A DNA stretch of 64,000 bases. Source: Anaerolineae bacterium (GTDB lineage: Bacteria; Chloroflexota; Anaerolineae; Aggregatilineales; Phototrophicaceae). How positions within the stretch are numbered: the stretch's first letter is position 1; each line of letters starts with the position of its first letter. Positions 1 through 64,000 of the stretch are shown here, one piece after another. The DNA is taken from the NCBI GenBank assembly GCA_022841825.1, contig JALHQT010000004.1, positions 434,001-498,000 on the forward strand. The letters are read 5' to 3'. Position numbers and translations under genes: made by a program. The notes below the pieces were generated by a model. That model saw only the letters and a list, made by a program, of their open reading frames with translations, did no database searches and was not told where the DNA came from.

Positions 1-1
1 C

Positions 2-1186
2 ATCGGGATGCTGTCTCCGCAGCGCGCCGTGTATGGATTGCAGATCGATAATGCTGCAGTGCGCCCAGTTCCGCTGCCGCGCATTCTGCCCGGCGGGGGA
101 CTTGATCCTACGCTGGAGGGGACGCGCGCCGATGTCGCGCAGGGTGAGGATTTTGCGCTCCAGGACATCACGATTGACGCGGGCTTCATCGCCAACCTGA
201 CGGCGAGTGCATCGGTGCCGCGACCGAACATGACTGGCGAGGTGAGCATCAGCGACGCCCCCTCCGTCGATGGGCAGCAGCAGGTACGCGGTGTGGTCAG
301 CAATGATGGCAGCGTGCCCCTTTATGATCCAATTATCCTGGCGCGTGGTATTGCGTATCAACTGCCGGACGTGCTGCAACCGGGGGATGTTGTCCCGTTT
401 GAGCTGACTCTGCCGGGAGAAGACCTGCCGTCGCCGACGCTTTATCGCCCCCTGGTTGCTGGCAACCTGACACTGGTCGCGGCACGGCAGGAACTGCGGC
501 TCGACCAGACTCTCTTTGATATACTGGGGGATAATGCGGTCACCGATCTTGACAGCTTTTTCATCAACGAATCGCTGGCGGGCTTGGACAACAGACGGCG
601 TCAGTTGTTTCTGGCAGCGGTCATTCGCGACAGCTTTGGCATGACCGGGCGTGCGAATGAGACCTATCTGATGGGCTGGACAGACGAGCGTATGCTGACG
701 AGTGAGGTCAGCGGCGCGAACTGGCGCACGCAGGACACGACGCTCCACGTCATCCAACTGGCGCAGGAGCGCGTTTATCGCCCGGAACCGGTCGTCGTCA
801 GCGCCGATCAGTTTGTTTGGTCGGGTCGGACACTCAGCGGGTTAGGCGTGGTTGCTCCGATGCTCGTCCGGCTGGACCCTGGTGAAGAAGTGACTTTTCG
901 TTTCACCCCGGTCGCCACGGCGCGGCTGGATGAGGTCGAGTCGCTGTCAGTCGTCTTTGTGGGGCAGACGACAGGCACTCGCCGCCTCCCATTCGCCCTG
1001 TGGGACTGGCGACGCCAGCAGTGGGTGGATATGCAGGCGGAAGACACGCAGTTCCGAGTGCCAAATCCCGGACGTTTCATCGGTCCGATGAATGCGGTCG
1101 AGATGCGCCTGCGTTCGGATGATGTCGGCGGGTTCTTCCGAGTTGAACGGGTTGCCATTGAACAATCCGGGCGGTTTATTCGTTAA
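2..1186 (+). CDS. C-terminal part of a hypothetical extracytoplasmic protein (5' end outside window)
   Basis: The frame is open to the left edge, so the gene begins upstream and only about 394 C-terminal residues are seen. The first in-frame ATG at base 8 is probably internal. The visible part is beta-rich and polar, with no membrane segment and no enzyme motif I recognise. It includes a stretch typical of an extracellular beta-sandwich (about residues 90-150), then an Asp/Arg-rich region. The stop lies 34 bases before an ABC exporter ATPase gene, and the ATPase, permease and next membrane protein follow on the same strand. I infer that it is the soluble part of a membrane-anchored protein belonging to this exporter operon. 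Function unknown. Confidence 0.6.
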   Translation: MGMLSPQRAVYGLQIDNAAVRPVPLPRILPGGGLDPTLEGTRADVAQGEDFALQDITIDAGFIANLTASASVPRPNMTGEVSISDAPSVDGQQQVRGVVSNDGSVPLYDPIILARGIAYQLPDVLQPGDVVPFELTLPGEDLPSPTLYRPLVAGNLTLVAARQELRLDQTLFDILGDNAVTDLDSFFINESLAGLDNRRRQLFLAAVIRDSFGMTGRANETYLMGWTDERMLTSEVSGANWRTQDTTLHVIQLAQERVYRPEPVVVSADQFVWSGRTLSGLGVVAPMLVRLDPGEEVTFRFTPVATARLDEVESLSVVFVGQTTGTRRLPFALWDWRRQQWVDMQAEDTQFRVPNPGRFIGPMNAVEMRLRSDDVGGFFRVERVAIEQSGRFIR

Positions 1187-1220
1187 TGAGATGGGCTACG
1201 GGCGGCGAGGAAGCGAACTG

Positions 1221-2180
<960 letters not shown>

Positions 2181-2184
2181 CCTC

Positions 2185-3498
2185 ATGCAGACCATTGACG
2201 CACGCGAGCGGGGGATAGCGCAGGCGATTGCCTGGCTGCGCAGGGGGCTGCTGACGCATGTCGCGGTCACGCTGCTGGTTGCGCTGCTGGGGCTTCTGGC
2301 AGGGTTCCAGTCATCGCCAGAACTCCTCGGCATGGTGCGCCAAAGCCTGATGTTCAACTACAGTGGCGCGGCGGATGCTGCCGCCCTGTTGCTTGTGCTG
2401 ATCTCGCTGGCAAATATCAGCGCGCTGTTGGTGCTGGTAGTGGCGATACAAGCGCATGAGTCGTGGGTACTGCCGGGCAACGTGCTGGTGATCCTGGCGA
2501 ACCTCGTGCTGGTCGTTTGGCTGGGTTGCCTGACAGGGCTGCTGACCGTCGTCTTCGGGGGTCTGGCAGTCGCGTCGATGGCGCGTGTTTCCGGGCTGCT
2601 GCGCTCTAACCCGGTCATGGTGCGCGAACTGCGTGGGCGGATGCGCGGTGCCCGCGCGTTCGTTGTCCTCACGTTGTATCTGGCGCTGATGGGCGGCTTT
2701 TCGCTCATCCTCTATTTCATCTTCGGCGCGGTCAACGCCCAGAATGCGTCGTCGGCGACGGGCATCATCGGTCGCACGTTGTTTACGGGAGTCGTGGGCA
2801 TCCAACTGCTGCTCATTATCCTGATCGCGCCGTCCTTCACGGCGGGTGCGATCACCGGCGAGCGCGAACGTCAGACCTACGATCTTGTCCGCACGACTCT
2901 GCTCAGTACGCCCTCGTTCATCCTGGGGAAGCTGGAGTCGTCGCTGGCGTACATCCTGCTTCTGCTGCTCGCGGCGATCCCACTCCAGGCGCTGGCATTC
3001 CTCTTTGGCGGCATTGGTCAGGCGGAGCTGCTGCTGGCATTCGTAATCCTGGGCGTCACAGCGCTCGCTTTTGGCGCAGTGGGCATCTACTTCTCGGCAA
3101 GCCAGACGCGGACGCTCTCCGCGAGCGTCCGTACGTATGCTGTCATCAGCATCGGGGCATTTGGCGCGCCGCTCATCGCCCTCTTTGTGCTTAATCTGCT
3201 CCTCGGATCATCGCTTGTCAGCAGTGGCTCGGATGCCGCTCCGCTGATTGAGACCACGCTTCAGTATCTTCGCCTGCTGGCGACCAGCCTCAATCCCTTT
3301 ACCACCGCCATCGATACGCAGGCGCTCCTGGTCGAACAGCAGGTCTGGGGGGTGTACGCCCGCACGCTTGCGAGCAATGGCAGCACCATTCCAATGATTT
3401 CATCCTGGATTCCATTCACTATCGTTTACGTGGCGGCTGCGGCAGTCCTGATGGTGGTGACGATCCGCGCTACTCGGTCCAACGACCACGAGTCATGA
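2185..3498 (+). CDS. ABC-2 type transporter permease
   Basis: Integral membrane protein of 437 residues with about ten hydrophobic segments. The N-terminal quarter carries three or four segments. The segment after residue 140, reading NPVMVRELRGRMRGARAF, is the amphipathic motif typical of ABC-2 permeases that precedes the first core helix. A second typical stretch, TAGAITGERERQTYDLV near residues 216-232, follows. It starts 4 bases after the ATPase gene, which points to translational coupling and a two-component exporter. The extra N-terminal helices make it longer than a minimal permease of about 250 residues. The substrate is unknown; in related bacteria such operons sit beside MoxR/DUF58-type genes, but none is visible here. 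Confidence 0.88.
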   Translation: MQTIDARERGIAQAIAWLRRGLLTHVAVTLLVALLGLLAGFQSSPELLGMVRQSLMFNYSGAADAAALLLVLISLANISALLVLVVAIQAHESWVLPGNVLVILANLVLVVWLGCLTGLLTVVFGGLAVASMARVSGLLRSNPVMVRELRGRMRGARAFVVLTLYLALMGGFSLILYFIFGAVNAQNASSATGIIGRTLFTGVVGIQLLLIILIAPSFTAGAITGERERQTYDLVRTTLLSTPSFILGKLESSLAYILLLLLAAIPLQALAFLFGGIGQAELLLAFVILGVTALAFGAVGIYFSASQTRTLSASVRTYAVISIGAFGAPLIALFVLNLLLGSSLVSSGSDAAPLIETTLQYLRLLATSLNPFTTAIDTQALLVEQQVWGVYARTLASNGSTIPMISSWIPFTIVYVAAAAVLMVVTIRATRSNDHES

Positions 3499-3508
3499 GG
3501 AGCGACGT

Positions 3509-5314
3509 ATGGCGTCAAGTCCTGCATTAGGGTCGAACCTGCGCCTGCGGGCACAGGTGGGGCGATGGGAGCGCTGGCTGCGGCTCGTGCAGGGCATTCA
3601 ATGGCTGCCGCGCTTTCTCCTTGCTGCGCTGGTCGTCGCGATCGTGGTCGCGGTCATTTCTCGGCTCCGCCCCTGGCTGCTGCCCGATCAGATTGTGATC
3701 GTCCTGCTCGCTCTTGCAGCCCTGTTCATCGTCATCGGCATGGGCGCGATCTGGTTATATCCACGCTCGCTGCTGGAGTCTGCGCGGCATTTCGATCGCG
3801 CGCTGGATCTGCGCGAGCGAACGACCGCCGCGCTTGAACTGCTGGGCGGACGCATTCAGACCAATGATGAGCTGCGCCAGCGGCAGATCGAAGACGCGCT
3901 GACCTTTGCGGAGCAGGCGCGTCCGCAGGCGGCGCTGCCGCTGCGGCTGCATCGCCGCGACTGGTCGTTTGTGCTGCTGCTCCTGGTTGCGCTGTCAGTC
4001 CTGCTATTGCTGCCCAATCCTCAGTCAAGCGCGGTGGCAGAGGATGAAGCGGCAGCGGCGGCGCTGGCGGAGGCAGCAGCGACCGTGCGTGAAATCACAC
4101 GCGATGTCGCGGTCGATCCCGCGCTTGACGACGAGACGCGCGAGCAGCTCATGCAGACCCTGAGCAGCAGCCTGGATGTCCTGGAGCAGCCAGAGGTGAC
4201 GCCAGAAGAGGCGTTCGCGGCGCTGTCCGACGCCGAGTCTGCGCTGCGCAGCGAGAGCCAGGTCATGAGTCAGCAGGCACAGGCATCCCAATCTGGGTTG
4301 GAAGCTGCCGCGCAGGCGCTGCGTGAGCTGCCAACCGTCGAGCAGGAGCAGCAGGAGCAGTCCCTGAGCGACCTGCTGGCGCAGATGGGCGTGCAGGCGG
4401 GACAGTTTGGCGAAGCAGAGCGCTCTCAGGCAGCCGACGCGCTCGACACGGCAGCGCAGGCGGCAGAGGGAGCCAACCCGCAGCTCGCGCAGGAGCTGCG
4501 CGAGGCGGCACAGTCGCTGCAAGAGGGCGAGAGCGGGCAGATGGAGCAGCAGTTGGGCGAGGCAGAGCAGGAAGCGCAGTCGAGCGAGGCAAATCAGCAG
4601 AGTGCGCAGCAATCCGCCCAGCAGATGGAGGAAAGCGCCGATCAGGCGCAGCAGTCCGGGCAGCAGTTGAATCAGGAGAGTGGGCAGCAGCAGTCTTCGC
4701 AGCAGGGACAGCAGCAGTCCGATGGGCAGCAGTCGGGTTCGCAATCGCAGCAGCAATCGTCAGCGCAGTCAGGTGCGCCGCAGCCAGGCGACCAGCAGGC
4801 AGAGCCAGGGCGCGAAGGTCAGCAGCAGTCTTCGTCGGAAGCCGGGCAGCAGGGGGCGCAGGGCGAGGCGAGCGAGAGCGCCAGCAGCGGTCAGAGCCAG
4901 GGCGTGCCCTCGAACGGCGAACAGCAGGATGGGCAGTCCGCGACGGGATCATCGAGTGCTGGCGACAGCGCTCCAGGGCAGATCGTGCAGGGTGGGCAGC
5001 AGGGTCAGCAATCAGCGACCGAGAATCAAGCGGACGGTCGTGGCGAGTCGCTCTTTGAGACGATCTATGCGCCGACGCGCCTGGGCGAAACCGCAGGCGG
5101 CACAGAGATCGAGCTGGAGTCGGACACGAGCGCTATGCCGGTGCAAGAAGGGGAATTCAGCGAGAACCCGATTGGACAGGCGAGCGTGCCCTACAACGAG
5201 GTCTACGGCGATTATGCGGATGCCGCCAATCGCGCGCTGGAAAGCGATTATGTCCCGCTTGGATTGCGCGATGTCGTGCGCGACTATTTCACCGGGCTGG
5301 AGCCGGGGCGCTAA
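3509..5314 (+). CDS. Membrane protein with three N-terminal helices and a Gln/Ser/Ala-rich tail
   Basis: A 601-residue protein. Residues 35-60, 65-90 and about 148-168 are hydrophobic helices. The rest is cytoplasmic or extracytoplasmic coiled-coil-like Ala/Glu/Gln sequence that passes into a low-complexity tract from about residue 330 to 505, made almost only of Gln, Ser, Gly, Glu and Ala. The last 90 residues are ordered again (ESLFETIYAPTRLGE and beyond). This layout resembles DUF4175-like proteins found near MoxR/DUF58 operons; that link is tentative. A GAGGAG site overlaps the permease stop, so it is the last gene of the exporter operon. The low-complexity DNA is rich in CAGCAG and creates long false reading frames on both strands. 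Function unknown. Confidence 0.8.
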   Translation: MASSPALGSNLRLRAQVGRWERWLRLVQGIQWLPRFLLAALVVAIVVAVISRLRPWLLPDQIVIVLLALAALFIVIGMGAIWLYPRSLLESARHFDRALDLRERTTAALELLGGRIQTNDELRQRQIEDALTFAEQARPQAALPLRLHRRDWSFVLLLLVALSVLLLLPNPQSSAVAEDEAAAAALAEAAATVREITRDVAVDPALDDETREQLMQTLSSSLDVLEQPEVTPEEAFAALSDAESALRSESQVMSQQAQASQSGLEAAAQALRELPTVEQEQQEQSLSDLLAQMGVQAGQFGEAERSQAADALDTAAQAAEGANPQLAQELREAAQSLQEGESGQMEQQLGEAEQEAQSSEANQQSAQQSAQQMEESADQAQQSGQQLNQESGQQQSSQQGQQQSDGQQSGSQSQQQSSAQSGAPQPGDQQAEPGREGQQQSSSEAGQQGAQGEASESASSGQSQGVPSNGEQQDGQSATGSSSAGDSAPGQIVQGGQQGQQSATENQADGRGESLFETIYAPTRLGETAGGTEIELESDTSAMPVQEGEFSENPIGQASVPYNEVYGDYADAANRALESDYVPLGLRDVVRDYFTGLEPGR

Positions 5315-6287
5315 AGACGTCATTCAGAAAGCCGATTACGACTTCGCCATAGCGCTGCGCGCCTGCGACCGTGATGTAATCGCCGTGCCCGGCATCGGGC
5401 ACGATCCAGAGCGTGACGCGGTCGGGGGCGGCATCCTTCATCCTGTTCGCAGCTGTCAGCGAGACTTCCCGGCTGCCGTAGACGAGGAGTATCGGACGCG
5501 GCGCGCTCATCTGCACCGCGTCAATCGGCTTGAGAACGCTGATGTTCAGCCCCGTTGCCAGACGATAGGCGAGGCGTGCCCCCTGCGAAAACACCCCCCC
5601 CAGAAGCCCCAACTGCGCGGCTTCCGCATCGAGCAGCCGCTCGAAGTCTTCGTAACCCCCGTGTGCGACCGCTGTGCGGATTTCTGGATAGCGTGCCAGC
5701 GCCATCAGAGCGGCTGCGCCTCCTGCCGAAAAGCCATGCAGCCCGACGCTGTTCATGTCCACCTCTGGGCGCGTACGCAGGTAGGCGAGAGCATCGCCTA
5801 CGGATGTTACTTCGGCATACCCCAGCGAATGCGTCACGCCAAAACAAACGCGCGCCCGATACGTCAGGACGTTGTAGCCATGCTCGTGATAAATCCTGAT
5901 CGCGTCCATGTTGTCGCCGCGCCCCGCACCGAGCGCTGGCATGACGACCATGGTGATCCCGGTCGTGCCGGGGATGAAGTAGGCTTCGTAAGGCTGGGCG
6001 AATTCGGAGGATGCGAAGCGGACATCCTCATAGGGCAGCCCATGATCGGCGGGATTGGTATCGCCCTGGCAGGAAGAATGAGTCAGCGTGTACAAGAAGC
6101 CGAAGCCGAGCAGAAAGGGTATGCCCAGGAAGAGGACGCTGCTGATGGTCAGCATGAGGAGGAAGATGCGTCGGAACGGGGTGCGAAATGGCTGGCGTGT
6201 GGTGGTTGGAAACAAGAGCGCTCCACTGTATTCTTGTGGCGATGTTCGATTGAGTTGATTGCGATTCAAGAACCTTCTCACACTCAC
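5289..6287 (-). CDS. Membrane-anchored alpha/beta hydrolase (dienelactone-hydrolase/prolyl-peptidase fold)
   Basis: A 332-residue hydrolase. The nucleophile elbow GFSAGG puts the catalytic Ser at residue 187, and His301 in AGHGDY is the probable base. The acid lies between them and is not certain. Residues 41-67 form a single strongly hydrophobic helix preceded by Arg residues (RRIF), so the enzyme is probably anchored with its catalytic domain outside the membrane. The stop overlaps the end of the convergent Gln-rich gene by 26 bases. The region upstream (6288-6402) is shared with the divergent citrate synthase gene. The substrate cannot be told; esterase or peptidase is likely. Confidence 0.85.
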   Translation of the reverse strand: MSVRRFLNRNQLNRTSPQEYSGALLFPTTTRQPFRTPFRRIFLLMLTISSVLFLGIPFLLGFGFLYTLTHSSCQGDTNPADHGLPYEDVRFASSEFAQPYEAYFIPGTTGITMVVMPALGAGRGDNMDAIRIYHEHGYNVLTYRARVCFGVTHSLGYAEVTSVGDALAYLRTRPEVDMNSVGLHGFSAGGAAALMALARYPEIRTAVAHGGYEDFERLLDAEAAQLGLLGGVFSQGARLAYRLATGLNISVLKPIDAVQMSAPRPILLVYGSREVSLTAANRMKDAAPDRVTLWIVPDAGHGDYITVAGAQRYGEVVIGFLNDVFSAPAPAR

Positions 6288-6302
6288 TTAACTTCCACCT
6301 GC

Positions 6303-6308
6303 TATACT
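6303..6308 (+). promoter_or_regulatory. -10 box upstream of citrate synthase
   Basis: TATACT, part of a GCTATACT octamer that recurs in this window. It lies 94 bases before the citrate synthase ATG. No convincing -35 box is visible. A six-codon open frame (M-P-L-F-A-T, stop at 6333-6335) starts at 6315, 6 bases after the box. Confidence 0.4.
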
Positions 6309-6402
6309 GGTATTATGCCGTTGTTTGCCACTTAAGTGTATTTTCCGCCTGGACATTGGGGCGGTCGGTTACTCATTCAAACTCAACATGGGAGTTCCTG
6401 AA

Positions 6403-7554
6403 ATGTCTGACGAAGTGAAAATTTATAAGGGTCTGGATGGCGTTGTCATCGACGAGTCCAAGCTGAGTCTTGTCAATGGTACGGATGGCAAACTCATTTA
6501 CAGTGGTTACAAGATCGAAGACCTGGCAGAGCACGCCCTCTATGAAGAAGTAGTTTATCTTTTGTGGAACGGGCACCTGCCGAACGCGACGGAGCTGGAA
6601 GCCGTGCGCGCTGAGATCGCGGCTGGCGCGGAAGTGCCTGCGCCTGTCCTGGCGATGGCACAGATGCTGCCCAAAGATGCTGAGCCTATGGCAGTGCTGC
6701 GCACGCTGACTTCAGCGCTTGCGCATTATGACGACGAGAGCGAAGACAGCAGCCCAGCGGCGAACCGCCGCAAAGCCGCGCGCCTGACCGGGCAGGTGAT
6801 GACCCTGGTTGCCAATTGGTCGCGCATTCGCAAGGGGCTGCCGGTCATCGCTCCGCGCCATGACTACACCGTCGCGCAGAATTATATGTACATGCTGCGC
6901 GGTGAAGCGCCCGAAGTCAACGCCGTCAATGCTATCAATGCCTTCATGGTGCTGCTGACCGAGCACGGCATGAATGCCAGTACGTTTGTCGGGCGCGCGA
7001 CGACCAGTACCAAGAGTGACATGCACAGCGCCATCGTCAGCGCCATCGGCACCCTCAAAGGGTCGCTGCACGGCGGCGCGAACACTGAAGCGATGCGCAT
7101 GTTCCTGGAAATCGGGGAAGTCGAAAATGTCGGGCCCTGGTTTGAACGTGAAATCAAGGAACTCGGCGGCAAGATCATGGGGATTGGGCATCGTGTTTAC
7201 AAGGCACTTGATCCCCGCGCAGCCGTGTTGAAGGATCGCGCGGAGAAGCTGGCACGCGCCAGCGGGAATGGCAAGTGGTTTGATATTGCCGACCAATTGG
7301 CAAACCTGGCACGCGCCGATGCCTACTTCATCGAACGCAAGCTGTATCCGAACGTAGACTATTTCAGTGCCATCGTCCTCTATACGCTGGAGCTTGAAGT
7401 CGATATGTTCACGCCGCTGTTCGCCATGAGCCGTATGGCGGGCTGGACGGCGCACATCATGGAACAAACCGCAAACAATCGTCTGATGCGCCCTGATGTG
7501 CTGTATACCGGGGCGATGGATCTGCCCTGGCTTCCGCTCGATCAACGCCCTTAA
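6403..7554 (+). CDS. gltA: Citrate synthase (type II-like fold, short form)
   Basis: Condenses acetyl-CoA and oxaloacetate to citrate at the entry to the TCA cycle (2-methylcitrate synthase activity is also possible). It has 383 residues, the short form typical of Gram-positive bacteria, Chloroflexi and archaea. Active-site residues are recognisable: His188 in TEHGMNAS, His223 in SLHGGANTEA, His263 in GIGHRVYK and Asp320 in YPNVDYFS. I chose the ATG at 6403 because GGGAG stands 8 bases upstream; an in-frame ATG at 6388 would add five residues. It is transcribed alone, with a promoter-like box at 6303 and a strong terminator right after the stop. PEP carboxylase at 43-45 kb could supply its oxaloacetate, but the two are not linked. 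Confidence 0.96.
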   Translation: MSDEVKIYKGLDGVVIDESKLSLVNGTDGKLIYSGYKIEDLAEHALYEEVVYLLWNGHLPNATELEAVRAEIAAGAEVPAPVLAMAQMLPKDAEPMAVLRTLTSALAHYDDESEDSSPAANRRKAARLTGQVMTLVANWSRIRKGLPVIAPRHDYTVAQNYMYMLRGEAPEVNAVNAINAFMVLLTEHGMNASTFVGRATTSTKSDMHSAIVSAIGTLKGSLHGGANTEAMRMFLEIGEVENVGPWFEREIKELGGKIMGIGHRVYKALDPRAAVLKDRAEKLARASGNGKWFDIADQLANLARADAYFIERKLYPNVDYFSAIVLYTLELEVDMFTPLFAMSRMAGWTAHIMEQTANNRLMRPDVLYTGAMDLPWLPLDQRP

Positions 7555-7574
7555 GTCGTGTGTGATGCGGAATG

Positions 7575-7600
7575 GGGGTGTGCCTGGGCACACCCCTTTT
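7575..7600 (+). terminator. Rho-independent terminator after citrate synthase
   Basis: Arms GGGGTGTGCC (7575-7584) and GGCACACCCC (7587-7596) are perfectly complementary and are followed by TTTT. The tight loop may open to CTGG. It starts 20 bases after the citrate synthase stop. Confidence 0.88.
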
Positions 7601-7691
7601 GATTCTTGCTGCTGGGCGGCGGAATGTTGCCAAACGGGGTCGTGCATGGTACACCCATGCCAACCATCCACGCTGTTCAGGGGGAACCGCT

Positions 7692-8411
7692 ATGATGCCG
7701 ATTGGGGATATCAATCCCACCCGCCGCACACCTTATCTGACCTGGCTGCTGATCGCGATCAACGCCGCTGTCTTCCTGTGGCAGCTTACGCTGACGCCAG
7801 AACAACTCCAGGAAGTCTTTATGCAGCTCGCGGTAGTGCCGCGCAATATCTCGTCAGCACCCTTTGCGCCAGAGGCGATCCTGGACTCGATTCGCAGCAT
7901 GTTCATGCATGGCGGATGGGATCATATCCTGGGCAATATGCTCTATCTGTTCCTGTTTGGCGATAACATCGAAGATCGGCTGGGTAAAGTGCTGTATCTG
8001 GCGCTCTATTTCATCACCGGCTTCGCAGCAGTCTATGGGCAGGTCATCATCGATCCGTCCTCGAATATTCCCATGATCGGCGCAAGCGGTGCTATCTCCG
8101 GCGTGCTAGGCGCATACCTGGTCATGTTCCCGCGCGTCAAGGTACGCGCGATTGTCTTCCTTGGCGTCTTCGGGCAAATCGCGGAACTTCCCGCATTGAT
8201 CGTCCTGGGGTTCTGGTTCCTGCTTCAGGCGTTCCAGGGTTTCGCGTCCCTCAGTGACGTGGCGTATGGCGGTGGCGTCGCATTCTTCGCGCATATTGGC
8301 GGCTTCATCGCGGGCGCGGTGCTTGCCTTTGTCTTTGTGCGGATGGTGCCGCAGCCGCCGCCACCTGAGCGCTACGAGATGTTGTATCAGCGCGTCGGGC
8401 GTGGTCGCTAA
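7692..8411 (+). CDS. Rhomboid family intramembrane serine protease
   Basis: Cleaves substrates within the membrane. The protein has 239 residues and six or seven hydrophobic helices. Catalytic Ser132 sits in GASGAISG and His201 in AHIGGF. The conserved HGGWDHILGNMLYLF motif, with His73 and Asn82, lines the oxyanion region. It starts with two Met codons; I use the first at 7692, because upstream in-frame codons run through the citrate synthase terminator. It lies between a terminator and a convergent TetR gene and seems to be transcribed alone. The substrate is unknown. The short Pro-rich C-terminal tail is cytoplasmic or periplasmic depending on helix count. Confidence 0.93.
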   Translation: MMPIGDINPTRRTPYLTWLLIAINAAVFLWQLTLTPEQLQEVFMQLAVVPRNISSAPFAPEAILDSIRSMFMHGGWDHILGNMLYLFLFGDNIEDRLGKVLYLALYFITGFAAVYGQVIIDPSSNIPMIGASGAISGVLGAYLVMFPRVKVRAIVFLGVFGQIAELPALIVLGFWFLLQAFQGFASLSDVAYGGGVAFFAHIGGFIAGAVLAFVFVRMVPQPPPPERYEMLYQRVGRGR

Positions 8412-8427
8412 AGCCGAGCACTGGCGC

Positions 8428-9033
8428 TCAACCCTGCGGGGGTGGCAGTTCGGTGCGGTAGACCATGCGGTACAGCATCGCTGCCATCTCTTCGGGCGTG
8501 TAGGGGTTGGGAGTCTCCAGCCACCACAACAGAAGCTGCAATGTCGCGCCCGCCATGAACTGCGTCATGAATTCGACCGGCAGATCGATGCGCGTGTTGT
8601 AGATTTGGGCACGCATCCCCGTCTCGTACACCTGCGTCATATATGCCTGGTAGCGCCTGCGCAGCTCCGCGCTGCCCTGAGACCCGAAGAGTTCAAGATA
8701 CTGCTTTCGATGTTCGACCAGGTATTCGAACAACAGTCGCCATCCCTCAAATTCGCGATGTTCCTGCGGTGTCTCCATGATGCACTGGTTGATGCGCAGG
8801 TTCTCTGTCATCATGACTTCCAGGACCACGTCCCAGGCAGCATCGTCAATGTCCGCGTAATGCAAATAGAACGTGCCGTAGCCGATGTCCGCAAGTGCGG
8901 TGATCTTCTGCACGGATAGGCTCCGGTAACCGTCGCGCAGCATCAGAGTGCTGGTTGCATTCTTGATCTGTTCGTGGGTATGGCGTTTGCGGCGCTCAAA
9001 GCGCGTTGCTGTAGTTGTGTCTATGACTGACAT
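8428..9033 (-). CDS. TetR/AcrR family transcriptional regulator
   Basis: A 201-residue one-component repressor. The helix-turn-helix lies at about residues 20-65, with the hallmark GYGTFYLHYADIDD just after the recognition helix. The C-terminal ligand and dimer domain is poorly conserved. It is divergent from the cytochrome P450 gene, and the 150-base gap holds two palindromes: one overlaps this start codon (9028-9039) and a longer one is at 9091-9120. The usual inference is control of itself and of the P450, probably relieved by a hydrophobic ligand. No clear ribosome site is seen. Confidence 0.9.
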   Translation of the reverse strand: MSVIDTTTATRFERRKRHTHEQIKNATSTLMLRDGYRSLSVQKITALADIGYGTFYLHYADIDDAAWDVVLEVMMTENLRINQCIMETPQEHREFEGWRLLFEYLVEHRKQYLELFGSQGSAELRRRYQAYMTQVYETGMRAQIYNTRIDLPVEFMTQFMAGATLQLLLWWLETPNPYTPEEMAAMLYRMVYRTELPPPQG

Positions 9034-9039
9034 TTGTCA
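9028..9039. promoter_or_regulatory. Small palindrome at the TetR start codon
   Basis: TGACA-TT-TGTCA overlaps the first codon of the TetR gene. It could serve for autorepression, but it is short enough to arise by chance. Confidence 0.3.
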
Positions 9040-9090
9040 TTACTGACGATTTGCATTTGAGTCCCCACTTATTCTAACCTTTTCTCCGTG

Positions 9091-9120
9091 TGATGATGAG
9101 AGGGATTTCTCTCATGATCA
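9091..9120. promoter_or_regulatory. Candidate TetR operator (12-base inverted repeat)
   Basis: TGATGATGAGAG (9091-9102) and CTCTCATGATCA (9109-9120) are inverted copies with one mismatch and a 6-base spacer. Size and position, midway between the TetR and P450 starts, fit a TetR-family operator. Confidence 0.55.
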
Positions 9121-9153
9121 TCGTCGTTAGTCACGAGATGATCCATATGAGTA

Positions 9154-9171
9154 TTGTGATGTAATTCACAA
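9154..9171. promoter_or_regulatory. CRP-like palindrome before the P450 ribosome site
   Basis: TTGTGA-N6-TCACAA is a perfect match to the core TGTGA-N6-TCACA bound by CRP-family proteins. It ends 12 bases before the P450 ATG, next to AGAAGG, so a bound protein would more likely block than activate. No CRP gene is present in this window. Confidence 0.45.
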
Positions 9172-9183
9172 GCGAGAAGGAAC

Positions 9184-10569
9184 ATGCAGCCTCAACCCCC
9201 CATGCGCCCTGGGCGCTTTATCGTCGGCATCATGCCGGAATTTCGTCAGGACTCACTGGAGTTCATGCTTGATGTGCGGAAATATGGCGACCTGGTACGG
9301 ACAAATTTCGGTCCGTTTCCGATGTACTTCGCCAATTCGCCCGAAGTCATACATCAGATACTGGTTGAAGACGCCAGCAAGTATCAAAAAAGCCAGGTCG
9401 TCAAGGATGTGCTCAAGCCGTCGGCGGGTAACGGCATCTTCACAAGCGATGGCGACTTCTGGCGACGTCAGCGTAAGCTGGTGCAGCCTGCCTTCCATAC
9501 CCGGCGCATCGGCAGCTATGCCGATACGATCACGCGCTTTTCGGCAGAGACAGCCGAGGTCTGGCGTGATGGTGAGACGCGCATGATCGACGAAGATATG
9601 ATGCATCTGACGATGCAGATCATCTGCAAGGTCTTGTTCGATGCCGAAATCCGTGAGGAGGTCGAACAGCTTGGCGGCGCAATGTCCCTGATCTTTAAGT
9701 TGAGCGATGATCGTTTCAACCAGCTTCCTGCCATCCCCTATTGGGTACCTACCCACCTGAACCGAACGCTGCGCGCGAACATCGGCGTCGTCGATGTGGC
9801 GATCCAGCGCTTTATCGACGACCGGCGCGCGAGCAAAGAGGACAAGGGCGATCTGCTGTCGATGCTGTTGGAAGCGCAGGACGAAGACGGGTCGGCGATG
9901 ACCGACCGCCAGGTGCGCGACGAAGCCATGACGTTGTTTGGTGCGGGACACGAGACGACGGCGGTCACGCTGATGTGGACGTGGTATCTGCTGTCGCAGC
10001 ATCCGGATGTCGAAGCAAAGCTGCATCAGGAGCTGGATGAGGTATTGGGCGGGCGGCTGCCAACCCTGGAAGACCTGGGGCGGCTGAAGTACACCGAGAT
10101 GGTCGTCAAAGAGTCGATGCGGCTCTATCCGCCTGCCTGGGGGACTTCGCGCCAACCCATCGAGGATGTCACGGTCGCGGGTTATGGCATTGCAAAAGGC
10201 GTCAATATCTTTGCCAACATTTACGGGATGCACCGTGACGCACGCTTCTTCGCCGATCCGCTCCGCTTTGACCCAGAACGCTTCAGCCCGGAGCGCGAAA
10301 AGGACATTCCGAAGCACGCTTATCTGCCGTTTGGCGGCGGTCCGCGCGTCTGTATCGGCAACGCCTTCGCCATGATGGAGGCGAAGCTGGTACTCGCGGT
10401 GCTCGCGCAGCGTTTCCACCTCGATCTTGCGCCTGGACACATCATCAAGCCGGAACGCCAGTTCACGCTGCGTTCCAGGCATGGGATGAAGATGATCGTG
10501 CGCGCTCGTCAGCCTGCGCTATACTCGCCGCATGAACAAACTCTCGAAGCGCCGACCCCCACCGTCTAG
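9184..10569 (+). CDS. Cytochrome P450 monooxygenase
   Basis: Heme-thiolate oxygenase of 461 residues without a membrane anchor, so probably soluble. The I-helix oxygen-activation motif AGHETT is at residues 254-259, the K-helix ExxR at Glu310-Arg313, and the heme loop FGGGPRVCIG has the ligand Cys390. The sequence style (for example the FGGGPRVCIGNAFAMMEAKL stretch) is like CYP102/CYP4-type fatty-acid hydroxylases, though the substrate is not proven. Redox partners are not fused and not nearby. The start is set by AGAAGG 3-9 bases upstream. A divergent TetR gene and two palindromes suggest regulated expression. The last 38 bases overlap the recombinase gene in another frame. Confidence 0.96.
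   Translation: MQPQPPMRPGRFIVGIMPEFRQDSLEFMLDVRKYGDLVRTNFGPFPMYFANSPEVIHQILVEDASKYQKSQVVKDVLKPSAGNGIFTSDGDFWRRQRKLVQPAFHTRRIGSYADTITRFSAETAEVWRDGETRMIDEDMMHLTMQIICKVLFDAEIREEVEQLGGAMSLIFKLSDDRFNQLPAIPYWVPTHLNRTLRANIGVVDVAIQRFIDDRRASKEDKGDLLSMLLEAQDEDGSAMTDRQVRDEAMTLFGAGHETTAVTLMWTWYLLSQHPDVEAKLHQELDEVLGGRLPTLEDLGRLKYTEMVVKESMRLYPPAWGTSRQPIEDVTVAGYGIAKGVNIFANIYGMHRDARFFADPLRFDPERFSPEREKDIPKHAYLPFGGGPRVCIGNAFAMMEAKLVLAVLAQRFHLDLAPGHIIKPERQFTLRSRHGMKMIVRARQPALYSPHEQTLEAPTPTV
10520..10525 (+). promoter_or_regulatory. -10 box inside the P450 gene, just before the recombinase start
   Basis: TATACT within a GCTATACT octamer ends 6 bases before the recombinase ATG. This places the expected transcription start on or next to the ATG, as in a leaderless mRNA. 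No clear -35 box. Confidence 0.4.
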
Positions 10570-11596
10570 CCTCGTCCTCGCCCCGTCAGACCTGACGTTT
10601 AATTTGGCGGCAGTTCTGCCGGGGCGCGCCAGCAGCCGCCACAGCCAGCGCGCTTACTACCGCTGGATCGAACGATACCTGGTCGAAATGGCGGCGCTCA
10701 AGCGTCCCAAATCTATGCCGCGGGAAGTGCTGATGAGCGCGCTGCCTGTCGAACCGCTGCTGGGCAGCATGACGGCTCCGACTCTGCGCGCCTGGCTGGG
10801 GAACCTGGCGCGCGAGGGGCATGGTCGCCAGGGTGTGAACCAGGCGCGGGCATCTATCGTCACACTGGCGGGTCTGCTGGCGGAATCGGAGCTGCTGCCC
10901 GATTACGTCAGTGCCGCGATGGGTAATGTGCGACCCCCGAACGCAGAGGATGGGCAGCGCCCAGGGCGCTGGTTGTCGATTGATGAGCTGCGGAGCCTGA
11001 TCGGTGCCGCACGACAGATTGCGACCAGCCCCACTATGGAACTGCGCAACAACGTCGTGGCGACGATGCTGTGTACGATGGCGCTGCGCCGCGAGGAGCT
11101 TTCGAACGCGCGCTGGGGTGATCTGTCCAGGCAAAACAATCGCGCGGTGATGCGCGTGCATGGCAAGGGCAGGAAAGTGGCGATGATCGACGTGCCGCGT
11201 CCTGTGTTGAACGCCCTGACCTCGTGGCGCGGAATTCTGGAGACCAGCAATGTACGCCTCGCGCCGGAGACGCCATTGGTACGCCGCATCTGGAAGGGTG
11301 GGCGAATCAGCAAATTCGGGTTGACGCCCGATGGCGTGTGGTGGGTCGTGGGCGATGCCGCTGCCGCAGCGGGCATCGGGCATGTCGCGCCGCATGACCT
11401 GCGTCGTTCGGTGGCGGGGGCGCTGCAAGAGAGCGGTGTACCCATCGAGAAGATCAGCCGCCTTCTGCGCCATTCGAACGTCGCAGTGACGGAACGCTAT
11501 CTGAGCAAGCTGCCGCAGGCGAACGAAGGGGCGATCCTGATGAGCGATGTCCTCGGTTTGGATGACGATCCGTTCGACTTCCGTGATGAGTCCTAA
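10532..11596 (+). CDS. Tyrosine recombinase / phage-integrase family protein
   Basis: Site-specific recombinase of 354 residues. The N-terminal SAM-like core-binding domain covers about residues 35-130 and the catalytic domain about 145-335. All expected catalytic residues are present: Arg186 in ALRREEL, Lys212 in HGKGRK, His288 and Arg291 in HDLRR, His314 in LLRHSN and nucleophile Tyr323 in TERYLS. The size is somewhat larger than XerC/XerD (about 300). It starts within the P450 gene and ends with a 4-base overlap of a convergent gene. No attachment-site repeats, phage genes or transposon ends are visible around it, so it could be a domesticated Xer-like enzyme or a remnant of an integrated element. 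Confidence 0.9.
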   Translation: MNKLSKRRPPPSSLVLAPSDLTFNLAAVLPGRASSRHSQRAYYRWIERYLVEMAALKRPKSMPREVLMSALPVEPLLGSMTAPTLRAWLGNLAREGHGRQGVNQARASIVTLAGLLAESELLPDYVSAAMGNVRPPNAEDGQRPGRWLSIDELRSLIGAARQIATSPTMELRNNVVATMLCTMALRREELSNARWGDLSRQNNRAVMRVHGKGRKVAMIDVPRPVLNALTSWRGILETSNVRLAPETPLVRRIWKGGRISKFGLTPDGVWWVVGDAAAAAGIGHVAPHDLRRSVAGALQESGVPIEKISRLLRHSNVAVTERYLSKLPQANEGAILMSDVLGLDDDPFDFRDES

Positions 11597-12324
11597 CCTG
11601 ATAGGTAAGGGATGAACAGCAGTACGATGTTGACGGTGATCTGACACAGCCAGGACGCTGCCAAGCCATTCCTGTCTCGCACGTAACTGTACATCACATT
11701 CATGAGCACAAGCGCGACGCCGACCAGGATGCCGACGCCGGGATAATTGGCAATATCGAGCATTGGGGCGAAGAGGGCGAGCGACCAGCCAGTACCGAGT
11801 GCAGCAACCAGCCAGAACGGGCGAGTCTCCTGCAGTACGCCGCGAAAGAAGAGCGTTTCCGCCAGCGGCATGGCGAAAATGACATAGGCGAGGACGACAC
11901 CCGGCGGCATGGGCAGTATGCTGCCGTCAATGCTGGTACGAAAGAGCAGTCCGACGCTCGTCGCCAGGACGCTGCCACCGATCAGCAGAAGCGGCGCACC
12001 GATGATCAATCCGAAGATGACCCCCCAGGCGAGGTCTTCCGGTGCCTCCTGCTCAATTCGGGTCATACCGCCGAGCAGCCAGGCGAGCACGCCAAATCCT
12101 GCCATCAGCGCCCAGATGATTGTGTAGCGCATGTCCGCGCTGGCGGGAAGCAGGGGGGTCAAACCGATGGCGAGCGCGATGGCGATCAGATAACCGAACG
12201 TGGCATCGTTGCCGGATGCGCGATAGCGTCGTCGCCCGTCATCCGGGGCGACCGGCATCTCTTCGTACTCCGGCTCGTACAGTTCTTCCGGCTCTTCCGG
12301 GGGGTGAGAAGGCTGCGTGTACAT
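11593..12324 (-). CDS. CPBP/CAAX-protease-like membrane protein, active site degenerate
   Basis: A 243-residue membrane protein with a Glu/Pro-rich N-terminal tail (residues 8-35) and seven or eight hydrophobic helices. The motif PLAETLFFRG at 153-162 matches the EExxxR box of CPBP intramembrane proteases, but the second Glu is Thr. The His-containing second and third motifs are not seen: a Gln stands where His is expected in SWLCQITVN. It may be a non-catalytic relative or a very divergent protease. It starts 2 bases after the stop of the threonine aldolase gene, so the two are translationally coupled. Confidence 0.7.
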   Translation of the reverse strand: MYTQPSHPPEEPEELYEPEYEEMPVAPDDGRRRYRASGNDATFGYLIAIALAIGLTPLLPASADMRYTIIWALMAGFGVLAWLLGGMTRIEQEAPEDLAWGVIFGLIIGAPLLLIGGSVLATSVGLLFRTSIDGSILPMPPGVVLAYVIFAMPLAETLFFRGVLQETRPFWLVAALGTGWSLALFAPMLDIANYPGVGILVGVALVLMNVMYSYVRDRNGLAASWLCQITVNIVLLFIPYLSG

Positions 12325-12326
12325 GG

Positions 12327-13400
12327 TTATTGCACAGGTTGGGCTTCACGCGCTGTAAGCAGGGTGCGCATGGCTTCGACCGTCTGGCGAATATGGTCCT
12401 GCGTGATCCAATAGTGTGTGACGACGCGGAACTTGCGCTCGCGTGGTTCGTAGGGGCGCATCAGAATGTTGTACTCCGCCTTCAGGCGCGCGGAGAACTG
12501 CTCGACGGTCATGGGCGCATCCGCCGACAGTGTGAAATAGACCATGTTCGTTTTCACCCGCGTGACATCGACATCGACGTACGGCAACCGGGCGATCTCC
12601 TGCGCGAACAGGTGTGCGGTCGCGTGGTCTTCGTGCAGACGCAAGGGCATTTCGTGCAGGGCGATCAGCCCCGCCGCCGCGAGAATGCCTGCCTGCCGCA
12701 TCCCGCCACCCAGGCTCTTGCGCACGCGGTGTGCCTGCTTGATGAACTCTCGCGAGCCAACAATCACCGAACCGACCGGGGCACACAAGCCCTTCGAGAG
12801 GCAGAGGCTGACGCTGTCGGCGTCCCGCACCAGGACGCGCGCTTCGACACCCAGCGCAGCAGCAGCATTGAAGAGCCGCGCGCCGTCGATGTGCAGCTTG
12901 ATTCCGTGCTCATGCGCGAGATCCGCGACCTGCGAGACATAAGCAGCGGGCAGTGGTGCGCCTGACATTGTGCCCTGCGTGTTTTCCAGGCAGACGAGGC
13001 GTGTGATGGGCATATGGGGATTGTCGGCGCGGATGGCAGCGCGGATCGCATCGAGTTCGAGTGTGCCATCCGGCTGCACGGGCAGCGTATTGGGCTGGAT
13101 GCCGCCGTACATCGCCATGCCGCCCGCCTCGTACTTGAAGATGTGCGCTTCTTTGCCGACGATGATCTCATCACCGCGCTGGCAGTGCGCGAGCAGGCTC
13201 GTCAGGTTGCCCATGGTCCCGCTGGGCACGAACAGCCCGGCTTCCTTGCCCAGGAGTGCCGCTGCATCCGCCTGAAGCTGGTTGACAGTCGGGTCTTCGC
13301 CATACACGTCGTCGCCCACCGGCGCGTTTGCCATGGCGTCACGCATCGCGGGGGTAGGGACCGTTACTGTATCGCTGCGGAGGTCAATTGCAGGCTGCAT
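12327..13400 (-). CDS. ltaE: Low-specificity L-threonine aldolase (PLP enzyme)
   Basis: Cleaves L-threonine or allo-threonine to glycine and acetaldehyde. It has 357 residues and the fold-type I aldolase pattern from the start: [15 protein letters not shown], then PSGTMGNL near residue 60. His86 (GKEAHIF) should stack on the cofactor, Asp172 (HIDGAR) bind the pyridine nitrogen, and Lys203 ([11 protein letters not shown]) form the Schiff base. It is soluble. It forms a two-gene unit with the CPBP-like membrane gene, which begins 2 bases downstream; a functional link is not obvious. The 198 bases between it and the divergent ABC ATPase hold the promoters, but I see no strong boxes. Confidence 0.94.
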
Positions 13401-13598
13401 TCAGGGGCTTCCTTTGTGAGCATCGTCAATCCTCGTGAATCCTAGTAGCGACTGCGCGATAAGACAAGCCCTTGGGTTGATCTTGCCCTGCAATCCCGTC
13501 AGCATCGCTTGCGTGAGTGCCTCCATATTGATTGTGGTATGGCTTCTTCCTAAAGAGCCATAATGTACGGTGAACAATCGATTCAAAGTGTTGATATT

Positions 13599-14681
13599 AT
13601 GACCGTGATCCTCGTTGACCATCTGTGTAAGTCGTTCCCGCAGGCGACAGCGACCCGTGTCGAATCTGTCCCAGCCGTCGATCATGTATCCCTCAAGCTT
13701 GCTTCAGGGCAAGTCATAGCAATCCTGGGTCCATCCGGCTGTGGTAAATCGACGCTGCTTCGCCTGGTCGCCGGGCTAATCGAGCCAGATGCCGGACGTG
13801 TCCTCTATGACGATGTCGATCTCCGACACATTCCGGTTGAAGAGCGTGGCATCGGCATGGTCTTCCAGGATGGCGCGTTGATCCCCCACTGGGACGTACG
13901 CCAGAATATCGGCTTCTTCCTATGGCTGCGCAAACGCGAGAGTGAAGTCCCGCAGCGCGTCAGTCGAATCAGCCAGATCACGGGGATTGGCTTGGAGAAG
14001 CTGCTTGACCGCCGCCCTCGCCAGCTCTCCGGAGGTGAGCGACAGCGGGTCGGCATCGCGCGGGCGTTGGCGCGCGACCCTCGCGTCTTTCTGTTCGATG
14101 AACCGTTTTCGAACCTGGATGCCAAGCTGCGGACACAGGCGCGGGTCGAACTTAAGAAGCTCCTGCACGAGTTCCCGGTGACGAGTCTGTACGTCACGCA
14201 TGACCAGACGGAAGCACTCGCGCTTGCCCATCGCATCGCAATCATGCGCGCCGGGAAGCTGGAGCAGATGGGGGATTTTGAGACGCTCTATCGCAACCCG
14301 ATTAACCTGTTTGTCGCCACGTTTTTTGGGACGCCGACGATGAACCTGTTCGAGGGTGTGGTGCGCGGGCATCACTGGCAGGGAATCAGTTTTGGCGGGC
14401 TGCCGGTGCGCGGCGACCTTGAAGAGGGTACGCGCATTACCCTTGGTGTTCGGGCGGAGAGCATCCGACTGGGTGGGGAGGGCGTGCCCGCGCTCGTCAC
14501 CGCTGCGACGCCGCATTATGGCGAGAGGATGCAACTGGTCGAGGTCGAAAACGGACGTGAACACTGGACACTCGTCGCGCCGTTAGATGGCAGAGTGCTT
14601 GTCGGCGACACGCTGACGTGCACTCTGGCGGAGGTGGATTGCCTGTTCTTCGACAGTGTGACCGGGCAGCGGGTCGGCTAA
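13599..14681 (+). CDS. ABC importer ATPase of the MalK/UgpC/PotA type, no partner genes
   Basis: A 360-residue ATPase with a full nucleotide-binding domain: Walker A GPSGCGKST at 44-52, Q-loop VFQDGALIPHW, signature LSGGE at 143-147, Walker B VFLFDEP at 163-169, and THDQTEAL after it. The C-terminal TOBE-like beta-barrel (from about residue 235) is typical of carbohydrate and polyamine importers. I use the ATG at 13599, giving MTVILVDHL; an in-frame ATG at 13563 would add 12 residues without a better ribosome site. No permease or binding protein lies nearby, so it may be a shared ATPase serving several importers, as MsiK does in Streptomyces. It ends with a 4-base overlap of the convergent ComEA-like gene. 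Confidence 0.92.
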   Translation: MTVILVDHLCKSFPQATATRVESVPAVDHVSLKLASGQVIAILGPSGCGKSTLLRLVAGLIEPDAGRVLYDDVDLRHIPVEERGIGMVFQDGALIPHWDVRQNIGFFLWLRKRESEVPQRVSRISQITGIGLEKLLDRRPRQLSGGERQRVGIARALARDPRVFLFDEPFSNLDAKLRTQARVELKKLLHEFPVTSLYVTHDQTEALALAHRIAIMRAGKLEQMGDFETLYRNPINLFVATFFGTPTMNLFEGVVRGHHWQGISFGGLPVRGDLEEGTRITLGVRAESIRLGGEGVPALVTAATPHYGERMQLVEVENGREHWTLVAPLDGRVLVGDTLTCTLAEVDCLFFDSVTGQRVG

Positions 14682-15247
14682 TCAAAGCGGATCAGTGGGG
14701 CAAGCGTTTCGAGCAGTGCAGCACCGAATCCTTCGATGTCGCCAAGCTCATCGAGATCCGCGATCCCGCCATTGAGACTGCGATATTCCACGATCCGCTG
14801 CGCCAGCGCGGGACCAATCCCCGGCAGCGCATCCAATGCTTCCAGTGTCGCGCTATTGATGGCGACGCGCTCGCCACCGCTGGGTGTGGCAAGCACGAGG
14901 TCAGGTTCGCCCGCGACCGGAACGTGCACCTGGTCGCCATCGCGAACTGGGGCGGCAAGGTTGACTCGATTGAGATCGGCATTCGCTGCCGTTCCACCGG
15001 CTGCCCGGATTGCATCCTCAACTCTGCTCGTGGTGGGAAGCACAAATACCCCAGGCTGACCCACTGCGCCACTGACATACACGGTGATCGGGGAAGGTGT
15101 TGGAGTGGGTGGGGGTGGGATGATGGAAATGACGGCAGTGGCGGGCTGCTGTGTGATGACGATGACGCTGCCCGCCAGGATCGCCAGGATCAGCGCGGCA
15201 TAGACGACTAAGGTGAGACCAGACTGTCCTGGCGATCCTGAATTCAT
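14678..15247 (-). CDS. ComEA-like helix-hairpin-helix protein with SLBB domain
   Basis: A 189-residue protein anchored by one N-terminal helix (about residues 10-32), followed by a Pro/Thr linker. An SLBB/polysaccharide-export-type domain (VYVSGAVGQPGVFVLP, about 53-110) and a C-terminal double helix-hairpin-helix domain (INSATLEALDALPGIGPALAQRIVEYR, from about 128) complete it. This order is that of ComEA, the DNA receptor of natural competence. The C-terminal pair of hairpins should bind double-stranded DNA outside the membrane. It starts 4 bases after the YbjQ-like gene. No other competence gene (comEC, comF) is seen in the window. Confidence 0.87.
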   Translation of the reverse strand: MNSGSPGQSGLTLVVYAALILAILAGSVIVITQQPATAVISIIPPPPTPTPSPITVYVSGAVGQPGVFVLPTTSRVEDAIRAAGGTAANADLNRVNLAAPVRDGDQVHVPVAGEPDLVLATPSGGERVAINSATLEALDALPGIGPALAQRIVEYRSLNGGIADLDELGDIEGFGAALLETLAPLIRFD

Positions 15248-15251
15248 GGGC

Positions 15252-15569
15252 TTACTCGATGACGACGGCAGTTCCCGAAAGGCTGACCATCAGCATGGAT
15301 CCCTGCCCGACGGTCTCAAAGTCGATGTCCACGCTGAGAATCGCGTTCGCGCCCTGGGCGGCAGCTTCATTCATCATCTCGTCCATGGCGATGCGCTTCG
15401 CTTCTTTGAGCGACTCTTCGTAGGCGGCAGAGCGCCCGCCGATGATGTCGGTGATCGATGCCATGAAATCGCGAACAATGTTCGCGCCGAGAATGGTCTC
15501 GCCAGTGACTAGACCGATATAGCGGGTTACACGCTTGCCTTCGATATTGGGTGTTGTCACAACCAGCAT
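15252..15569 (-). CDS. YbjQ/UPF0145 family protein
   Basis: A 105-residue cytoplasmic protein that matches the YbjQ family along its whole length, including [20 protein letters not shown] at the start and the [14 protein letters not shown] core. The family forms pentamers in solved structures; its role is not established and a metal-binding role has only been proposed. AAGGAG stands 8 bases before the ATG, a near-ideal site. It lies 4 bases before the ComEA-like gene in the same operon. Confidence 0.9.
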
Positions 15570-15684
15570 AATATGGACTCCTTGGATGGCACAGCACGAC
15601 TCCTCTATTGTGCTGACGACAGCGCTGATTTGCCAACCCAGGTTCTAGGGTTTGCTTGCCAGACATTCGCTATTGCACGGAATG

Positions 15685-15712
15685 CAGACGAGCGGCTTGC
15701 GCCGCTCATCTG
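15685..15712 (-). terminator. Hairpin downstream of mscL
   Basis: CAGACGAGCGGC (15685-15696) and GCCGCTCATCTG (15701-15712) pair over 12 bases with one mismatch. Read on the minus strand the loop is GCAA, a stable GNRA tetraloop. It lies 23 bases after the mscL stop. No T-tract follows, so termination or mRNA protection is likely rather than a classical terminator. Confidence 0.55.
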
Positions 15713-15735
15713 TTTCGTCTGAATCTGGAGTGAGT

Positions 15736-16113
15736 TTACAGCTTCTTGTCGAGCTTTTCGAGAACGGCGAGGATCTTCTCATCGGTCGTGGGACCTGCGG
15801 GGGGTGCCGGCTTCGGCGGGTTCATCTTGTTCGCGGCTCTGATGATCAGGAACAGCACCAAGCCGACGATGATCAGATTAATGATCGTCTGGACGAAGTT
15901 GCCCGTGCCGAAGAAGACTTCGCCAAGCGGCGTGGGAACGGTAATTCCCTGACCTGACAGATTGACTCCACCCGTCAGAAGACCGATGATGGGGCTGATG
16001 AGGTCAGCCACGAGCGAGTTGACGACGGCACCGAATGCACCCGCAAGGATGACAGCGATGGCCAGTTCTAGGGCGTTACCCTTGATGATAAAGTCGCGGA
16101 ATTCCTTAAGCAT
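15736..16113 (-). CDS. mscL: Large-conductance mechanosensitive channel MscL
   Basis: Pentameric pressure-release channel of 125 residues. The N-terminal amphipathic helix MLKEFRDFIIKGNALELA, the pore-lining helix (about 15-45) with the Ala/Gly-rich AVILAGAFGAVV, a periplasmic loop, the second helix (about 75-97), and the charged C-terminal bundle helix are all present. I chose the ATG at 16113 because AGGAG stands 6 bases upstream and it gives the canonical N terminus; a TTG at 16131 would add six residues. It is monocistronic. The 216-base A+T-rich gap upstream should hold its promoter. Confidence 0.96.
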   Translation of the reverse strand: MLKEFRDFIIKGNALELAIAVILAGAFGAVVNSLVADLISPIIGLLTGGVNLSGQGITVPTPLGEVFFGTGNFVQTIINLIIVGLVLFLIIRAANKMNPPKPAPPAGPTTDEKILAVLEKLDKKL

Positions 16114-16293
16114 TGCGTTCTCCTGAGACAAACGTGATCCTGAGCAAAATCGGCAAGTACATTGTCTCCACTTTTTGTGAAGGAATGTATTGACCTCAAT
16201 GATGATAACAAGAAGGAAAACTTAAAGTTACGCACATAGATATTAAGGCTTCATAGTTGTTATGTGGGCGTTGCGTAAGATGACAACGTTGCG

Positions 16294-16315
16294 GGGCGGC
16301 AGAAGTACGCCGCCC
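16294..16315 (-). terminator. Hairpin downstream of the nitrilase-family gene
   Basis: GGGCGGC (16294-16300) and GCCGCCC (16309-16315) pair perfectly over 7 bases with an 8-base loop, 14 bases past the stop of the minus-strand gene. No T-tract follows. Confidence 0.45.
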
Positions 16316-16329
16316 TTATCATGTTTGGA

Positions 16330-17166
16330 TCAGTAGCGGCGCACGATCGATTTGTAGACGAGCGGCTGCCGGTTCTGGATGAGCTGGTACTCTTCACGGT
16401 TCTTGCGGACTTCATCCAGGTCAATGCGCGCCACGGCAAAGCCCTCCAACGGTGCGCCCGTATTCGGGTCGGTCTCGGTGGCGAGCGAGGCGAAGATTTG
16501 TCCGCGCGGACCGATGATCATGCTTTCGCCGCCAAACGTGAGCGTGACATCTTCGCCAACGCGGTTGGCACCGACGATAAATACGGCGTTCTCGTATGCG
16601 CGCGCGCGCAGGTAGGTCTTCCACTCGTCAATCGCCGAGGCTTCCCAGTTGGCGACCACGCACAGGATGTCCGCACCATCGAGGACGAGGCTGCGCGCGA
16701 CTTCCGGAAATGCCAGGTCATAGCCACACATCAGCCCGATATTGCCCACTTCGGTTTCGATCACCGGGAGCTTGTAGCCCTCACGGAATGCCATGCGCTC
16801 TTCGCCGCGAAGATGGATTTTGTTGTAAATGTCCAGCAGTTCGCCTTCCGGACCCACCAGCACAGCGGAGTTGTACAGGACGCTTTCGACACGTTCTTTC
16901 GTCACCATGCCGAAGGCGATGTAGACGCCGTACTCGTTGGCGCGCTGTGCGATCAGATTAACGGTTGGACCGGGGACTCGCTGCGCCAGCTCAGTAAAGC
17001 GCAGCCCCAGTTCGTACCCGCTGGTGATGAGTTCGGGGAAGACGATCAGGTCTACTTTTTGCTGGGAGGCGATTTTGGAGATCATTTCCGACATCTTGAC
17101 GAGATTGTCTTCCGACTCGCCAAGTTTCGGCTTCATTTGTACGGTCGCTACGGTGATTTCGCGCAT
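16330..17166 (-). CDS. Carbon-nitrogen hydrolase (nitrilase superfamily amidase)
   Basis: A 278-residue cytoplasmic amidase. The catalytic triad of the superfamily is visible: Glu45 in FPELITSGY, Lys116 in YNKIHLRGEE and nucleophile Cys147 in GLMCGYDLAFPE. The family hydrolyses non-peptide C-N bonds, for example in omega-amidase or N-carbamoyl-amine reactions; the sequence does not show which. GAGGG precedes the ATG. It is downstream of the RluD-type gene on the same strand with an 84-base gap, so co-transcription is possible. Confidence 0.93.
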   Translation of the reverse strand: MREITVATVQMKPKLGESEDNLVKMSEMISKIASQQKVDLIVFPELITSGYELGLRFTELAQRVPGPTVNLIAQRANEYGVYIAFGMVTKERVESVLYNSAVLVGPEGELLDIYNKIHLRGEERMAFREGYKLPVIETEVGNIGLMCGYDLAFPEVARSLVLDGADILCVVANWEASAIDEWKTYLRARAYENAVFIVGANRVGEDVTLTFGGESMIIGPRGQIFASLATETDPNTGAPLEGFAVARIDLDEVRKNREEYQLIQNRQPLVYKSIVRRY

Positions 17167-17250
17167 TGATTCGCCCTCTCGTAGTACAGATTCGATTATG
17201 CCGCAGATGAGCAGATTAGAACAGTCGAGACTTCATGCTGCCGCAATCGC

Positions 17251-18174
17251 CTAAACTGGTGTAAGTGTATCCACAATTGAGGACAACCGCGCGGGCAGCG
17301 GCGCTTCAAAACACATCCGTTGACCGGTCGTAGGGTGATCGAAGCACAAGCGCGCGGCGTGGAGGAACTGCCCGCGCATCAAGCGCTGCCGTCGAAAGCC
17401 GTAGAGCATGTCGCCAACGACGGGTGCTCCGATGAACGCCATATGCACGCGAATCTGGTGCGTGCGCCCGGTGAGCAGACGCACACGGACGAGTGCCTGC
17501 CCCTCACGGTAGCGCGTGACAATTTCGAATTCGCTGACCGCGGAACGCCCGCCACGCTGGACTTTCATGCGTTTGCGGTTTTCCGGGTCGCGGTCAATCG
17601 GCGCGTCGATGCGTCCGGTCTGGGTCTTCGGGGGGCGCTCAACCAGTGTCAGATAGACTTTCTCGACCGTCCGCGCCTGGAACTGTTCCATCAGGCGATG
17701 CATGGCGGCAGCCGTCCGCGCGACGAGCAGGACACCGCTCGTGTCTTTATCGAGGCGGTGGATGATGCCGCGCCGCTTCGGGGCGACGGGCATCTGCCCG
17801 ATCTCTGGAAAATGTTCCAGCAGCGCATTGACGAGAGTTCCCTGTTCGTTTCCGACACCAGGATGCACGACCAATCCGGCAGGTTTATTGATGACGGCGA
17901 TGTCCTGATCCTGATAGAGGACATCAAGCGCGATCGACTCGGGTTGGACGTGTTCATCCTGTTCGGGGGGAGGGATATGCACGCGGATCTCTTCGCCGCC
18001 TTTGAGTTTGGCGCTTGGCTTTGCCATGGCACCGTTCACCGTGATATGCGATTCATCGATGAGTTTTTGCACCTGTGCGCGGGAGAATCCACTGCCAAGC
18101 TGCGCGGTGACGACTTTGTCCAGGCGTTCGCCCGCAGCTTCGTTGAGAAAAGTAATGGTGACTGGTTCCGTCAT
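17251..18174 (-). CDS. rluD: RluA-family 23S rRNA pseudouridine synthase (RluD-like)
   Basis: Converts specific uridines of ribosomal RNA to pseudouridine. It has 307 residues, with an N-terminal S4 RNA-binding domain (about 14-70) and the synthase domain from about 85. The catalytic Asp142 lies in IIHRLDKDTSGVLLV, the signature of the RluA/RluD group, and QIRVHMAFIGAPVVGD is the expected downstream motif. Length and the S4 domain favour RluD (helix 69 modification) over RluA. No clear ribosome site precedes the ATG. The divergent hydrolase gene shares its upstream region, which holds an inverted repeat at 18215-18232. Confidence 0.92.
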   Translation of the reverse strand: MTEPVTITFLNEAAGERLDKVVTAQLGSGFSRAQVQKLIDESHITVNGAMAKPSAKLKGGEEIRVHIPPPEQDEHVQPESIALDVLYQDQDIAVINKPAGLVVHPGVGNEQGTLVNALLEHFPEIGQMPVAPKRRGIIHRLDKDTSGVLLVARTAAAMHRLMEQFQARTVEKVYLTLVERPPKTQTGRIDAPIDRDPENRKRMKVQRGGRSAVSEFEIVTRYREGQALVRVRLLTGRTHQIRVHMAFIGAPVVGDMLYGFRRQRLMRGQFLHAARLCFDHPTTGQRMCFEAPLPARLSSIVDTLTPV

Positions 18175-18214
18175 GAATGGTTGTGCTTTGGATACGCCTG
18201 ATTACTGCTCTATG

Positions 18215-18232
18215 ATAGCACGAATGTGCTAT
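18215..18232. promoter_or_regulatory. Inverted repeat between rluD and the hydrolase gene
   Basis: ATAGCAC-GAAT-GTGCTAT is a perfect 7-base inverted repeat with a 4-base spacer, midway between the divergent starts. It is a candidate operator. Confidence 0.4.
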
Positions 18233-18265
18233 GAATGTACAGGCTCTCTTCTTGCGCCTCCATGC

Positions 18266-18271
18266 TATAAT
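18266..18271 (+). promoter_or_regulatory. -10 box placing transcription start at the hydrolase ATG
   Basis: A perfect TATAAT inside GCTATAAT ends 7 bases before the ATG at 18279. Transcription would start on or beside the ATG, giving a leaderless mRNA. No strong -35 box is seen. Confidence 0.55.
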
Positions 18272-18278
18272 GCACGTT

Positions 18279-19106
18279 ATGCAGATGATCCCAACACTTT
18301 CTCACCCCACATCCTTTGATCTCAATTTCATCCGCGCGGGCATTGGTCCCGACGTATTGATGATACACGGATGGGCATCTTCAAGCCGCATGTGGTCGGC
18401 GTTGATGACGGCGCTCGCTTCCGAGCGGCGTTCATGGGCGGTTGATCTTGCCGGATTTGGTGGATCGCGGCTGCCTGCTCACGTCCGCCCCGACCTGGAT
18501 TCGCAGCTTGCCTGGCTCGTTCGCTTCCTGGAGGGCAGGCAGATTCGCCCGTCGGTCGTGATCGGGCATTCGATGGGGGGCATGTTGGCGCTGAAGCTGG
18601 CGGTTGAGCGTCCGGATCTGGTTGAGCGCCTGGTCTTGATGTGCCCGGTCGTGACTGGGCGCTTTGGCTTGAATGCGCATCAGCTATTCGGTTCCCGCCT
18701 GTGGATGATGATGGCGGCGCGGACACAGCGTGCCTGGTCGCTGATGCAATCGGGCATGTTTGCACCGTTGATCAGTGCGCCAATGTACGTCGCGCCGCGC
18801 CATCGCGCGCGCTACGTGGAAGACTTCCGCCGCAGCAGTTGGGATGCGGCGATGGCGGCGCTGGAGAGCATTTCGCTGACATCAATGCAGCCCCATCTCT
18901 CAGAAATCCGCCAGGAAGCGCTGGTTGTCGTGGGTGGGCGTGATTTCACCGTGTCGCCGGAGGAAGGGCGTCTCGCCGCGCGGCTGATGCCAAATGCGTC
19001 GCTGGTCGAATATCCCAGTGTGCATCATCAACCCCTCGACGAAATTCCAGATCGCTTCATCGCCCTGACGCGAGATTTCATATTGCGCCGCCATGAGCCT
19101 TTGTGA
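18279..19106 (+). CDS. Alpha/beta hydrolase
   Basis: A 275-residue soluble hydrolase of the BioH/haloperoxidase-like type. The oxyanion motif MIHGWASSS begins at residue 28, the nucleophile Ser98 is in IGHSMGG, and Asp222 (GGRDF) and His249 or His250 complete the triad. I chose the ATG at 18279 because a perfect -10 box ends 7 bases before it; an in-frame ATG at 18231 lies upstream of that promoter. Its stop codon falls inside the rsfS promoter, so the two genes are close but rsfS has its own promoter. The substrate is unknown. Confidence 0.88.
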   Translation: MQMIPTLSHPTSFDLNFIRAGIGPDVLMIHGWASSSRMWSALMTALASERRSWAVDLAGFGGSRLPAHVRPDLDSQLAWLVRFLEGRQIRPSVVIGHSMGGMLALKLAVERPDLVERLVLMCPVVTGRFGLNAHQLFGSRLWMMMAARTQRAWSLMQSGMFAPLISAPMYVAPRHRARYVEDFRRSSWDAAMAALESISLTSMQPHLSEIRQEALVVVGGRDFTVSPEEGRLAARLMPNASLVEYPSVHHQPLDEIPDRFIALTRDFILRRHEPL

Positions 19107-19128
19107 ACCAAATGCATTGTGCTATAAT
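19101..19128 (+). promoter_or_regulatory. Promoter of rsfS
   Basis: TTGTGA (19101-19106), a 16-base spacer and TATAAT (19123-19128). The -35 box overlaps the stop of the preceding gene. The transcription start would be near 19135, about 35 bases before the CTG start. Confidence 0.65.
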
Positions 19129-19169
19129 TCGCTCAAACGTACAGGTTATCAGAAACTGAGGGGTAAGTT

Positions 19170-19517
19170 CTGGACGCACAAGAACTGGCGCGCTTCATCG
19201 CCGCCGCACTCGAGGACAAGAAAGCTGAAGAAATCCGCGTACTCGATCTAGGTCATGAAAACCCCATTGCCGATTACTTTGTGATCGGCAGTGCCAACAG
19301 CGACCGTCAGGCTAAAGCGTTGGCGGATGCTGTACGTGAGAAAGTCAAGGAATCGTACGCTCGGTTACCTATCTCCGTAGAGGGGCACGCGAACAGTGGT
19401 TGGGTTCTCATGGACTATGGCAATGTCGTCGTCCACGTCTTCCTGGAAGAGGAGCGCAGCTTCTATAACCTGGAAGGCTTGTGGACTGAGGCGACTGTGC
19501 TCGTGAGCATCCAATGA
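19170..19517 (+). CDS. rsfS: Ribosomal silencing factor RsfS, apparent CTG start
   Basis: Binds ribosomal protein L14 and blocks subunit joining when nutrients are low. The 115-residue sequence matches the family from its first residues: DAQELARFIAAALEDKKAEEI, then ADYFVIGSANSDRQ, then WVLMDYGNVVVHVFLEEER and FYNLEGLW. In this frame a TAA stop lies at 19164, and no ATG, GTG or TTG occurs until GTG at 19281, which would delete a third of the domain. The CTG at 19170 gives exactly the family N terminus and has GAGGGG starting 12 bases upstream. I infer a genuine CTG start; a sequencing error is the alternative. It has its own promoter and a hairpin terminator. Confidence 0.88.
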   Translation: MDAQELARFIAAALEDKKAEEIRVLDLGHENPIADYFVIGSANSDRQAKALADAVREKVKESYARLPISVEGHANSGWVLMDYGNVVVHVFLEEERSFYNLEGLWTEATVLVSIQ

Positions 19518-19529
19518 TTTAGTAGAAGA

Positions 19530-19557
19530 GGGCATCTGTGTGCAATCGCAGATGCCC
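19530..19557. terminator. Hairpin terminator shared by rsfS and ndk
   Basis: GGGCATCTG (19530-19538) and CAGATGCCC (19549-19557) form a perfect 9-base stem with a 10-base loop, between two convergent genes. The tails are only weakly T-rich. Confidence 0.65.
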
Positions 19558-19610
19558 TTGCTCGTCCCAGTACCTATCCGGGGGACGACTCAGTCTTCGG
19601 AGCGAATGGT

Positions 19611-20069
19611 TTAGCGCTGAACGGCAATCCAGGGATCGACGTTGCGCGACCAGCCGGGGAACAGCTCTGCTTCGCTGAAGAAATTGGCGACTTCCGCAAG
19701 CCCATTCTCTGGGCTGTCGGAGCCGTGCACCAGGTTGTAATCGACTTCCAGTGCGAAATCACCACGAATACTCCCCGCTTCGGCTTCGAATGGCTTCGTC
19801 TTGCCAATGGTTGTACGGGCTGCGAGGATGGCGTTGGGTCCCTCCAGCGCAAGCGCGATGACGGGCGATGAAGTGATGTAATTCACCAGCTTAGGGAAGA
19901 AATCGCGCTCACGATGAATTGCGTAGTGCTTTTCCGCCAGTTCGCGCGAGACGAGCATGAACTTCATCCCGATTATCTTCAAGCCACGCTGCTCGAAACG
20001 CTTGATGATTTCGCCCGCCAGCCCGCGCTGGACGCCATCTGGCTTCACAATGATGAGCGTTCTTTCCAC
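19611..20069 (-). CDS. ndk: Nucleoside diphosphate kinase
   Basis: Moves the gamma-phosphate of ATP onto nucleoside diphosphates. It has 152 residues, the usual length. The N terminus MERTLIIVKPDGVQRGLAGE is canonical, and the phospho-His is His115 in NLVHGSDSPENG. The start is a GTG at 20069, set by AGGAG 6 bases upstream; a longer frame would add seven unrelated residues. It lies 91 bases downstream of the shorter acidic repeat protein on the same strand and may share its transcript. Confidence 0.97.
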   Translation of the reverse strand: MERTLIIVKPDGVQRGLAGEIIKRFEQRGLKIIGMKFMLVSRELAEKHYAIHRERDFFPKLVNYITSSPVIALALEGPNAILAARTTIGKTKPFEAEAGSIRGDFALEVDYNLVHGSDSPENGLAEVANFFSEAELFPGWSRNVDPWIAVQR

Positions 20070-20160
20070 AATGAACTCCTTAGAGAAGACAAACAAGGGT
20101 CATCCGAATGTCTGGACGACATGGATGACCCTGAGTATACCTTGCGAAGATTGTTGAGGG

Positions 20161-22077
20161 TTAGAGCAGATTTAGCGCCTGCCGGTATGTATTCAGCGCA
20201 TCTTGCAGCTTGCCCTGGCGCATCAGGCTGTCGCCCCAAACACGATAGGCGACCGCGTTCTTGCTGGTGGTCGCAATACTGCTCAGGTCGCTCGCAACCT
20301 CCAGCAACGCCTGCCCGGCGCGCACCATCATTTCGTAGATCGCCAGCCCGCCCTCTGCATCGCCACTCTGATAACGGGCGCGTGCTTCTTCCAGGGTGCC
20401 GCTTCCAGCCGCGATGGGGGGCGGCGGTGCGACTGGAGGCGATACTGGGGGTGGTGCAATGGTGATGACCGGCGCGACAGGTTCCGGCTCAGACGGACTG
20501 CCGGACTGCCAATCTAGGATCGCCGGATGCTGCTCATCGGTGGAACGCAGCCAATCGGGCATGCCTGCGCTGAATTCCGAAGCACTCAGAGGTTCAGGTG
20601 CTGTGATGGCTGCCATCGTGCCAGTCGAAGTGCTTGTCATCCATCCTGGCACGGACTGACGTTCGCCAGCGCGCAGACTGGTTTCGACGGGCAGTGCGGC
20701 ATCGGCAAGCTGTGTCGTAATGACCTGGATCGGCGTGATCGCAGGCATTTCGTCAGCTTCGCGCGCGGGTTCGCTTTCGGCAGGTACTGCCGCCACGACC
20801 GACGTTTCGATACGAGTGATGCGCGCAGGATTAGAGATATTTTGCAGATACCACTCCGGTGCCTCATCCGGCATGCCACCGTGTTCATACTCCTCGTCAA
20901 GTGCCTCGACCCAGGGGTCGTTCTCGTTGACTTCGATTTCCGAACGCGCCACGGGGATGTCCGCAAAAATGCTGGCGGCGGTTTCCGAGCTTGAGTCGTC
21001 ATCTTCCAGCCAATCCGGAATGGAAAGTGCGCCAGTCTGGACTTTTGGAAGCTCATTCTGAAGGATGCTTTCAAGCGGAGGAAGCTGTCCAGTCTGCCGT
21101 TTCATCATTTGCTCTGCTTCGATTTGGGACTCGGGGTTCAACTCCTCCAACCAATCGGGCAGTTCGGCAGGCTCGGCTTCGTCAAGTTCCTCTTCGAGTT
21201 CTGGCTCCGGAATGTGCGATGCGCGCTCCATCTGAAGTTCCTGGTAGCGCTTCATCTGCATGGTGGTGACGCGCCCCTCGCGGATCGCGCGTTCGATCCC
21301 GTCAATCGTCATGTCGTCCGCAGCGGGGGTACGAAGCTGAGGCTCGGCTCTGAGCGCATCATCCAGGAAGCCGGCTTCAGATGCGAATGAATCCAGCAGG
21401 GACGACGGGTTTTCGAGCGCTGGGGCTGGCTGACGCGGGATGAGTGGCTCGGCAGGTTTGAACGCACTGCTGTCACCTGCTTCATCGGCGATGCTTTTCA
21501 GCCACGACTGAGGATTAATCGTCGTCTGCACAGGCATCGGAGGCGGCGCGGGCGCGATCATGTCCAGTTCGTCGTCCAGCGACGACAAGTCGAGGCTGAA
21601 GTCGCTCATGTCCTGGTCGGCTGCCAGGCTTTGCAGCCACGCCATCGCGTTGTCGCCGATAGCGGCATCCAGATTGACATCGTCTGCTCGCACAGGCTCG
21701 GACATCTGCGGCAGCGGCGCAGGCGCGGGGGGCGGCATGACCGGCGGAGGCGGTGAAGTGAAGAGCGGCATCGGCGCAGGCGGCGGTGTACGTTCAAAGG
21801 ATGGCAGCGGCGCAGGCGCAGGCGGGGGGACGGGCGCGCGCTCGACACGCGGCGGCGGCGGTGCGGCTGGCGCAGACTTGGGCTGACGCAGCGATTCTTC
21901 ATAGGGGACATAACCCGGCTCGTCAATAACGACGGAGTCCGGATCGATGTCGGGGATTTCGAGATCGGCTGCTGTAGTAAATCCTTCGTTCGCACCCTGA
22001 CGTTTTGCTAACGTCTCCATCCATGCCATGATCTCGTCAGGCGACATATCGTCGAAGTTGGGCGTATCCTGGGACAT
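20161..22077 (-). CDS. Acidic Pro-rich protein with repeated Trp-Leu motifs and C-terminal TPR-like domain
   Basis: A 638-residue protein with no membrane helix. It begins with a small ordered segment (MSPDEIMAWMETLAKRQGA), passes into a Pro/Ala-rich linker (about residues 68-125), then a long acidic region. Short motifs of the form (P/x)(D/S/A)WL recur: MAWLQSL, QSWLKSI, PDWLEEL, PDWLEDD, PGWMTS, PDWLRS. The last 80 residues (GTLEEARARYQSGDAEGG onward) form two or three TPR-like helical pairs ending in WGDSLMRQGKLQDALNTYRQAL. It starts 29 bases after the larger relative and is probably co-expressed with it. I infer a scaffold that binds a partner through many weak Trp-Leu motifs; function unknown. 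Confidence 0.8.
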   Translation of the reverse strand: MSQDTPNFDDMSPDEIMAWMETLAKRQGANEGFTTAADLEIPDIDPDSVVIDEPGYVPYEESLRQPKSAPAAPPPPRVERAPVPPPAPAPLPSFERTPPPAPMPLFTSPPPPVMPPPAPAPLPQMSEPVRADDVNLDAAIGDNAMAWLQSLAADQDMSDFSLDLSSLDDELDMIAPAPPPMPVQTTINPQSWLKSIADEAGDSSAFKPAEPLIPRQPAPALENPSSLLDSFASEAGFLDDALRAEPQLRTPAADDMTIDGIERAIREGRVTTMQMKRYQELQMERASHIPEPELEEELDEAEPAELPDWLEELNPESQIEAEQMMKRQTGQLPPLESILQNELPKVQTGALSIPDWLEDDDSSSETAASIFADIPVARSEIEVNENDPWVEALDEEYEHGGMPDEAPEWYLQNISNPARITRIETSVVAAVPAESEPAREADEMPAITPIQVITTQLADAALPVETSLRAGERQSVPGWMTSTSTGTMAAITAPEPLSASEFSAGMPDWLRSTDEQHPAILDWQSGSPSEPEPVAPVITIAPPPVSPPVAPPPPIAAGSGTLEEARARYQSGDAEGGLAIYEMMVRAGQALLEVASDLSSIATTSKNAVAYRVWGDSLMRQGKLQDALNTYRQALNLL

Positions 22078-22106
22078 CGCGCTTCCTTACCCATTCCCTT
22101 TACAAA

Positions 22107-25100
22107 CTAACGCAACCAGGCGGGGAGGTCACTGTCATCTGTGACTTCAGATGCAGCGCCGCGCCCCTCGATAAGCCGTCGCAGCCAGCGCGGCGGACGT
22201 GAGAATACGAAACGCGGTGCCTGAACCGCAACAGCGGGAACCGCAATATCGGACTTCGTCTCTTCATCGACGATTTCATTGAGCCATTCGTAGTCATCTG
22301 GCATGGGGGCGGTGTTGGCGGCGTTGGCGGTTTCTTCGCTGATGTCTTCTTCGATCACATCTTCGAGGTCGCCAGCGCCTGCGGCGGTGTCGATATCCAA
22401 CCCAGGCACCATGGCGTTGAGCCAATCCGGAGCATTGGAGCCTGTAGTGGCGGCTTCAAACGCAGTGTCAGGTTCGGATGCTGCCAGGTCTTCAAAGGCG
22501 CTGTAATACTTGTTGTCCGTCGCAGCGTCGTCTGCTGCCGTCTGCCAGTCAGCCTGCTCGGGTTCAATGACTGCGACCGGCTCAAACACGTCGTCCGGCA
22601 TGTTGCTCTCCGGGACTTCCAGATCCCAGAACTCTTCGGAGGCTTGTGCGGGTTGTTCGTCGTCTGACGGGGACAGAGTGGCTGCGACAACCGCAGCCGC
22701 CGCGACGGGTGCCGCCGCATCCAGCAGCCAATCCGGAGTGGACGACGGCGCTTCTTCGGGCGACGCTGACTCGTCTGGCGTTTCATCCAGCCAGACGGCG
22801 GCATCCAGCTCCGCGTCGGTTTCGGGGACTTCAGCGACAAGAGGCTCGGCATCAAATGCCTCGGCAGGGGTTGCGCTGCCCGTGACGTCGGTCATCCAAT
22901 CAGGCACTGACTGGGTTTCCCCGGTGTCGAGGAGCGAATTGACGAATTCTTCCGCGCTGGATTCAGCCGCTGGTTGCAGATCGTCGGACAACGCTGCGCC
23001 TGCAAAGGGCGGTTCAGCGGCAAGCAGATCGTGTTCTGATTGGGTGTCAATCGGAACATCGTGCTCGATCTCGGCGATAGTCGGTTCCTCAAACGCGGGT
23101 TCTTCCGGATGATGTTCATCCATAAGAAGTTCAAAGCCAAGCGGGGTTTCCTCGTCTGTCCAGTCCGAAACATTCGGCTCTGACAATGCCCAGTCGGATG
23201 CAACAGCCTCGGCAGCGCCCATCGCAGGCTGATCACTCATGTCCAGCGCAAAGGCTTCCTCGTTCGTCTCTTCGACCAGCGGAAGGACTCCTGTGTCTGA
23301 CCCGTCGCTGGCATCATCCAGATCGCTGGTCTGAAGCCAGTCTGCCAACGCTGCAAAGCTGTCATCGGATGACAGAATTGCCGTATTCGCTGTGCCGACG
23401 AGTTCAGCCGTGCCCACATTTGCTTCAAGGTCTGCCTCGCTGCCGAAGGGTTCGGTCAGGGGAAGATCAGGCAGCAGTTCGTCCAGTGTCTCTGCCGCCA
23501 ACCATTCTCCGATCGGTCCGCCGTCCGCGACCAGCGCCTGCGCATCCTGTTCTTCATCCCACAGGATCTCGCTCGTACTGGGAAGCTGCGCCTCGGCGGG
23601 CTGCGAGTCTTCGTACAGTTCATTCAGCCACGATGTATCTGGGGGCAGAATGTCGCCTGTCGCTGGTTGAGCGTCCAGTGGTTCGGTCGTGGGCACAACC
23701 TGATTGTCGCCCAGCCAATCGAGAATATCGGTCGCGCCGGTCTCGTCCTGGAGCGCGGATTCGAGACGTTTCTCAGCGTCCAAATCTTCCAGCCAGGCTG
23801 GGGTCTCCGGAACGTTGAGGTCGGCAGTCGAGAATTCCTGCTCGGCGTCCTCCTGCCCCAACGGTACAGTCGGCGGCATTGGGCGATTCTGTGAGAGCCA
23901 GTTGAGGATGCCTGTTGAACCCGTCGGCTCTTCGGACGTCGAGATCTGTTCAGACGTCACGTCATACGACGGGTTGTCGCCCTGCGCCAGCCAGCTTAGA
24001 ATCCCGGTGGTGCCCGTAGATTCCTCCGATACCGGCGCGCCACTTTGGTCAAGGCTGGATGTTTGTTCAGCATTCTTGTTCTTGTCGAGCCAATCCAGCA
24101 TCCCGGTGGCACCGGTCGATTCTTCCTCATTCTCCTTGGGAGTTTCATCGTCCCATTCAAGATCTGGTTTCTGAGAATCGGACATGAGTTTTCCCTCGCT
24201 TGAAGATGGCTCAGAAGTCATCGCTTTGTCCAGTGCATCCCATTCCTCGTCGCTCATTGGGGGGAGGGGGGATGTTGGGGGGGAGTTCGGGACTGCATCC
24301 AGGATCGCTGAGAATTCGTCCGCAATTGTCGTATCGTCCTGGATGGCGGAAGACTGAGCAGCAGTCGTCAATGGTTCCAGACCACGCGCCTCGTTGAGAA
24401 GGCGCTCGTTGATCTCCCATTCATCCAACGAGTTCGTGAGATCGTCGTTGTCCTCGCCCAGATTACGCTGTTCCGCCCCCAGGTTGAGCGGCATGGTTTG
24501 TGCCGCGCGTGCCACGAACGGGTTATTGGGCGTCGCAGGCTGCTGTGTCCAGTCGTCAACGATCATGTCCAGATCGGGCATAGGAAACTCGTCTTCAAGG
24601 GGTTCAAGCGCAGCCCCGCTGACTTCATCCGTTTTTCGCGTCGAGTCGTCCTGCCCATGATCGCGCGCTGGCGTAAGTCCTTCATCTTCTTGCCCGCCGG
24701 CAAGTTTGTCGGTGCTGTAGTCGTTGAGCCAGTTCAGCGGGTCTGCTTCGGAAGCGATTTCCGGGTCTTCGTAGACGATCTCTTCGAGTTCCTGGAGCAT
24801 CGACGCCGTCGTAGAGGGATTATCAACGACTTCAATGCCGCTGCTGCGTAACCATGCCAATGGGTCTTCGGTCTTCGCTTCTGCCGCCTCCGGGCGCGCC
24901 ATCGACTCCTCGGGATTGGCGGACGGAGTCTCAGCATTCATCCATTCGAAGGGGTCTTCTTCGATATGATATTCGGTTTCGAGTTCAAACTCGCCTTCAT
25001 GAACGGCGTTCTCTGGCAGGACGTTGTCAGTCTCTATCGAAGGCTCAAATTCTTCGGGCGAACCCATGTCCTCATCATTTGCCCACTCAAAAGCGAACTC

Positions 25101-26201
25101 CTGGTCGGCGTCATCCGTTGGCACTCCCAAGTCGGGAAGCTGGTCCTCAGCGACCGCGTCATCGTCTGCCAGCGGCGAGGTTGTCGATTGCAGCGCAGAG
25201 GTGTTGAGCTGGTAACTCATCTCGATAGAGTCCAGATGGCTCAACCAGTCCTGCTCTACTGGTGTTGAGGGATCACCTGCCATGCTTTCAGGCAGCTCGC
25301 CCCCGTAATCGGCGAAACCACGCTCGATGAGACCCGATGTGCTGGGAAGCGAAGTGCTCTCGTCGGCATCTCCGACAGGAAGATCAATGTTCTGAAGCCA
25401 GTCAGGATGTTCGGAAACCAACTCTGCCTGGATACGACGCTGATAATCCAGCTCTGGCAGCATGAAACTGTTGTCATCTGCGGGCAGCCCTTGCACAAGT
25501 TCAATCGCCAGATAGGGATCGACGGCTTCGACCTTGTTGAGGTGGCGACGCGCATCAGAGGGGCGCTGCTCCGATAACCAGAGGGTCGCCAGCATCTTGT
25601 TGGCTTCCAGGCAGTTGGGATAGGTCTCGAGGACATCCATCGCGGTTTCCGCCGCATCAAGCGAATTGCCGCGCTGCCATAGCGCTTCTGCCAGCAGCAG
25701 GCGCAGATCGGCGCGCTGCGGTGTACGTTTGAGGGACGCGCGCAGCGCTTCTATCGCACGATCAAAGTCGCGACTGCGGATGTTCTGACGCGCTACAGCG
25801 GCAGTGGTGAACTGGATTCGCGGATTGGCGATGTGTCGATGCTCATGATACAGACGCTTAAGCTCGTCGATGAGATAGGTATCGTTCGGGTCTTGCTCGA
25901 AGGCACGTTCCAGATGCCAGATCGCCTCGTCCATGCGATGCTGGCGCTCGTAGGCGGTGCTGAGCAGCAGGTGGCTTGCTCTATCGTTCGGCAGGACGCT
26001 CAGTACGCGCCGCAGCGTGGCATTTGCCTGATCCCATCTTCCCAGGGAGACCAGTGCCCGTCCGACAAAGCGGTACGCATCAACATTCTTCGGGTAATAC
26101 TGGAGGATGTGCCGCGCGTGCCACAAGACCTCGTCAGCCGAACCTGCTTGGGCGAGCTGATCGAGGCGGACAAGGTAATCGCGGAGGCTTATTTCAGACA
26201 T
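22107..26201 (-). CDS. Giant acidic TPR protein with tandem Trp-Leu motifs
   Basis: A 1364-residue cytoplasmic protein. Residues 1 to about 260 are TPR repeats (QAGSADEVLWHARHILQYYPKN and following units). The remaining 1100 residues are strongly acidic and largely disordered, punctuated by about 20 short motifs containing WL or WM: DPLAWLR, DPLNWLN, GMLDWLD, GILSWLA, GILNWLS, DILDWLG, TPAWLED, PDWMTD, TPDWLLD, APDWLNA, YEWLNE, and LPAWLR at the very C terminus. Four of them form a tandem array (about 23705-24125), each preceded by E-x-TGxT. It is first in a three-gene row with the shorter relative and ndk. Function unknown; a multivalent scaffold is the inference. Confidence 0.82.
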   Translation of the reverse strand: MSEISLRDYLVRLDQLAQAGSADEVLWHARHILQYYPKNVDAYRFVGRALVSLGRWDQANATLRRVLSVLPNDRASHLLLSTAYERQHRMDEAIWHLERAFEQDPNDTYLIDELKRLYHEHRHIANPRIQFTTAAVARQNIRSRDFDRAIEALRASLKRTPQRADLRLLLAEALWQRGNSLDAAETAMDVLETYPNCLEANKMLATLWLSEQRPSDARRHLNKVEAVDPYLAIELVQGLPADDNSFMLPELDYQRRIQAELVSEHPDWLQNIDLPVGDADESTSLPSTSGLIERGFADYGGELPESMAGDPSTPVEQDWLSHLDSIEMSYQLNTSALQSTTSPLADDDAVAEDQLPDLGVPTDDADQEFAFEWANDEDMGSPEEFEPSIETDNVLPENAVHEGEFELETEYHIEEDPFEWMNAETPSANPEESMARPEAAEAKTEDPLAWLRSSGIEVVDNPSTTASMLQELEEIVYEDPEIASEADPLNWLNDYSTDKLAGGQEDEGLTPARDHGQDDSTRKTDEVSGAALEPLEDEFPMPDLDMIVDDWTQQPATPNNPFVARAAQTMPLNLGAEQRNLGEDNDDLTNSLDEWEINERLLNEARGLEPLTTAAQSSAIQDDTTIADEFSAILDAVPNSPPTSPLPPMSDEEWDALDKAMTSEPSSSEGKLMSDSQKPDLEWDDETPKENEEESTGATGMLDWLDKNKNAEQTSSLDQSGAPVSEESTGTTGILSWLAQGDNPSYDVTSEQISTSEEPTGSTGILNWLSQNRPMPPTVPLGQEDAEQEFSTADLNVPETPAWLEDLDAEKRLESALQDETGATDILDWLGDNQVVPTTEPLDAQPATGDILPPDTSWLNELYEDSQPAEAQLPSTSEILWDEEQDAQALVADGGPIGEWLAAETLDELLPDLPLTEPFGSEADLEANVGTAELVGTANTAILSSDDSFAALADWLQTSDLDDASDGSDTGVLPLVEETNEEAFALDMSDQPAMGAAEAVASDWALSEPNVSDWTDEETPLGFELLMDEHHPEEPAFEEPTIAEIEHDVPIDTQSEHDLLAAEPPFAGAALSDDLQPAAESSAEEFVNSLLDTGETQSVPDWMTDVTGSATPAEAFDAEPLVAEVPETDAELDAAVWLDETPDESASPEEAPSSTPDWLLDAAAPVAAAAVVAATLSPSDDEQPAQASEEFWDLEVPESNMPDDVFEPVAVIEPEQADWQTAADDAATDNKYYSAFEDLAASEPDTAFEAATTGSNAPDWLNAMVPGLDIDTAAGAGDLEDVIEEDISEETANAANTAPMPDDYEWLNEIVDEETKSDIAVPAVAVQAPRFVFSRPPRWLRRLIEGRGAASEVTDDSDLPAWLR

Positions 26202-26210
26202 TGGTGTCTG
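26195..26210 (-). promoter_or_regulatory. Inverted repeat enclosing the start codon of the giant TPR gene
   Basis: CAGACA-TTGG-TGTCTG. In the mRNA the stem CAGACA/TGTCTG closes over CCAA, and the AUG lies at the loop-stem junction, so it could mask initiation. Confidence 0.35.
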
Positions 26211-26260
26211 CTGTGTCCCTTCAGCAAGAACGTGCAGTATACGTTTCTAACACTTAAGGC

Positions 26261-26266
26261 ATTATA
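26261..26266 (-). promoter_or_regulatory. -10 box of the acidic-protein operon
   Basis: TATAAT on the minus strand, 59 bases upstream of the giant TPR gene. The -35 region is weak. The 249-base divergent gap also feeds the BMP importer operon. Confidence 0.45.
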
Positions 26267-26450
26267 CCCCTATCCCACGATAACACGAAAACTCTGCGCA
26301 GCAGCGTGAGTTTTTTGTCCTGCTTCGATGAGGGTTTTGCACGAACTATACAACGAAAACAGGGGAGTCTTTGGCGATGATTCCTCGCCTTTTGATCAAA
26401 GACAACCTAAAATAGGTCTCAGTGCTTTCTGTTCTCCCTTGGGGGTAGAG

Positions 26451-27659
26451 ATGCGTAAACTCATTATTGTGGTCGCTTTGCTCTGTTTGAGCGCGATTCT
26501 GGCACTGCCGACCTTTGCTCAGGACGAATTTGTGTTCGGAATGGTGCTGGTTGGACCCAAGAATGATGGTGGATGGAGCCAGGCTCACTTTGAAGGCGGC
26601 GTGTACGTCGCTGAGATGCTGGATGGCGTGACGTTCCTGGAACCCCAGGAAAACATCAACGCCGGGAACCCGGATGTGCCCTTTGATGTGGCGGTCAGCG
26701 CGCTGATCGACCAGGGTGCGCAGCTCGTCTTCACGGCTTCGGACGAATATGAAGAGGATACCTCGCGTATCGCCGCCGATTACCCCGATGTGACCTTCAT
26801 CAATGTTTCTGGCGATGATGCCTATCTGGGCACTGCGCCCGCCAACGTCGGCAATGTGATGGGGACGATGGAGTGGGGCAAGATCATGGCTGGCTGCGCG
26901 GCTGCGCTCCAGACCGAAACCGGCAGCATTGGCTACCTGGGTCCGTTGATCAACTTCGAGACTCGCCGTCTCGTCAACTCGGCTTATCTTGGCGCGCGCC
27001 ACTGCTACGAAGCGCGTGGGATGAACCCCGACGATCTGGTCTTCACGGTGACCTGGATCGGCTTCTGGTTCAACATTCCGGGCGTGACGCTCGACCCGAC
27101 CGAAGAAGCCAATACGCTCTTGAACAATGGTGCCGATGTGCTCATCTCCGGCATCGATACGACGGAGGCGATCACGGTGGTCGGTCAGCGTGCGGCGCAG
27201 GGCGACACGGTGTGGGCAGTCCCCTATGACTTCATGGGTGCGTGCGACATCAGCCCAGATGTCTGCCTCGGTGTTCCGTACTTCCATTGGGGACCCGTCT
27301 ATTCGGATCTGATTGGTGCGGCTCAGGCAGGAACATGGGAGCAGGACTGGTTGCTGACCAATCCTGATTGGAGCGACCTGAACAATCAGGACACCACCGG
27401 CATTGGCTTCATGACCGGTCCTGGTCTGACTGAAGAGAATGCTGCTGCCCTTGAGAGCTTCATCGCCGATGCGGCAGCCTACGCGGAAGAAAACCCGGAA
27501 GGCATTTATCTCTGGACGGGTCCGCTTGCTTACCAGGATGGAACCGTGCTTGCCGAAGAAGGTGCCAATCTGCCGTACATCGCACCGCTGGGTGAAGCAC
27601 CCAGCGTGTGGTACTCGGAACAACTCCTCGAAGGTATCGTGGGTGCCAGTGAGAGCTAA
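26451..27659 (+). CDS. BMP-family substrate-binding protein of a nucleoside-type ABC importer
   Basis: Extracytoplasmic receptor of 402 residues. A classical signal peptide covers residues 1-23 (MRKLIIVVALLCLSAILALP then TFAQ), with no lipobox Cys. The mature part starts FVFGMVLVGPKNDGGWSQAHFEG, the pattern of basic membrane protein (Med/PnrA/BMP) receptors, which usually bind purine nucleosides. GGGGGTAGAG precedes the ATG at 26451. It is first in an importer operon with an ATPase and two permeases. A strong terminator directly after it should make the receptor more abundant than the membrane subunits. The exact ligand is an inference from the family. Confidence 0.93.
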   Translation: MRKLIIVVALLCLSAILALPTFAQDEFVFGMVLVGPKNDGGWSQAHFEGGVYVAEMLDGVTFLEPQENINAGNPDVPFDVAVSALIDQGAQLVFTASDEYEEDTSRIAADYPDVTFINVSGDDAYLGTAPANVGNVMGTMEWGKIMAGCAAALQTETGSIGYLGPLINFETRRLVNSAYLGARHCYEARGMNPDDLVFTVTWIGFWFNIPGVTLDPTEEANTLLNNGADVLISGIDTTEAITVVGQRAAQGDTVWAVPYDFMGACDISPDVCLGVPYFHWGPVYSDLIGAAQAGTWEQDWLLTNPDWSDLNNQDTTGIGFMTGPGLTEENAAALESFIADAAAYAEENPEGIYLWTGPLAYQDGTVLAEEGANLPYIAPLGEAPSVWYSEQLLEGIVGASES

Positions 27660-27704
27660 GTCGACAGCCTCTGGGTCAATGGTGCCCAGGCTCACTTAGA
27701 AGGA

Positions 27705-27743
27705 GAAGGGTGCTGCCAGATACAACAGCACCCTTCTTTTATT
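27705..27743 (+). terminator. Terminator between the BMP receptor and its ATPase gene
   Basis: GAAGGGTGCTG (27705-27715) and CAGCACCCTTC (27726-27736) form a perfect 11-base stem with a 10-base loop, followed by TTTTATT. It is one of the strongest terminators in the window and sits inside an otherwise continuous operon. Confidence 0.9.
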
Positions 27744-27748
27744 GGCGC

Positions 27749-27754
27749 TATACT
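27749..27754 (+). promoter_or_regulatory. -10 box of the importer ATPase-permease genes
   Basis: TATACT in GCTATACT lies just after the terminator and 27 bases before the ATPase ATG. It offers an independent promoter for the ATPase and permeases. Confidence 0.4.
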
Positions 27755-27781
27755 CAGCGACGTTGGGGGCATTGCAGCGCT

Positions 27782-29269
27782 ATGAATATTGAGCTTCGAC
27801 ATATCGAAAAGCGTTTTGGCGCAGTTCATGCGAATAATGACATCAATATCACCTTTAAGGGTGGACGGATTTACGGCATTCTGGGCGAGAACGGCGCGGG
27901 CAAATCCACCCTGATGAAAATCCTGTCGGGGTATCAGCCGGCTGATGAAGGCGAAATTCGCTTTGATGGGCAATTGGTTGATTACCGGACACCGCAGGCA
28001 GCACTGCGCGCGGGTGTGGGCATGCTTCAGCAAGACCCGCTCGACGTGGGGGCGTTCAGCGCCCTGGAAAACTTCATTTTTGGACCCCTGAGCGCGCGTG
28101 GTTTGCGCGGCAAAGCTGCACAGGCAGAACTGGCACGGGTCTGCGAACGCTTTGGCTTTGAAATCGACCCGGAACTGCCGATCACGCAGGTCAGCATTGG
28201 CGGGCGGCAGCAGTTAGAAATCGCGCGGCTCCTGGCGTTGGGCGTCAAGGCGTTGATCCTGGATGAGCCGACGACCGGCATTTCCGCCGAACAGAAGCAG
28301 ACCCTGTTTGATGCACTGAAACAACTCGCACGCGAAGATGGGATGACCGTTCTGCTGGTCTCCCACAAGCTGGAAGACGTCATCGCCCTGTGCGATGAGG
28401 TGGCGGTCTTGCGGGCGGGCAAGCTTGTCGGCGCGCAGGTGCTGCCTGCCACGACCCGTCAACTGGTGGAGATGATGTTCGGGCAGGCGCTTTCGCCCGC
28501 TGAACGCCCACGCAGTGATTTGAGTGGCGCATCCCCTGCGCTCAAGATAGTCCATGCGACACTGCGCAGCAAACGCCTTACGGTCGAGGCGCTGTCGCTG
28601 ACGCTGCGAGCGGGCGAAATCGTCGGCTTGGCGGGGCTGGATGGCAGCGGACAGGAGCTGCTGCTGCGCGCCTGTGCGGGTCTGGTCAGGCTTTCGAGTG
28701 GGCAAATCTGGCTGAATGGCTTGGACATGACGGGTGAGTCTTACCGCCAGTTTCTGGCAGCGGGCGTTGCTTTTGCGGCGGCAGGACGGTTGGAAGAGGG
28801 GTTGGTCGCCGGGCTAACCCTGACCGAGCACATCGCGCTTTCGACCGAGACGGGCGCAGTCGTCAGTTGGGAGCGCGCGCGGGCACTCACGGCGCAACTC
28901 CTCGAACGTTACAACGTGCGCGGGCAGCCAGAAAGCCAGATTCAGCAGCTTTCAGGGGGAAACCAGCAGCGTATGTTAATGGCACTGACGCCGGAGCAGC
29001 CTACGCTGTTGGTGCTCGAACAGCCCACGCGCGGACTGGACGTGGACTCGGCGCGCTGGATTTGGCAGCAGCTTCTGGAACGGCGCGACAAAGGTGCGGC
29101 AGTTCTTTTTGCATCGCCCGACCTGGAGGAGCTGGTCACGTACAGCGACCGCATCCTCGTTTTCTACGCGGGCAAGTCCACCGAGATCGCCGATGTGCAT
29201 CCGCAGCGGACGAGCGTCGAGATGCTGGGGCGTTTGATCGGCGGACACTTTGACGAGGTGACGGCATGA
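27782..29269 (+). CDS. Double-domain ABC importer ATPase (BMP/nucleoside or sugar type)
   Basis: A 495-residue tandem ATPase. The first domain is intact, with Walker A GENGAGKS at 35-42, SIGGRQQLEIARLL and Walker B ALILDEPTTGIS. The second is altered: its P-loop reads GLDGSGQE with no Lys, usual for this family, and its Walker B reads LLVLEQPTRGLD, with Gln where the catalytic Glu normally stands. So only one ATP site is likely to hydrolyse. The second signature, LSGGNQQRMLMAL, is intact. I use the ATG at 27782, after the terminator. It overlaps the first permease gene by ATGA. Confidence 0.93.
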   Translation: MNIELRHIEKRFGAVHANNDINITFKGGRIYGILGENGAGKSTLMKILSGYQPADEGEIRFDGQLVDYRTPQAALRAGVGMLQQDPLDVGAFSALENFIFGPLSARGLRGKAAQAELARVCERFGFEIDPELPITQVSIGGRQQLEIARLLALGVKALILDEPTTGISAEQKQTLFDALKQLAREDGMTVLLVSHKLEDVIALCDEVAVLRAGKLVGAQVLPATTRQLVEMMFGQALSPAERPRSDLSGASPALKIVHATLRSKRLTVEALSLTLRAGEIVGLAGLDGSGQELLLRACAGLVRLSSGQIWLNGLDMTGESYRQFLAAGVAFAAAGRLEEGLVAGLTLTEHIALSTETGAVVSWERARALTAQLLERYNVRGQPESQIQQLSGGNQQRMLMALTPEQPTLLVLEQPTRGLDVDSARWIWQQLLERRDKGAAVLFASPDLEELVTYSDRILVFYAGKSTEIADVHPQRTSVEMLGRLIGGHFDEVTA

Positions 29270-30345
29270 ACCCACAGCGCCTGATGACACGATTTGGAAA
29301 AGCGCTGATTCCAGTTGCGATTTCGCTGCTGGTGACTGCATTGCTGGTCTCCCTTGCGGGCGTTAACCCGCTCAATGCGGCGACCGAACTGCTGCGCGGC
29401 TCCTTCAGGGATCTGGGTGCGTTCGCCAATGTCGTCAATTTCTGGATTCCGCTGACTTTTGCCAGCATTGGCTTGATCATCACGTTCACGGCGGGGTTGT
29501 GGAACATTGGAGTGGATGGTCAGATCACCATCGGGGCGATCTTTGCCAGCGCTGTCGCGTTGTCCTGGGATCTTCCAGCACCCCTGCTGATCGCAGCCCA
29601 AATCGTCGCGGCGATGGTTGGCGGAGGGTTGTGGGGCGCGTTGGTGGGTATTCTGAAGGCGCGCCTGGGCGTCAACGAAATCTTCGGCGGCGTTGCGCTC
29701 AACCAGATCGCAAACCTCGCCACACTCTACATGATCACCGGTCCCTGGCAGCCCCCTGAAGGGGGCAGCGTGCGCTCATCGCCGCCGTTCCCACCTGAGG
29801 CGCTGCTGCCACGACTGTCTGACGATTTTCGCATCAGCCCGCTGATGCTGATCGGCGTTGTCGTGGCGCTCATCGTGGTGTATCTGGCGCTGCGCGGGAC
29901 GCGCTGGGGCTTGCAGCTTAAAGCGACGGGCAAGAATCCCCGGTCTGCCCTGTTGATGGGGGTTCCGACGAATCGCACAGTCATCACCGCATTCATCGTT
30001 TGTGGAATGCTGGCGGGGGTGGCGGGGGCTTTTCGAGCGTTGGTGGTTTTCCAGAGTCTGCGCCCACTGGTGAGCGGCGGTATCGGTTTTCTGGCGATTT
30101 TGGTGGCGCTCCTGGCGGAAAACCGCGTGCTCCTCGTGCCGTTCATCACGTTCGTGTTCAGCGCGCTACTGGGCGGCAGCGCGCAGCTCAAGGTCGCGCT
30201 GCGCCTGGACGTAGCACTGGTGGGGGTGGTGCAGGGCATCCTGGTCTTGACCGCGCTGCTGTTCAAGGGTGCCAGCGAGCGCTTCCAGGCGACTTCTTCA
30301 CAGCCGTCGCGGACGGCGACAAGACCGGAGGTGGCACATGAGTGA
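29266..30345 (+). CDS. ABC importer permease 1 (BMP/nucleoside type)
   Basis: Integral membrane subunit of 359 residues with eight or nine hydrophobic helices. Motifs of the BMP/sugar permease family are present: LWNIGVDGQITIGAIFAS near residue 77 and LRGTRWGLQLKATGKNPRSA near residue 205, the loop that contacts the ATPase. Its start overlaps the ATPase stop by 4 bases, and its end overlaps the second permease by 8 bases. With that permease it should form the heterodimeric channel for the nucleoside-type substrate. Confidence 0.93.
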   Translation: MNPQRLMTRFGKALIPVAISLLVTALLVSLAGVNPLNAATELLRGSFRDLGAFANVVNFWIPLTFASIGLIITFTAGLWNIGVDGQITIGAIFASAVALSWDLPAPLLIAAQIVAAMVGGGLWGALVGILKARLGVNEIFGGVALNQIANLATLYMITGPWQPPEGGSVRSSPPFPPEALLPRLSDDFRISPLMLIGVVVALIVVYLALRGTRWGLQLKATGKNPRSALLMGVPTNRTVITAFIVCGMLAGVAGAFRALVVFQSLRPLVSGGIGFLAILVALLAENRVLLVPFITFVFSALLGGSAQLKVALRLDVALVGVVQGILVLTALLFKGASERFQATSSQPSRTATRPEVAHE

Positions 30346-31366
30346 CCCATTGATCAGCACATTAGCGGGAATCGTCACCAACGCGACTCCGCTCGTCATC
30401 GCGGCGATGGGCGAGACGATCACCGAACGTGCCGGTATCGTCAATCTGTCATTGGATGGCAGCATTGTGCTTTCGGCGATGAGCGGTTTCGTCGTCGCGT
30501 ATTCGGCGCAGCAGATCCTGATCACGAGTGCAGGCATGACTGCGCCGGAAGCGGCGGGGCTATCGGTCATCATCGGGGCAATCGGCGCGATGGTCGTAGG
30601 GGCGCTTGTCGCGCTGCTGATCGCTTTCTCGTCGATATCGCTGCGGCAGGATCAGGTGGCGGTGGGCTTCGTGCTGACGCTGCTGGGCACCGACCTGGCA
30701 GTCTTCCTGGGCACGAATTACGCGCGCATTCCTGGTCCGCAAATTCTGCCGACCGACCTGCCTCTGCTCGCAAATATTCCAGTCATTGGCGAAATCTTCT
30801 TTCAGCAGAGTGGCTTTGCCTACGTCAGCTATTTGCTCGTGTTCGGGACATGGTGGTTATTCTTCCGTACGCGCCAGGGTCTGAGCCTGCGTGCGGTCGG
30901 CGAACGCCCCGAGGCGGCATTCGCGCGCGGTATTCCGGTCAACCGCCTGCGCTATCTTTACACGGCGCTGGGCGGAGCGGTGGTCGGCTTGGCGGGCGCG
31001 GCTTACTCACTGAATGTGCGAGCGGGCTGGACGGTTCCGCCTGCGATGGGCGGGGATGGCTGGATCGCGCTCGCTATTGTCATTTTCGGGGGTTGGCATC
31101 CTTTCCGCGTCCTGATTGGCGCTTACCTGTTCGCCGGGCTGCGGTCGCTGGCGTCGGTCATTCAGCGCACACCGGGTATCGAGATCAACATTACGCTCCT
31201 GAATGCTGCACCCTGGGTGCTGATGATCATCACACTGCTGCTGGTCAGCAGCGGCGCGCTGGAACGACTCTTGCAAGTGCTGCCGCGCCCGCTGCAAAAG
31301 CCGCTGCGTGGCATCCTGCGGAGTGACCCGCCAGCGGCGCTGGGGACGCGCTTCGAGCGGAAGTGA
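30338..31366 (+). CDS. ABC importer permease 2 (BMP/nucleoside type)
   Basis: A 342-residue membrane subunit with about nine helices. TERAGIVNLSLDGSIVLSAMSG (read in two parts: TERAGIVNLSL and DGSIVLSAMSG) near residue 30 and RTRQGLSLRAVGERPEAAFARG near residue 180 are the paired motifs of the second permease in these importers. I chose the ATG at 30338 because GGAGGT stands 5 bases upstream; the open frame extends further but inside the previous gene. It is the last gene of the operon. Confidence 0.93.
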   Translation: MSDPLISTLAGIVTNATPLVIAAMGETITERAGIVNLSLDGSIVLSAMSGFVVAYSAQQILITSAGMTAPEAAGLSVIIGAIGAMVVGALVALLIAFSSISLRQDQVAVGFVLTLLGTDLAVFLGTNYARIPGPQILPTDLPLLANIPVIGEIFFQQSGFAYVSYLLVFGTWWLFFRTRQGLSLRAVGERPEAAFARGIPVNRLRYLYTALGGAVVGLAGAAYSLNVRAGWTVPPAMGGDGWIALAIVIFGGWHPFRVLIGAYLFAGLRSLASVIQRTPGIEINITLLNAAPWVLMIITLLLVSSGALERLLQVLPRPLQKPLRGILRSDPPAALGTRFERK

Positions 31367-31429
31367 ATATGCATTCGATTGGAGCAGGCGAAAGCCCATT
31401 CTTAATCGCGGAAATCTGATTGATGCGTC

Positions 31430-31456
31430 TATAATGCGGACGTTGAGCCGCATTAT
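31430..31456 (+). promoter_or_regulatory. -10 box overlapped by a 9-base inverted repeat, before the glycosidase-like gene
   Basis: TATAAT (31430-31435) overlaps ATAATGCGG (31431-31439), which is matched exactly by CCGCATTAT (31448-31456) with an 8-base spacer. The layout is that of a repressor site covering a promoter. It ends 16 bases before the ATG. Confidence 0.5.
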
Positions 31457-31472
31457 TCCAACGTGAACACCC

Positions 31473-33446
31473 ATGCTGACGAGACGTTTTTTCACATTGT
31501 TTGCCCTGCTGTCCCTCTTCTGCCTGAACACATTTTCCTACGCGCAGTCCGAGCCGGTTTTCGCCAGTGCCGATCGCCTGGGCATCGCCCATATCAGCTC
31601 GGTCGATGTCCCGCGTTCGGAGGAGCGTTATGCGCGCGCGCTCGAACTCGGCGCAGGGTGGAACCGCTGGCCCCTCTACTGGGATCGTGTCGAACAACCG
31701 AACGGGGATTTCGAGTGGGACGCCTACGATGACCTTGTCAGGGAAGACCTGGGTTATGACTTGCAGCTCAACGTCATCCTGCTGGGTATCCCGCAGCACC
31801 AGCGCGAGGGCGAGATCATGCGCGGCTTGATGCAGCCGATCTTCGCCGACGGCAGTGATACGCCCGCCCCTGGTAAAGCAGCGAACCCCAATAACCCCTG
31901 GGCGATGTTTGTCCAGGTGGCGGTCGAGCGTTATCGCCCCGGCGGGACACTGGCGCGCTCTGAAGATTGGGCGGAAGGTGTAGGAGTGCGCGTCTGGGAA
32001 ATCTGGAATGAACCGGATTACGAGTTCTTCTGGAGCGGCACCGTTTTTGACTATTCGCGCCTGCTCAAGACGGCGTATCTGGTGATCGAAACGCTCGACC
32101 CGGAAGCGACGGTGATGGTTGGCGGGCTGCTGTACCCCACACAGGAAAACTACCTTGCGCAAATCCTGTCGATTTACCAGGACGAGCCTGAACCTGAGCG
32201 CTACAACTGGTACATGGATGCGGTCGCCGTGCATAATTATGGTGACTCGTGGCGCAGTGGCTGGCTGACGCTGGTCGCACGTCAGACGCTGGTCGAGTTC
32301 GGCATTGAGAAGCCGATCTGGATTACGGAGACCGGCGTCCCGATCTGGGATGATTATCCGGGACCTTTATGGGCGCAAGACGACCCGGACGCACGCGCGC
32401 TCCTGGCGACGGCTGATGAACAGGCGGCGTTCATGATTCAGAGCGCGGTCTATGCCTGGGCGGAGGGCGCGCAGGTGATCATTTATCACCAGCTTTATGA
32501 TGATTGTGGTAACCAGCCGCCCGGCACGGACTTCGCGCCGAGCGCGTCCGAAGGCGTCTGCCGTCCGGGTGAAATCTGCGCGGGCGATGTCTTCGGTATC
32601 TTTCGCAACCCCGACAACGCGATCTGCTTCTCGCAGCATCCACAACCGGACAGCGCGCGCCCGGTCGCGTCCGCCTTCGCGCTGCTGGCAGAGGTGTTCT
32701 CGCAGCCATTCAGCCGTCGCGGAATTATCGACGATGTGCGCGAGGACAATGCGATTTTGATCACGTTCACCCGTCCGGAAAGGGATGAACGCGTCGTCAT
32801 CGTCTGGAACACAGACGAGGAACCGTTGGAATTCGCCCTGCCGGCGCTCAACGAAGCGGCAGCCTTGTATGTGTACGGGATTGAAGGTGGGCAGACGATC
32901 CGCGCTGAAGAGGGGAGCTATCTCTTGACGCTGCCTGCCGCGACGATGCCGCGCCAGCGCTTTCTCGAAGATCGCAGGTCGGTCGATATTGGCGGCAGCC
33001 CGTTGATCCTGGTCGAGCAGGTGAGCGACAGCGACGCTCTTGCGCAGTTGGAATATCTGACGTTTGAGTCGACCGAGCGCCCACCTGACCTGGCGACGCC
33101 GGAAGCGGTTGTCCTCGGCGACAGGCAGATCGCACAGTTGATCGAGATTTCGCCAACGGGCGTGAGTTTCTACAGTACCGATAACGCGCGGGTGCGCAGC
33201 CTCCCATCGACCGAAGGAACCCAGGTGCTAGGGACGCTGCGCATTGGCGATGCGCTGCCCGTGACCGGGCGACTGGCGGATAATTCGTGGTGGCGCATCA
33301 GCTATAACGAGGGCGAGGGCTGGGTCGCGGCATTCCTGGGCGAGGTGTACGGGGCAGTCGAGAGCGTGCCGATCATCGAGGTCGTGCTGCCGACGCCGGA
33401 AGTGACGCAAGAGCAGCCAACTGTAGAACCGACACCCGCATCATGA
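31473..33446 (+). CDS. Secreted clan-A glycoside-hydrolase-like protein with C-terminal SH3 domain
   Basis: A 657-residue secreted protein with a signal peptide (about residues 1-24, ending SYA-Q). The catalytic TIM-barrel has the two acidic residues of clan A at strand ends: Glu180 in IWNEPD (acid/base) and Glu286 in WITETGVP (nucleophile), which resembles GH39/GH5-like enzymes. A small beta domain follows, then an SH3-like domain at about 565-630 (NARVRSLPSTEGTQVLGTL, WWRISYNEGEGWVAAFL), which probably binds cell wall or carbohydrate. A Pro/Thr tail ends the protein. It is monocistronic, with an operator-like repeat before it and a perfect hairpin after it. The substrate is unknown. Confidence 0.85.
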   Translation: MLTRRFFTLFALLSLFCLNTFSYAQSEPVFASADRLGIAHISSVDVPRSEERYARALELGAGWNRWPLYWDRVEQPNGDFEWDAYDDLVREDLGYDLQLNVILLGIPQHQREGEIMRGLMQPIFADGSDTPAPGKAANPNNPWAMFVQVAVERYRPGGTLARSEDWAEGVGVRVWEIWNEPDYEFFWSGTVFDYSRLLKTAYLVIETLDPEATVMVGGLLYPTQENYLAQILSIYQDEPEPERYNWYMDAVAVHNYGDSWRSGWLTLVARQTLVEFGIEKPIWITETGVPIWDDYPGPLWAQDDPDARALLATADEQAAFMIQSAVYAWAEGAQVIIYHQLYDDCGNQPPGTDFAPSASEGVCRPGEICAGDVFGIFRNPDNAICFSQHPQPDSARPVASAFALLAEVFSQPFSRRGIIDDVREDNAILITFTRPERDERVVIVWNTDEEPLEFALPALNEAAALYVYGIEGGQTIRAEEGSYLLTLPAATMPRQRFLEDRRSVDIGGSPLILVEQVSDSDALAQLEYLTFESTERPPDLATPEAVVLGDRQIAQLIEISPTGVSFYSTDNARVRSLPSTEGTQVLGTLRIGDALPVTGRLADNSWWRISYNEGEGWVAAFLGEVYGAVESVPIIEVVLPTPEVTQEQPTVEPTPAS

Positions 33447-33448
33447 AC

Positions 33449-33480
33449 GAGCAGGGGCGCAGTACACTGCGCCCCTGCTC
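33449..33480. terminator. Perfect 14-base hairpin between convergent genes
   Basis: GAGCAGGGGCGCAG (33449-33462) and CTGCGCCCCTGCTC (33467-33480) pair without mismatch around a TACA loop. It starts 3 bases after the glycosidase-like stop and lies 11 bases from the helicase stop, so it can serve both. T-tracts are poor. Confidence 0.75.
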
Positions 33481-33490
33481 ATACAAAACC

Positions 33491-35227
33491 CTAGCTGCGC
33501 GTGCGTTCGCGGCGGGGCGGACGGTTGTCAAACCTGCGCGGCGGACGAGAGTCGTCATCGCGCGGGGCGCCGCCTTCCTCGCGGGCGATAGTGACTTTTG
33601 CCCACTTGCCGCGCAGGTAAAGCCGCGCCGCCGCCATCAGGACTTTCTCCGCTGAGTCTTCGCGGACATCGAAATAGGTGTTGCGTCCGCCGATGTCAAT
33701 CGCGCCAATCGCTTTGCCGGAGATGTTTGCCTCGCTGGCAACCGCGCCGACGATGTCGCCGGGCTGGATGCCGTCGGCGCGACCGAGATCGAGCATCAGG
33801 CGGACCATGCCGGTTTCGCGCCCGGTGCGACTGCGTCCGCGTCCTCGCTCAAACCGATCATCGCGGTCGCGGCGGTCGAAATCATCGCGCGAACGTTCGC
33901 TGCGCTCTGGCAGCTCGCGCACGTCTTCGATGGGGCGCAGTGACTCGATCTGCCGTGCCAGCTTCATGGCGGCTGCGGCGATGTCTTCTGGCGAATAGCC
34001 CGCTTCGATCATCTGACTGACGCTGGCACGTTCGCGGTCGAGCGACTCTTCGTCGAGCGTGTGCTGGACAATGCCGACGAAGCGCGAATCGCGTACGGCA
34101 TGGACATCATCGCGCGTCGGCAGCACACCGCGCTGCAACACTTGCTTGGTGAACTGCTCGATACTGCGGATAAGATGGCGTTCGCGCGGGGTGACGAGCG
34201 TAATCGCTACGCCTTCGCGTCCGGCGCGCCCGGTGCGCCCGATGCGGTGCACGTAGTCTTCGGCATCGTTGGGGATGTCGAAGTTGAAGACATGGGAAAC
34301 GCTCTCGATATCCAAGCCCCGCGCCATCACGTCGGTTGCGACGAGCGAGGTGACAAGCCCCTGACGGAAACGGCGCATGACGGTCTCGCGCGCTTCCTGT
34401 GCCATGTCGCCGTGAATGGCTTCGACGGGGTAGCCGCGCGCGATCAGCGTCTCGGCGAGTTCTGCCGCGCCGATCTTGGTGCGGGTGAAGATGAGCGCGC
34501 TTTTGACATCTTCGACTTCCATCAGGCGCATCAACCCTGCAAGCTTGTCTTCGCCATAGATGAGGTAGTAGCGCTGCTCGGTCTTTTCGACCGTCAGCGT
34601 CTTGCGGGCGATCTTGATCGTGATCGGGTCGCGCATGTACTGGCGCGAAATGCGCACGACATCGTTGGGGAAGGTGGCGGAAAAGAGCGCAGTCTGGCGG
34701 TCTTCCGGGGTGCCTTTCAGGATCGTCTCGACAGCTTCGATGAAGCCCATGTCGAGCATCCGGTCTGCTTCGTCGAGGACGACGTAGCGGACGGTGCTGA
34801 GATCGAGCGCGCCGCGTTCAAGCAGGTCGATGACGCGCCCTGGCGTGCCGACGACGACGTGCGCGCCATCGCGCAGCGCGCGGAGCTGCTTGCCGTAGGA
34901 TGCGCCACCATAGATCGGCGCAACCCGCACGCCGCCATACTTGCCATAAAGCTGAATCGACTCGGCAACCTGGAGCGCGAGTTCGCGTGTTGGCGCAAGG
35001 ATCACCGCCTGGACCACGTTCCGGCTCAAATCGATTCGTTCAAACAGCGGCAGCCCGAACGCCGCCGTCTTGCCAGTCCCCGTTTGCGCTTGTCCCAATA
35101 CGTCGCGCCCTTCCAGCAGCGGCGGAATTGCGTCGCTCTGGATGTCGGTGGGTTGTTCAAACCCAAGCTCTACTACTGCGCGGACGAGGTCATCGCGCAA
35201 GCCGAGAGCAGCAAATGGATTGCTCAT
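33491..35227 (-). CDS. deaD: DEAD-box ATP-dependent RNA helicase (DeaD/CsdA type)
   Basis: A 578-residue RNA helicase. The Q motif GFEQPTDIQ lies at 22-30, motif I AQTGTGKT at 47-54, PTRELA near 79, DEAD at 152-155, SAT at 183-185, then ARGLDIESV and HRIGRTGRAG. After the core come an Arg/Asp-rich linker (about 430-475) and a DbpA-like RNA-binding domain (about 478-552, RLMLDLGRADGIQPGDIVGAV). This architecture matches cold-shock and ribosome-assembly helicases of the DeaD group. AGGAG stands 5 bases before the ATG. The 5' leader contains a terminator-like hairpin with a U-run only a few bases upstream of the ribosome site. Confidence 0.95.
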   Translation of the reverse strand: MSNPFAALGLRDDLVRAVVELGFEQPTDIQSDAIPPLLEGRDVLGQAQTGTGKTAAFGLPLFERIDLSRNVVQAVILAPTRELALQVAESIQLYGKYGGVRVAPIYGGASYGKQLRALRDGAHVVVGTPGRVIDLLERGALDLSTVRYVVLDEADRMLDMGFIEAVETILKGTPEDRQTALFSATFPNDVVRISRQYMRDPITIKIARKTLTVEKTEQRYYLIYGEDKLAGLMRLMEVEDVKSALIFTRTKIGAAELAETLIARGYPVEAIHGDMAQEARETVMRRFRQGLVTSLVATDVMARGLDIESVSHVFNFDIPNDAEDYVHRIGRTGRAGREGVAITLVTPRERHLIRSIEQFTKQVLQRGVLPTRDDVHAVRDSRFVGIVQHTLDEESLDRERASVSQMIEAGYSPEDIAAAAMKLARQIESLRPIEDVRELPERSERSRDDFDRRDRDDRFERGRGRSRTGRETGMVRLMLDLGRADGIQPGDIVGAVASEANISGKAIGAIDIGGRNTYFDVREDSAEKVLMAAARLYLRGKWAKVTIAREEGGAPRDDDSRPPRRFDNRPPRRERTRS

Positions 35228-35244
35228 TCATACTCCTGGTAGTC

Positions 35245-35271
35245 AAAAAGCCCTGTCAGAGGCGACAGGGC
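35245..35271 (-). terminator. Terminator-type hairpin in the leader of the helicase gene
   Basis: On the minus strand the stem GCCCTGTC/GACAGGGC closes a 6-base loop and is followed at once by TTTTT (35249 to 35245). It lies between a -10 box at 35314-35309 and the helicase start at 35227. It is either an attenuator of the helicase or the terminator of the upstream MFS gene, whose stop is 71 bases further upstream. Confidence 0.7.
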
Positions 35272-35308
35272 AGTGCAGATTGTGGTGATATGTCTGCTTC
35301 GTCTGGTC

Positions 35309-35314
35309 ATTATA
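35309..35314 (-). promoter_or_regulatory. -10 box of the helicase gene
   Basis: TATAAT on the minus strand, in a GCTATAAT octamer, about 82 bases upstream of the helicase ATG. The predicted transcript would start near 35302 and include the terminator-like hairpin. Confidence 0.5.
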
Positions 35315-35342
35315 GCAGACAACGGGTGGGTGTATAGGTGCG

Positions 35343-36629
35343 TCAGTCTGTCCCGCCATGCGCCACTGTGAGGGTTTCGCGCAGGGGTTGGATGTGGCGC
35401 GGCTCGCGAACCTTGAACAAAAGGACAGCGACTGCTGCCACGCCGAAGACCGCCGCAGTGACGAATGTTGCCCCGTAGCCGACGGTATCCGCCAGTGCTC
35501 CGCCCACGAGCGGCGCGATCAACGTGGCAGGTGCGACGAGCGTATTGCCCAAGCCGAGGTAGTAGGGGCGCTCGGCGTCCGTGCCGAACTCTGCGCTCAT
35601 CGCGATGACGGTCGTCCATAAGGCGGCAACCGATACCCCAGAGAGTGCTGTGATGAGATAGAACCAGGGCAGCGAAGTCGCAGCCAACGCCGCCGCGATA
35701 CTGCTGAGCAGGACGAGAATGCCGCCCGCCAGGATCATCCGATGGCTGAAGCGGTCACCCAGCCAGCCAAGAAGCGGGTTGGCGACCGTCTGCGCCAGCA
35801 TTGAGATGCCTGTGATGATGCCAATGAACTCTTCGCCTGCGCCAAACTGACGCACGGCATAGATGACGAAAAATGCGCGCGCCATATCCGCACCATTCAA
35901 GAGCATGCGCGCGACCACGAACCACGAGAAATTGCGATCCTGCATCATGATCAGCTTCAGGCGCGCGACCAGTGCCGCCAGATGCGGCGAGGGTTCGATG
36001 TCTCCTGGCGGATGCTCCTCCTCGCGCGTCCAGGCAAGGAAGCCGCCGGATGCCAACATCGCCAGGCTGGCGAGGAAGAAGCAGAGTGCGAAGTTAAAGG
36101 GCGACTCGACCGCTTTGAGCAGCACACCCGCCGCGACCGCGCTGCCTGCTGCCATCAGGTTGGCGGCGGCAGATTGCATCCCATAAAAGGTGCCGCGCAG
36201 GCTTCCAGGCATGATCTTGTTGATCATGCTCTGCCAGGCGGTCGCCGTCAGTCCACCACCCAGCCCTTGCCACGTCAGCAGGAGCAAAGTCAGGATGAGC
36301 GCCAGCTCGCGCGGGATGATCGGGACGAGCAGGGCGACAATCGCCAGCCCGAAAAATGGCAGGCGCTCATGAATCGTCATGAGCAGCGCCATCGGCTTAT
36401 AGCGCGTCAGCCCAGCCACACGATTCGCCGTCAGGAGCTGCGGGAACTGCCAGCCGATCCAATGAAGCTGCGACGATAAGCCGATCAGGACATTCGAGTT
36501 GGTGAGCGTGGCGACGAAGAGCGGGACGACACTGTAGAATGAGGCGATGCCGAGTGCGATGCCGAAGAACGCGCCGTCCATGACGTTGACCACGAAATTG
36601 TGGCGCAAATGCTGACGATCAGTTTGCAA
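35343..36629 (-). CDS. MFS transporter
   Basis: A 428-residue major-facilitator protein with about twelve hydrophobic helices in two halves, split by a charged loop near residue 205 (TREEEHPPGDIEPSP). The motif LGWLGDRFSHR in the second half is the conserved loop between helices 8 and 9. The start appears to be a TTG at 36629, with GGGAG 8 bases upstream; the first hydrophobic helix follows at residue 18. It is divergent from the amidohydrolase gene across 139 bases. The substrate is unknown; distant relatives include drug and sugar exporters. Confidence 0.85.
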   Translation of the reverse strand: MQTDRQHLRHNFVVNVMDGAFFGIALGIASFYSVVPLFVATLTNSNVLIGLSSQLHWIGWQFPQLLTANRVAGLTRYKPMALLMTIHERLPFFGLAIVALLVPIIPRELALILTLLLLTWQGLGGGLTATAWQSMINKIMPGSLRGTFYGMQSAAANLMAAGSAVAAGVLLKAVESPFNFALCFFLASLAMLASGGFLAWTREEEHPPGDIEPSPHLAALVARLKLIMMQDRNFSWFVVARMLLNGADMARAFFVIYAVRQFGAGEEFIGIITGISMLAQTVANPLLGWLGDRFSHRMILAGGILVLLSSIAAALAATSLPWFYLITALSGVSVAALWTTVIAMSAEFGTDAERPYYLGLGNTLVAPATLIAPLVGGALADTVGYGATFVTAAVFGVAAVAVLLFKVREPRHIQPLRETLTVAHGGTD

Positions 36630-36768
36630 GATGGGGACTCCCGGTGGCGAACATCACCATTATGCAGCAAATGCCACAATCCATGTGAGTCCACTGGGTG
36701 GGTTTTGGTTCGACCTTCACATCGGGCTAAAATCGCGCCCACAATGCCGCCCACGGAGGAAATGCGCG

Positions 36769-38103
36769 ATGTCCGATATTCTGCTGCAAAACGCGATGGT
36801 TCTGAACATTGATCCGGATGGGCAGCGCGCAAGCGTCCTGCGCGAACATGATGTGCTGATCGGCGGGCAGCGCATCGAAGCGGTGCTGCCGACGGGGCAG
36901 ACGGACTCATCGCATTTTCGCACAGTCATCGACGCGACCGATAAGCTGGTCATGCCCGGCATGATCAATACACACGCCCATGTGCCGATGGTGATCTTTC
37001 GCGGGCTGGCGGAGGATGTGACCATCGACAAATGGTTCAATGACTTCATCTGGCCCCTGGAAAGCAACCTTCAGGCGGAAGATGTCTACTGGGGGATGCA
37101 GCTTGGCTTGGCGGAGATGATCGAAAGCGGTGTCACCTCGGTCGCCGATCACTATTTCTACATGGACGAAGCGGCGCAGGCGGTCGAAAAGGCGGGCACG
37201 CGCGGGCTGCTGGCGTGGGCGATCTTTGGCAGCCAGGGCACCGGTATGATCGACCGCACGGCGGAATTCGTGCGCAAGTGGCAAAGCAGCGCTGAAGGGC
37301 GCATCCGTACCTGGCTTGCCCCGCACGCGCCGTACACCTGCGATGACGACTTTCTGCGCGCCAGCGCCGAGATGGCGCGTAAGCTGGGCGTCGGCATACA
37401 CATCCACGTCAGCGAGGAGATGGGGCAGACGACGGCAAGCCTCGCCAAACGCGGCAAGACGCCGATTGAGGTGATTCGGGATGCTGGCATCCTGGATGTG
37501 CCGACGATCCTGGCGCATGTCTGCGGGGCGCTGCCGCAGGACATCGAACTGCTGGCGAAGGTTCCGACCGGTATCGCCCACGCGCCGAAGACATACCTTA
37601 AGCTGGCGATGGACATCGCGCCCGTGCTTGCGTTCCGCGCGGCGGGCATCCCCGTCGGGCTGGCGACCGATGGGGCGGTCAGCAACAACACCATGAATCT
37701 GTGGGAATCGCTGCGGCTGCTGGCGATGATGCAGAAAGACCGCGCCAAAACGCCCGAAGTCATGCCGATCCCGCAGGCGCTGCATATTGCCACCCGCGAA
37801 AGCGCGCGTGTCTTTGGTCTGGCGGATGACCTGGGAGCTGTTGAGCCGGGGTATCTGGCAGATGTGATCGTGGTCGATTTGAACGGTGTGCATCATCAAC
37901 CGCTGCACAGCGTGACGGCAAGCCTGGTCTACAACGTGCAGCCGTCGGATGTGCAGACGGTGATCGTGAATGGCAAGGTGGTGATGCGCGACCGCGTCCT
38001 GCTGACGCTCGACAAGGCGGAGATCATCGCGCAGGTGCGTGCCAGCATGGCGCGCCTGGCGCAGCGGCAGACCGACAAGCGCATCCAGTCGTACAACCCG
38101 TAG
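36769..38103 (+). CDS. mtaD: Amidohydrolase of the 5'-methylthioadenosine/S-adenosylhomocysteine deaminase group
   Basis: A 444-residue metal-dependent deaminase. Metal ligands are readable: His69 and His71 in NTHAHVPM, His213 in HIHVSEE with catalytic Glu216, and Asp301 in LATDGAVSNN. THAHVPMVIFRGLAEDV, then HAPKTYLKLAM and TDGAVSNNTMNLWE, match MTA/SAH deaminases and related SsnA proteins. It would recycle methylthioadenosine or adenosylhomocysteine by deamination, though chlorohydrolase-type side activities occur in the family. GGAGG stands 9 bases before the ATG at 36769; the longer frame is rejected. Its stop lies inside a hairpin shared with the convergent kinase gene. Confidence 0.88.
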   Translation: MSDILLQNAMVLNIDPDGQRASVLREHDVLIGGQRIEAVLPTGQTDSSHFRTVIDATDKLVMPGMINTHAHVPMVIFRGLAEDVTIDKWFNDFIWPLESNLQAEDVYWGMQLGLAEMIESGVTSVADHYFYMDEAAQAVEKAGTRGLLAWAIFGSQGTGMIDRTAEFVRKWQSSAEGRIRTWLAPHAPYTCDDDFLRASAEMARKLGVGIHIHVSEEMGQTTASLAKRGKTPIEVIRDAGILDVPTILAHVCGALPQDIELLAKVPTGIAHAPKTYLKLAMDIAPVLAFRAAGIPVGLATDGAVSNNTMNLWESLRLLAMMQKDRAKTPEVMPIPQALHIATRESARVFGLADDLGAVEPGYLADVIVVDLNGVHHQPLHSVTASLVYNVQPSDVQTVIVNGKVVMRDRVLLTLDKAEIIAQVRASMARLAQRQTDKRIQSYNP

Positions 38104-38117
38104 GGGCTGCCCCTACG
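38099..38117. terminator. Hairpin that contains both stop codons of two convergent genes
   Basis: CGTAGGGG-CTG-CCCCTACG is a perfect 8-base stem. The TAG of the amidohydrolase (38101-38103) and the TAG of the kinase (38115-38113 on the minus strand) are both in the stem. No T-tract. Confidence 0.6.
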
Positions 38118-39606
38118 ATGACAACCGGTGCATGTCTTCTTTGAGCGTCGGGTACAGGCTGACAAACTGGGCGTAGCGTTCGTTGTAGAAGGCGTGGCGT
38201 GCGGCGTCCGGCAGCGAGGGTGCGCTGTAGCGGGTGACGCGCGCCTTGGCATCGGCGAAGCTGCTGTAAATGCCCGCGCCGACGCCTGCGATTAACGCCG
38301 CGCCGACGCCTGCCTGCTCACTGAGCAGCGGCTTTTGCAGCGGTAAGCCGAGGATGTCCGTCATGATCTGCCGCCAGAGGTCGCTGTCCATCGCCCCGCC
38401 TGCGCCGATGACCGACTCCGCCTGTCCGCCGAGCGACAGCGCGATCTCCAGTGACTGGCGCATGGCGAAGCAGACGCCCTCCATGATCGCACGCGCCAGA
38501 TGCCCCCGCGTATGGGCGGGCGTCAAGCCGATGAATGCGCCGCGTGCGCGGGCATCCATGTGCGGGGTGCGTTCGCCTGTCAGATAGGGCAGGAAGATCA
38601 AGCCCTCGGCTCCGGTCGGCACGGCGGCGGCTTCCTGGCTGAGGGTGGGATAGGCGTTCGTGTCGCTCCGCATGCCGAGCAGGTCGCGCAGCCAGCGCAG
38701 CGACAAACCCGCCGAGAGGATCGCACCGAGGACATAGTAAGTCTCCGGCACCGCGTGGTTGAAGACATGCAGGCGGCGGTCGGTCGCCAGTGTGCCATCC
38801 GCCGCGCGCACGACCGGGACGCAAACCTGTCCACCGCTGCCGACCGAGACGGATGCCAGCCCTGGCGCGATCAAGCCGTTGGCGACGGCTTGCGCGGGTT
38901 GGTCGGCGCTGCCCGCGTAGAGCGGTACGCCCGCCTTGAGCGTGCCGACCGCCCGCGTCTCGCCCACCTGCGCGCTCGACTCGTGGACGCGCGGGAAGAT
39001 CGCCTGAGGGAAGCCCGCACCGTCGATAATCGGCTGCGCCCAGGTCTTGGCGCTCACGTTGTACATGCCGCTGCCCGCCGCGTCGCTGTAATCGGTGCAG
39101 ATCTCGCCGCCCAGGTGCAGACGCACGGCATCCTTCGGAAACAGCAGCGTGACATCGCCTTCCAGCACTTGCGGCTGATGTTTCTTCAGCCACAACAGCG
39201 TCGGGGCGGTGAAACCGGCGGCGGGCAGCGTGCCGCAGATGCGTGCGTGCTCATCCGCACCGACCAGCGCGACGATCTCATCGACTTCATGCGCCATGCG
39301 CTGATCTGCCCAGATGATCGACGGGCGGACGAATCCGCGCTTCGGGCTGTAAAGGCTCACGCCATGCATCTGCCCGCTGAAGCCGATACCCGCGATGTCA
39401 TCACGACCGCTTTGCGCGATCACCTGCGCGATCACGTTGTCGGTCGCCGCTGCCCATTCGGACGGGTACTGTTCGGCGCGGTCGGGCTGCGGTTTGTGGA
39501 TGGGGTATTCCTCGCCGGCAACGGCAAGCGTCTGCGAGGTGTCTGGGTCAAAAAGGACGGCTTTGACGCTGGAGGTGCCGAGGTCGATTCCGAGCAGTAA
39601 GGGCAT
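38113..39606 (-). CDS. xylB: Xylulokinase (FGGY carbohydrate kinase)
   Basis: Phosphorylates D-xylulose for the pentose phosphate pathway. It has 497 residues, the usual length. The N-terminal GIDLGTSSVKAVLFD is the phosphate-binding loop of the FGGY fold, GIGFSGQMHG the substrate-site motif typical of XylB, and IGAGGAMDSDLWRQIMTDILG the C-terminal adenosine motif. It is transcribed alone from a good promoter at 39672-39644. No xylose isomerase or transporter is nearby, so other ketoses or polyols remain possible substrates. Confidence 0.93.
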   Translation of the reverse strand: MPLLLGIDLGTSSVKAVLFDPDTSQTLAVAGEEYPIHKPQPDRAEQYPSEWAAATDNVIAQVIAQSGRDDIAGIGFSGQMHGVSLYSPKRGFVRPSIIWADQRMAHEVDEIVALVGADEHARICGTLPAAGFTAPTLLWLKKHQPQVLEGDVTLLFPKDAVRLHLGGEICTDYSDAAGSGMYNVSAKTWAQPIIDGAGFPQAIFPRVHESSAQVGETRAVGTLKAGVPLYAGSADQPAQAVANGLIAPGLASVSVGSGGQVCVPVVRAADGTLATDRRLHVFNHAVPETYYVLGAILSAGLSLRWLRDLLGMRSDTNAYPTLSQEAAAVPTGAEGLIFLPYLTGERTPHMDARARGAFIGLTPAHTRGHLARAIMEGVCFAMRQSLEIALSLGGQAESVIGAGGAMDSDLWRQIMTDILGLPLQKPLLSEQAGVGAALIAGVGAGIYSSFADAKARVTRYSAPSLPDAARHAFYNERYAQFVSLYPTLKEDMHRLSS

Positions 39607-39643
39607 GGCGACATTTCCGGTGTAGACATGGATTCACGCCGCG

Positions 39644-39672
39644 AATGTAGCGAACACACCGCCCATCGTCAA
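39644..39672 (-). promoter_or_regulatory. Promoter of xylB
   Basis: On the minus strand TTGACG (39672-39667), a 17-base spacer and TACATT (39649-39644). The transcript would start near 39637, about 30 bases before the ATG. Confidence 0.6.
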
Positions 39673-39848
39673 TGAGAATACTTTTTATACCACGACTTTG
39701 CGCACGAGGAAGCGCCTTGAGGACGGTTGAGAATGCTTTCGCACCTCCGTGAACCCTCATTACTTCATGTTGCGGCTTGCTGAACTGTCACACTCTGTGC
39801 CATACTCGGCATCAAGTGGACAGCAACCACGCCATCGGGGACAAGCCT

Positions 39849-40865
39849 GTGACGGCAAACTACGCCATCGAAACCTATGACCTCAAGCGCATCTACAAGA
39901 TTCGCGGACCCAAGCGCAAGGATGATCCTGCCGAGCGCGTCGCGCTCGGCGGCGTCAGTTTACAGGTAGCGCGCGGCGGGCTGTTTGGTCTGCTGGGACC
40001 GAACGGCGCGGGGAAGACGACTCTCATTAAGATTCTCTCGACGCTTCTGCTGCCGAGCAGCGGTAGGGCGCTGGTGGATGGTTTGGACGTGACGAAGGAT
40101 GTCACGGAGATCCGGCGGCGAATCAGCATGGTCAGCGGCGGCGAGACGAGCGGTTTTGGGCTGCTGACCGTCGAGGAAAACCTGTGGATGTTCGCGCGCT
40201 TCTACGGTCTGGAGAACGCGGATGCCAAGCGGCGTATCGACGAAATGCTGGAAGTCGTCGGCATCGCCGACCGCCGCCGTACAAAGATCGCCGATCTCTC
40301 GACCGGGCTTCGCCAGAAGATGAACTTCATTCGCGGCTTCATCAGTGACCCGGACATCATCTTCCTGGATGAGCCGACGCTGGGTCTGGACGTGACGGCG
40401 GCGCGGGATGTGCGCGAGTTCGTCAAGCGCTGGTTGCGCCAAAATCCAGACCGCACGATCCTGCTGACGACACATTACATGGCGGAGGCGGATGAACTGT
40501 GCGACCGCCTGGCGATCATCGACAGCGGCAAACTGCTGGTCGAAGATACCCCTGCCGGGCTGAAGAAGCGCGTTCAGGATGAGGCAATGTTCGTCCTCAA
40601 GGTCGCACCTTTGGGCAAGCCTGTCGAGGGTGATCGCATCGAAGACGTGCCTGGCGTTCAGCGACTCGCCGTGACGGATCATGATGCGCATGTCGAACTG
40701 ACGATGGCGCTCACGGGCGAAGATGCGCTGCCCGGTGTGCTGGCGCATCTGAGCAGACGTGGGGCGGGATTGGTCTCGCTGGAGAAACGTGAACCCACGC
40801 TGGAAGATGTCTTCATCCAGCTTGTTGGGCGTCGGCTGACCGAGGCTGCCGGAGTTGAAGCATGA
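39849..40865 (+). CDS. ABC-2 exporter ATP-binding protein (DrrA/NodI type)
   Basis: A 338-residue ATPase. Walker A GPNGAGKTT follows the strand LFGLL, the signature region is LSTGLRQKMNF (a Thr in place of the second Ser/Gly, as in some exporters) and Walker B is DIIFLDEPTLGLD. The C-terminal 90 residues form the family's accessory domain, ending in EPTLEDVFIQLVG, a DrrA/NodI-type ending. I prefer the GTG at 39849, with GGGGA upstream; an ATG at 39777 would add 24 residues of unlike composition. Its stop overlaps the first permease by ATGA. With two permeases it forms an exporter of the drug or polysaccharide type; the substrate is unknown. Confidence 0.92.
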   Translation: MTANYAIETYDLKRIYKIRGPKRKDDPAERVALGGVSLQVARGGLFGLLGPNGAGKTTLIKILSTLLLPSSGRALVDGLDVTKDVTEIRRRISMVSGGETSGFGLLTVEENLWMFARFYGLENADAKRRIDEMLEVVGIADRRRTKIADLSTGLRQKMNFIRGFISDPDIIFLDEPTLGLDVTAARDVREFVKRWLRQNPDRTILLTTHYMAEADELCDRLAIIDSGKLLVEDTPAGLKKRVQDEAMFVLKVAPLGKPVEGDRIEDVPGVQRLAVTDHDAHVELTMALTGEDALPGVLAHLSRRGAGLVSLEKREPTLEDVFIQLVGRRLTEAAGVEA

Positions 40866-41698
40866 GCACACGCGCCAGGAAAGCGACCGGCATCACCTTG
40901 TTCTGGCGTATCCTGTGGGCGCGCGCCTATCCGCGCATCGTGGGCGCCTGGCGCGAAAAGGACTGGCTGTTTTTCGAGACGGTCGTCCCGCTCGGTACAA
41001 CCGCCGGGTTCGTTTTTGTCTACCGTGCAGCCGGTGCGCCGCCGGAATTCGCGGGCTTTGCAGTACTGGGCGGGGCGATGACCGCTTTCTGGCTCAATGT
41101 GCTGTGGGCGATGGGCAGTCAGTTGTACTGGGACAAAGATGGCGGCAATCTGGAATTGTATGTGCTCTCTCCGGGTCCGTTGATGGCAATCCTGGTCGGG
41201 ATGGCGGTGGGCGGCATCTTCATGGCGAGCGTCCGTGCTGTGACCGTGATTGTGGTCGCATCGCTGCTGTTTAACATCAGCTATCAGGTGTCCAGTCTTC
41301 CACTGCTGATCCTGGTCTTCCTGGTGACGATGGCGGCACTGTACGGTTTGGGGATGATCTTCGCGTCCGTGTTTCTCGCATCAGGGCGTGAAGCATGGCA
41401 TCTGGCGAACCTGCTGCAAGAACCGATCTATCTTGTTTCAGGCTTCTACTTTCCGGTCAGTGCGCTCGGCTTCTGGGTGGCGACTTTTGCATCCGTCATC
41501 CCACTCACGCTGGGGATGGATGCCATTCGTCAGATCATCTTCAGTACGCAATCCAACATCGGTTTCCTGCCTGTCGAAACAGAGCTGATTCTCCTGTGTT
41601 TCCTGGCAGTCATCCTGCTCGCTCTGGCTTGGTATTCTCTACGTAAGCTGGAGGAGATCGGGAGACGCGATGGTCGGCTTATCGAGCGGAGGCGCTGA
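40862..41698 (+). CDS. ABC-2 transporter permease 1
   Basis: A 278-residue membrane protein with six hydrophobic helices. The first, after residue 40, follows a basic segment (RIVGAWREKDWLFFETV). A helix pair containing ARIV-like and PISALGFW-like turns near residue 195-205 (YFPVSALGFWVATFASVIP) is the signature of ABC-2 permeases. It overlaps the ATPase gene by 4 bases and is followed by the second permease after 1 base, so the exporter has two different membrane subunits. Confidence 0.9.
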   Translation: MSTRARKATGITLFWRILWARAYPRIVGAWREKDWLFFETVVPLGTTAGFVFVYRAAGAPPEFAGFAVLGGAMTAFWLNVLWAMGSQLYWDKDGGNLELYVLSPGPLMAILVGMAVGGIFMASVRAVTVIVVASLLFNISYQVSSLPLLILVFLVTMAALYGLGMIFASVFLASGREAWHLANLLQEPIYLVSGFYFPVSALGFWVATFASVIPLTLGMDAIRQIIFSTQSNIGFLPVETELILLCFLAVILLALAWYSLRKLEEIGRRDGRLIERRR

Positions 41699-41699
41699 C

Positions 41700-42587
41700 A
41701 TGGCGATGATGAGCCGCATCTTCGCATCTCCCGCAGTCCGCCGAAGCCCGGCGCTGCGCAGTTTGCTGTCCGGACTGTGGTTGGGATGGCAGATCGAGAC
41801 CAATTGGGCGAACCCCATTGTCTTCATCACCTATTTCATTGCGCGACCGGTCGCTTCGCTGACGATTCTGGTCGTCATGTACAGCGTCATTGCCCAGGAC
41901 ATCCTCGGCACGCCCTTCTTCGCCTATGTCTACCTGGGAGGCGCGCTTTATCTGCTCGCGGGGCAGATCGTGGTCGGCGTCAGTTGGGTCGTCATCGAAG
42001 ACCGCGAACACTACCGGGTTGCCAAGCAGATTTACACTGCCCCTGTGAACAGCTACGCATATCTGCTCGGTCGTGGGATTGCCCGCTTCGCGGTCAGCGT
42101 GCTCTCGGTGTCGATCACCATCCCGCTCGGCGTGCTGGTGTTCCGCTTGCCCGTGACCTGGAGCGCGATTGACTTTCCCTTGTTGATCGTGAGCACACTG
42201 CTCGGCTTGATTGCGATGGCTGCGCTTGGCGTCATCATCGGCTCCTATACCTATCAGATTACGCGGCAGGCGTTTTCCGTTGGGGATACCCTGAATGGCG
42301 TCTTCTATCTGCTGACGGGCGCGGTCTTTCCTATCGAGCTGCTGCCAGAAGTTCTACGACCCCTCGGCTATTTGCTTCCCTCGACCTACTGGCTCGAACT
42401 GGCGAGGCGCGCTTTGATCCCGCAGCCCGTTGCTTTCCAGGCGATCAGCAGTCTGAATACGGAGACCCTGCTCGCTATCCTGGCAGGCATGGCGGTTGTC
42501 TTCGCGGTGCTGTCCGTCGTGGTATTCATTTGGTCTATGCGCCTTGCCAAGGAGCGCGGCGTTCTGGACGTGGAGACGAATTATTGA
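41700..42587 (+). CDS. ABC-2 transporter permease 2
   Basis: A 295-residue membrane protein with six or seven helices. PIELLPEVLRPLGYLLPSTYWLELARRAL near residue 215-245 is the typical ABC-2 exit motif (quoted in part: LPEVLRPLGYLLPSTYWLE). I chose the ATG at 41700, with GGAGG 7 bases upstream and 1 base after the previous stop; an in-frame ATG at 41670 lies inside the previous gene. It partners with permease 1. A small unknown gene follows with a TTGA overlap. Confidence 0.9.
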   Translation: MAMMSRIFASPAVRRSPALRSLLSGLWLGWQIETNWANPIVFITYFIARPVASLTILVVMYSVIAQDILGTPFFAYVYLGGALYLLAGQIVVGVSWVVIEDREHYRVAKQIYTAPVNSYAYLLGRGIARFAVSVLSVSITIPLGVLVFRLPVTWSAIDFPLLIVSTLLGLIAMAALGVIIGSYTYQITRQAFSVGDTLNGVFYLLTGAVFPIELLPEVLRPLGYLLPSTYWLELARRALIPQPVAFQAISSLNTETLLAILAGMAVVFAVLSVVVFIWSMRLAKERGVLDVETNY

Positions 42588-42928
42588 GCGATAAAGACAT
42601 CCTGGCGCGCAGCCACGCGGGTATGCGTCTGATTGCGCTGGCGACCCTTTACAACAAGGGCGACTTCCAACGTATCCGCGCATACATGAAGGCGCATTAC
42701 ACGCCGGGCGCGCTGGACGTGATTCCGATTGCGCTGCGGCTAGCGGAGATGCGCGAGCAGTTTCGCGGCGAGGGAAAGGTGCGCGTGCACCAGTTGGTGG
42801 CGCACGACAAACACCATGTTGTCGTGCTGCTGGAGACGCAAAACGGCGGGATGCTCCTCGAAGACCTGGTCGTCGAGGAGGATTATCCGCACCTGATCAG
42901 CGCTCATACACGCCAGACGGTTGTTTAA
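42584..42928 (+). CDS. Small conserved-looking hypothetical protein in the exporter operon (TTG start)
   Basis: A 114-residue soluble protein. The start is TTG at 42584, overlapping the permease stop as TTGA, with GGAG 8 bases upstream. The sequence has an N-terminal helical part (ARSHAGMRLIALATLYNKGDFQRIRAYM) and a beta-rich C-terminal part (VRVHQLVAHDKHHVVVLLETQNG), which looks like an NTF2-like or DUF3887-type fold; that is a guess from pattern only. Its end overlaps PEP carboxylase by 4 bases, convergent. It may help the exporter or be a passenger; function unknown. Confidence 0.7.
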   Translation: MSDKDILARSHAGMRLIALATLYNKGDFQRIRAYMKAHYTPGALDVIPIALRLAEMREQFRGEGKVRVHQLVAHDKHHVVVLLETQNGGMLLEDLVVEEDYPHLISAHTRQTVV

Positions 42929-45597
42929 CCCGTCGTCTTCATCCCCGCGGCAATGCCGTTGACGGTCGTCAGCACGGCATCCAGGACGCGCTGGTGTTCC
43001 GGCGAGTCCGGTGACAGCACCCGCAGTGTGCGCAGCAGCGCGACCTGGATGTAGTTCAGCGGATCGACATACGGGTTGCGTCGGTCAATCGAGCGGCGCA
43101 TGACCGGGCTGTGCTCCAGCACATCGCTCTGACCAGTGATGCGGCAGATCAGGTCACAGGTCAGGGCATGTTCCGCCTGCATCTGGCTGAAGATGGTCTC
43201 ACGCAGCGTTACGTCGCTCACGAGCGATGCATAGAGCGCGGCAATTCCCATGTCGGCTTTGGCGACATCCAACTGGCAGTTGTCGATCAGCGTCTGAAAG
43301 AATGACCACTCCTTGTACATGGTCTGAAGCAGCGCTACGCCTTGGGGGTTTTCCTTGGCGATGCTGTTGAGTGCGGAACCAACGCCATACCAACTGGGAA
43401 TGATGGCGCGGCTTTGCGTCCACGAGAACATCCAGGGGATCGCGCGGACTTCCGCAAAGCCGCCTGCCTTGCGCTTCGCCGGGCGCGAGCCAATCGGCAT
43501 TTTGGACAGCTCGTGGATTGGGGTCGCCTGCTGCCAGTACTCGGCAAACCCCGGCGTTTCATAGACGAAGTCGCGGTAAGTGCGCCGCCCGTGTTCTGCA
43601 AGCGCCTCCATGGTCGTCAGCCAGACTTCCTGCACAGGTGCCTTGCTTGGCGCACCGAGCGCCAGCAGGGCGGCATTTAGCACCTGCTGCAAGTGGCGGC
43701 GTCCGATGTCCTTGTTGGCGTAGCGATAGGCGATGACTTCGCCCTGCTCGGTGATCTTCAGTCGTCCGTCGAGCGTTTGTGCGGGCTGTGAGAGGATGGC
43801 GCGGTTGGTGGGTCCTCCACCGCGCCCGATGCTGCCGCCGCGCCCATGAAACAGCTCCAGCTCGATGCCGCGCGCACGGCAGACCTGTGAGAGCGCGCGC
43901 TGTGCGGTATACAGACTCCAATTCGAGGCGAGATAGCCGCCATCTTTGTTGCTGTCGGAATAACCGAGCATGATCTGCTGGCGATCTCCGCGATGCTTCA
44001 GGTAGTCGCGGTAGACGGGGTTGTCGAACAATGCTTCCATAATGGCGGGTGCGCTGTGTAGGTCATCGATGGTCTCAAACAGCGGCACGATATCGACGTG
44101 GGGTTCGATGGCGGTTTCGCGGGCGAAGAGGAGCATCGTCAGCGCGTCGCTCGGCGCGGTACACATGCTGGCGATCACGCTGTCGATGGCGTGCGTGCCA
44201 TGCAGACGGTGTGCCCGGCGGATCATGCGCCAGGTCGCAATGACGCGGTTGCTCGTGTCGCTCAACTCTGGGTCAACCGGGAAGAGTGGGCGATGACTGG
44301 CGATTTCTCTGCTCAGGAGCGCCTGCTTTTCGGCTTCCGGGAGCGTCAGGTAGTCCTCGCTGATGCCGTAACGCTTGAAGAGTTCGGCGATGCACTGCGC
44401 CTGAAGTCGCGCATCTTCACGGATGTCCAACGGCACGAGGATCATGCCGAACAGCCGCACCTTCTGAATGATGCGATGGACTTCGCCGCTGGCAACCCGC
44501 ACGCACTTTGCGGCACGCAAACTCTTCGAGACCAGTTCCAGGTCGGCGAGCAGCTCGTCACTGGTCTTGTAACCGTCGTTCGCAAGCTGCGTGTGGATTG
44601 CGTCCATTACGGCGCGGTAATCCTCGCCGCTGTACTTTGCGCTGGGGGAATCCAGTTCAAATCGCTCACGCAGTTCCGCGCTCAAGGGAGTTTCTTCCGC
44701 CCACTGCGTCAGGTGGTCGCGCAGAAAGGTGATGTCGGTCAGATAGACCTGGATGGCTGCGCGGCGCATGGCGGCAAATGTCTCTAAGGTCACGTCTGCT
44801 GTCACATTCGGATTGCCATCGCGGTCGCCGCCTATCCATGAAGAGAAGCGCAGGAAGGGCGGGAGGTTGTTCCAGTCACCATCGGGATACTGCATCGTGA
44901 GCGCAGTGCTCATGTCCTGGTACTGTTCGACCACCATGTCCATGATGGCGCTGGTGATGAAGTAGACACCGAAATCGACCTCGTCGCTGACGGTCGCTTT
45001 TGCCGCGCGGGTGGGGCGGGTATGCCAGAGTTCCTCAATCTCTTCCAGCATGGCGGTCTTCAGCGCTGCTGTTTCGCGCGGGACCTGATCGGAGGCGTTG
45101 AAGCGCTCGACCATCTGGGTGATGTGGCGCAGCTTGACCAGGACTTCCTTGCGTTTTGCTTCGGAGGGGTGCGCGGTGATGACCAGTCGAACGCCGAGGC
45201 GCTGGAGCAGGCGTTTGACCTCGGACGCATCCAACCCGGCGGCTTTGAGCTGCGCGATGGCATCTTCCAGGCTCTCAGACAGCCCCTGGTTGCGTTCGCG
45301 TTCGCGCAGGGTGCGTATGCGTTGTTGATCTTCGGCGATGTTGATGAGCTGGAAGTAATTGCTGAATGCCTTGATGAGGATTTGAAGCGACGCGAGATCG
45401 AGCTGATCGATCTGAGTTGAAAGCTCGACGGCGGCTTCTGCCTGTCCGCTGCGGCGCGCTTTGGCGGCGATACGCACTTCTTCGACCAGTTTGAAGGCAG
45501 CGTCCCCGTGCTGCTCCTTGATGATGTCGCCCAGCAATTTGCCAAGCATACGGATATCAATGCTCAATTGGTTGACAATCTCGGCGGTTTCGCGCAT
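42925..45597 (-). CDS. ppc: Phosphoenolpyruvate carboxylase
   Basis: Makes oxaloacetate from PEP and bicarbonate, feeding the TCA cycle. About 890 residues. Catalytic blocks are present: VITAHPSEAKRKEVL with the active His, GYSDSNKDGGYLASNW, FHGRGGSIGRGGGPTNRA and GSRPAKRK, with IPWMFSWTQSR after it. I prefer the ATG at 45597, which gives the expected N terminus (MRETAEIVNQLSIDIRMLG); GTG at 45609 and TTG at 45678 are possible longer starts. The last residues MKTTG are the shortened form of the usual C-terminal end. It is divergent from a TetR gene across a 266-base A+T-rich gap. Confidence 0.95.
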   Translation of the reverse strand: MRETAEIVNQLSIDIRMLGKLLGDIIKEQHGDAAFKLVEEVRIAAKARRSGQAEAAVELSTQIDQLDLASLQILIKAFSNYFQLINIAEDQQRIRTLRERERNQGLSESLEDAIAQLKAAGLDASEVKRLLQRLGVRLVITAHPSEAKRKEVLVKLRHITQMVERFNASDQVPRETAALKTAMLEEIEELWHTRPTRAAKATVSDEVDFGVYFITSAIMDMVVEQYQDMSTALTMQYPDGDWNNLPPFLRFSSWIGGDRDGNPNVTADVTLETFAAMRRAAIQVYLTDITFLRDHLTQWAEETPLSAELRERFELDSPSAKYSGEDYRAVMDAIHTQLANDGYKTSDELLADLELVSKSLRAAKCVRVASGEVHRIIQKVRLFGMILVPLDIREDARLQAQCIAELFKRYGISEDYLTLPEAEKQALLSREIASHRPLFPVDPELSDTSNRVIATWRMIRRAHRLHGTHAIDSVIASMCTAPSDALTMLLFARETAIEPHVDIVPLFETIDDLHSAPAIMEALFDNPVYRDYLKHRGDRQQIMLGYSDSNKDGGYLASNWSLYTAQRALSQVCRARGIELELFHGRGGSIGRGGGPTNRAILSQPAQTLDGRLKITEQGEVIAYRYANKDIGRRHLQQVLNAALLALGAPSKAPVQEVWLTTMEALAEHGRRTYRDFVYETPGFAEYWQQATPIHELSKMPIGSRPAKRKAGGFAEVRAIPWMFSWTQSRAIIPSWYGVGSALNSIAKENPQGVALLQTMYKEWSFFQTLIDNCQLDVAKADMGIAALYASLVSDVTLRETIFSQMQAEHALTCDLICRITGQSDVLEHSPVMRRSIDRRNPYVDPLNYIQVALLRTLRVLSPDSPEHQRVLDAVLTTVNGIAAGMKTTG

Positions 45598-45761
45598 GAC
45601 TTTGCTCACATCCCCGTTGGAAAAACCCACCTGGAGCGATAGAGGTGGTAATTCTATCGTCCTGTGACGGTTTTCCAACAGCCGACTGACTCTTTATATG
45701 CTCATATGGACAAACATACATGCTGATGACTATGTGTGCGTTGGCATACATCGGCTGCGAG

Positions 45762-45767
45762 ATTATA
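45762..45767 (-). promoter_or_regulatory. Possible -10 box of ppc
   Basis: TATAAT on the minus strand in the gap between ppc and the TetR gene. It would give a leader of about 155 bases. No -35 box is convincing. Confidence 0.3.
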
Positions 45768-45863
45768 GTATTGTTGTAGCAGCGAGTATTTCATTGTGTT
45801 ACACTAACCATAATCTGTATCGTAGTTCGTAATGTAATATCGGTTCGCGGGAGAAAGACTGAG

Positions 45864-46466
45864 ATGAGACGAGTTCCTCAACAAGCGCGCTCTCAGCGTC
45901 GGATTGAGGCAATACTGGATGCCGCGTGTGCGATTATCGGCGATATTGGTTTTGAGGCGATGACGACTAACATGGTTGCGGAACGCGCAGAGACGTCCAT
46001 CGGTTCGATTTATCAGTTCTTTGAAAACAAGGACGCCATCATCCGCGCATTATGTGACCGGCACCTCGAACGCCTTGTCGAGCCATTGGATAGTGCGCCT
46101 GTGCCTGGTGATCCCTGCGACGTACAGCTTGGGGCAATGTTGAGGGCGATTGATCAGTACTACTGGACCAATCCAGGATTCAGAGCTTTCTTGTTTGGAA
46201 CTTATGCGCCGCGAGAAATGGCGATTATCAGTAAACACCTGATGCAACCACTGATCCACCGATTTGCTGCGGTGATGCGCAGCCATTTCGCGGACATGCC
46301 CGAATTTGAGGCACAAATTCATTCCGAAGTGATGCTGTATGCTATCTCGAGAATACTGTTATTCGTGGCGCGTATGGATGATAGCCTGGAGGCGCGCGCC
46401 GAAATGATGCAAAAGCAGCAGCTCATTCTTATGAGTGTGTGCAGATCAATGCTGCACAGTCAGTAG
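45864..46466 (+). CDS. TetR family transcriptional regulator
   Basis: A 200-residue repressor. The DNA-binding domain is N-terminal: QARSQRRIEAILDAACAII, then the helix-turn-helix AETSIGSIYQFFENKDAII at about residues 43-61. The C-terminal ligand domain has no recognisable pocket. It is divergent from ppc and could regulate it or only itself; no palindrome of typical operator size stands out. The gene ends near the convergent HtrA-like gene. Confidence 0.9.
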   Translation: MRRVPQQARSQRRIEAILDAACAIIGDIGFEAMTTNMVAERAETSIGSIYQFFENKDAIIRALCDRHLERLVEPLDSAPVPGDPCDVQLGAMLRAIDQYYWTNPGFRAFLFGTYAPREMAIISKHLMQPLIHRFAAVMRSHFADMPEFEAQIHSEVMLYAISRILLFVARMDDSLEARAEMMQKQQLILMSVCRSMLHSQ

Positions 46467-46521
46467 GGTGGTGAGGGAAGCCCCTGTCATGGGAGCGCCA
46501 CCTCACCCATCCCTCTGCTGA

Positions 46522-47418
46522 TTAGCTGCGTTCTCCAATGGTCACTGTAACATCGTGAGCTTGCCCACCTCGGATGACACGCGCCTGCGCGGTCGTACCA
46601 ACCCGGTCGCCGCTCAACGCCATCATCAGGTCATCCATCTGCCGAATTTGCAGCCCTGCCATGTGAACCAGCGTGTCACCCATCAGCAGACCACCGGCTT
46701 CCGCCGGGCTTCCAGGCTCGACTGAAGCGATCATGAGACCCGTTTCCTGCTTCAGGGATTCTGCCAATGCTGCGGGCAAGCGTACCGGTTGGGCGCTGAC
46801 TCCCAGGTAGCCGCGTTTGACATGACCATGCTTCAGGAGCGTTTCGGCGACACGGCTCACCGTCGCTGCCGGGATCGTAACGCTGGCACCGCGTACAAGT
46901 GCCGAAGAATTCAAGCCGACGAACGTGCCATCCGCACTCAGAAGGGGACCCCCGGAGAAGCCGGGATACATCAGCACATCCGTCTGGACGTAGCTGTCGA
47001 TGGTGCCGCCGCTGCCGGTGCGCCAGCCGTCTTCTACCGCGCTGATGACGCCGAGTGTCGCTTGAACGCGCGTGCCTGGGCGACCCAGGGCGAGGACAAA
47101 CTGCCCCACTTTCACTTCGTCAATCGCCGTCCAACGCGCAGCGTCCAGCCCGGATGCCTCGACTCGCAAAAGAGCGATGTCGGTGGTGTGATCTCTGCCG
47201 ATAATCGTGGCTGCGTGGGTTGTGCCATCATGGAGAGTAACTTTGATGTTGTCGTCGCGCTCGATGACGTGGTTTGCCGTCACGATGTCGCCGTCGGCGG
47301 ACAGGACGACGCCGCTGGCGGGCGTGTGCCGGCGCGCCTCAATGCTGACAATGCTGCGCCCAGCGGTGGCGGTGGTTGCCGCCATTTCCTGCGAGAGTTT
47401 TGTCAAAAATTCGCTCAT
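46522..47418 (-). CDS. HtrA-like trypsin-fold protease with one PDZ domain, no signal peptide
   Basis: A 298-residue serine protease. The catalytic triad is complete: His50 in TANHVIE, Asp80 in HTTDIALLRV and Ser155 in PGFSGGPLL. A PDZ domain follows at about 200-292 (MIASVEPGSPAEAGGLLMGDTLV). The N terminus MSEFLTKLSQEMAATTATAG has no signal peptide or membrane helix, unlike DegP/DegS, so the enzyme is probably cytoplasmic. It is the last gene of the minus-strand signalling row, 117 bases after the LuxR-type regulator. It might clear a regulator or damaged protein; that is inference. Confidence 0.9.
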   Translation of the reverse strand: MSEFLTKLSQEMAATTATAGRSIVSIEARRHTPASGVVLSADGDIVTANHVIERDDNIKVTLHDGTTHAATIIGRDHTTDIALLRVEASGLDAARWTAIDEVKVGQFVLALGRPGTRVQATLGVISAVEDGWRTGSGGTIDSYVQTDVLMYPGFSGGPLLSADGTFVGLNSSALVRGASVTIPAATVSRVAETLLKHGHVKRGYLGVSAQPVRLPAALAESLKQETGLMIASVEPGSPAEAGGLLMGDTLVHMAGLQIRQMDDLMMALSGDRVGTTAQARVIRGGQAHDVTVTIGERS

Positions 47419-47535
47419 GCTTGATCTTCCCCGAATGTAGGTAATCTCCGATGACGTTATTGAAGCAGAGTTCCCCAGCCATGTAATCGCCCATTACGCT
47501 AGTGGGGAGGCTGGAAGAAAGTGTAGTGACGGCGC

Positions 47536-48171
47536 TCAAAGCGCGATCAGACCCTGGCGTGTTGCACGAACCACGGCTTCGGTACGGCTTTGCACGCCAA
47601 GTTTGCCCATGATCGCGTTGATATGGAATTTGATGGTGTGCTCGCTGACATTGAGCTTCAGAGCAATCTGCTTGTTTGGCAGTCCTTCTGCGACCAGGCG
47701 CAGCACTTCAAGTTCACGATTGGTGAGGATGTCCGGCATGGGCAGCAGAGTCGGGGCTGCGGGATGGCTCAGGAGCGGGAGGCTGGTGTGGACGACGATG
47801 AGATTTGCCACTACGGCGTTCAGCGCGATAGCAATGGTTTCCGCATCTGCGTTCGAACCAAGAACGCCGCGCGCGCCTGCCGCGATCAGTTCAGCCGTTC
47901 GCTGTTCGTCGTGCAGAAGCAGCAGCGCGGGCGTTGCGACGTCGCGGAGTTCGGCAAGCCTGGGTGATGACTGAGCGGAATCTCGTGGGACTTCCCAGAC
48001 GATGGCATCCGGTTTGTAAAGTCCCACAAGATCGGGAAGTGCGGAATCGCCCGCGCTCTGACCGACGACCTGGATGTGCGGCTGACTGCCGATGGCATTG
48101 ACAATGCCGACACGGGTATAGGGATGATCGGAAATAACCAGTATTCGGAGGGGTTCTGCCCATGATGGCAT
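47536..48171 (-). CDS. LuxR/NarL-type regulator with a degenerate receiver domain
   Basis: A 211-residue transcription factor. The C-terminal GerE-type helix-turn-helix (about 146-208; LTNRELEVLRLVAEGLPNKQIALKL, SEHTIKFHINAIMGKLG) is intact. The N-terminal receiver domain keeps the fold, but the phosphorylated Asp is Glu60 (KPDAIVWEVPRD), the switch Thr/Ser is missing in ALLLLHD, and the conserved Lys is missing in GARGVLGS. It should not be phosphorylated; the Glu may mimic an active state. I chose the ATG at 48171, just before the receiver fold. It lies in the same row as the kinase and receivers. Confidence 0.87.
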   Translation of the reverse strand: MPSWAEPLRILVISDHPYTRVGIVNAIGSQPHIQVVGQSAGDSALPDLVGLYKPDAIVWEVPRDSAQSSPRLAELRDVATPALLLLHDEQRTAELIAAGARGVLGSNADAETIAIALNAVVANLIVVHTSLPLLSHPAAPTLLPMPDILTNRELEVLRLVAEGLPNKQIALKLNVSEHTIKFHINAIMGKLGVQSRTEAVVRATRQGLIAL

Positions 48172-48260
48172 GGTGACCTGCCTGATGAAACCACGAAGCA
48201 ATGCGCTTCATCTTGGCACAGGCAGGATTAGAGACGTGTTGGAAGTTTCTTTGCAGGCGG

Positions 48261-49163
48261 TTATCGGAGGTCGCGGTGCATTTCGATTCGCCTGAAAACT
48301 TCGATGTAACCAATCTTCTGAAGCGCCGCCATGCCCGGAGCGGCAGCCGGGAAATTCTCCATCTTGGCATCCAGACTCGGATAAGATTTGTGGATGGTGT
48401 GGAAAAGTGCGGTCAGCATCGCGTCGGCGTATGTTGGAGGCACGTTGATGGCGAAGTGAGACATCTGAAAGCGCGCTTTGCGAAATAGAACCCAGCCGCT
48501 GCTTCCATCACGATGACACGCAGAAAACCCGGTGATGTCCTCACTCTTGAGCAGCGATGCCGACTCATCCAGCCAGCTTGGAGCTGTGTGGCGCTGCTCC
48601 GCGAGGCATAAGTGCAGCGCTTCGCCCTCCAGCGCAGTAACCTGAATGTCGTCTGCGGGCTGGGTCTCCAATCTCGCCGGAGGTCGATTCAGGATCGATA
48701 GCTCCCGCTCACCTTCAAATCCATGCCTGTGGAACAAGCGCTTCGCTGGTTCGTTGCCGACGATCACCTCAAGCTGGATGTGTTTGGCAAAAAGGGCGTA
48801 TGCCCGTTCGATTAAGCCGGTCATCAACATGTGACCGAGCTTGTGGTGGCGCAAATGGGGGACAACCCCCAGTCGGGTCAACCAGGCGCGCTGCTCGCGA
48901 AACGCGATCATTCCCATACCAGCGGGATGCCCATCAGGGTCAGTTACTATAAGGGAATTGCGCAGATCCACATCGTAGTCGCGCACATAGTCTTCCATCC
49001 TGCGACCGTTCATCGGCATCGGGACGATATAATCAATGCGCGTCTCATTAAAGATATGTGCCAGCTCGTCATAGTTGTAGTCGCTCGATTTGCGCATCAC
49101 CCATCGTATCGGGACGGGTTGGGATGTTGTGGTGGCGGAATCCAGTACGACCAAAGTACTCAC
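48261..49163 (-). CDS. GNAT family N-acetyltransferase
   Basis: A 300-residue protein. The N-terminal half has the acetyl-CoA loop of GNAT enzymes: VVPHLRHHKLGHMLMTGLIERA near residues 97-118 (the Q/RxxGxG/A loop is here HHKLGH), then LEVIVGNEPAKRLFHRHGFEGE. The C-terminal half (from about 165) looks like a second, degenerate GNAT-like unit ending PAAAPGMAALQKIGYIEVFRRIE. The GTG start overlaps the stop of the receiver gene by 4 bases; a later ATG at 49097 is also possible. The acceptor substrate is unknown. Its place inside the signalling row suggests that it may modify a member of that system. Confidence 0.82.
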   Translation of the reverse strand: MSTLVVLDSATTTSQPVPIRWVMRKSSDYNYDELAHIFNETRIDYIVPMPMNGRRMEDYVRDYDVDLRNSLIVTDPDGHPAGMGMIAFREQRAWLTRLGVVPHLRHHKLGHMLMTGLIERAYALFAKHIQLEVIVGNEPAKRLFHRHGFEGERELSILNRPPARLETQPADDIQVTALEGEALHLCLAEQRHTAPSWLDESASLLKSEDITGFSACHRDGSSGWVLFRKARFQMSHFAINVPPTYADAMLTALFHTIHKSYPSLDAKMENFPAAAPGMAALQKIGYIEVFRRIEMHRDLR

Positions 49164-49546
49164 TCCTGCGCAACGGGTGGGGCAACAAACGGCAGGAAGC
49201 CTGCGACCTGAGATGGAAAGTTGCGCGTGTTGATGGGCTTGTGAATCACGCCATCACACTTGTAGACGCGGGCGATTTCTGCCGCAACTTCTTCCGGATA
49301 GGCGGTGAATGCGACGATGCGCGTCTGATTGAGCAGTGGGTTCTGTCGAACCATCGCAATGATCGTCTGTCCATCCACATCGGGCAACCCGAGATCGACC
49401 AGAACCAGATCGGGTTTCAGGTCGAAGACCAGCGCCAGCCCATCCTCGCCCGAAAACGCGGTATGCACCTCATGTTTCGCTTTTAGGAGACGCGCAGCCA
49501 GCCGCGCGTTTTCCGGATGGTCATCAATGATGACTACGACGCTCAT
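49160..49546 (-). CDS. Single-domain response regulator (CheY-like)
   Basis: A 128-residue receiver. The acidic pair IDD is at residues 7-9, the phosphorylated Asp51 in LVDLGLPDVDG, Thr81 in AFTAYPEE and Lys103 in IHKP. All functional residues are in place. There is no output domain, so it relays phosphate or binds a partner. GGAGGAG before the ATG at 49546 sets the start; a longer frame runs into the preceding receiver gene. It starts 16 bases after that gene and overlaps the GNAT gene. Confidence 0.93.
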   Translation of the reverse strand: MSVVVIIDDHPENARLAARLLKAKHEVHTAFSGEDGLALVFDLKPDLVLVDLGLPDVDGQTIIAMVRQNPLLNQTRIVAFTAYPEEVAAEIARVYKCDGVIHKPINTRNFPSQVAGFLPFVAPPVAQE

Positions 49547-49562
49547 CGTCACTCCTCCACTG

Positions 49563-49952
49563 CTATGACGAATTCGGGAGGATCGGTGTCGCAAGAAAAT
49601 GGGCAACCGTGTTCAACAGCTCGTTCTTCGTAATCGGTTTTGGGACGTAACCATTGCAACCCGCCTCAATACAGCGTTCACGGTCCCCATGCATAGCGTT
49701 CGCGGTCAGGGCGACAATGGGTATGTGGGCGACACTCTGCTGCGCCTTGAGGCGTGTTGTCGCTTCCAGACCATCGATGTCGGGCAAGTTAACATCCATC
49801 AGCACAAGGTTGGGGCGCTCACGCTCGACCAGTTCGATGCCGCTCTTGCCGTCCATTGCTTCCAGGACTTCGTAACCAGCGCTCATGAGAATTTTGCGCA
49901 CGAGGCGCATATTCTGTGGATTATCTTCGACGCAAAGGATCCGCGCAACCAT
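49563..49952 (-). CDS. Single-domain response regulator (DivK/CheY-like)
   Basis: A 129-residue receiver with intact Glu9-Asp10, phosphorylated Asp53 (LMDVNLPDIDG), Thr83 (ALTANAM) and Lys105 (VPKP). The sequence ALTANAMHGDRERCIEAGCNGYVPKP is typical of receivers that act with hybrid-type kinases. It lacks an output domain. It lies 43 bases downstream of the PLP-enzyme/receiver fusion and is a natural phosphate partner of the kinase at the head of the row. Confidence 0.93.
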   Translation of the reverse strand: MVARILCVEDNPQNMRLVRKILMSAGYEVLEAMDGKSGIELVERERPNLVLMDVNLPDIDGLEATTRLKAQQSVAHIPIVALTANAMHGDRERCIEAGCNGYVPKPITKNELLNTVAHFLATPILPNSS

Positions 49953-49995
49953 AGAGTATATCCAACCTGTCTGCCATAATTGGCATCAATTGTCC

Positions 49996-52098
49996 TTATC
50001 CTACCAATGTAAGCGCTTCGGACATCATTAAGGTGACTCGTTCGGGCGTAATGTCATCCCGATGGACGTGCAAGACCTGCAAACTACTGATACGCTCGTT
50101 TTTGTGCCGTCTCGGTTCAGCTTCAGAATACAAGATCACCGGGGTTTGGCGCAATCCGGTATCTTTGCGGAGCGCGATCAGAATGCTTTCGATTTCGCTG
50201 TCTGGCAGCGTCTGGGCACAGAATACAGTGTCCGGACGATGTTCATAGGCGAGCTTCAAGCCTTCGCGCCCGGTCGAAGCGTGGAAGACAACGATTGAGC
50301 CTGCTTGCCCAAGGACCGACTGGAGTTCAGCACTCGACGAGCGATCCGGCTCGATCAACAGCACGGTCGTAAACGGAACCAGTGAGTCCGTGAAGCCCTG
50401 TTCTTTTCGCGTGGTCTTGCGCGGTGTCGTGTTTGATGTATCCGACTCCACGTGTTGGATCAGGTGCTGGATAAACTGGCGCGCTTCATAAGTCCCCTTT
50501 GTCCAGGTCGAAACGACATATTCGTCAAGCACACGCCTGTCCTTATCGTCGAGTGACTTTGCGGTCATGACGACGACGGGGATATCCGCCGTGTCGGGAT
50601 TCCATTTGAGCTGTTCGATCATGGTCAGCCCATCCATCCCCGGCATACTGAGATCGGTCACGATCAAGTCCGGCGATTGCTCATTGGCGATCAGAAGCGC
50701 ATCCTTGCCACTCGTCGCTTCGAAAATGCGATAGTTTTTCCTCGCCTTGAGCAGCTTTCGGATAAGGCGCCGATCATTGGGATTATCATCCACGATCAGG
50801 ATGCTGGTGACCTGCTCATCCAGGGTCATGAGGGCATCCTTGAGCCGGGCACCGCGATTGGTGACGCCAGACCCTGCGTCAAGGCTCAAAAGAAATTGAT
50901 CGCCCAGAACATGGCTTTCTGCGGGGAAGGTATGCCCGGAGCAGTTGACGACCACGATCTCATCTTCATTGATGATGCCTTCGTAAAGCATTCGCTCCAA
51001 GCCTGCGAAGGCAACCGCGGCGGCGGGTTCGACAGAGAGTCCTGCGGTGCTGGCTACGCGACGCATCGCGGCAAAGGTTTCACCATCTTCGATAGCCATC
51101 ATGATGCCGTTGTTGGAGCGCACAGCTTTGTCGAGCATGACGAAACTATGTCCCGGATCGCCCGTGGCAAGGACATGGATGAGCGTATGCGGGGTCACCG
51201 GTGCGGCGGTCGCATCTCCCCGCCGATGAGCGGCAACCATCGGGGCGCAGCCAGCAGCCTGAATGATGCCCAACCTTGGCATTTTGTCGATCAAGCCCAT
51301 CGTGTGGAGTTCCTGGAATCCCTTCCACACGCCGAGCGGTCCGATCCCACCACTGACCGCCTGAATGTACCAATCCGGAGCAACCCAGCAGCCGTGTTTG
51401 CTGTCAAATTCCAGGGCGAGCTGTTCCGCAAGCTCAAAAGCCATTGTTTTCATGGCTTCCTTGCCGGGGATGGCGCGCGCCCCGCGGTCGAGATGGATAC
51501 CCTTCCGCTGCGCGAACTCAGCGGCGACGGCTTTTGCTTCGTCGTACGTGCCATCAACCTTGACGACCTCAGCGCCGTACAGCGCTGCTTCGCGCATCTT
51601 TTCGCCGGGGACCAGGTGGGTCAGGAACAACCAGAGCTGAATCCCGGCGCGGGCACAGTAGGCAGCATAGGCGGCACCTGCGTTGCCGGTGGAGGCGAGC
51701 ACGCACGCCGTAATGCCCGCGCGCTTGAGGGCGGTGACGGCGAGTGCCGCCTGCCGATCCTTGAAGGAGCTGGTTGGTCCCTGCCGCTCATCTTTGATGA
51801 AAATCGGCGCGTGATCGTACATTCGCTCATATGGGTAAAGCCGGAGGAGGGGCGTAAAGCCCTCCGCCATCGATACCTCCGGGTCGCGCACTGGGAGTGG
51901 AAGCAGCTCTCCATAACGCCACAAGTGCGCGGGGCGCGCCGATAAGCCGGTTTCCCAGAGGGGTTTGACACGCGCATAGTCATAGCGTGCATCCAACCAG
52001 GTCGAGCCGCAGGCAGGGCAGCTCGATGCCATGATGTTTGCGGGTTGTGTATGCCCACATTCCGCGCACTCGATATGGCTGAAGCAGGTTTCGATCAT
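49996..52098 (-). CDS. Threonine-synthase-like PLP enzyme fused to two receiver domains
   Basis: A 700-residue fusion. Residues 1-420 are a fold-type II PLP enzyme of the threonine synthase group: a zinc ribbon (Cys11, Cys14, Cys27, Cys30), the Schiff-base Lys113 in TSSFKDRQAA, phosphate loops STGNAGAA at 136-143 and SGGIGPLG at 249-256. Residues 432-548 are a receiver domain with Asp437/Asp438, phosphorylated Asp482 (VTDLSMPGMDG), Thr512 and Lys534. Residues 577-695 are a second receiver in which the Asp is Ala628, so it is a pseudo-receiver. The ATG overlaps the kinase stop as ATGA. The family makes threonine from O-phosphohomoserine; here phosphorylation of the receiver probably regulates the enzyme, or the enzyme domain acts as a sensor. 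Neither is proven. Confidence 0.92.
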   Translation of the reverse strand: MIETCFSHIECAECGHTQPANIMASSCPACGSTWLDARYDYARVKPLWETGLSARPAHLWRYGELLPLPVRDPEVSMAEGFTPLLRLYPYERMYDHAPIFIKDERQGPTSSFKDRQAALAVTALKRAGITACVLASTGNAGAAYAAYCARAGIQLWLFLTHLVPGEKMREAALYGAEVVKVDGTYDEAKAVAAEFAQRKGIHLDRGARAIPGKEAMKTMAFELAEQLALEFDSKHGCWVAPDWYIQAVSGGIGPLGVWKGFQELHTMGLIDKMPRLGIIQAAGCAPMVAAHRRGDATAAPVTPHTLIHVLATGDPGHSFVMLDKAVRSNNGIMMAIEDGETFAAMRRVASTAGLSVEPAAAVAFAGLERMLYEGIINEDEIVVVNCSGHTFPAESHVLGDQFLLSLDAGSGVTNRGARLKDALMTLDEQVTSILIVDDNPNDRRLIRKLLKARKNYRIFEATSGKDALLIANEQSPDLIVTDLSMPGMDGLTMIEQLKWNPDTADIPVVVMTAKSLDDKDRRVLDEYVVSTWTKGTYEARQFIQHLIQHVESDTSNTTPRKTTRKEQGFTDSLVPFTTVLLIEPDRSSSAELQSVLGQAGSIVVFHASTGREGLKLAYEHRPDTVFCAQTLPDSEIESILIALRKDTGLRQTPVILYSEAEPRRHKNERISSLQVLHVHRDDITPERVTLMMSEALTLVG

Positions 52099-55000
52099 GA
52101 TTGTGGCAGCGCTTCCACAGTATGCAGCGGGAGGGTGAAGTGGAAGGTCGTGCCCTGGTTGAGCGCGCTTCTCACCGAGATGGTGCCGCCATGAAGCTCG
52201 ACCAGCGCTTTGGTGATGGTCAACCCAAGACCGGTGCCGCCTGCACGCCGCGTGGATGATCCATCCACCTGGCGGAACTGTTGAAAGATGACCTGGAGAT
52301 CGCTGTCACTCATGCCAATACCGCTGTCACGGACTTCGATGTATGCCGTGGAAGCGTCCACGTGACCGTAGGTAACCACGATTGCGCCGCGTTCGGTGAA
52401 TTTGATGGCATTGCTCACCAGATTGGTGATGATTTGACGGAGGCGAAGAGGATCTGCGCTGACCCTGTCCACTGGGGATGCCTCGACTAACTCCAGCGTG
52501 ACGGGTTTGTCTTGTAACAAGACTTGCGCCGTATTCAGGACTTCTTCGGCGATCTTTTTCACTTCGACGCCGCGGGGGTCCAGCGACATCTGCCCTGCCT
52601 CGATTTTCGCCAGATCAAGAATCTCGTTGATGATCGAGAGCAGGTGCTGCCCACTGGTGTGGATAGTCGCCACGTCTTCATGCGCCTCTTTGGAGAGTTC
52701 GCCATCATCGCCGTCAAGCAGAAGTTCCGAGTACCCGATAATCGAATTGAGAGGTGTGCGCAGTTCATGGCTCATATTGGCGATGAACTGCGACTTCAGG
52801 CGATCGACTTCGCGCAGCCGGTCGGCAGTTTCACGGTCTTTTTGCGCTTGTTCTTCCGTGAGGCGCAGCATGTGTTCGCGCTCAATTTCGATCTCACGGC
52901 GCTCGGTGATGTCGGTTTGAACGCCCACGTAATGCGTCAATTCGCCGCGCACATTAAAGATCGGTGCAAGGCGAAGCTCGTTCCAGAACAGGGTGCCATC
53001 CTTGCGATAGTTGCGCAGGACGACGGTCGTTTGCCGCTGTTCTTGCAGCGCAGCCCGTAATTCAGCCAACTCTGACTGATCCTGTTCCGTGCCTTGTAGG
53101 AAACGACAATTCTTGCCCAGCACCTCACTCGCCGAGTAGCCGGTAATGACCTCAAAAGCGTGATTGACATAGACCAGCGGCATATCGGGAAGACTCGCGT
53201 CGGCGATGGACATGCCGGAGGTACTGTTTTCGATTGCGCGCTCGGTCAGGCGCAGGCGGTCAACAGCGCGCGCATTCTGCAAGGCGACCGCGATTTGCGC
53301 CGCGAGGGTCGTCTGGATGAGCACGTCGTCATCGCTAAATCGATTGATGTCTTTCGACTGGACATCCAGAACCCCGATGACCACATCACCTGCGATCATC
53401 GGAATTGCCATTTCCGAACGAGTTTCGGGAAGCATCGGATTGGGCAGGAAGTCCGGCTGCTGCCCAACATCGTTGGCGACGACGCCGGTGGCGGTGCGAG
53501 CGGCACGCGCCACCAGTGAGTTGGGATGTGCGGCGGGGATCTTGTGCCCTCGCTCCCTCATGATTTGCCCAGGTTCGCCAGCACCAGCCGCCAGCACCAG
53601 ATATTCTCCCAGGTCGTCCAAGAGGTAGACATGCACGTGATAGAGTTCAAAATTTGCCTTCGTAAGGTCAACGACCGTGCTCAGGAGTTCATCCTGATCG
53701 AGCATGGTGGAAGATGCTGTAGACACCGTCGCGACCGTCTCAAGGTCGCTCGCACGGCGACGAAGCTGTTCTTCGATGGCACTGCGCGCTTCGAGGCTGC
53801 GGACGAGATCCGTTTGCGCATCGATAACCTGCTGGAAGGCATTGGCGTTGACGACGGCGACCGCAATCTGGCTCGCCAGGGTATTCATCGTGTGAGCATC
53901 AACCTCTGTGAATCGCCCCACGACTTCGGATTGCACGTCGAGCACACCGATGAGACGCCCGCCCGCCAAAATGGGAGCAGCCGCTTCCGAGCGTGTCTTG
54001 GGCAGGAGAGGATTGGGGAGAAACGTTGGAGAAGTCGTGACGTCGTTGACGAACCAGGGGGACTTTTCACGGGCGACGCGCCCCACGATACTGGTGGGAT
54101 GAGAAATTGGGATGCGATGCCCGCGTTCCTTCATGATGCTTCCGGGCGTTCCGGCACCTGCGGCGAGCGTGAGAGTCTCGCGCGAATCATCCAACAGGTA
54201 AATGTGCGCGTGGTATAGGTCGAATCGGGATTTCGTCAATTCGACGACTGACAGCAGCAGCTCATCCAGGTTCAGGATGGTCGTGATGGCGCTGCTGACC
54301 TCCGACACCGTTTCCAGGTTACGCGCCAATGCCTGAGCACGCGCTTGTTCCGCACGAATCTGTTCTTCCTGGAGACGGCGCGCCAATCCTGCGGAGACCT
54401 GGTCCTGCATCAACCTGGCATTGTGAATTTCGTCAGGCAGGAAGTCGTGGTGCTTGCGGATGTAGCTGAGGAACACGATGCCAAGAAGCTGGTCGGCGGC
54501 GTAGAGCGGCATCGCCATGAATGACTTAATTCCGCTCGTTGGGTCGGAGTCGTCCAGAAGGATGTTCTGACTCTCGTCTGCGCGCGCGACAATCACCAAC
54601 CGCCGATTCTGGTTGGCTTCAATTGCAGCGCGCCGATACAAATCTGAATTGAGGATAGCCTGTGCCGCTGCGTCGGATACTGCTGCACCAATCCCGGTGA
54701 CAAGCTGCCAAGTCTCTTGTTGATCGTCTTCGCGAGCCACGACTGAGTAGTCTGCATGGAATACAGCGCCAATGATGCGCAGGATGTCCTCCGCCTGTTC
54801 CCCGATCTCGCGTTGTGAGTCGCGCAGATAATCCCTGATCTGCGCGCTTGCCTCCTGAAACTGTAACTGGCGTTGCTGCTGTTGTAAGGTGCGCACATTG
54901 CGCATTGCAATTGCGATCTGCTGAGCGAGGATGGTCTTGATGCGCACGTCCTCTTCATCGAAGCGTCCTGCCTCATCCGACTGGAAGTCGAGCACCCCGA

Positions 55001-55457
55001 TGAGTTCACTGCCTACGGTCATGGGCAGCGCGATTTCAGCGTGGGTAGCGGGCAGATACTTGTTGGGCAAGAATCCCGGCTCTTGTGTGACATCGTTGAT
55101 GGTCACACCAGCTTGGGTGCGCGCCGCGCGTGCGACGAGTGATTGCTGCCGCGCGATGGCGATACGATGACCCTCTTCCACCATCTTTGCCCCGATCTCA
55201 CCCGCGCCTGCGGCGAGCACAAGATACTCGCCCGTAGGGTCCACGAGGTATACATGGGCGTGATAGAGCGCGAATTTGTCTTTTGCAAGATCCACCACTG
55301 TTTGCAGCAGCGCGCTTTCATCCAGCAGTTGTGTCGCAGCATTGCTGACTTCCGCGATCAGTTCAAGCTCGACTGCTCGACGGCGAATCTCCTGCGTGGA
55401 GCGTTTGAATTCGCTCGGAGCAATACGTTCAATCGTGACGCCGTTGTTGTTGCTCAT
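52095..55457 (-). CDS. Soluble histidine kinase with four GAF domains and a LOV-type PAS domain
   Basis: A 1120-residue cytoplasmic sensor kinase without membrane helices. Three similar GAF domains (about 35-188, 375-545 and 575-730) share the pattern ALYHAHVYLVD then LVLAAGAGE; a fourth, unlike them, lies at about 215-360. The PAS domain at 741-845 has the LOV signature GKNCRFLQG with the flavin-adduct Cys784, plus LRNYRKDGTLFWNELRLAP and HYVGVQTDITERR. HisKA has the phospho-His897 in NMSHELRTPLN, and the ATPase domain shows NLVSNAIKF and GTGLGL. The start at 55457 is supported by AAGGG 5 bases upstream. It should sense blue light and perhaps small ligands, then phosphorylate the receivers encoded just downstream. 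Confidence 0.95.
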   Translation of the reverse strand: MSNNNGVTIERIAPSEFKRSTQEIRRRAVELELIAEVSNAATQLLDESALLQTVVDLAKDKFALYHAHVYLVDPTGEYLVLAAGAGEIGAKMVEEGHRIAIARQQSLVARAARTQAGVTINDVTQEPGFLPNKYLPATHAEIALPMTVGSELIGVLDFQSDEAGRFDEEDVRIKTILAQQIAIAMRNVRTLQQQQRQLQFQEASAQIRDYLRDSQREIGEQAEDILRIIGAVFHADYSVVAREDDQQETWQLVTGIGAAVSDAAAQAILNSDLYRRAAIEANQNRRLVIVARADESQNILLDDSDPTSGIKSFMAMPLYAADQLLGIVFLSYIRKHHDFLPDEIHNARLMQDQVSAGLARRLQEEQIRAEQARAQALARNLETVSEVSSAITTILNLDELLLSVVELTKSRFDLYHAHIYLLDDSRETLTLAAGAGTPGSIMKERGHRIPISHPTSIVGRVAREKSPWFVNDVTTSPTFLPNPLLPKTRSEAAAPILAGGRLIGVLDVQSEVVGRFTEVDAHTMNTLASQIAVAVVNANAFQQVIDAQTDLVRSLEARSAIEEQLRRRASDLETVATVSTASSTMLDQDELLSTVVDLTKANFELYHVHVYLLDDLGEYLVLAAGAGEPGQIMRERGHKIPAAHPNSLVARAARTATGVVANDVGQQPDFLPNPMLPETRSEMAIPMIAGDVVIGVLDVQSKDINRFSDDDVLIQTTLAAQIAVALQNARAVDRLRLTERAIENSTSGMSIADASLPDMPLVYVNHAFEVITGYSASEVLGKNCRFLQGTEQDQSELAELRAALQEQRQTTVVLRNYRKDGTLFWNELRLAPIFNVRGELTHYVGVQTDITERREIEIEREHMLRLTEEQAQKDRETADRLREVDRLKSQFIANMSHELRTPLNSIIGYSELLLDGDDGELSKEAHEDVATIHTSGQHLLSIINEILDLAKIEAGQMSLDPRGVEVKKIAEEVLNTAQVLLQDKPVTLELVEASPVDRVSADPLRLRQIITNLVSNAIKFTERGAIVVTYGHVDASTAYIEVRDSGIGMSDSDLQVIFQQFRQVDGSSTRRAGGTGLGLTITKALVELHGGTISVRSALNQGTTFHFTLPLHTVEALPQS

Positions 55458-55584
55458 AGTAGCCCTTGTCATTCGAAGAGATGGGGGAGTATCAGATATG
55501 TGACTCGTTACTCGATTCTAATAGGAATGCGCGAACCTTGTACCTTAACGTTTGCTTTTTGCGGAGTGAGTCGTCGGCTTTGTC

Positions 55585-58236
55585 CTAGGGAATACTCTCA
55601 ACATTCAGGGTGGTGAGGGGCAGCGCATCCCTGCCGTCGCTGAGAAGCAGGCGGCGGTTGGTTGCGGGGTCATACCATCCCACAATCAACAGGACTTCTC
55701 CCGGTTGTGCCAATCCATTGTAGGTCAGACGGTGCCGGTCCACGATGTATTCGCCCGCGCGCCAACCCGCGGTTGGGCGCTCCCCACCTGCGGGCATAGA
55801 ATCGCTCTGGGCGATTACGATGCCGTCTTGATTGAGGAGTTGTGCGAATACGGTGTAGTCCGTCTGGATGGGCAGGTCGCCGGCACGCCAGACGAGGGTG
55901 ATTTCCGGCGGGGTCGTCAGGGTAAGCGTATCTTGCACCAGTGTGTACCCAACCAGGTGACCGAGCGTGGGGAAGTCCGCGACAATTGCAGCATCACTCG
56001 GAGGCGGGTCATACAGGGCAGGGACGTTGCGGATGCCAAATCGCGCGATCTCGGTTCCGTCAGGCAGAGTAAGCACCGCATCTCCATTCGGCGCGTCCGT
56101 TGGAACCCGTATCTCGCGCCAGTCGAGCAGCGCGCCATCGACAGACGCAGCGGATGGCGGAATCGCGAGCGACCAGTGCCCCTGGTCATCGCGGAACGTT
56201 AGCGCGGGGACAGCGCCAGACCCGCGCCACAGCAACGACAATCGCAGCCGATCTCCGTTTCGGACTTCTGTACCTTGTGGCGCGCCGATGTCTGCGAGGG
56301 CGAGGTTTGGGCTGATGACAATATTGGCATTCTGTGACAGTGGGGCTGTGCCGGTCTCATCCCAAGATCCGGGGGCTGACGTGCGCCACGTCCCAAGCAG
56401 CACGTCTCGCCCAGATGTCGCCAGGGTCGCGTCTGCGGGCACGAAACCGGAGGGTACTGCCTCCGGATCGTAGAGCCGCAGGTAGACGGCGTATTCGCCA
56501 CCCGGTGCGCCGTAGGGAAGGCGAATCAGCGCAAAAGCGCGGGCAATCTCGTCCGCTGCCAGCGCGGTGCGTTGGTCGGCTGTTGCCACAATGGCATCGG
56601 CGCGGGCAACTTCCCAGCCCAACGTGTTACGCGCAATGAGCGCTATCGACAGCGCGCGTGGGGTGGGCTGTTCAAGCTGAAGCTCTATCGGGACGCAGAT
56701 CGCTTGATCTGCGCGGATTTCCGGGAGGCTTCCGCTCTGGATGATGCGGGCAGCAGGGGTATTGTCCAGCGCAAAAGGAATATTTTGTGAGATGAGCATC
56801 GGCACTTCGGCGGCATGTTGGTGGAAGGTCAGATTGGTCATGCCGTACGTGGTGAATTCGACGGGCACGCGCGAGGTGCGATGACCCAGCAGGCACGGCA
56901 GCATCCCGCGATAGTCTGCTCGCTGCGTGTACCAGATGTTGAGCGCAATCGCGCCATCACCCTTTGGAAGGCGGGGGACAATGGTGTCCATGTCCGCGCC
57001 CTCAGGCAGGGTGACGCGCTGTGCGCGTGCGCCGAGTCGTTCCCAGTAATACCAGAGGTCGTAACGGTCAGCGTATGACCAGGCGAGCACCGTGTCTCCT
57101 TCGCCTAACGTCTCCGCATAGTACCGCACCATGCCGCGCACATCGTCGTTGCCGTATTCGGGGGCGCGCGAGAGCATAAGCGCCAAGGCAAAGCCTCCGA
57201 TGAACAGCAGCAGGACGCCGCCCCGCAGGCTGCGCCAGCGCAGACGGGCGATGCCCGCGCCAATTGCGGCGAGCAGAAGTGGCAGCGCCATCACTGCGTA
57301 GCGTCCGTGGTATTCGTTGCCGAGGATGATTAATCCCGCGATGACGCCGCCAATCAGCAGCCCAAAGTGCAGCAGCAGCCAGCGCGCAGCAGCTTCACGC
57401 CAGGGGATGACCAGCAGCGTGACGATAAAGAGGAGTATGCTGATGACAAGGGCGGGGGATGGGGGGACGACCAGCGACCAAACCCCCACGACCAAGCCTT
57501 GCCAGACTGCCAGGGCAAATTCGGGCGTGAGGGTTGGCGCACTGCTGAGTGCCGCATTGGCTTCGCCCAGGTTGAGGAAGATGCGTAGCCAGGGCAGCCA
57601 AAGCACGAAGATCCCGATTTGCCCGGCAAACCAGGTGCGCCAGTTGGGGCGGTGGAAGTTTCGCGCGCCCACCCAGGCAATCAGTGTGACAAGATTGAGC
57701 CAGACAGCCGCGATGGGTCCTGTGTTATGGCTGTAGAGCAGCGCCAGTTCCGCCGCCCACAATGCAAGCCATGCAGCGCGTGTTGGGCGCTCAAGCAAGC
57801 GTTGCCAGGCGAACGCAGCGATGACGACCAGGAGTGCTAACATCGTGTACATGCGGGCTTCCTGGGATGCCCACCACAGCAGCGCGGCGCTAGCAGCGAC
57901 TGCCGCAGCGTAGACTCCCGCCTTCCGGTCGAAGAGCCGACGAGTCAGGGCATAAAGGAGTGCGATGGTGATGAGATTGAATGCCGACGAAACCCAGCGC
58001 AGTGCATACGCGGTGGTGCCAAAGAAGCGGGCGAAGATGTTCAGCAGGAGGTAATAGAGTGGAGGATTGGTCAGATCCGCCCGTACTGCGTCCGCTAATG
58101 TGGGCTGCGAGGCGGCAAAAGCAGACCAGCCCTCATCGAACCAGATGCTCTGGCGGTCGAGGTCGGCGAAACGAACGGCGCTCGCGGCGAGGAGCACCAC
58201 CACCATCCATGCAAGCGCGACACGAGAATTCATCAT
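55585..58236 (-). CDS. Membrane glycosyltransferase of the PMT/ArnT type (GT39/GT83-like)
   Basis: An 883-residue protein. The N-terminal part, to about residue 365, has eleven or so hydrophobic helices, with the acidic catalytic loop DLDRQSIWFDEGWS at residues 26-39 and NPPLYYLLL near 57-65, as in polyprenol-phosphate-dependent sugar transferases. The remaining 500 residues form soluble beta-rich domains, probably outside the membrane (two or three beta-sandwiches by pattern). It likely transfers a sugar from a lipid carrier to a surface glycan or protein. It is separated from the kinase gene by 127 bases and is not part of that overlap-linked row. Confidence 0.88.
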   Translation of the reverse strand: MMNSRVALAWMVVVLLAASAVRFADLDRQSIWFDEGWSAFAASQPTLADAVRADLTNPPLYYLLLNIFARFFGTTAYALRWVSSAFNLITIALLYALTRRLFDRKAGVYAAAVAASAALLWWASQEARMYTMLALLVVIAAFAWQRLLERPTRAAWLALWAAELALLYSHNTGPIAAVWLNLVTLIAWVGARNFHRPNWRTWFAGQIGIFVLWLPWLRIFLNLGEANAALSSAPTLTPEFALAVWQGLVVGVWSLVVPPSPALVISILLFIVTLLVIPWREAAARWLLLHFGLLIGGVIAGLIILGNEYHGRYAVMALPLLLAAIGAGIARLRWRSLRGGVLLLFIGGFALALMLSRAPEYGNDDVRGMVRYYAETLGEGDTVLAWSYADRYDLWYYWERLGARAQRVTLPEGADMDTIVPRLPKGDGAIALNIWYTQRADYRGMLPCLLGHRTSRVPVEFTTYGMTNLTFHQHAAEVPMLISQNIPFALDNTPAARIIQSGSLPEIRADQAICVPIELQLEQPTPRALSIALIARNTLGWEVARADAIVATADQRTALAADEIARAFALIRLPYGAPGGEYAVYLRLYDPEAVPSGFVPADATLATSGRDVLLGTWRTSAPGSWDETGTAPLSQNANIVISPNLALADIGAPQGTEVRNGDRLRLSLLWRGSGAVPALTFRDDQGHWSLAIPPSAASVDGALLDWREIRVPTDAPNGDAVLTLPDGTEIARFGIRNVPALYDPPPSDAAIVADFPTLGHLVGYTLVQDTLTLTTPPEITLVWRAGDLPIQTDYTVFAQLLNQDGIVIAQSDSMPAGGERPTAGWRAGEYIVDRHRLTYNGLAQPGEVLLIVGWYDPATNRRLLLSDGRDALPLTTLNVESIP

Positions 58237-58382
58237 GCGAAGACGTTAGCGACTCTGAAGTTATCTGTCAATCGTCGGTAGAACGTTGGTGAGTCGTTGG
58301 AAGAATTGAGATTGTGTGAACCGCATAAAGCGTCATAGAATGTTATGATGATATTGCGATTTGTTAACCTGGGCATTTCCGA

Positions 58383-59300
58383 ATGACTGACGACGCGCGT
58401 AAAGAGCAACCGCTAAATCTAGAAAAGCCGATACCAGTCGTGCCACCATTTTCGCCTGTTGTCGATGCTGCCAGGGGTGCTGCTCCAGCGCCGGAACCTT
58501 CCGTGCCAGCACCCGTCAACGGGACGAAGACTCCTGCTACTCCTGTGTCGCCAGCTTCACCTCCTGCAACCAGCGCGGCTTCAGCAGCACCTTCTGCACC
58601 TGCGCCCGTCGCGCCCCCGCCTGAAAAGGACAAGCCCTCCGGGACAGGCGACCTTTCTCCGATGCGTGTAACCCGCCAGCTTTCAGACATCACCAACAAT
58701 AAGTGCCCAACCTGCGGATTGGTCAACCGCGTCGGCGTGCTGGTGTGCGAAAACTGTGGTACGAGTCTGCTTTCCGGCGCTGCATCGGTGCCCGCGACCC
58801 GCAGCTTGCAGGACAAGAGCGGGGGTACCGGGCAGCTTTCGGCAGATCAGCTTCCGGCAAGGTTTCTGGATGCTGAAAAGCTGCCGCTGACCACACTCCG
58901 CGTCGAGTCGAAGGCAGTCCTGGAAACGGCTCAGTCTGGCGTCACGGAAGACACGATCCTCAAGCTGGAGATCAGCGGCGGTCCGCAGCCTTTGATGGTC
59001 CTGCCGAAGCGCGAGGTCATGGTTGGGCGCAAGGATCTGACGACCGGGACTCTGCCGGATCTTGACCTGACACCCTTTGCAGGTTACCGCATGGGCGTGA
59101 GCCGCCGCCATGCCGTCTTTCGGATGTATGATCGTCGGATCGAAGTTGTAGACCTTGGAAGCAGCAACGGATCACGGTTGAACGGGGTTGTCTTGCACCC
59201 GCATCAACCCTACTTGCTGCGTGATGGTGACATTCTGACGTTTGGCAAGATGGAGATGCGGGTGAGTTTTCATCACCCGCCGCGCATCAATCGTCGCTAG
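58383..59300 (+). CDS. FHA-domain protein with zinc ribbon and Pro/Ala-rich N terminus
   Basis: A 305-residue cytoplasmic protein. Residues 20-85 are Pro/Ala/Ser-rich and disordered. A zinc ribbon with Cys108, Cys111, Cys122 and Cys125 follows (CPTCGLVNRVG, CENCGTS). The FHA domain at about 205-297 has all phosphothreonine-binding residues: Gly215-Arg216, Ser240-Arg-Arg-His243 and Ser260-Ser-Asn262-Gly-Ser, with Asn267. It should bind a phosphothreonine partner, but no Ser/Thr kinase lies in the window. A TATGAT box at 58344-58349 may be its -10. Transcribed alone. Confidence 0.92.
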   Translation: MTDDARKEQPLNLEKPIPVVPPFSPVVDAARGAAPAPEPSVPAPVNGTKTPATPVSPASPPATSAASAAPSAPAPVAPPPEKDKPSGTGDLSPMRVTRQLSDITNNKCPTCGLVNRVGVLVCENCGTSLLSGAASVPATRSLQDKSGGTGQLSADQLPARFLDAEKLPLTTLRVESKAVLETAQSGVTEDTILKLEISGGPQPLMVLPKREVMVGRKDLTTGTLPDLDLTPFAGYRMGVSRRHAVFRMYDRRIEVVDLGSSNGSRLNGVVLHPHQPYLLRDGDILTFGKMEMRVSFHHPPRINRR

Positions 59301-59364
59301 ACTGTATCCCGTGCCTGCGCACCGGCGCGAAACCCTGATGGCGGCGCTGAAGACTGGGTCGCTC

Positions 59365-59766
59365 TCAGTAACTGAGCGTCTCTTCGACATCCTGCGCCGC
59401 ACGTTTTGTTGCGTACAGGATATGACTCAGCCGCGCGTCTTTTTCTGCGAGAACGGCGAGTGAGGCGCGACCTGCCGGGAAGATGACCATCACCCCTTCT
59501 TCACCTTCCATGAGCAGCCGCTCCAGGTTTCCCTGTGCCAGCCGCCCCAATGTCTTTTCCGCCAGACCGACCAGCGTCGCGGACATGGCTGCCACCTGGG
59601 GGCTACTTGTCGGGTTCTGATGTGGGTTTTCGTCATCCCCAGGTGGGTACGAGGCGACGAGCAGACCATCGATATTGACGATGACCGATGCCCTGATGCC
59701 ATCAACTGCGATATGCAGGGTTTTCAATGTGCGTTCAAGGACTGCACTGCGGGATTCTTGCGACAT
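59365..59766 (-). CDS. Roadblock/LC7 domain protein
   Basis: A 133-residue small protein with the roadblock fold: ERTLKTLHIAVDGIRASVIVNIDGLLVASYPP at the start, then AAMSATLVGLAEKTLGRLAQG and the strand GVMVIFPAGRASLAVLAEKDARLSHILY. Such proteins often act as regulators of MglA-type small GTPases (MglB) or as dimeric scaffolds. No small GTPase is present here. I chose the ATG at 59766; a TTG at 59826 would add 20 residues with no family match. It lies convergent to the FHA gene, after a 64-base gap. Confidence 0.87.
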   Translation of the reverse strand: MSQESRSAVLERTLKTLHIAVDGIRASVIVNIDGLLVASYPPGDDENPHQNPTSSPQVAAMSATLVGLAEKTLGRLAQGNLERLLMEGEEGVMVIFPAGRASLAVLAEKDARLSHILYATKRAAQDVEETLSY

Positions 59767-59893
59767 GGGCACTTTTCCCAGGCTGTATGCGCGGAAGCTA
59801 TGCTCATCGCGCGGCGTGTGTAACAAATTCTAATGAGCAGTATAGCCGATGTCTGGCGTGGACTCAATAAAAGCTGGCGTCAGCGGTGGCTAA

Positions 59894-60655
59894 TCATCCG
59901 CCGTGTCTGCGCATAAGCTCGGCGTCTTCCTCCGCGAATTCCGCGAGCGCAAACTGGTCATCTTCGCTCAGTGCTGCCTTTCGCAGCAGGTCTGGGCGGT
60001 GATCCCAGGTGCGTCGCAGCCCTTCTTTGCGCCGCCAGCGCTCGATCTCGGCATGGTGCCCATCCAGCAGCACCTGAGGAACGCCCAAGCCGTCGAAAAC
60101 GGGCGGGCGCGTGTAGTGCGGTCCCTCCAGGATGCCGTCGGCATGGCTGTCGCGGTCTGCCGCGCCTTCCGCACCTAGCACGCCTGGAATATGGCGGATG
60201 ACCGCATCAATGATGACCATTGCCGCGAGTTCGCCACCCGTGAGTACGTAATCGCCGATGCTGATCTCGTCCGTGATCACACGTTGGCGAACGCGGTCAT
60301 CAATGCCTTCGTAACGCCCGCACACCAATACCAACCGTTCATGATTCGAAAGTTCCTTGGCGATGGCGTGATTGAAAACACGCCCTTGTGGAGTCATCAG
60401 GATCACGGGAACATTCGTTGGCGCGCCCTGTCTGACGTGGGCGATGGCATCCACGACGGGCTGCGTCTTCATGATCATGCCGCCGCCACCCCCATAAGGC
60501 GTGTCATCCGCCGTCCGATGGCGGTCGGTTGTGAAGTCGCGGATTTGCACGAAGCGCAGATCGAGCAGCCCTCGATCTCGCGCCTTCCACAACATGCTCT
60601 CGGTCATGGGACCGTCGAAGAGTTGTGGGAAAAGCGTCACTACGTCAATTCGCAT
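59894..60655 (-). CDS. trmD: tRNA (guanine-N1)-methyltransferase
   Basis: Methylates G37 next to the anticodon of several tRNAs, which prevents frameshifts. It has 253 residues, the usual length. The SAM-binding knotted fold shows [40 protein letters not shown] and [16 protein letters not shown] chose the ATG at 60655, which gives the family start and has GAGG 8 bases upstream; a GTG two codons earlier is too close to that site. It is not with rpsP, rimM or rplS, its usual neighbours. Confidence 0.96.
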
Positions 60656-60753
60656 CAGCACTGCCTCGCTTACGACTGGTCAGGATTGTAGCTTGCGTCG
60701 GAAATCGCACAAACCGATAATCGAGATTGTGAATCGAGCCGGGAGAGAACTGT

Positions 60754-61179
60754 TTGCGTTGGATATCGCTTTTTGCGCTGGTGCTCTTCGCCAGCGCGTG
60801 TAATCTGAGTACGGACGCGCCGACGGCGACGCCTGAACCCGACATCCCTGAGGTGTCTTTTCTCTTTCCGACCAACGGCACGATTGTCGTCGAAGGTACG
60901 GATGTGCAAATCCAACTCTTTGCGCAGGATCGGCGTGGCGTGGGTGTTGCGCGTGTGGAATTGTTTGTGGATGAGGGATTAATTCAGAATTCGAGTCCAC
61001 TGGTCAGCGCGGCAGTGACGGAGTTCACCGTCGATATGAACTGGCTGGCGGACGGTGTTGGACTGCACAGCCTGCGCGCTGTTGCCTATCGCCCGGACGG
61101 CACCGAAAGCGATCCCGCCATCATTACGCTGGATGTTATCGCGCCATCCGGCGACACACCTACTACTCCTGCGCCGTAG
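60754..61179 (+). CDS. Lipoprotein with an Ig-like domain (TTG start)
   Basis: A 141-residue lipoprotein. The signal sequence MRWISLFALVLFASAC has a lipobox ending at Cys16; the mature part opens with a Thr/Pro linker, followed by one Ig-like beta-sandwich (VSFLFPTNGTIVVEGTDVQIQLF to GTESDPAIITLDVI), a common cell-surface module. The start is TTG at 60754 with GGGAG 8 bases upstream. It is followed after 17 bases by a small gene on the same strand. Function unknown. Confidence 0.83.
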   Translation: MRWISLFALVLFASACNLSTDAPTATPEPDIPEVSFLFPTNGTIVVEGTDVQIQLFAQDRRGVGVARVELFVDEGLIQNSSPLVSAAVTEFTVDMNWLADGVGLHSLRAVAYRPDGTESDPAIITLDVIAPSGDTPTTPAP

Positions 61180-61196
61180 ATGAACAGAGGGCAATG

Positions 61197-61577
61197 ATGC
61201 TTTATCTCCAACGTCCCAAATCACCGCCGCAGTTGGAAGCACTGTCCGACAACGAACGGCAGGCTATAGACGGCAAATTTGACGCTCATCCGGCTGAACT
61301 GACTGTGAACGATCAGATCATTGCCTGGAATCGCATTGATGAGGTCGAAATCGCCAAAGCCGCGCGGCAGAACACGCTGGCAGGGTGGTTCGTGCGCAAT
61401 ATCGTCTATGCTGAAGAACGCTATCACGTCGGCGTTTATTTCGGTGCCCAGGAAGCCGTGCTCACTAACCTCCCATTGATGGCAGCCCAGTTTGTCGTCA
61501 CGAGTATTGCCTACCACATGCAGGCGCCGATCCGTTACACAGGTGTTCAGGGGCTTATCCCGGTTGTCGAAGAATAA
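61197..61577 (+). CDS. Hypothetical protein, about 126 residues
   Basis: A soluble protein that I do not recognise. It has a central beta-strand and helix pattern (LTVNDQIIAWNRIDEVEIAKAA then ERYHVGVYFGAQEAVLTNLP), and the last 40 residues are helix-rich. The strand pattern resembles a PH-like domain, which is only a guess. GAGGG stands 5 bases before the ATG at 61197; the ATG one codon earlier is too close to it. It lies between two lipoprotein genes, overlaps the next by 14 bases and probably belongs to one operon. Confidence 0.72.
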   Translation: MLYLQRPKSPPQLEALSDNERQAIDGKFDAHPAELTVNDQIIAWNRIDEVEIAKAARQNTLAGWFVRNIVYAEERYHVGVYFGAQEAVLTNLPLMAAQFVVTSIAYHMQAPIRYTGVQGLIPVVEE

Positions 61578-62739
61578 TTGGGTCGGCGGGCTGTTGCTGC
61601 TGGCATGTCTTGGGTGCACTTCCGTGCCGGACAATCGCTGGGGCGATGCGACCCTGGTCGCTCGCGCGCCGCAGTCCGCGCCGCCAGGGCTTGCGCTGCT
61701 TGATGGCGTGCCAATGTTGTCCTGGGTGGGGGTGGATGCGCGCGGCGTGCATCATGATGCCCGTTTGCTGGGAGGCGAGACGGTCACGCTGCCGCTTCCG
61801 CCGAGGCAGCCGCGTGAGCAGCAGTTGATCGCAGGGGCGGGCGACAGCACCCATCTCTTCTGGCTCGATGCGGACGAAGCGGGCGTCACTCAGTTGTTCA
61901 GTGCGCTTCTGGATTCTGAACTCCAGGTTGAACGGGGTCCCACCCAGATCAGTAACGCACTGGTGCTCGATTACGCGCTGGCGGAAGATGCCAGTGGTGG
62001 CGTGTTTGTCGCGTACAGCGGGGGGCAGCCAGGAGAGCCGGGCATGATACTGTCCGGCGTCGATACCCAGGGTCGCCCGCTGCCGGTCACTGACCGCGTA
62101 GGCGCGGCGGAACTGCCGACATTCCTGTGGGTCGATGGCGATCTGAGGTTGTACTGGGTCAATCGTGAAATCGGGATGATCGAGGGCGGTGTCCTGCAAG
62201 CGGGACAAGTCCGGAATGTCGAGCTGCTCGTGCCGACCCCTTATCTGGCGACAGGGGATCGCATGATCGATTTGCACGTGGGTGCAGAACGCACGCACCA
62301 GTATCTATTCTGGAATGTGGAACGCGCGAGCGGTGTGTTCGAGGCATGGTATACGTTTGCCGCGCTGAGCGATGGCACCTGGACTTCGTGGGCACAGGTC
62401 GGCAGCCGCGCGGGTGCCGGCAGCGTTGGGCAGACGGGTTATAACAGCGGCTCGTTGCAGCTTACGCCAACGGATGCTGCGCCGCTGCATATGGTCGCGC
62501 CGCTGCCACAGCAGGGCGAGTCGCTGCCTGTGCTGGGTGCGCGCGGCGGACAACTGATCATGATGTACTTCCAGGCAGGCGAAGTGATCGGGGAGCAGAC
62601 GCTTTGGGGCGAGGTCGTTCTGGTTGCTCCCCCGCTGCTTTCTAGCGACTCGGCGCGAAATCTCTTTGCGACCTGGTCACAAGTCAGCGCGGATGGCAGC
62701 GCTGACTTGTATGTCCTGAGCAGTCTCAGCAGGCGTTGA
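61564..62739 (+). CDS. Lipoprotein with a beta-propeller-like repeat domain (TTG start)
   Basis: A 391-residue protein. The start is probably TTG at 61564, overlapping the preceding gene by 14 bases, because it places a signal sequence (NNWVGGLLLLAC) with the lipobox LLAC right at the N terminus. The longer frame from 61492 adds 24 residues before it. The mature part contains short repeated strands with aromatic/Asp pairs (STHLFWLDADEAG, GDLRLYWVNREIG, THQYLFWNVERASG), suggesting a beta-propeller on the cell surface. Function unknown. The end overlaps a convergent gene by 14 bases. Confidence 0.76.
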   Translation: MSKNNWVGGLLLLACLGCTSVPDNRWGDATLVARAPQSAPPGLALLDGVPMLSWVGVDARGVHHDARLLGGETVTLPLPPRQPREQQLIAGAGDSTHLFWLDADEAGVTQLFSALLDSELQVERGPTQISNALVLDYALAEDASGGVFVAYSGGQPGEPGMILSGVDTQGRPLPVTDRVGAAELPTFLWVDGDLRLYWVNREIGMIEGGVLQAGQVRNVELLVPTPYLATGDRMIDLHVGAERTHQYLFWNVERASGVFEAWYTFAALSDGTWTSWAQVGSRAGAGSVGQTGYNSGSLQLTPTDAAPLHMVAPLPQQGESLPVLGARGGQLIMMYFQAGEVIGEQTLWGEVVLVAPPLLSSDSARNLFATWSQVSADGSADLYVLSSLSRR

Positions 62740-63076
62740 AACGGTCGAGCAAGTCGAGGATTTCGTCGGCGGCATCCCGCAGCTCCGCCTCGCCGTCCCG
62801 CTCGGCGATCTGCTTAATGCTCCGCACACCGGAATAATGCACGCTTTTGAAATCGCCATACGGAAGTTGATAGCGCGCCTTACTGGTTTCCGGAAGCGTC
62901 GGGTCGATGGCGAGGTGCCATGCGGCGTAGGCGTCAAGACCATTCTGATCGATGTACGAATCGGCGGCAGTGTCAGTCGGTCGGTTGTTCGACCAGATGG
63001 TGTTCAGACGAAACTGCGCCTGTTCGGCGAGCTTCAGCGCCTGTTCGAGACCCGTGGGATTGAGGACAAGTGGCAT
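62726..63076 (-). CDS. Small hypothetical protein, 116 residues
   Basis: A soluble protein with a mainly helical pattern and a conserved-looking core, RYQLPYGDFKSVHYSGVRSIKQIAERDGE. I do not recognise the family. Upstream is a Gln/Asn-rich helix (LEQALKLAEQAQFRLNTIWSNN). It is convergent with the lipoprotein gene, overlapping 14 bases. Transcribed alone or with the truncated gene to the right, 125 bases away, on the same strand. Confidence 0.65.
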   Translation of the reverse strand: MPLVLNPTGLEQALKLAEQAQFRLNTIWSNNRPTDTAADSYIDQNGLDAYAAWHLAIDPTLPETSKARYQLPYGDFKSVHYSGVRSIKQIAERDGEAELRDAADEILDLLDRFNAC

Positions 63077-63201
63077 CAGGATGCTCCTGACAATGTGCTT
63101 ACGAGACGTATGATTTAGATGACTATGAATTGGCGAAACTTACGACGACCACACGGGTGCAGATCCCTGTCGCATCGTCTCTTGACACATCTTGCGCTTG
63201 T

Positions 63202-64000
63202 TCACTGTGTCGGACGCAGGATGACGCGGTAGGAGATGACCGAACGGTCGCCGTTTTCCAGCGCGCAGCTCGTCGCCGTGAGCGGCTGCGAGGGGTCGGA
63301 TAAGCCGGGCATATCGAGAATGTAGCTCAAGCCTGGCTCCATCTGGAAGTCGGCATAGCCTGGGTTGCGCCCAGGCTTCAGTCCCGTGGCGAAGCTGCTC
63401 TCACCACCATCCCACCGCACGCGCACGCGCTGCCCAGGGATACCCTGACCATTGAAATCGACGACATTCACTTCGATCAACCCTGCTCGTTCCTGACTGC
63501 AAAACGTCGGGATGTTGGCGATTTCGTAGGCGCTTTGCGGCGGGGTGGTTGGGACGATGAACAGACCGGGGGTGGGCGTGCCGCGTGCGATGGCTTCTGG
63601 CGTGGCGGTCTTGGTGGCGGGTGGCGTCAGGGTTGGCGTCGGGAGCTGGATGAGGACGACGGCGGTTGGCTGGATGTCTTCCGGCAGGACGATTTGATCG
63701 GCGCAGCCTTGCCGATTCTGAAGCTGATAGAAGCGCATCATCGCGCGCACCGCGCGCAGCCCGCTGCTGTTGTTGACATAACCCGATGTCGAAAGCGCGC
63801 AGGCGATGTCTGCGACCTCCTGGATGGGGTCTTGCTGCGGGCGCAGGGTTCCCAGTCGCTCCATTGCGCGCGCCAAATCGCTGGTGTAGCCGTAGTCGAG
63901 CATGATGGCGACGATGTACTGCTGGCGATCCTCGGCGTTGAGCTGCCAGGGCTGGGTATCAAACTCGACCACCGGATTGAGCACCCAGGTATAGAACAAC
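63202..64000 (-). CDS. C-terminal part of a hypothetical exported protein (5' end outside window)
   Basis: The frame is open to the right edge, so only about 265 C-terminal residues are present. There is a helical part (AEDRQQYIVAIMLDYGYTSDLARAMERLG), a Thr/Pro linker (TPTLTPPATKTATPEA) and a C-terminal beta-sandwich (AGLIEVNVVDFNGQGIPGQRVRVRWDGG) like those of surface-anchored or carboxypeptidase-regulatory proteins. Two Cys in that domain could form a disulfide. The N-terminal membrane or signal segment must lie outside the window. Function unknown. Confidence 0.65.
   Translation of the reverse strand, partial: LFYTWVLNPVVEFDTQPWQLNAEDRQQYIVAIMLDYGYTSDLARAMERLGTLRPQQDPIQEVADIACALSTSGYVNNSSGLRAVRAMMRFYQLQNRQGCADQIVLPEDIQPTAVVLIQLPTPTLTPPATKTATPEAIARGTPTPGLFIVPTTPPQSAYEIANIPTFCSQERAGLIEVNVVDFNGQGIPGQRVRVRWDGGESSFATGLKPGRNPGYADFQMEPGLSYILDMPGLSDPSQPLTATSCALENGDRSVISYRVILRPTQ

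Follow-up and report, generated by a model that had tools for sequence, protein, structure and literature searches.

What might be the role of two neighbouring genes whose products are rich in Trp-Leu pairs, and what might those pairs bind? The locus lies in a window (the whole stretch of DNA analysed) of 64,000 nt from Anaerolineae bacterium (GCA_022841825.1, contig JALHQT010000004.1, positions 434,001-498,000, forward strand). The original prediction of two WL/WM-rich neighbour genes jointly exceeding 2000 residues is borne out by the ORFs, which encode 1364 and 638 aa (2002 aa together). Their W[LM] pairs number 28, of which seven are in B and 21 in A, including one within the TPR domain at residue 208. 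The relevant features are as follows.

22107..26201, minus strand: gene A, 1364 aa; N-terminal TPR solenoid and acidic tail with 20 W[LM] motifs
25416..26201, minus strand: A residues 1-262, TPR domain (Pfam TPR_19, 1.9e-19, and AlphaFold2 model)
22110..25415, minus strand: A residues 263-1364, the acidic tail that bears the WL motifs (motif counts and model of 263-340)
25395..25400, minus strand: first A motif, HPDWLQNI, W268; nearly invariant (at least 90% kept) in a 62-row alignment
23715..24122, minus strand: four tandem copies in A of E-x-TGxT[GD]x[LI]xWL (W704, W737, W768, W829)
20161..22077, minus strand: gene B, 638 aa; WMETLAKRQGA unit at the N-terminus, seven W[LM] motifs in a Pro/acidic tail, TPR at the C-terminus
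21907..22056, minus strand: B residues 8-57, conserved unit AWxESLAxxQGA ... IDPxSVVIDEPGYVP
20164..20448, minus strand: B residues 544-638, C-terminal TPR; fused orthologues end in a homologous region
19611..20096, minus strand: ndk, nucleoside diphosphate kinase, conserved neighbour downstream of A/B
59365..59826, minus strand: Roadblock/LC7 gene, one of three in the window genome; candidate partner

Architecture of genes A and B

The N-terminal TPR domain of A lies far above Pfam thresholds and is modelled by AlphaFold2 at pLDDT 93-98 up to residue 260, with residues 3-5 and 247-249 forming strands, while a Foldseek search of the PDB yielded generic TPR matches, PEX5 being merely one among them. 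Residues 263-340 are modelled with low confidence, short helices appearing at both motif sites (pLDDT 70 for the first motif block), and the tail is acidic, with 24% D/E and 2.7% K/R. TPRs alone pass Pfam cut-offs in A and nothing passes in B, where the C-terminal repeats score below threshold (best 20.5 vs 26.8 bits), yet are homologous to those of the fused orthologues; the claim of TPRs at one end of each protein holds by Pfam score for A and by homology for B. In the one fused case that was folded, a 557-aa homologue, the C-terminal TPR is confident and the motif helices fall in blocks with pLDDT 44-53. No transmembrane segment was found by eye in either protein. The array of four E-x-TGxT copies is genuine (TGATGMLDWL, TGTTGILSWL, TGSTGILNWL and TGATDILDWL, with W803 of PETPAWL between the third and fourth), but it is a local elaboration, as the TGxT prefix occurs in 5 of 118 distinct A tails. 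The conserved unit of B is repeated in tandem in some B orthologues, and its WLxxLA..GA core is present in fused orthologues as well.

Comparison of 99 distinct loci, 20 of which are cut by contig ends and 20 of which have no detectable B-type C-terminus, revealed a single TPR-tail-TPR protein at 22, with ndk downstream in 20 of these. A and B are adjacent at 37 loci, two of them (L168 and L190) merely through runs of N, which makes those two uninformative regarding fission. A TPR-profile search gave 78 matches, including some short frames (240-540 aa) that may be non-orthologues, and neighbourhood clusters 6 and 18, which by eye resemble wrong-frame ORFs, were ignored. The predicted adjacency of two proteins is thus correct, but given the fused forms at 22 loci, the pair is better read as a single split protein: by these comparisons, A and B are halves of one ancestral scaffold, whose C-terminal part is found in gene B.

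The motif and its conservation

The excess of W[LM] pairs is evident from residue shuffles. The A tail contains 20 vs 3.35 expected and B residues 1-540 contain seven vs 1.20 expected, counts that none of 2000 shuffles reached in either case. A consensus was derived from 1638 W[LMIV] sites in 87 of 117 distinct A tails, each with eight or more of these pairs; the other 30, with lower counts, include L235 (G161), which by eye resembles a TPR protein of another family. The consensus reads [DE]-[IVMTL]-P-D-W-L-[SRK]-x-[LMI]. In these tails, Trp is followed by L/M/I/V in 76% of cases (17% in shuffles), and the surrounding positions are similarly biased, with Pro at -2 (875 observed vs 166 expected), Asp at -1 (851 vs 169) and at -4 (479 vs 169), as well as a preference for hydrophobic residues at -3 and +4. 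The latter position is occupied by L 338, M 200, I 139, F 67 and Y 27 times, and W[LMIV]xx[LMIV] occurs 776 times vs 62 expected. The proposal that Pro, Asp or Gly comes before most motifs was accurate only in a looser form, since 12 of the 28 pairs in A and B are directly preceded by one of these residues and 16 have one at -1 or -2.

Across 14 orthologue pairs, which were picked by hand and partly overlap, and with the Trp weight of the aligner removed, 253 of 326 motif Trp (78%) and 68% of motif Leu are retained, compared with 43% of other L/M/I/V, 56% of acidic residues, 53% of other Trp and 46% of the rest. The motifs look to be under selection, and each is probably a short, helix-forming docking motif. 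Motif discovery across orthologues, the check proposed originally for multivalent docking, came out in its favour in most comparisons, though not in all: orthologues share the consensus and the number of motifs, with most of the intervening sequence having changed, but in two distant pairs only about one third of motif Trp are in register.

A second carrier beside a PF13941 gene

The principal new finding is another protein with the motif, M, encoded beside a GlmL-like gene. Protein M is unrelated to A/B, yet it has the same motif arrays, in 3-48 copies, in all lineages read. The array is Pro-rich and often acidic, and it is accompanied by a zinc ribbon and/or apparent transmembrane segments; in many lineages M is apparently membrane-anchored. 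No TPR match was obtained in the two M proteins scanned. The pattern PxW-hydrophobic is found 95 times vs 4.3 expected in 13 order-level M proteins, 20 vs 0.5 in two of Anaerolineales type, 147 vs 3.7 in five from families f28/f38/f64/f67 and 50 vs 1.8 in six from f33/f51/f49. When four genomes were scanned for exact PDW[LF] codons, clusters (three or more sites on one strand in 6 kb) appeared at A(/B) in every genome, at M in three of them and at no other locus. Genome-wide enrichment was rejected, as the window genome has 55 sites vs 55 for the reversed-pattern control and the three others have 42 vs 31, 41 vs 35 and 49 vs 37; such near-control totals indicate a code confined to a few loci and not a proteome-wide habit. 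At L109, where the window genome has two close PDWL sites, no ORF contains two or more matches.

M lies directly upstream of the PF13941 gene, separated from it by no more than one small gene, in every genome that could be assessed (16 of 16, several Chloroflexota families). G052 and G015, whose contigs break off within M or ahead of it, are not in this count, nor are G142, G062 and G081. Eight of the 16 loci were located through PF13941 alone, blind to Trp motifs. The Pfam family (MutL) was above its gathering cut-off in 16 of 16 genomes searched, and two of the proteins score 179 and 198 bits against a gathering score of 27. However, the NCBIfam equivalog cut-off for GlmL (475 bits) is well above the 72, 55 and 26 bits of the three proteins compared, and a PDB profile search with the GlmL-like alignment returned no solved structure at E<=1. 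Given this distance from characterised GlmL and the empty structure search, the actin-like (ASKHA) fold and ATPase activity of the protein are putative and taken from the Pfam family name. Wherever both positions are known, a long distance separates A from the M-GlmL locus, or the two lie on separate contigs. G019 and G038 encode M and GlmL without an A at the search threshold used, and f28/f38/f64/f67 genomes have PFSLxxLGL as the A motif despite encoding GlmL and an M with WL motifs. The A motif is therefore not simply tracking GlmL.

One motif grammar thus occurs in two unrelated proteins per genome and is tied to an uncharacterised PF13941 gene. The shared arrays point to a docking code, and a common grammar in unrelated proteins argues for a shared receptor, an idea strengthened by the occurrence of the motif in M in all lineages read. 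From the arrays, their conservation, the split or fusion and the M-GlmL pairing, all computed directly, we infer the following model. Firstly, A/B would form one scaffold, a TPR solenoid followed by a long acidic disordered tail with about 25 docking motifs and another TPR. Secondly, the motifs of A/B and M would all bind one common receptor, putatively the GlmL-like protein encoded beside M. Thirdly, M would hold this presumed ATPase in a row, at the membrane in many lineages, whereas A/B would keep it cytoplasmic or deliver clients bound by the A/B TPRs to that assembly. Actin-like FtsA and PilM, which passages of PMC7613929 describe as binding short cytoplasmic peptides of membrane proteins, provide a precedent. 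We assign the whole model a probability of about 0.5. A docking array for a shared receptor, left unnamed, is likely, and the GlmL-like protein is our best, if tentative, guess at its identity. Still more speculative, Chloroflexota could possess a phylum-wide intracellular organising system built upon a Trp docking code, in which arrays of as many as 48 PxWL motifs, membrane-anchored in many lineages, line up an ASKHA-type (GlmL-like) ATPase; the soluble Anaerolineae TPR scaffold A/B may have acquired the same code for TPR-bound clients, and PFSLxxLGL may read Roadblock dimers in sister lineages.

Alternative receptors and known systems

The strongest alternative, albeit an unlikely one, is that the receptor is a Roadblock/LC7 dimer and A a disordered scaffold lining up such dimers for small-GTPase signalling, with the Roadblock gene having left the locus in the window's class. 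Outside that class, a Roadblock gene shares the strand of A and lies no more than 9 kb away in 32 of 61 A-bearing genomes, usually between A and ndk (for 11 of the A-bearing genomes, no ndk position is among the matches listed, and G156, G161 and G169 have no ndk match at all). In four f33 genomes, the A tails beside Roadblock are of the WLxxL type (20 sites vs 1.9 expected), and a precedent exists in Myxococcus, where, according to PMC12719032, the Roadblock dimer MglC is bound by an acidic helix at the C-terminus of RomR, with a KD of 2.6 nM and a requirement for W394. Conversely, Roadblock is at the A locus in 0 of 17 A-bearing genomes of the window's class, and a more permissive search of class loci found none beside A. 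Its genes occur in 40 of 41 relatives, two of which have no A, while G015 (94% complete, 6% contamination) encodes A and B with no Roadblock match. ORFs around Roadblock genes in 10 regions contain no WL arrays (at most two loose matches per ORF), and the A motif is PFSLxxL instead of WL in those families whose locus has the closest Roadblock relatives. Roadblock ranks below the GlmL-like protein because M bears the same motif beside the PF13941 gene, whether or not the A locus of the lineage includes Roadblock.

A somewhat less probable scenario has the motifs binding the TPRs of the same protein, either in one molecule or in another copy, for self-assembly or autoinhibition. TPR recognition of W-acidic motifs, as on kinesin light chain, is known (PMC6214655, PMC5450233), and the fused protein has TPRs at both ends. 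However, the N-terminal TPR lacks a basic character, with a net charge that averages -5.7 across 87 orthologues and is -1 in the window protein, the same motif occurs in M proteins that gave no TPR match, and AlphaFold2 docked no motif confidently at the pLDDT values above, which is weak evidence. Quite improbable is a tail acting by bulk physics with no specific receptor, either as an acidic stickers-and-spacers condensate or as an entropic bristle; regular aromatic stickers on an acidic chain poor in K/R would suit it, but bulk stickers require Trp and not the P(-2) D(-1) L(+1) hydrophobic(+4) frame shared by 87 orthologues and a second protein, and M proteins of f33/f51/f49 retain LPxWLR despite being barely acidic overall (0.01-0.04 net per residue). 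Compositional drift without function, the outcome foreseen originally should motif number or position prove unconserved, could explain the poorly conserved inter-motif positions but is rejected given the shuffle controls, the consensus and the preferential retention of motif Trp.

With a stated motif and candidate receptors, uncharacterised proteins of a large, poorly studied phylum become a testable system. Multivalent short-motif scaffolds are common in eukaryotes and, to our knowledge, rarely described in bacteria; in line with the earlier view that no such system had been reported, our literature search found no description of such a docking code. The polar hubs FimV and HubP are large, acidic, repetitive proteins with TPRs and an N-terminal LysM. 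A and B differ in having no LysM match at E<=0.1 in the Pfam search, no transmembrane segment by eye and another motif.

PEX5 is similar in combining a TPR domain at one end with a disordered region whose several Trp motifs, some of them in amphipathic helical stretches, dock on membrane-associated PEX14 (PMC8086558). It is distinguished by its WxxxF/Y motif, A/B having PDWLxxL with few aromatics at +4, and the homology is limited to generic TPR; A/B are also bacterial, with TPRs at both ends of the fused protein, far more motif copies and the second carrier M. RomR-MglC likewise pairs a disordered region and Trp-bearing helix with a small dimeric partner, and A lies beside a Roadblock gene in other Chloroflexota families, together with a CheY-like gene at L102 and L103 (one genus). 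RomR, however, has a folded N-terminal receiver domain and a single C-terminal helix, whereas A has TPRs as its sole Pfam domains, about 20 motifs and, in the window's class, no Roadblock at its locus. For the GlmL-like protein, which has no detectable sequence match to solved structures, the nearest parallels are FtsA-FtsN and PilM-PilN, in which an actin-like protein reads a short cytoplasmic peptide from a membrane protein of the same system (passages of PMC7613929), although single peptides serve there and arrays of up to 48 motifs are found in M.

Genes A and B and their Trp-Leu motifs

The Trp-Leu motifs are encoded by two genes, A and B, which are followed by ndk:

22107-26201, minus strand: gene A, an open reading frame of 1364 aa
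20161-22077, minus strand: gene B, an open reading frame of 638 aa
19611-20096: ndk, after A and B

The abundance of WL and WM motifs claimed in the original prediction is evident from the 28 W[LM] pairs of A and B, with 20 in the acidic, WL-bearing tail of A (3.35 expected from residue shuffles) and 7 in B (1.20 expected), neither count being reached in any of 2000 shuffles. TPR repeats had also been placed at one end of each protein, which holds for A, whose N-terminal TPRs are its only domains above Pfam cut-offs, and holds for B in part, as its C-terminal TPR is visible below the cut-off. An NCBIfam scan of the A/B region returned no family above its cut-off. AlphaFold2 predicted a confident TPR solenoid in A up to about residue 260 and short, low-confidence helices at the motifs of residues 263-340; in a 557-aa fused homologue from L171, two confident TPR ends flank a low-confidence tail.

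Among 41 genomes from the order and below (window genome counted), A is present in 39 and B in 36. Across 99 distinct loci, A is followed by a B-type gene in 37 (two of them, L168 and L190, broken by runs of N), while 22 encode a single protein with a B-type C-terminus, a further 20 are truncated at contig ends and the other 20 have no detectable B-type C-terminus. Of the 37 B proteins, 34 contain the B unit W[LMI]xx[LI][AT]...GA, as do 16 of the 22 fused proteins. The adjacency described originally is sound, but the pair is better read as a single protein split in two. Gene ndk follows A, with or without B, on the same strand and no more than 9 kb away in 15/17 A-bearing genomes in the window's class; outside the class this holds for 35/50, counting A-bearing genomes with a listed ndk position. 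It also lies downstream of 20/22 fused loci.

Conservation and lineage variants

Phylum-wide, the window A protein matched 54 of 201 sampled genomes (E<=1e-12) and a profile of its TPR domain matched 78 (E<=1e-30), although this second set includes short frames whose orthology is uncertain. A database scan found 268 relatives, and the best 80 of these are mostly titled Anaerolineae, Anaerolineales or Chloroflexi, with two Aggregatilineales. Two orthologue loci, L124 and L132, belong to records that bear the titles Pleurocapsa minor and Bacteroidetes bacterium; given their ~50% identity to Anaerolineae A, these assemblies look misnamed or contaminated.

The W[LMIV] count was unreached by any of 300 shuffles in 90 of 117 A tails. 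Thirty tails have fewer than eight W[LMIV], some because they are cut. Eight or more occur in 87 distinct tails, whose 1638 sites exhibit the frame D/E(-4), I/M/T/V/L(-3), P(-2), D(-1), W, L/M(+1), S/R/K(+2), M/L/I(+4); as these tails were picked for many sites, their counts characterise the motif but are no proof of how frequent it is. In 14 hand-picked orthologue pairs, motif Trp were retained at 253/326 positions, other Trp at 63/120 and other aliphatic residues at 1032/2393. In the distant pairs L155/L156 and L174/L179, just one motif Trp in three or so stays in register, so of the conservation that was to be checked in orthologues, number and grammar persist, whereas positions turn over.

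The motif itself differs among lineages. Six A proteins of families f28, f38, f64 and f67, perhaps Chloroflexia, carry PFSLxxLGLSxEEIA in their tails, with 99 FSLxxL versus 1.7 expected and 8 W[LMIV] versus 9.1 expected. Four f33 proteins contain 20 WLxxL versus 1.9 expected, and A of f51, f25 and f49 shows little apart from one WLQAQGA-like site. In one A that lies outside the window's class and near a Roadblock/LC7 gene, the tail yielded a Sigma70_r1_1 Pfam match (25.1 bits, cut-off 22.5):

L102:5744-11095, A residues 855-924, minus strand: Sigma70 region 1.1-like domain, above the Pfam cut-off

By eye, a similar stretch is also found in the L104 and L107 orthologues. In the close orthologue L068:7550-12106, a tail stretch near A residue 860, LTMIEGIEPETAEALFAAGITSFQALADA, resembles a helix-hairpin-helix domain by eye; such a stretch was not noticed in window A.

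A second carrier of the motif

In the window genome, exact PDW[LF] codons cluster at A/B and at a second locus, which encodes the unrelated protein M. This protein of 2089 aa contains the motifs PPWLR, LPDWFLGLE and PDWL, an SH3 domain and hydrophobic stretches read by eye as transmembrane. M was matched in 22/25 genomes (window genome counted), and each of the 13 order-level M ORFs read has 4-12 PxW-hydrophobic sites versus a shuffle mean of 0.1-0.4. In two f9 genomes, just one other PDW[LF] cluster of at least three sites exists, again at M, which there has a zinc ribbon; G030 has such a cluster at A alone, and its M lacks an exact PDW[LF] codon. L108:1051-2274, some 6 kb upstream of the window genome's M, encodes a TIR-domain protein with a bacterial SH3 match just below threshold.

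M, DUF6754 (PF20539) and a GlmL/MutL-like PF13941 gene form an operon-like row. A search for DUF6754 did not find it in 8/18 genomes, and PF13941 was found in 16/16 genomes searched. In all 16 genomes with a readable upstream side (G000, G045, G152, G206, G150, G158, G190, G051; and G108, G164, G124, G228, G236, G019, G038, G204, located via PF13941 alone), a protein with 3-48 PxW-hydrophobic sites (0.1-1.1 expected) lies just upstream of PF13941, separated by at most one small gene. In f28, f38, f64 and f67, 23-48 sites are present in M, or 9 in L272, which is cut, while A there carries the PFSLxxLGL-type motif. L282:4894-8526 encodes M in a genome that lacks A; this protein contains TGVTGNLTWQ and TGVTGTLDWQ. 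Both resemble the TGxTGxLxW units in the window A array, hinting that this sub-motif too may be common to A and M.

Candidate receptors and known systems

Since A/B and M are unrelated yet share one motif grammar, a single receptor would best explain both. That the arrays serve for docking, with the receptor left unnamed, seems probable to us; that they dock on one common receptor, preferably the GlmL-like protein, we put at about 0.5. As M's constant companion in every lineage seen, the GlmL-like protein is our first, if tentative, candidate.

An unlikely alternative is that a Roadblock/LC7 dimer reads the motif. In sister lineages its gene is linked to A: it is nearby, usually in the interval separating A from ndk, in 32/61 genomes outside the window's class; inside the class, none was near A in the 17 A-bearing genomes. 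Dynein intermediate chain with LC7 is reportedly a comparable system. RomR W394-MglC is a good biochemical precedent (PMC12719032). One of three Roadblock/LC7 genes of the window genome lies at 59365-59826, 33 kb from A; the distance between its counterpart and A is 21-35 kb in five genomes of the same genus (G002, G013, G012, G003 and G004) and in G022 of the same family. It is 177 kb in G023, and elsewhere the two stand on separate contigs. At L215:13359-13913 and 7987-8391, an ORF that looks by eye like a small GTPase is about 5 kb away from a Roadblock gene, which in turn adjoins a CTP synthase-like gene (also judged by eye); L213 and L217 show this last pairing again. Docking on the proteins' own TPR domains, for which kinesin light chain TPR is said to be a precedent, is more doubtful still.

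No published description of A, B or M was found in the open-licence literature. The GlmL-like protein, our preferred reader, may be actin-like, to go by its Pfam name; a PDB profile search yielded no solved relative. FtsA-FtsN and PilM-PilN are cases of actin-like proteins reading short peptides (PMC7613929). In working principle, the closest known system is PEX5-PEX14 (PMC8086558), although it employs another motif and has no specific homology to A/B.
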